From contig JAUWBH010000178.1 of assembly GCA_030605085.1 (NCBI GenBank), positions 1 to 12,349 of the forward strand: a stretch of 12,349 nucleotides of DNA. Reading direction: 5' to 3'. The notes under the pieces are model-generated. The model did no database searches. It had not been told where the DNA came from and was given only the letters and a program-made list of their open reading frames with translations. Both the position numbers and the translations under genes were made by a program. Within the stretch, counting starts at the first letter, position 1, and each line of letters begins with the position of its first letter. This document shows, in pieces, positions 1-12,349 of this stretch. The DNA is from Promethearchaeota archaeon. GTDB taxonomy: Archaea > Asgardarchaeota > Lokiarchaeia > Sigynarchaeales > SOKP01.

Positions 1-189
1 TACGAGATGGCAAAATCATTTAATCTTTCTGGTTATGTTGAATGTTCTTCCAAAACCGGCGAAAATGTAGAAAATATCTTTCAATCGATAACTAGCCTAA
101 TGCTAGAAAAAATAGGGTTTTTCAACTCTAATGAATTTAAACAAATAGAAGAGACTACGCAAGAAAAATCTATTTTTTTATTTGATTAA
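1..189 (+). CDS. Rab-like small GTPase, C-terminal part (cut by window edge)
   Basis: This is the last 62 codons of a Ras-superfamily GTPase whose P-loop, switch and G4 regions lie before the window. The frame is open from base 1, and the fragment carries the G5 motif E-C-S-S-K-T-G, equivalent to E-x-S-A-K in Ras, followed by the last helix. It then has a 29-residue polar tail ending in F-L-F-D, with no cysteine and therefore no prenylation signal. Bases 1-205 are about 92% identical by eye to 875-1079, so it is a recent tandem copy of the neighbouring gene and shows what that gene's tail looked like before its nonsense mutation. The first ATG at position 7 is internal and is not the start. 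The family call is confident through the complete paralogues; the cellular role is unknown. Confidence 0.9.
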   Translation, partial: YEMAKSFNLSGYVECSSKTGENVENIFQSITSLMLEKIGFFNSNEFKQIEETTQEKSIFLFD

Positions 190-205
190 TCCTATAGTCT
201 TTAAG
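1..205 (+). repeat. Tandem duplication, copy 1 (pairs with 875-1079)
   Basis: The 205 bases align without gaps to 875-1079 at an offset of 874, with roughly 16 substitutions. The match covers the end of the GTPase gene and the start of its 3' flank. Homology continues in patches through the next intergenic region, so the repeating unit is gene plus promoter, about 870 bp long (start codons 461 and 1329 are 868 apart). Confidence 0.9.
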
Positions 206-436
206 TAATTTTATATATTCTCTACTCAGGCTAAAAAGCATAATGATTAAATGAAAAAATTGAATCTTATAGGATTTAAGGGTACAATGTCCCGTGAAAA
301 AAAGGAATTATAAAATAAAAAGAAAAGGTTTAAATTAACATATTGATTTAATAAAATTCGAGAAGGTAAGTATTTATCTAGAATTTTAAGATTTAAATTA
401 CTCGCATTAGAAAATTATTTGGAAAAAAAATTTAAT

Positions 437-444
437 TATAAAGT
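437..444 (+). promoter_or_regulatory. Candidate TATA box of the second GTPase gene
   Basis: TTATAAAG lies 24 bases before the ATG at 461, and the same octamer sits 26 bases before the ATG of the next unit. With the usual archaeal TATA-to-start distance, transcription would begin at or next to the ATG, giving a leaderless mRNA. No Shine-Dalgarno sequence is visible, which fits. Conservation between diverged copies supports it, but the region is very AT-rich. Confidence 0.5.
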
Positions 445-460
445 AAAGTGTATTAAATAA

Positions 461-982
461 ATGCAAACGCATGATATATTGTTTAAAATCTGTATACTTG
501 GTGACGGTGGCGTTGGAAAGACAACATTAATCAATAAATATCTTAATAATGCTTTCTTAGAAGGCAGTAAAATGACGATTGGAGTAGACTTCCGTATGAA
601 ACAACTCAATATAAATGAAAATATCATAACCTTACAAATTTGGGATTTTGCTGGCGAGGATAGATTCAGATTTCTTTTGCCACATTATATAAGCGGAGCT
701 TCCGGAGGGATTTTTATGTACGATGTTACGCGATATTCTAGCTTAAAAAATTTAAACGGATGGCTAGAAGTCGTTAGGAATGGCACCTATAAAGGTGAAG
801 AACAAATGCCAATATTAGTGGTGGGCGGGAAGGCAGATCTAGAAGAGAAAAGAGCGGTTGATTATAATGATGCTTACGAGATGGCAAAATCATTTAATCT
901 TTCTGGTTATGTTGAATGTTTTTCCAAAACCTGCGAAAATGTAGATAATATATTTCAATCGATAACTAGCCGAATTCTATAA
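461..982 (+). CDS. Rab-like small GTPase with truncated C-terminus
   Basis: This 173-residue Ras-superfamily GTPase is presumably a GTP/GDP switch. It has the P-loop G-D-G-G-V-G-K-T (14-21), switch I T39-I-G-V-D-F (the Rab-type I-G-V-D-F), W-D-F-A-G-E at 61-66, and G4 G-G-K-A-D at 122-126. The G3 position usually Gln (Ras Q61) is Glu66, and the usual G4 Asn is Gly123. Compared with copy 1, a G-to-T change at 980 turns a Glu codon into TAA, so the protein stops after the final helix. The old tail is still open in frame at 983-1063. The G5 motif is also altered: C-F-S-K-T-C instead of C-S-S-K-T-G, changing the Ser equivalent to Ras S145. Truncation plus two G5 changes suggests relaxed selection, although the core GTPase fold is complete. 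No lipidation cysteine is present at the end. Confidence 0.9.
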   Translation: MQTHDILFKICILGDGGVGKTTLINKYLNNAFLEGSKMTIGVDFRMKQLNINENIITLQIWDFAGEDRFRFLLPHYISGASGGIFMYDVTRYSSLKNLNGWLEVVRNGTYKGEEQMPILVVGGKADLEEKRAVDYNDAYEMAKSFNLSGYVECFSKTCENVDNIFQSITSRIL

Positions 983-1079
983 AAAATAGGGTTTTTCAAC
1001 TCTAATGAATTTAAACGAATAGAAGAGACCACGCAAAATAAATCTGCTTTTTTATTTGATTAATCCTATAGTCTTTAAA
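875..1079 (+). repeat. Tandem duplication, copy 2 (pairs with 1-205)
   Basis: This is the second copy of the GTPase 3' segment, matching 1-205. Differences include the stop-creating G-to-T at 980 and the two G5 codon changes. The former 3' coding tail stays open to TAA at 1061-1063, which matches the stop used by copy 1. Confidence 0.9.
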
Positions 1080-1328
1080 AAATTTTGGTACAATTTTTAC
1101 TCAGACTAAAGATTATAATGATTATAGGAAAATTTGAAACATAACTGATTTTAGAGATCTTACTTCCATTGAAAAAAAGGAATTATAAAATATAAAGAAA
1201 AGTTTTAAATTTTCATAATTATTTATTTTAAAAACGAGAAGATAAATATCAGATTAAAATTACTCGTATTATTATTAGAAAATTAAACGGAAATTATTTC
1301 AATTATAAAGTAAAACGCGTTAAAATAA
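983..1328. other. Intergenic region between GTPase units: relic tail plus duplicated promoter region
   Basis: Bases 983-1063 are the untranslated relic of the GTPase tail (26 sense codons and TAA). The rest matches 205-460 in blocks. A 23-base segment at 1170-1192 is identical to 295-317, followed by matching CGAGAAG, AATTACTCG, TAGAAAATTA and AATTATAAAGTAAA segments in the same order. The last contains the candidate TATA box. The block pattern suggests that upstream elements, not only the TATA box, are retained. No other gene is seen. Confidence 0.7.
1303..1310 (+). promoter_or_regulatory. Candidate TATA box of the third GTPase gene
   Basis: TTATAAAG begins 26 bases before the ATG at 1329 and is embedded in AATTATAAAGTAAA, which is shared with the upstream unit. 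A leaderless or nearly leaderless start is expected. Confidence 0.5.
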
Positions 1329-1895
1329 ATGCCAATACATGACTATCTTTTTAAAGTAATTATATGTGGCGATGGTGGCGTTGGTAAAACGACACTTTTA
1401 AATCGGTATGTCTCAGGACTCTTCAACGAAGACAGCAAAATGACGATTGGAGTAGATTTTCGTATGAAACAACTCAAAGTGAATGAAAAGATAGTCACAT
1501 TACAAATTTGGGATTTTGCCGGTGAAGAACGCTTCAGATTTCTTTTACCACATTATCTAACCGGAGCATCAGGGGGGATTTTTATGTACGACATTACTAG
1601 GTACTCTAGCTTAAAGAATTTATACGATTGGATAAAAATAATTAGAAATGGTATCGAAAAAGTTGAAGATCAAATACCAATACTAATGGTAGGGGGGAAA
1701 GCAGATCTCAAGGAGAACAGATCAATTGAATATATAGACGCTTACGAGTTGGCAAAATCATTTGATTTATCAGGATATCTTGAATGTTCATCTAAAACGG
1801 GTGAAAATGTAGAAAAGATATTCCATTCGATAACTATTTCGATGCTGGAAAAAGTAGGATTCCTTGAACCTATTTTTGAAATAGTACCTATTTAA
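1329..1895 (+). CDS. Rab-like small GTPase (third tandem copy)
   Basis: This is a 188-residue Ras-superfamily GTPase and the best-preserved complete member of the array. It has P-loop G-D-G-G-V-G-K-T at 14-21, T39-I-G-V-D-F at switch I, W-D-F-A-G-E-E-R-F at 61-69 (Rab-like W-D-T-A-G-Q-E-R-F with Gln replaced by Glu), G4 V-G-G-K-A-D at 121-126 (Asn replaced by Gly), and an intact G5 E-C-S-S-K-T-G at 152-158. Its C-terminus (V-G-F-L-E-P, then hydrophobic residues) differs from the copy 1 tail, yet a decayed version of that tail and 3' flank is recognisable downstream at about 1975-2016. No C-terminal cysteine suggests it is not prenylated. It faces the minus-strand hydrolase tail to tail. GTPase identity is sure; partner and pathway are unknown. 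Confidence 0.95.
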   Translation: MPIHDYLFKVIICGDGGVGKTTLLNRYVSGLFNEDSKMTIGVDFRMKQLKVNEKIVTLQIWDFAGEERFRFLLPHYLTGASGGIFMYDITRYSSLKNLYDWIKIIRNGIEKVEDQIPILMVGGKADLKENRSIEYIDAYELAKSFDLSGYLECSSKTGENVEKIFHSITISMLEKVGFLEPIFEIVPI

Positions 1896-1974
1896 TTTCT
1901 CTTAAAGATTCTCTACTTATTCTCTGTTCATTTCTCTTTTTTATATTCGTTTCATCTTGATTTTTCTTAATTTC

Positions 1975-2016
1975 TTCAAATAAAAATCTTATTTGATAAT
2001 TCCTATTGTCTTTAAA
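1975..2016 (+). repeat. Decayed 3' tail block of the GTPase repeat
   Basis: The stretch from TTCAAATAAAAATC to GTCTTTAAA resembles the end of copies 1 and 2 (AAAAATCT, then TTATTTGATTAATCCTATAGTCTTTAA at 167-205), with a few indels. It lies about 80 bases after the third copy's own stop, so this copy lost its ancestral tail through insertion and frame decay. The block runs into the last codons of the minus-strand hydrolase, whose TAA (2012-2014) falls inside it. Confidence 0.5.
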
Positions 2017-2899
2017 TATAACCGCTACTTTTCAAGCCAATAATAAGCCCATTAACAATCCATTTTAAACCAATTATATTGTCTTTCGTGTGAATTTTAG
2101 AATTTGGAATAAACTTGCTGTGGTACTTAGATGTTATATAATCACGTGAGTGACTTTCGCTATACCATTGAATAATTGATTCTTTTATTTTATAATGTAG
2201 GACTTCCATCTCATTAATTATTTTTTCAAAGTCTTCTCCCTCCCATACACCAAAGTGGGATAAAGAAATGGAAATTAATTTATTTTTCATCTTTCTTAAT
2301 TTTTCAAAAGTCTTCAAGAGTTCTCTCTCATTAAAATCGGGTGGCATAAAAGTAGGACTAAGAGTCTCACGATCGTACCTATTTATAATAGCATCGCCAG
2401 TAAAAATGTTTTTATTTTCTTTGTCATAAACGGCAACATGATCTTGAGTATGCCCAAAAAAATTGAAAATTTCTAATTCTAAACCATTTAAGTCTATGTT
2501 ATCTCCTTCTTTTAATGGCGTCACATTTTCTACTGGATTAACCTCAAATCCTTCGTTCATTTTTTCGGGATTTTTTAAGTTGTTTATACCTCTTTCTGAA
2601 GCCAACACCTCAATTTCAGTTTCTTTATTTAAAGCTTTTAATCTTTCAACACCTTGGATATGATCAAAATGAGAATGAGTCAATAGCAATTTATGGATGG
2701 GATGAATACCATATTCTTTAATTTTTTTTACAACTTTTCTCGCTGCTAATGCTACTCCCGCATCAATCATCATTCGCATACCATTATTTTCAATTACATA
2801 AATGGCCATATTTCCTTTCATCCTAAATAATTGTCCATCTATAAGATAAGTACTATCATTAAATTTACCTTCAGAGTTTATAAATACCATTATTTTCAC
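2012..2899 (-). CDS. Metallo-beta-lactamase-fold hydrolase
   Basis: This 295-residue MBL-fold metal-dependent hydrolase is probably cytoplasmic, as no signal peptide is seen. Zinc ligands are visible in order: H-S-H-F-D-H at 75-80 (H-x-H-x-D-H), His150 in F-F-G-H-T-Q-D-H, Asp169 in I-F-T-G-D-A, and His215 in L-S-H-F-G. That is a complete two-metal set of the glyoxalase II-like type. The C-terminal 70 residues are helical and resemble an extra substrate-facing cap. The substrate cannot be told from sequence: thioester, lactone, phosphodiester and others all occur in this superfamily. The chosen start is GTG at 2899; an ATG three codons later (2890) is equally possible, and neither has a clear ribosome site. 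It is monocistronic and divergent from the fourth GTPase. Confidence 0.92.
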   Translation of the reverse strand: MKIMVFINSEGKFNDSTYLIDGQLFRMKGNMAIYVIENNGMRMMIDAGVALAARKVVKKIKEYGIHPIHKLLLTHSHFDHIQGVERLKALNKETEIEVLASERGINNLKNPEKMNEGFEVNPVENVTPLKEGDNIDLNGLELEIFNFFGHTQDHVAVYDKENKNIFTGDAIINRYDRETLSPTFMPPDFNERELLKTFEKLRKMKNKLISISLSHFGVWEGEDFEKIINEMEVLHYKIKESIIQWYSESHSRDYITSKYHSKFIPNSKIHTKDNIIGLKWIVNGLIIGLKSSGYI

Positions 2900-3217
2900 A
2901 TAAGTTTTTTAATTATAGCTTTATGAAGATAACTTAAAATTTTTTATGCTAATAGGCTTTTTTAAATAAGACGCTTAGCTAGATTGATATTTGCAAATTA
3001 TAGTTAGAAAAGGTAGAAATCTTTATTTACCTAATTTTAAAAGAACATCTAAAATATTGTTAAAAAATTAGTTAGCTCATCGAAAAATATTAATTTTATA
3101 AAAAATTTTAAAAAATATTATTAGACATTTTAGGTATATTGAATACAAAAATTATAAATAAGATAATTATATATTTATTAATAGAATTAAAACAAAGGTT
3201 TTGAGGGCTTTTAGTTA
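2900..3217. other. Divergent AT-rich intergenic region
   Basis: This 318-base region separates the minus-strand hydrolase from the plus-strand GTPase and must hold both promoters. The plus strand has TTATAAATA at 3152-3160, about 58 bases before the GTPase ATG, and a G-A-G-G-G ribosome-site candidate at 3203-3207. No coding or RNA structure is evident. Confidence 0.6.
3152..3160 (+). promoter_or_regulatory. Candidate TATA box of the fourth GTPase gene
   Basis: TTATAAATA would place transcription start near 3180, leaving a leader of about 38 bases that contains GAGGG at 3203-3207, 10 bases before the ATG. This leadered arrangement differs from the leaderless layout of the tandem copies. The AT-rich background lowers confidence. 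Confidence 0.35.
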
Positions 3218-3769
3218 ATGCAAAAGCTAGACGGAATTTTTAAGATCTGTATATTTGGTGATGGTGGAGTAGGCAAGACCACACTTGTCAATAAATACCT
3301 TACGGGCGTATTCGTAGGAGATACTGGAATTACTATTGGAGTTGATTTCCACCTAAAAAAAATTAAGTTAAAGGATAAACTTGTAAAACTACAAATATGG
3401 GATTTTGCGGGAGAAGAGCGCTTCAGATTTCTTTTACCTAGCTACGCAAGAGGGGCTGTTGGAGGGATTTTTATGTACGATATTACTCGATTTTCTAGCT
3501 TTAGAAATTTTGCCGAATGGTTGAAAATATTTAGGAATGGATCCATAGAAGCTGAACTTCAAATTCCTATTCCTATTCCTATTTTATTAGTAGGGGGGAA
3601 AGCAGATCTCGAAGATCAGAGATCGGTTCATAGCGAATATGCTTTCGAAATGGCAAGATCCGCCAACTTGTGTGGTTTTGTCGAATGTTCTGCTAAAACC
3701 GGACAAAATGTGGAAAAGATTTTCCAAACAATAGCTCGCAGAATAATGGAATCACAAAAACTAGTTTAA
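3218..3769 (+). CDS. Rab-like small GTPase (diverged paralogue)
   Basis: This 183-residue member of the same family is the most diverged of the four. It has P-loop G-D-G-G-V-G-K-T at 14-21, T39-I-G-V-D-F, W-D-F-A-G-E-E-R-F at 61-69, G4 G-G-K-A-D at 126-130 and a textbook G5 E-C-S-A-K-T-G at 156-162. It shares the Gln-to-Glu G3 change and the Asn-to-Gly G4 change, so these are family traits rather than errors. Relative to its paralogues it carries four extra residues (I-P-I-P) directly before the beta strand leading into G4, made by three perfect ATTCCT repeats. The C-terminus ends R-R-I-M-E-S-Q-K-L-V, short and basic, without a prenylation cysteine. A G-A-G-G-G ribosome-site candidate precedes the ATG, unlike in the tandem copies. 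Its role is unknown. Confidence 0.95.
   Translation: MQKLDGIFKICIFGDGGVGKTTLVNKYLTGVFVGDTGITIGVDFHLKKIKLKDKLVKLQIWDFAGEERFRFLLPSYARGAVGGIFMYDITRFSSFRNFAEWLKIFRNGSIEAELQIPIPIPILLVGGKADLEDQRSVHSEYAFEMARSANLCGFVECSAKTGQNVEKIFQTIARRIMESQKLV
3563..3580 (+). repeat. Hexanucleotide repeat (ATTCCT)3 inside a GTPase gene
   Basis: There are three perfect ATTCCT copies followed by ATT. They encode alternating Ile-Pro and lengthen the protein by four residues compared with the paralogues, which have a single I-P-I at this point. Unit gain or loss here keeps the reading frame. Confidence 0.9.
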
Positions 3770-4295
3770 TTCAAAAAAATTTGAGTGTCTTAATATATTC
3801 CTTTTATTTGAATTTCTATATTTAATTTATATAGATATTTCTTAACAGAAAGATTTAATACTGTCTCATGCGCAAAAACTACGGTCTTATTATTAAGGTC
3901 TTATTTGTTAGAGATTAATAACCATATAGAGAACAAAAGAATTTTAATATAAATTTGGTCAATTAGTAAACTATTAAATTGGTTAAGTGTTGTTCATAGT
4001 TGATGAAATAGTGGAAAAATCGGGACATAATTTAAATTGATATAGTATTTATATATATTTTCTCTAATTTTTCTATTGATTTATAAGAAATTTTAAGACT
4101 CTTTTTTTTTAAATACTTTAAATTTAATTATTTTTTAAATAGCAATACTATCTCAAAATAGTAAGTCTCAATGAAATATAAAAATTAATTTTTTTAAATA
4201 ATAAAGAAATATGCTTTGATCCGAAATTAACAAAATCTTTTTAAATTAATTGAATATTTCATAATAAGTATTAGAAATTAAGTAGGAAGAGGAAA
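3770..4295. other. Long AT-rich intergenic region upstream of the DNA repair operon
   Basis: No gene is seen in these 526 bases. It contains a direct repeat GGTCTTATT (3883-3891 and 3898-3906), a T9 tract at 4102-4110, and a perfect 6-bp inverted repeat TACTAT/ATAGTA (4146-4151 and 4158-4163) with a six-base spacer. Near the herA start are a possible TATA element TTTTAAAT at about 4239-4246 and a purine-rich AGGAAGAGG at 4284-4292. Any of the repeats could be operator sites, but in such AT-rich DNA they could also be chance. Confidence 0.5.
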
Positions 4296-6038
4296 ATGAT
4301 TATAAAAATAAATTCTTTGGTGAGTACCATTGAAATTTTTTACGAAAAATACATACATCTTCACGGATTTATAAAACTTGAAGCAGAAAGCGATGAAAAA
4401 GAGTATATTATAGTAATACAAATATTAAACGAACAAACTATTTTAGATTATGTCTTAACTCGTCAAAAGTTAAAAAATGTTATTATGACCGAATATATTA
4501 AGGCGGAATTAGAATCTGAATTGCAATATGTTATCCAAGGGCGCCCAATAATATGTACAGAAACGGATAAAAAAACTAAAAAGAAGGATTACCATATTCT
4601 TAATGTGTTTTTCTTAATCGAAGATTTAATGGAAAAAAATGTTTTAAAACCTCATTCTATGAAAATTTCAGAAAACCAAAACGATAAACAAGAATATTTA
4701 AAACAAATTTTTACTCCTGATGGAATTTATATGGGGACTTTGGCTTCTGAGTCAAATGTAGAGGTCTATTTTCCATTTAAATATTTAATGTATCATTTTT
4801 TCATAGCAGGAGCAACAGGTATGGGAAAATCTAACTTGAATCAAATATTTATCGATGGACTGTTACAACATAATGCTAATGTAATTTTAAATGGAAAGGG
4901 ACGAAAAGTGTCTATGCTGGCAATAGATATGCATGATGAGTACGCTAGAGGATGCAATAAATATGGCGTGTATCATATTAGTAAAGCCGCAGAACACAGT
5001 AAAGAATTAATAGGAAAATGGTTTTATCTATATCCTAATAAAGGTGTTCCTCCAGCAATGCTTAAAAGTATGGCTGAACCGTGCCTTATCAATTACCAAG
5101 AAATAAAACCGGGAGATCTCTTCGCAACTGGCTCATTTAACGATTTACAGGTTAGTGCGGTATATTCTGCGTATCGCGATAATCCAGCAGAATATATAAA
5201 TAATTTATTATCAGATACTTACGAACCTCCAGGACATCATAGCGAGAAAACGCTAGCTGCTATCAAAAGAAGGTTACATTGGTTAAATTATTCTGAAATG
5301 TTCAAATCCAAAGCTAGTTCTAAACTACCCAAAATTATAAAGAAATTAGATAAAGGGGGTTTAATCATTTTTAATGTCTCAATGATTTCAGATTTAGAAC
5401 AATTCTTATTTAATAGTATTGTGGCAAGAACATTGTTCGATATCAGAATGGCGTTAAAGTCTTCTACAGATTTACCATCTTTCGAAAAAAGATTAAGCAA
5501 TTCTTTGCCTGAACATTTTTTAAATAATTATAAAGATAATCTTCACAAAATTTACATTAAATCAGGAACAGAGATAAAAGATCCGAGTGAAATGCCTGTA
5601 ATAATCTTTACTATTGAAGAGGCTCCTAGTGTTTTGCGACCTGAAATGATGAGATTTAACAATGTGTTTAAAAACATTTCTCGTCAAGGAAGAAAATTTA
5701 ATCTGGCATTAGAAGTTATTTCCCAGCAATATTCTCCAATTGACGATACAATACTGGCAAATATGAATACCGTAATTAATTTACCTTTAAGGTCTGACAA
5801 AGAAAAATCTATAGCAGTAAATACTATGGGTGGAGGAATTCAGCATAGCGACCTTGAATCTTTAACTGGAACTCAGGGTATAGCGTTAATTTCTGGGATA
5901 TGGTTAACCAACTTTCAAAAATTACGCATTCCATTGTATGACGAATATTTTGAAAAAACTTCAAAAAAATTTTACGAAGAATTTGCTAAAAAAATAAAAT
6001 CACAGAGAATTAAACCACCTCCAACAGGACTCTCTTAA
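4296..6038 (+). CDS. herA: HerA-type bipolar DNA translocase/helicase
   Basis: This 580-residue HerA/FtsK-superfamily ATPase forms hexamers that work with the NurA nuclease in DNA end resection. Residues 1-150 fit the N-terminal HAS-barrel region. The ATPase core has Walker A G-A-T-G-M-G-K-S (172-179), the HerA D-x-H-x-E-Y element as D-M-H-D-E-Y (211-216), a Walker B-like I-I-F-T-I-E-E-A (436-443), and the conserved region S-R-Q-G-R-K-F-N-L (462-470) with the probable sensor or arginine-finger Arg, followed by S-Q-Q (476-478). Walker B continues E-E-A-P where most relatives have E-E-A-H. It is the first gene of the herA-nurA-mre11-rad50 set, 24 bases ahead of nurA. AGGAAGAGG just before the ATG supports this start. 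Confidence 0.93.
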   Translation: MIIKINSLVSTIEIFYEKYIHLHGFIKLEAESDEKEYIIVIQILNEQTILDYVLTRQKLKNVIMTEYIKAELESELQYVIQGRPIICTETDKKTKKKDYHILNVFFLIEDLMEKNVLKPHSMKISENQNDKQEYLKQIFTPDGIYMGTLASESNVEVYFPFKYLMYHFFIAGATGMGKSNLNQIFIDGLLQHNANVILNGKGRKVSMLAIDMHDEYARGCNKYGVYHISKAAEHSKELIGKWFYLYPNKGVPPAMLKSMAEPCLINYQEIKPGDLFATGSFNDLQVSAVYSAYRDNPAEYINNLLSDTYEPPGHHSEKTLAAIKRRLHWLNYSEMFKSKASSKLPKIIKKLDKGGLIIFNVSMISDLEQFLFNSIVARTLFDIRMALKSSTDLPSFEKRLSNSLPEHFLNNYKDNLHKIYIKSGTEIKDPSEMPVIIFTIEEAPSVLRPEMMRFNNVFKNISRQGRKFNLALEVISQQYSPIDDTILANMNTVINLPLRSDKEKSIAVNTMGGGIQHSDLESLTGTQGIALISGIWLTNFQKLRIPLYDEYFEKTSKKFYEEFAKKIKSQRIKPPPTGLS

Positions 6039-6062
6039 AAATTAAAATAATAAGTTTTTAGG

Positions 6063-7276
6063 GTGAAAAGAATTTCATTTAATTTTGAGTTTGAATTGAT
6101 TTCATTAGACGAGTCTTTAGAGAAAAGACCAAAAGATTCACAAGATCAAATAATTAGAAAATTTAGAGAACACATTAAAAATCGAATTACTAGTTGGACT
6201 AAAGATGAAAAAATTGAATTAGAAACAGATAAATTTGATACGGACGATCCACTACAAAACGCGGGGACATTATGTAATGAAATGAGGTATCAAATTATAA
6301 GTGAGGAGTTTAGAGAATATGTACATAAAGGTTTTAAAGTCATTGGTTTTGATGAAAGTCAATACACCAATATGGGAACATATGGTATATTAGCGTCCTT
6401 TAAATTCGGTGAATGTCAATTAACCTTTAAAAATGGAAGATATGATAAAAGAATAATTATGTATAAACCGATTCAAGCTTATATTGAGGACAATGTTCAT
6501 AAACTCATTATTTATAAAGATGTCATTACTAATTTTATAAATACTTTAAAAAAAGAGTTTTATATCGGAAGTTTAAAGTACAATATTGATTTAATTGAAA
6601 ATTGGTTCCAAAAAACATATAAAAAAAAATAGACGAATATATAAAAGCTCATAACTATTATTATCCTTCCATTGGGCATGTAATTGATAGAATAAGAATT
6701 GCTGATGAGATAATAAAAACTTTAATTAGAATTAGAGACGAAAGTAACTGGGGTGAAAACGAAGAAGTGATATTTCTAGGTGATGGTATCCATATGTTTC
6801 GGCAACACATATTTCCTCCGGTAAGCTTTACCAATTTTTTTTATAATTTCATTCAGACTTACAATATAAAATATTATAGTTTCTCTAAACAAAGTAGGCT
6901 AAGGGATGCGCAAGGAAATTTTATTTTATTATATTGGGATGATCAAATAAAAAAGGATCCATTTATTGTTGAATTGCCTGACATTCCGAAATATACAAAA
7001 AGCTGGACTTATATGATAAGGCTTATTGAAGATAGTCCAGCGTTAAGATTTGACATTCCAGATTTTTTATCAACCCAACAAGCTATTAAAATTTTACGAA
7101 ATTTAATTCCATATGCTCCTCGTGGATATCCGTTATGCCTCATATGTGCTCACGAGACAAGTTCTTTATTGACAATAGAAAAAACAAATTTTGAAAGTAA
7201 ATTTATGGAACTGCAGTATGACCCAGAAACTAAAAAATATATGTCAGTTCGAAGGCATAAGGTTTTATTATATTAA
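6063..7276 (+). pseudogene. nurA: NurA nuclease, interrupted by a -1 frame change at an A9 tract
   Basis: Two consecutive open frames together make one NurA: 6063-6632 (GTG start, 189 codons, stop TAG 6630-6632), and a -1 frame running from 6629 to 7276. The switch lies in A9 at 6621-6629. Re-reading from 6629 gives K-K-K-I-D-E-Y and continues without stops, for a 404-residue protein of normal NurA length. Metal-site motifs are split across the junction: G-F-D-E-S at 95-99 (Asp97) in the first part, and F-L-G-D-G-I (Asp241), S-F-S-K-Q-S-R, and G-Y-P-L-C-L-I-C-A-H (His364) in the second. NurA trims DNA ends in complex with HerA. The -1 shift register is A_AAA_AAA followed directly by TAG, which suits recoding or polymerase slippage; one missing A in the assembly would look the same. 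It is marked as interrupted, not as proven dead. Confidence 0.8.
6621..6629 (+). other. A9 slippery tract at the nurA frame junction
   Basis: Nine A residues are read as three Lys codons in the upstream frame and are immediately followed by TAG. Bases 6623-6629 form the heptamer A_AAA_AAA in the correct register for tandem -1 slippage. One added A would restore the downstream frame at 6629. No strong downstream hairpin is evident by eye. Confidence 0.75.
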
Positions 7277-7317
7277 ACTAAATTAGTAAATTAAAATAAA
7301 CCAAATAGGTAAGTGTT

Positions 7318-8625
7318 ATGGTTAAAATAATTCATATGTCAGACACACACCTAGGGTATAGAGCCAAAAGAGGGGCCATAAATAAATGGGCTATTGATAA
7401 TTATTCAAGACCTTACGAGCAAGAAATCTACGATACTTTTAAAAAGGTTATGGAAGATATTTCTAATCTAAAGGATATTGATTTTGTAGTTCATTGTGGT
7501 GATATGTTCCACATTCCTTCTTTAAATTTAACTTATACCCCTCCAGAACCAGCAAGAAGGGCCTTAATAGAAGGATTAGAAATCTTCTTTACGAATACTA
7601 TCAATAAAGTTCCTTTCATATATATTGAGGGAAATCATGGCGTATTCCGTAAATACGACTATACTCCATTTGAATCACACATCAATAAAGAAAATTATCC
7701 AAATATTTTCTATTATAAAGAAAAGGACTTAATAAATTCTATTAAATCTGATAAACCTTTAAATATAGAATTTAAGGAAAAAAGAGTTAGGTTTTACTTA
7801 TTTCCTTATTTCGAGTTTAATAGCTTTGAGGGCTATAAATCTATTTACGATAAATGGGTGGAAAATCAAAAACCACCTAATGATGATTATATAAATATCG
7901 CAGTTGCTCATGGTTCAAAATTGGATGGAACATTACATGAAAAAGTTAGGAGCGACGATTTTGGGTACGATTATATCGCTCTTGGGCACGAACATGGTTT
8001 AAGAGAAGAGTCAAGAAATCGATATTACAGCGGTAGTTTGTTGCCATTGAATTTTAAAGAAATAATTGAAAAACAAGGTTATTTAATCGTAAACATTGAT
8101 GACTCTACAAAAAGATTGAAGGTTGAAAAAGTGTTTACAGATATATTGCTTAAAAGACCTTTTTCTTTAAATGTAATGGATATATCTCCACAAGATACTT
8201 CAGCAGAATTAAGAAATAAGATATTAAATAAACTTAGGAAATTTACATCCAAAAAAGGATTTAACTCAATGACATCGGCAAGAGTTAAAATTAATTTTAA
8301 AGGAGAATTTACATTTAATAAAATCTGGCAAATTAATGATACTATGTCTAAAATAAGAAGGGAGTGCTTTTCTGAGACAGAAAAGTATAATATAATGCAA
8401 TTAATTTGGAAAATCTCGAACATTTCTAAATATTTTGAAGACGATATTAGTTCGGGAAGGATTATTGATTATATTTTGAAAAATCCAAGTGAAGAATTTA
8501 AACAATTTGTAAACGAAAAACTAAGCGACGAAGAATCTGAGTTTGACGTTGAAAAATTAACCCAATTTGGGATAAAAACCATAAATTACGCTCTGAAAAT
8601 TATGGATAAGGAAAAGGAGGTTTAA
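7318..8625 (+). CDS. mre11: Mre11 DNA double-strand-break repair nuclease
   Basis: This 435-residue calcineurin-like phosphoesterase with 3'-5' exonuclease and endonuclease roles forms a complex with Rad50. The five phosphoesterase motifs are in order: S-D-T-H-L-G at 8-13 (Asp9, His11), C-G-D-M-F-H at 60-65 (Asp62), E-G-N-H-G at 104-108 (Asn106, His107), V-A-H-G at 196-199 (His198) and G-H-E-H at 223-226. The third motif is G-N-H-G rather than the usual G-N-H-D. The segment between motifs I and II is longer than in many archaeal homologues. The C-terminal 150 residues would hold the capping and Rad50-binding regions. AGGTAAG at 7307-7313 precedes the ATG. It lies 41 bases after nurA and 6 bases before rad50, consistent with one operon. 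Confidence 0.95.
   Translation: MVKIIHMSDTHLGYRAKRGAINKWAIDNYSRPYEQEIYDTFKKVMEDISNLKDIDFVVHCGDMFHIPSLNLTYTPPEPARRALIEGLEIFFTNTINKVPFIYIEGNHGVFRKYDYTPFESHINKENYPNIFYYKEKDLINSIKSDKPLNIEFKEKRVRFYLFPYFEFNSFEGYKSIYDKWVENQKPPNDDYINIAVAHGSKLDGTLHEKVRSDDFGYDYIALGHEHGLREESRNRYYSGSLLPLNFKEIIEKQGYLIVNIDDSTKRLKVEKVFTDILLKRPFSLNVMDISPQDTSAELRNKILNKLRKFTSKKGFNSMTSARVKINFKGEFTFNKIWQINDTMSKIRRECFSETEKYNIMQLIWKISNISKYFEDDISSGRIIDYILKNPSEEFKQFVNEKLSDEESEFDVEKLTQFGIKTINYALKIMDKEKEV
8615..8621 (+). promoter_or_regulatory. Strong ribosome binding site for rad50, inside the mre11 end
   Basis: AGGAGGT overlaps the last codons of mre11, ten bases before the GTG at 8632. It is the strongest Shine-Dalgarno match in the window and supports the non-ATG start of rad50. 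It also suggests translational coupling of the two subunits. Confidence 0.75.
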
Positions 8626-8631
8626 AAAACC

Positions 8632-10725
8632 GTGAAAATAACTAGACTTGAATTTGAGAACTTTATGGGCTATAAAAGGTTGAGATTACCCCAAAATAAC
8701 GGGGTACTCCCAAATGGATTGATTTTGATTAGCGGAAAGAACTCTTACGGAAAATCCACTATTCTTGAAGGAATTTTAATCGCATTTTTTGGACCGGGGA
8801 TAATTTTAGGGAGAAATCAAGATTCTTTTATAACTTATAACCAAGATAAAGCAAAACTCTATGTCTATTTTACCCTTGATAATGTGAAATATTACATTTT
8901 TAGAACTTGGAAGAGACAAGGTAGTGCTAGCTCTAGGCTTTTTAGATACGATAATAAATCTCAGAAATATTTAGAAGTTAAAAAGTTTAATATTGAAAAG
9001 TTTTTTGAAATTTCGAAAGAACAAGCAATGAATACCGTATTTGTGAGGCAAGGAGAGGTAGAAGAACTAGCTAATAAAAGGGGTGCAAAACTAAGAGATA
9101 TGATTATAGATTTATTTCGTCTCAACATCATTGACGATTCGCTAAAGTATTTAGATACAGAATTAAAATCGTTTAAAATCGAAAAATCGAAATTAGAAAA
9201 ATCGAGAGTACCTGTAGAAAGAATTGAAGAAGATGTTAAGAGAATCAATCAACAAAACGAAGAAAATAAGAAATTGATTTCCCACGATGAAATTACTATT
9301 AATGAGTATAAAACGAAGTTTAAAAATCTTCCATCAGAAGAACTAATATCTAATTTAGAGAACATGTATAAAGAGAGCGAAGTGATTGAAGGTTTGTTTA
9401 AATCGTATAAACATGATTTTGAAGAAAAAATTAAAAAAACCGATATAAAATTAGAAAATTTTACAACACCAGAAAAGATTGCAACCTTACTTGGTTCTTT
9501 AAAAAAAAACAAAAAAGAAATTGAAACCAAAAAGAAAGAATTGGAAGAAAAAAGAAAAGCAACAATTAAAGGTATGGGAATAACAAAAGGACGGATTGAT
9601 GATATTAAGAGTAAAATCGACAAAATGAAAATAAGTTTAACATTTCAGAAAAAAGATGGAAAAGAGATTGCCTTATGCCCCACTTGCCAAAGTGAGCTCA
9701 CAATGGACCACTATAATTCCATTACTCAAGGGTTCAACCGAGATCTTGAAACTAATCAAAATAAATTGCAGGATATCACTCAATTAATAGAAAAATCCGA
9801 ACTAGACATTAAACCATATCAGGATAAATTAGATAATATCATTAAAAAAAAAGGGATAGTTGAAAGCTTGAAAGATGACTTTGAGAATTATCAGAAACAC
9901 GAAAAAGAATCAATGCAAATCCAAAATAGTATCAATGATTTTTTAACGAAACACCGAAAATTGTTTAAAGATTCGAGTCCTGAAGACATTAAAAGCCTAT
10001 CTAGCAAAATTGTAAAATTAAATCAAAATATTGAATCAATTAATAGAGAACTCTTACAATTACAAGAAAATCTTACCTCTAATAAAAAACGCATAGAAGA
10101 ATTGCTCGAAGAAATCGAAAAGATGAAAGAACTGGAGAAAAAAATTGGAGAAATCGAAATAAATATTGATCACGCCACCAAAGCAAAAGAATTCGTCCGC
10201 CGATTTGTCACTGAGTACATGGTTGCGAAGCGCCTTGTAAAAAATATTGCGTTAATGACCGATAAGTACATTAAAAGTTTTACATCTGGTCAATATAGTG
10301 ACATACTCTTAGAAGAAACAGGAACTACAAAAACAGGACTTTCCCTTAGAATTAGAAATAGTTTTAACAATCAAGATGAATCTATAGAAGTCCTTTCTGG
10401 AGGCGATCGTACAGCCTTGGGAATGGCCTTAAGGCTAGCAATCAGCGAATTAATGAGTAAAATTCGACCAACTAAAGATTCGCCAAAAAGAAACCCGAAA
10501 ATAGATTTTCTTTTGCTAGACGAACCTTTAGCCGCTCTGGATGAAACTCGTCGCGAAAGAGTATTAAAATATTTAATAAAGTCAAAAGCGTTTTCTCAAA
10601 TTTTTCTTATAACGCATACAGCAATTCCTGCAGAACTTCAAATGCACAAAATTATTGTCGAAAAAGATCATTCTACGGGTATTAGTAGCGCTAGATTTGA
10701 AAAACAAAATTTAATTCTGTCTTAA
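8632..10725 (+). CDS. rad50: Rad50 SMC-like ATPase
   Basis: This 697-residue Rad50 is the ATP-driven DNA-tethering partner of Mre11. N-terminal lobe: Walker A G-K-N-S-Y-G-K-S-T (35-43) and Q-loop F-V-R-Q-G-E (137-142, Gln140). Two coiled-coil arms (about 170-340 and 360-530), rich in Lys and Glu, flank the zinc hook C-P-T-C (349-352). C-terminal lobe: signature V-L-S-G-G-D-R (587-593), Walker B F-L-L-L-D-E-P (626-632), D-loop A-L-D (635-637) and His662 in I-T-H-T. The Walker A has S-Y where most Rad50 proteins have G-S or G-A. Length is below the roughly 850-900 usual in archaea, so the arms are short while both ATPase lobes are complete. The GTG start is fixed by a strong ribosome site. It is the last gene of the repair operon. 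Confidence 0.96.
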   Translation: MKITRLEFENFMGYKRLRLPQNNGVLPNGLILISGKNSYGKSTILEGILIAFFGPGIILGRNQDSFITYNQDKAKLYVYFTLDNVKYYIFRTWKRQGSASSRLFRYDNKSQKYLEVKKFNIEKFFEISKEQAMNTVFVRQGEVEELANKRGAKLRDMIIDLFRLNIIDDSLKYLDTELKSFKIEKSKLEKSRVPVERIEEDVKRINQQNEENKKLISHDEITINEYKTKFKNLPSEELISNLENMYKESEVIEGLFKSYKHDFEEKIKKTDIKLENFTTPEKIATLLGSLKKNKKEIETKKKELEEKRKATIKGMGITKGRIDDIKSKIDKMKISLTFQKKDGKEIALCPTCQSELTMDHYNSITQGFNRDLETNQNKLQDITQLIEKSELDIKPYQDKLDNIIKKKGIVESLKDDFENYQKHEKESMQIQNSINDFLTKHRKLFKDSSPEDIKSLSSKIVKLNQNIESINRELLQLQENLTSNKKRIEELLEEIEKMKELEKKIGEIEINIDHATKAKEFVRRFVTEYMVAKRLVKNIALMTDKYIKSFTSGQYSDILLEETGTTKTGLSLRIRNSFNNQDESIEVLSGGDRTALGMALRLAISELMSKIRPTKDSPKRNPKIDFLLLDEPLAALDETRRERVLKYLIKSKAFSQIFLITHTAIPAELQMHKIIVEKDHSTGISSARFEKQNLILS

Positions 10726-10760
10726 GTCAATTCCATAATCTCTTCTTATTAAGGAAGTTA

Positions 10761-10766
10761 TTTTTT
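10761..10766 (+). terminator. Possible T-tract terminator after rad50
   Basis: A T6 run lies 36 bases after the rad50 stop, behind CTTCTTATTAAGGAAG, which can fold weakly. Archaeal termination often uses such T tracts, but T runs are common in this DNA. Confidence 0.3.
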
Positions 10767-10779
10767 AGTATAAAAATGT

Positions 10780-10884
10780 TTATTTATTGTTTACTATTTC
10801 AATAAGCATATTTGCGTTATCCCATCGTCTTAAGATCTTAATACATACTCCAAGTAGCTCTGCGGCAATCCCAATCGAATACAT
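10780..10884 (-). pseudogene. Helix-turn-helix remnant, IS607 TnpA/MerR-like N-terminus
   Basis: This minus-strand frame of 34 codons begins M-Y-S-I-G-I-A-A-E-L-L-G-V and continues with I-L-R-R-W-D-N. That matches the start of IS607-family serine recombinases (TnpA) and related MerR-type helix-turn-helix domains, typically Y-S-I-G-E-A-A-x-L-L-G-V-S-x-x-T-L-R-R-W-D. Two helix positions are degraded (Ile for Glu, Cys for Ser). Similarity stops right after the recognition helix and a TAA follows, with no recombinase catalytic domain downstream and no tnpB nearby. It is most likely the last piece of a decayed insertion sequence. A small stand-alone DNA-binding protein is the alternative, but 34 residues is too short for a stable MerR domain. 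Confidence 0.55.
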
Positions 10885-11033
10885 AAAATAAATACTTAAG
10901 CGAAAAATAATAAAACTTTGAATATTGAAAGTTCTTATTAATTTTTATAGTGTCCAGATTTGTAGGGAATTTTTGAAACTATGATTAACCCTTTTGTATC
11001 CAAATACAATTCAAAATAATCACAATATTAAGA

Positions 11034-11311
11034 ATGGATAATACTCTTACGGAAAAAATAGTTGATTGTAATATTTTTCTCTCGTTTATTTCACTACATG
11101 TTCTTGAATCAGAAAATACGCAGGATGAAATCCAATTCGCTATAAACGAAAAAAAACATTCCTAGCCATTTACTTTAAACAAACGGAACTTTCTCCTGGT
11201 TTAAAAATGAGAATGAGAAGAATTCAAGGGATTCAAAAATATGAGATGGATAATGATCGGTTTTATACAAAACTAATAAGCGAAATTACTCGAATGCTTA
11301 GAGTACAATAA
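11034..11311 (+). pseudogene. TIR-domain protein fragment with -1 frame change
   Basis: An ATG frame (11034-11165) and a -1 frame running on from 11156 to TAA at 11309-11311 join into about 92 residues that read like the second half of a TIR domain. The features are an I-x-D-C-x-I-F-L-S-F-I-S strand, then L-E-S-E-N-T-Q-D-E-I-Q-F-A with the position of the TIR Glu retained, then F-L-A-I-Y-F-K-Q-T-E-L-S-P-G-L and I-Q-G-I-Q-K-Y-E-M. The N-terminal strand and loops of a full TIR domain (about 130-150 residues) are not found upstream: a stop at 10986 closes this frame and other frames show nothing similar. The frame switch is in A8 (11149-11156). TIR proteins act as NAD-consuming or scaffold domains in defence and signalling; this one looks truncated and probably inactive. 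Confidence 0.6.
11149..11156 (+). other. A8 tract at the TIR frame junction
   Basis: GAA AAA AAA CAT TCC TAG is the upstream frame. Bases 11150-11156 form A_AAA_AAA in the right register for a -1 shift, after which the TIR-like sequence continues as T-F-L-A-I-Y-F. One added A would also restore it. This is the same configuration as at the nurA junction. Confidence 0.65.
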
Positions 11312-11315
11312 AACA

Positions 11316-11414
11316 TCAATAAAACAACTTTAATTTTTCAATTTTATCCTTAAATTTCTTTCGTTCTAAATTTTCTTTTTCTAAAATCCCAGTTGAGATA
11401 TCAACCAAATTCAT
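11316..11414 (-). other. Tiny open frame of uncertain status
   Basis: Thirty-two minus-strand codons from an ATG at 11414 encode a Lys/Glu-rich helical segment (G-I-L-E-K-E-N-L-E-R-K-K-F-K-D-K). Its composition is protein-like, but there is no ribosome site, no known motif and no conservation evidence. It may be the end of another decayed gene in this remnant-rich stretch, or chance. Confidence 0.2.
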
Positions 11415-11497
11415 TCAACATTATAAGATAGTCCTTTAAAAAAAATTATAAAAAACAAATTCTTTAACATATTATTAAATATAGTTATTGAATAACT

Positions 11498-11671
11498 ATG
11501 TCTGATAAAGATCCTTATATTTTCTGTTTCATGGCTCGTAAAAGTCAACCTTGTGTAAAAAGTAAAGTAGCCAAAAAACATTTAAAATATTACGAGTGTG
11601 AGAAATGTATTTGGCGTATTTCGTCCGAAGATCCTCGCCATTTAAATTCTTTAGAAAGAAAGAATATATAA
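11498..11671 (+). CDS. Small Cys-rich, probably zinc-binding protein
   Basis: This 57-residue protein has Cys10, Cys19, and a C-E-K-C knuckle at 34-37 preceded by a basic helix (V-A-K-K-H-L-K-Y-Y-E). Four cysteines in a C-x8-C-x14-C-x2-C layout suggest a single small zinc site. About a quarter of the residues are basic, so nucleic-acid binding is possible but not shown. The start is ATG at 11498; an AT-rich TATA-like stretch around 11472-11481 fits a leaderless transcript, and no Shine-Dalgarno is visible. The opposite strand is also open here (11529-11717), but it lacks any motif and the Cys pattern favours this strand. I do not recognise a named family. It lies between the remnant region and the structured RNA island. 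Confidence 0.6.
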   Translation: MSDKDPYIFCFMARKSQPCVKSKVAKKHLKYYECEKCIWRISSEDPRHLNSLERKNI

Positions 11672-11785
11672 AAAATATGGAGACAAAATCAATAACATTT
11701 ATACCAAATATTATCAAATAATAGTATTTTTGTAATTATTTCGAAAATACTACTGTAAATTAGAAAGGTTTTACACTATAGACGC

Positions 11786-11792
11786 TTAAATA
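11786..11792 (+). promoter_or_regulatory. Candidate TATA box for the structured RNA
   Basis: TTAAATA in GACGCTTAAATAC is centred about 25 bases before 11813, where the first perfect hairpin of the RNA-like island begins. That spacing fits archaeal initiation at the base of the hairpin. Confidence 0.4.
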
Positions 11793-11812
11793 CTTTAACT
11801 CAATATTAATAT

Positions 11813-11977
11813 ATTGAGGAATTCCCTCAATGGTAAAAAAGTTTTCTCGCATCGAGAACGGAAGAGTATAACTGAGAGCCCGTCCAGCGCAGTTCTGGAC
11901 GACGCCCTTTCGGAGTAGAAACGCATTCCCAAATTCCGCAACGGATGATGGGATAGAGGCGTTCGGACTAATGCCGC
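11813..11977 (+). ncRNA. Candidate structured non-coding RNA of unknown family
   Basis: Positions 11844-11977 are about 54% G+C by hand count, against mostly 25-30% elsewhere. Perfect stems follow one another: ATTGAGG/CCTCAAT (11813-11831), TTCTCG/CGAGAA (11844-11858), and CGTCCAG/CTGGACG (11881-11901). A nested arm then pairs AACGC (11920-11924) with GCGTT (11959-11963), TCCC with GGGA, and TCCG with CGGA around a CAA loop. The loop CAGTT (11890-11894) complements AACTG at 11870-11874 and could form a pseudoknot. In an AT-rich archaeon such GC islands usually mark stable RNAs. I could not match it to RNase P, SRP, 5S, tRNA, C/D-box RNA or a riboswitch. The strand is inferred from the TATA placement and could be wrong. 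Confidence 0.55.
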
Positions 11978-12094
11978 AAATAATTCAACAAAACATCGTT
12001 GATAATATTATTTGAAATAATTTGAAGACCATTTTATTCATTTTAATAGTCTGGAGACAAAACTTGGAAACTAAACAAAATAAAAAGAAGGATT

Positions 12095-12108
12095 AAAAAA
12101 AAAAAAAA
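12095..12108 (-). terminator. T14 tract downstream of the histone gene
   Basis: Fourteen A residues on the plus strand read as T14 on the minus strand, beginning 14 bases past the histone stop codon. Long T tracts without a hairpin are typical archaeal transcription terminators. Confidence 0.6.
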
Positions 12109-12121
12109 TTTATATAATAAT

Positions 12122-12331
12122 TTATAAATCTCTTGCTTTTACAGTTTTCCTGTTGTTTGCTTTTGCTCTCGCAATAGCCTTATCGAGTATTGTCATAATA
12201 ATGCTATTAAAACTATCGCCATCGAGAACTCCACTACTAGTATTACATCCCTTGCTTTTGATAAACTCACGAACCTTAGATTTAACAAATAAAGGTTCAG
12301 AACTAGCTTTAGGTTTACCTTTTTTGGCCAT
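12122..12331 (-). CDS. Single histone-fold DNA-binding protein with truncated helix 3
   Basis: This 69-residue protein has a basic N-terminal tail (M-A-K-K-G-K-P-K-A), then helix 1 (about 15-27, L-F-V-K-S-K-V-R-E-F-I), a loop, the long helix 2 (about 40-60, ending A-I-A-R-A-K-A-N-N), and the loop 2 motif R-K-T-V-K-A-R-D-L at the very end. R-K-T-V-x-x-x-D is the histone-fold loop 2 and arginine signature. The chain stops at Leu69, so helix 3 of a canonical archaeal histone is almost absent, as in the short bacterial-type histones. It probably dimerises and binds DNA in the chromosome. Purine-rich GAGGA lies 11 bases before the ATG. The upstream promoter is outside the window. The histone call is good; whether it bends, coats or bridges DNA is not visible. 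Confidence 0.8.
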   Translation of the reverse strand: MAKKGKPKASSEPLFVKSKVREFIKSKGCNTSSGVLDGDSFNSIIMTILDKAIARAKANNRKTVKARDL

Positions 12332-12349
12332 AATTTATTCTTCCTCTTT

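Follow-up and report, generated by a model that had tools for sequence, protein, structure and literature searches.

The window, by which we mean the whole 12,349-nt stretch of DNA analysed, carries a herA-nurA-mre11-rad50 gene set with one break, in nurA; the repair genes of this AT-rich contig (29% GC) are otherwise intact. The features at the locus are:

4296..6038, plus strand: herA, intact
6063..6632, plus strand: N-terminal part of nurA with the conserved D97, matching residues 5-190 (L001-L003) or 10-192 (L004) of the NurA of relatives
6621..6629, plus strand: run of nine A (A9) encoding Lys-Lys-Lys (KKK), which holds an in-register A_AAA_AAA (6623-6629)
6630..6632, plus strand: TAG that ends frame 0 of nurA
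6623..7276, plus strand: C-terminal part of nurA, read in the -1 frame and containing D241 and H364; it matches PF09376 at 21.4 bits (cut-off 21)
7318..8625, plus strand: mre11, intact
8632..10725, plus strand: rad50, intact; two more A9 runs (9501-9509 and 9844-9852) lie in slippery register here and are read through in frame

Read from its GTG start at 6063, nurA runs in frame 0 for 189 amino acids up to the TAG directly behind the A9 run. The -1 frame is closed by a TAA at 6620-6622, is open from 6623 to 7273 (stop at 7274-7276) and holds the 215 residues that remain beyond the TAG. The A run is the entire usable overlap of the two frames, and a frame switch that gives an unbroken NurA must fall within it because of the TAA. 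The first-pass annotation of this DNA had proposed that nurA is split by a -1 frame change at the A9 tract, and this was borne out: in each of four relatives (L001-L004; 4/4) NurA aligns with the window in two parts that abut at 6623-6629 and leave out no residue, and these parts follow one another within a single NurA. Both halves also carry the residues it named: D97 lies 5' of the break and D241 and H364 lie 3' of it, at rechecked positions whose columns are all invariant or nearly so.

The profile match, a NurA fold and the herA-mre11-rad50 neighbourhood identify the product as a NurA nuclease. The N-terminal piece has no match to PF09376 (NurA), the joined protein scores 20.2 bits, just below the cut-off, and the profile matches 25 of the 82 members of the joined-protein family alignment at E <= 0.001. 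One relative, P0002, matches the NCBIfam profile NurA_Sulf far below its cut-off, and neither piece from the window matches it. D97 probably corresponds to D58 of Sulfolobus NurA, judging by the order of the motifs and the aligned ranges rather than by a residue-level alignment. Compared with the archaeal NurA known from the HerA-NurA-Mre11-Rad50 set, the protein here belongs to an Asgard subfamily with a weak sequence match (20-21 bits, Pfam cut-off 21), and in this contig its gene has a frame break. In the tree, the nurA of the window groups with four genomes (support 99/100) labelled Candidatus Lokiarchaeota or Lokiarchaeia, while the source names of some of the nearest NurA proteins include, for example, Thorarchaeota and Hermodarchaeota.

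The neighbours of nurA had been called intact, and indeed HerA, Mre11 and Rad50 each gave one unbroken match in L001-L004 (4/4). As a baseline, rad50 was matched in 83 of 227 genomes at E <= 1e-60 with an internal stop in none of the 83; 80 of these matches cover at least 642 of 697 positions, and the other three start no more than 37 bases from contig coordinate 1. The Rad50 of the window is only 697 amino acids long (703-710 in the four relatives). The NCBIfam Rad50 profiles that it matches have 872-895 positions, and it also matches a 593-position profile of an archaea-specific SMC-related protein, in all cases below cut-off.

Elsewhere on the contig, four genes for Ras-like small GTPases cluster in positions 1-3769 (1-189, partial; 461-982; 1329-1895; 3218-3769), and the three with both ends in the window share 58-71% protein identity among themselves. 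The second (461-1063) has an in-frame stop at 980-982 relative to the upstream copy, behind which the frame goes on to 1060 with a similar tail, and its SKTGEN motif reads SKTCEN; by its sequence, this gene may be decaying. Downstream of rad50, 1.4 kb (10726-12121) up to a histone-like gene hold no open reading frame (ORF) over 62 amino acids, whereas the corresponding distance in L002 and L003, from the rad50 ORF to one that matches the histone-like gene, is about 65 bases. The 1.4 kb give two weak domain matches, to a MerR-type helix-turn-helix (10780-10881, minus strand, E 0.00066) and to a TIR domain (11034-11162, E 0.0032), both below cut-off (Pfam for the former), which suggest gene debris. 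The histone-like gene itself (12122-12331, minus strand, 69 amino acids) scores 19.6 bits with the NCBIfam archaeal histone profile (cut-off 50) and has same-strand counterparts in L002 and L003 that are 69% identical.

The site had been described as near-ideal for -1 slippage. What stands of that description is the heptamer: A_AAA_AAA lies in slippery register at the frame transition, in the pattern X_XXY_YYZ, right before the TAG. However, it is no rarity in the genes of the window, which have it in register seven times: two copies are in nurA (one at the break, one further 5'), two in rad50, and herA, a Ras-like gene and a metallo-beta-lactamase-like gene have one each. At the six places other than the break, reading continues in the same ORF. 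Downstream structure and an upstream Shine-Dalgarno-like box are named as accessory elements of -1 frameshifting in a review of archaeal recoding (PMC8211752); a programmed -1 site would be expected to have a stimulatory structure 5-9 bases downstream, or an upstream Shine-Dalgarno-like box or rare codons. Five folds at the site gave no stable RNA structure (pseudoknots lie outside the folding model) and were near their shuffled controls, with z values of 0.45, -0.43, 0.53 and 0.90 for four downstream stretches and 1.79 across the site. By eye, no Shine-Dalgarno-like purine box was seen upstream of the site, and tRNA and Rfam scans of the window found nothing. The string TAYA9TAG has a shuffling expectation of 0.01 per window, but shuffling ignores coding, and KKKI in the protein makes a long A run unremarkable.

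A search for nurA in 227 genomes of the phylum returned 30 matches, two of which (G077 and G079) were weak and partial and were dropped from the count; all 28 full-length copies are without an internal stop. Likewise, 81 proteins related to the joined NurA all cross the break site in one frame. Across residues 181-205, 68 of them are ungapped, and the other 13, which are more distant or divergent, lack or add one or three residues as a gap. The joined-protein search took only lengths of 0.55-1.75 times the query and could not return half-length proteins, so each half was also searched separately. These searches returned the halves from the window as single-member clusters, together with fragments, and no established second split nurA. 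The fragments P0083, P0085, P0086 and P0087 end before the break site, P0084 and P0070 extend past it, and P0090 starts past it. One further fragment, P0089 (214 amino acids, no start Met, named 'partial' at its source), starts directly behind the motif at the break site. A contig end is the usual reason why such proteins are partial. P0084 and P0090, which by name come from the same source genome, end and begin at the same place in the protein (ES), as suits contig-end cuts as the cause of partial proteins, and a contig end is likely the cause of the P0089 start as well. In the 227 genomes P0089 has no copy above 79% identity, and the copies listed are uninterrupted. P0089 aside, the nurA break is established for one contig only. 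Three stretches of viral contigs matched a pattern, none of which encoded a NurA relative, and among the literature matches listed no report of an Asgard nurA frameshift appears in the titles and the opening parts of the abstracts.

Why an A run stands at this place can be read from the protein. The family consensus at the break is TYKKKI, with an exact KKK in 37 of 81 rows, and the run is A-rich because it codes for the Lys-Lys-Lys of YKKKI. At the DNA level we read 26 genomes (L005-L030, which include the genomes of L001-L004 as L005-L008; the codon-use count omits L031 and L032, which diverge at the site, and the weak matches L033 and L034). KKK is encoded at the site in 15 of them, eight of which have an in-frame run of ten A (AAA three times), where lysine codon usage in those same genes predicts 8.0; because related genomes are not independent, the test is rough. 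The ten-A genes fall in about four places of the tree, as read from the printed tree, and in the four nearest genomes an AAG interrupts the run. A selective origin of the A run was therefore not supported by the eight observed against 8.0 expected, and the run seems to come along with coding for three lysines in an AT-rich genome rather than to be a maintained element. At the equivalent position the window has nine A, which relative to the intact relatives are out of frame by one unit. The comparison with related genomes, which the first-pass annotation had called for, shows that the run is not conserved as a tract and that the relatives are uninterrupted, which by the annotation's own reasoning points to an artefact or a private mutation; the closest relative with readable DNA is about 68% identical in NurA protein, with no near-identical strain among the genomes.

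The two halves of nurA are as conserved as an intact gene. Identity to L001-L004 is 65-67% for the N half and 68-70% for the C half, which places both between HerA (70-73%) and Mre11 (64-65%), with Rad50 at 55-57%; the N half is the less identical one also among the relatives themselves. At 75 columns conserved to at least 95% in the other 81 rows, the window differs at two, both Ile for Leu, where 29 relatives put through the same test have 0-3 differences. Since both halves are as conserved as in the relatives, the change would be recent, or not in the cell at all; by this measure, nurA was constrained until very recently or still is. The A9 run is the longest homopolymer of nurA. Indel frequency in a laboratory drift experiment is reported to rise 2.5-fold per repeat base (PMC3812077), and with this factor the run would account for 48% of the indel propensity of the gene in 0.7% of its length, and the three A9 runs together for 32% of that across the genes of the window. 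Given this share, a one-unit contraction at A9 is an expected lesion or an expected miscall.

Two known systems resemble the site. The review gives fucA1 of Saccharolobus solfataricus P2 as the one proven programmed -1 frameshift in archaea; the gene is split in S. solfataricus strains P2 and 98/2 and full length in Sulfolobales relatives, whose A stretch differs by one (PMC8211752). The nurA of the window shares with it an A-rich heptamer in register, a second part in the -1 frame and full-length relatives with the A stretch changed by one. At the same time, the fucA1 frames overlap by 40 bases, and the gene also has tandem rare codons and a putative stem-loop, whereas in nurA the overlap is the A run only, no stem is predicted, and the case is known from sequence alone. 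The other system is the laboratory drift of M.HaeIII (PMC3812077), which resembles nurA in having an indel at the longest A run of an AT-rich gene, where some bypass is to be expected; bypass was measured there, while for nurA we have the sequence, which may include a consensus error. A and T runs above a genome-specific length are described as avoided in the coding regions of some AT-rich genomes (PMC1088944).

Of the readings offered at the outset, a recent inactivating mutation and a miscalled homopolymer both fit the evidence, and a regulated NurA level finds little support. We give close to an even chance to the cell's nurA being intact and the run length being miscalled in the contig. 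Both halves are as constrained as in relatives, the only break seen when genes were set against those of relatives coincides with one of the three longest coding runs, and nurA is reported as essential in Sulfolobus islandicus (PMC4351679); in addition, Antonov et al. expect unclustered frame transitions validated by BLASTp to be sequencing errors and not indel mutations (PMC3711429). On the other hand, the two rad50 A9 runs are in frame, as are several 7-8-base runs in the window's genes, so that the assembly is not generally poor at homopolymers. It is also quite possible, if short of probable, that one base was really lost recently, with NurA lost or kept at a lower level by unprogrammed slippage of RNA polymerase or ribosome. 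In the drift experiment both indels and their bypass grew with repeat length, and its authors see slippage by DNA polymerase, RNA polymerase and ribosome as alike (PMC3812077); other signs of decay lie on the contig, namely the Ras-like stop at 980-982 and the weak domain fragments in 10726-12121. Against such a loss speak the essentiality in S. islandicus and the fact that neither half of nurA shows decay.

The heptamer in register, the TAG directly behind it and a -1 frame that opens only at the run could instead reflect control of the NurA level by programmed -1 ribosomal frameshifting or programmed transcriptional slippage, and the likeness to fucA1 points the same way. We consider this improbable, as the tract is conserved no more than codon use predicts, the five folds (pseudoknots apart) gave no stable structure, no purine box was seen upstream by eye, and the other six copies of the heptamer are read through. 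Fission of the gene into two separately translated subunits that assemble into NurA would agree with the conservation of both halves, but we regard it as scarcely credible and rejected it. The -1 frame has no ATG, GTG or TTG before the GTG at 6767 (residue 236), so that a restart there drops the invariant P202, H206, R210, R212, D215, E216 and R223; moreover, the break falls inside helix 169-194 of the model of a relative.

Taken together, the break is very probably an error or a private lesion: a one-unit homopolymer contraction, in the DNA or only in the consensus, of a gene that was functional until very recently. The A run that codes for the three lysines of YKKKI would have lost one unit in this contig alone, through a consensus error or a recent slippage mutation by DNA polymerase. 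Translation would then halt at the TAG within a long helix, with the remaining residues left in the -1 frame, and, should the mutation be real, RNA polymerase or ribosome may still yield some full-length NurA through unprogrammed slippage on the run. The essentiality in S. islandicus speaks for a miscall, for a change of very recent date or for rescue through slippage. Three points run counter to an error or private lesion, namely the perfect register of the heptamer with a stop right behind it, the start of P0089 directly behind the same motif, and the distance to the closest readable relative, across which a recoding signal of recent origin could have arisen. Nevertheless, beyond the heptamer there is no positive sign of regulation, and the site is a confirmed but ordinary frame break at a homopolymer.

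That an Asgard archaeon sets its NurA level, and hence DNA end resection, by -1 frameshifting or RNA-polymerase slippage seems to us distinctly improbable. If true, archaea would have a second demonstrated cellular case, going by the review (PMC8211752), and this one would lie in an Asgard DNA-repair gene; a programmed site here would mean that recoding in archaea reaches a cellular DNA-repair gene of the lineage closest to eukaryotes. The site also gives reason for caution in AT-rich genomes, where a perfect slippery heptamer before a stop is what the loss of one base in Lys-Lys-Lys codons looks like, and where the expectation from codon use, together with relatives, helps to tell a recoding site from such a loss.
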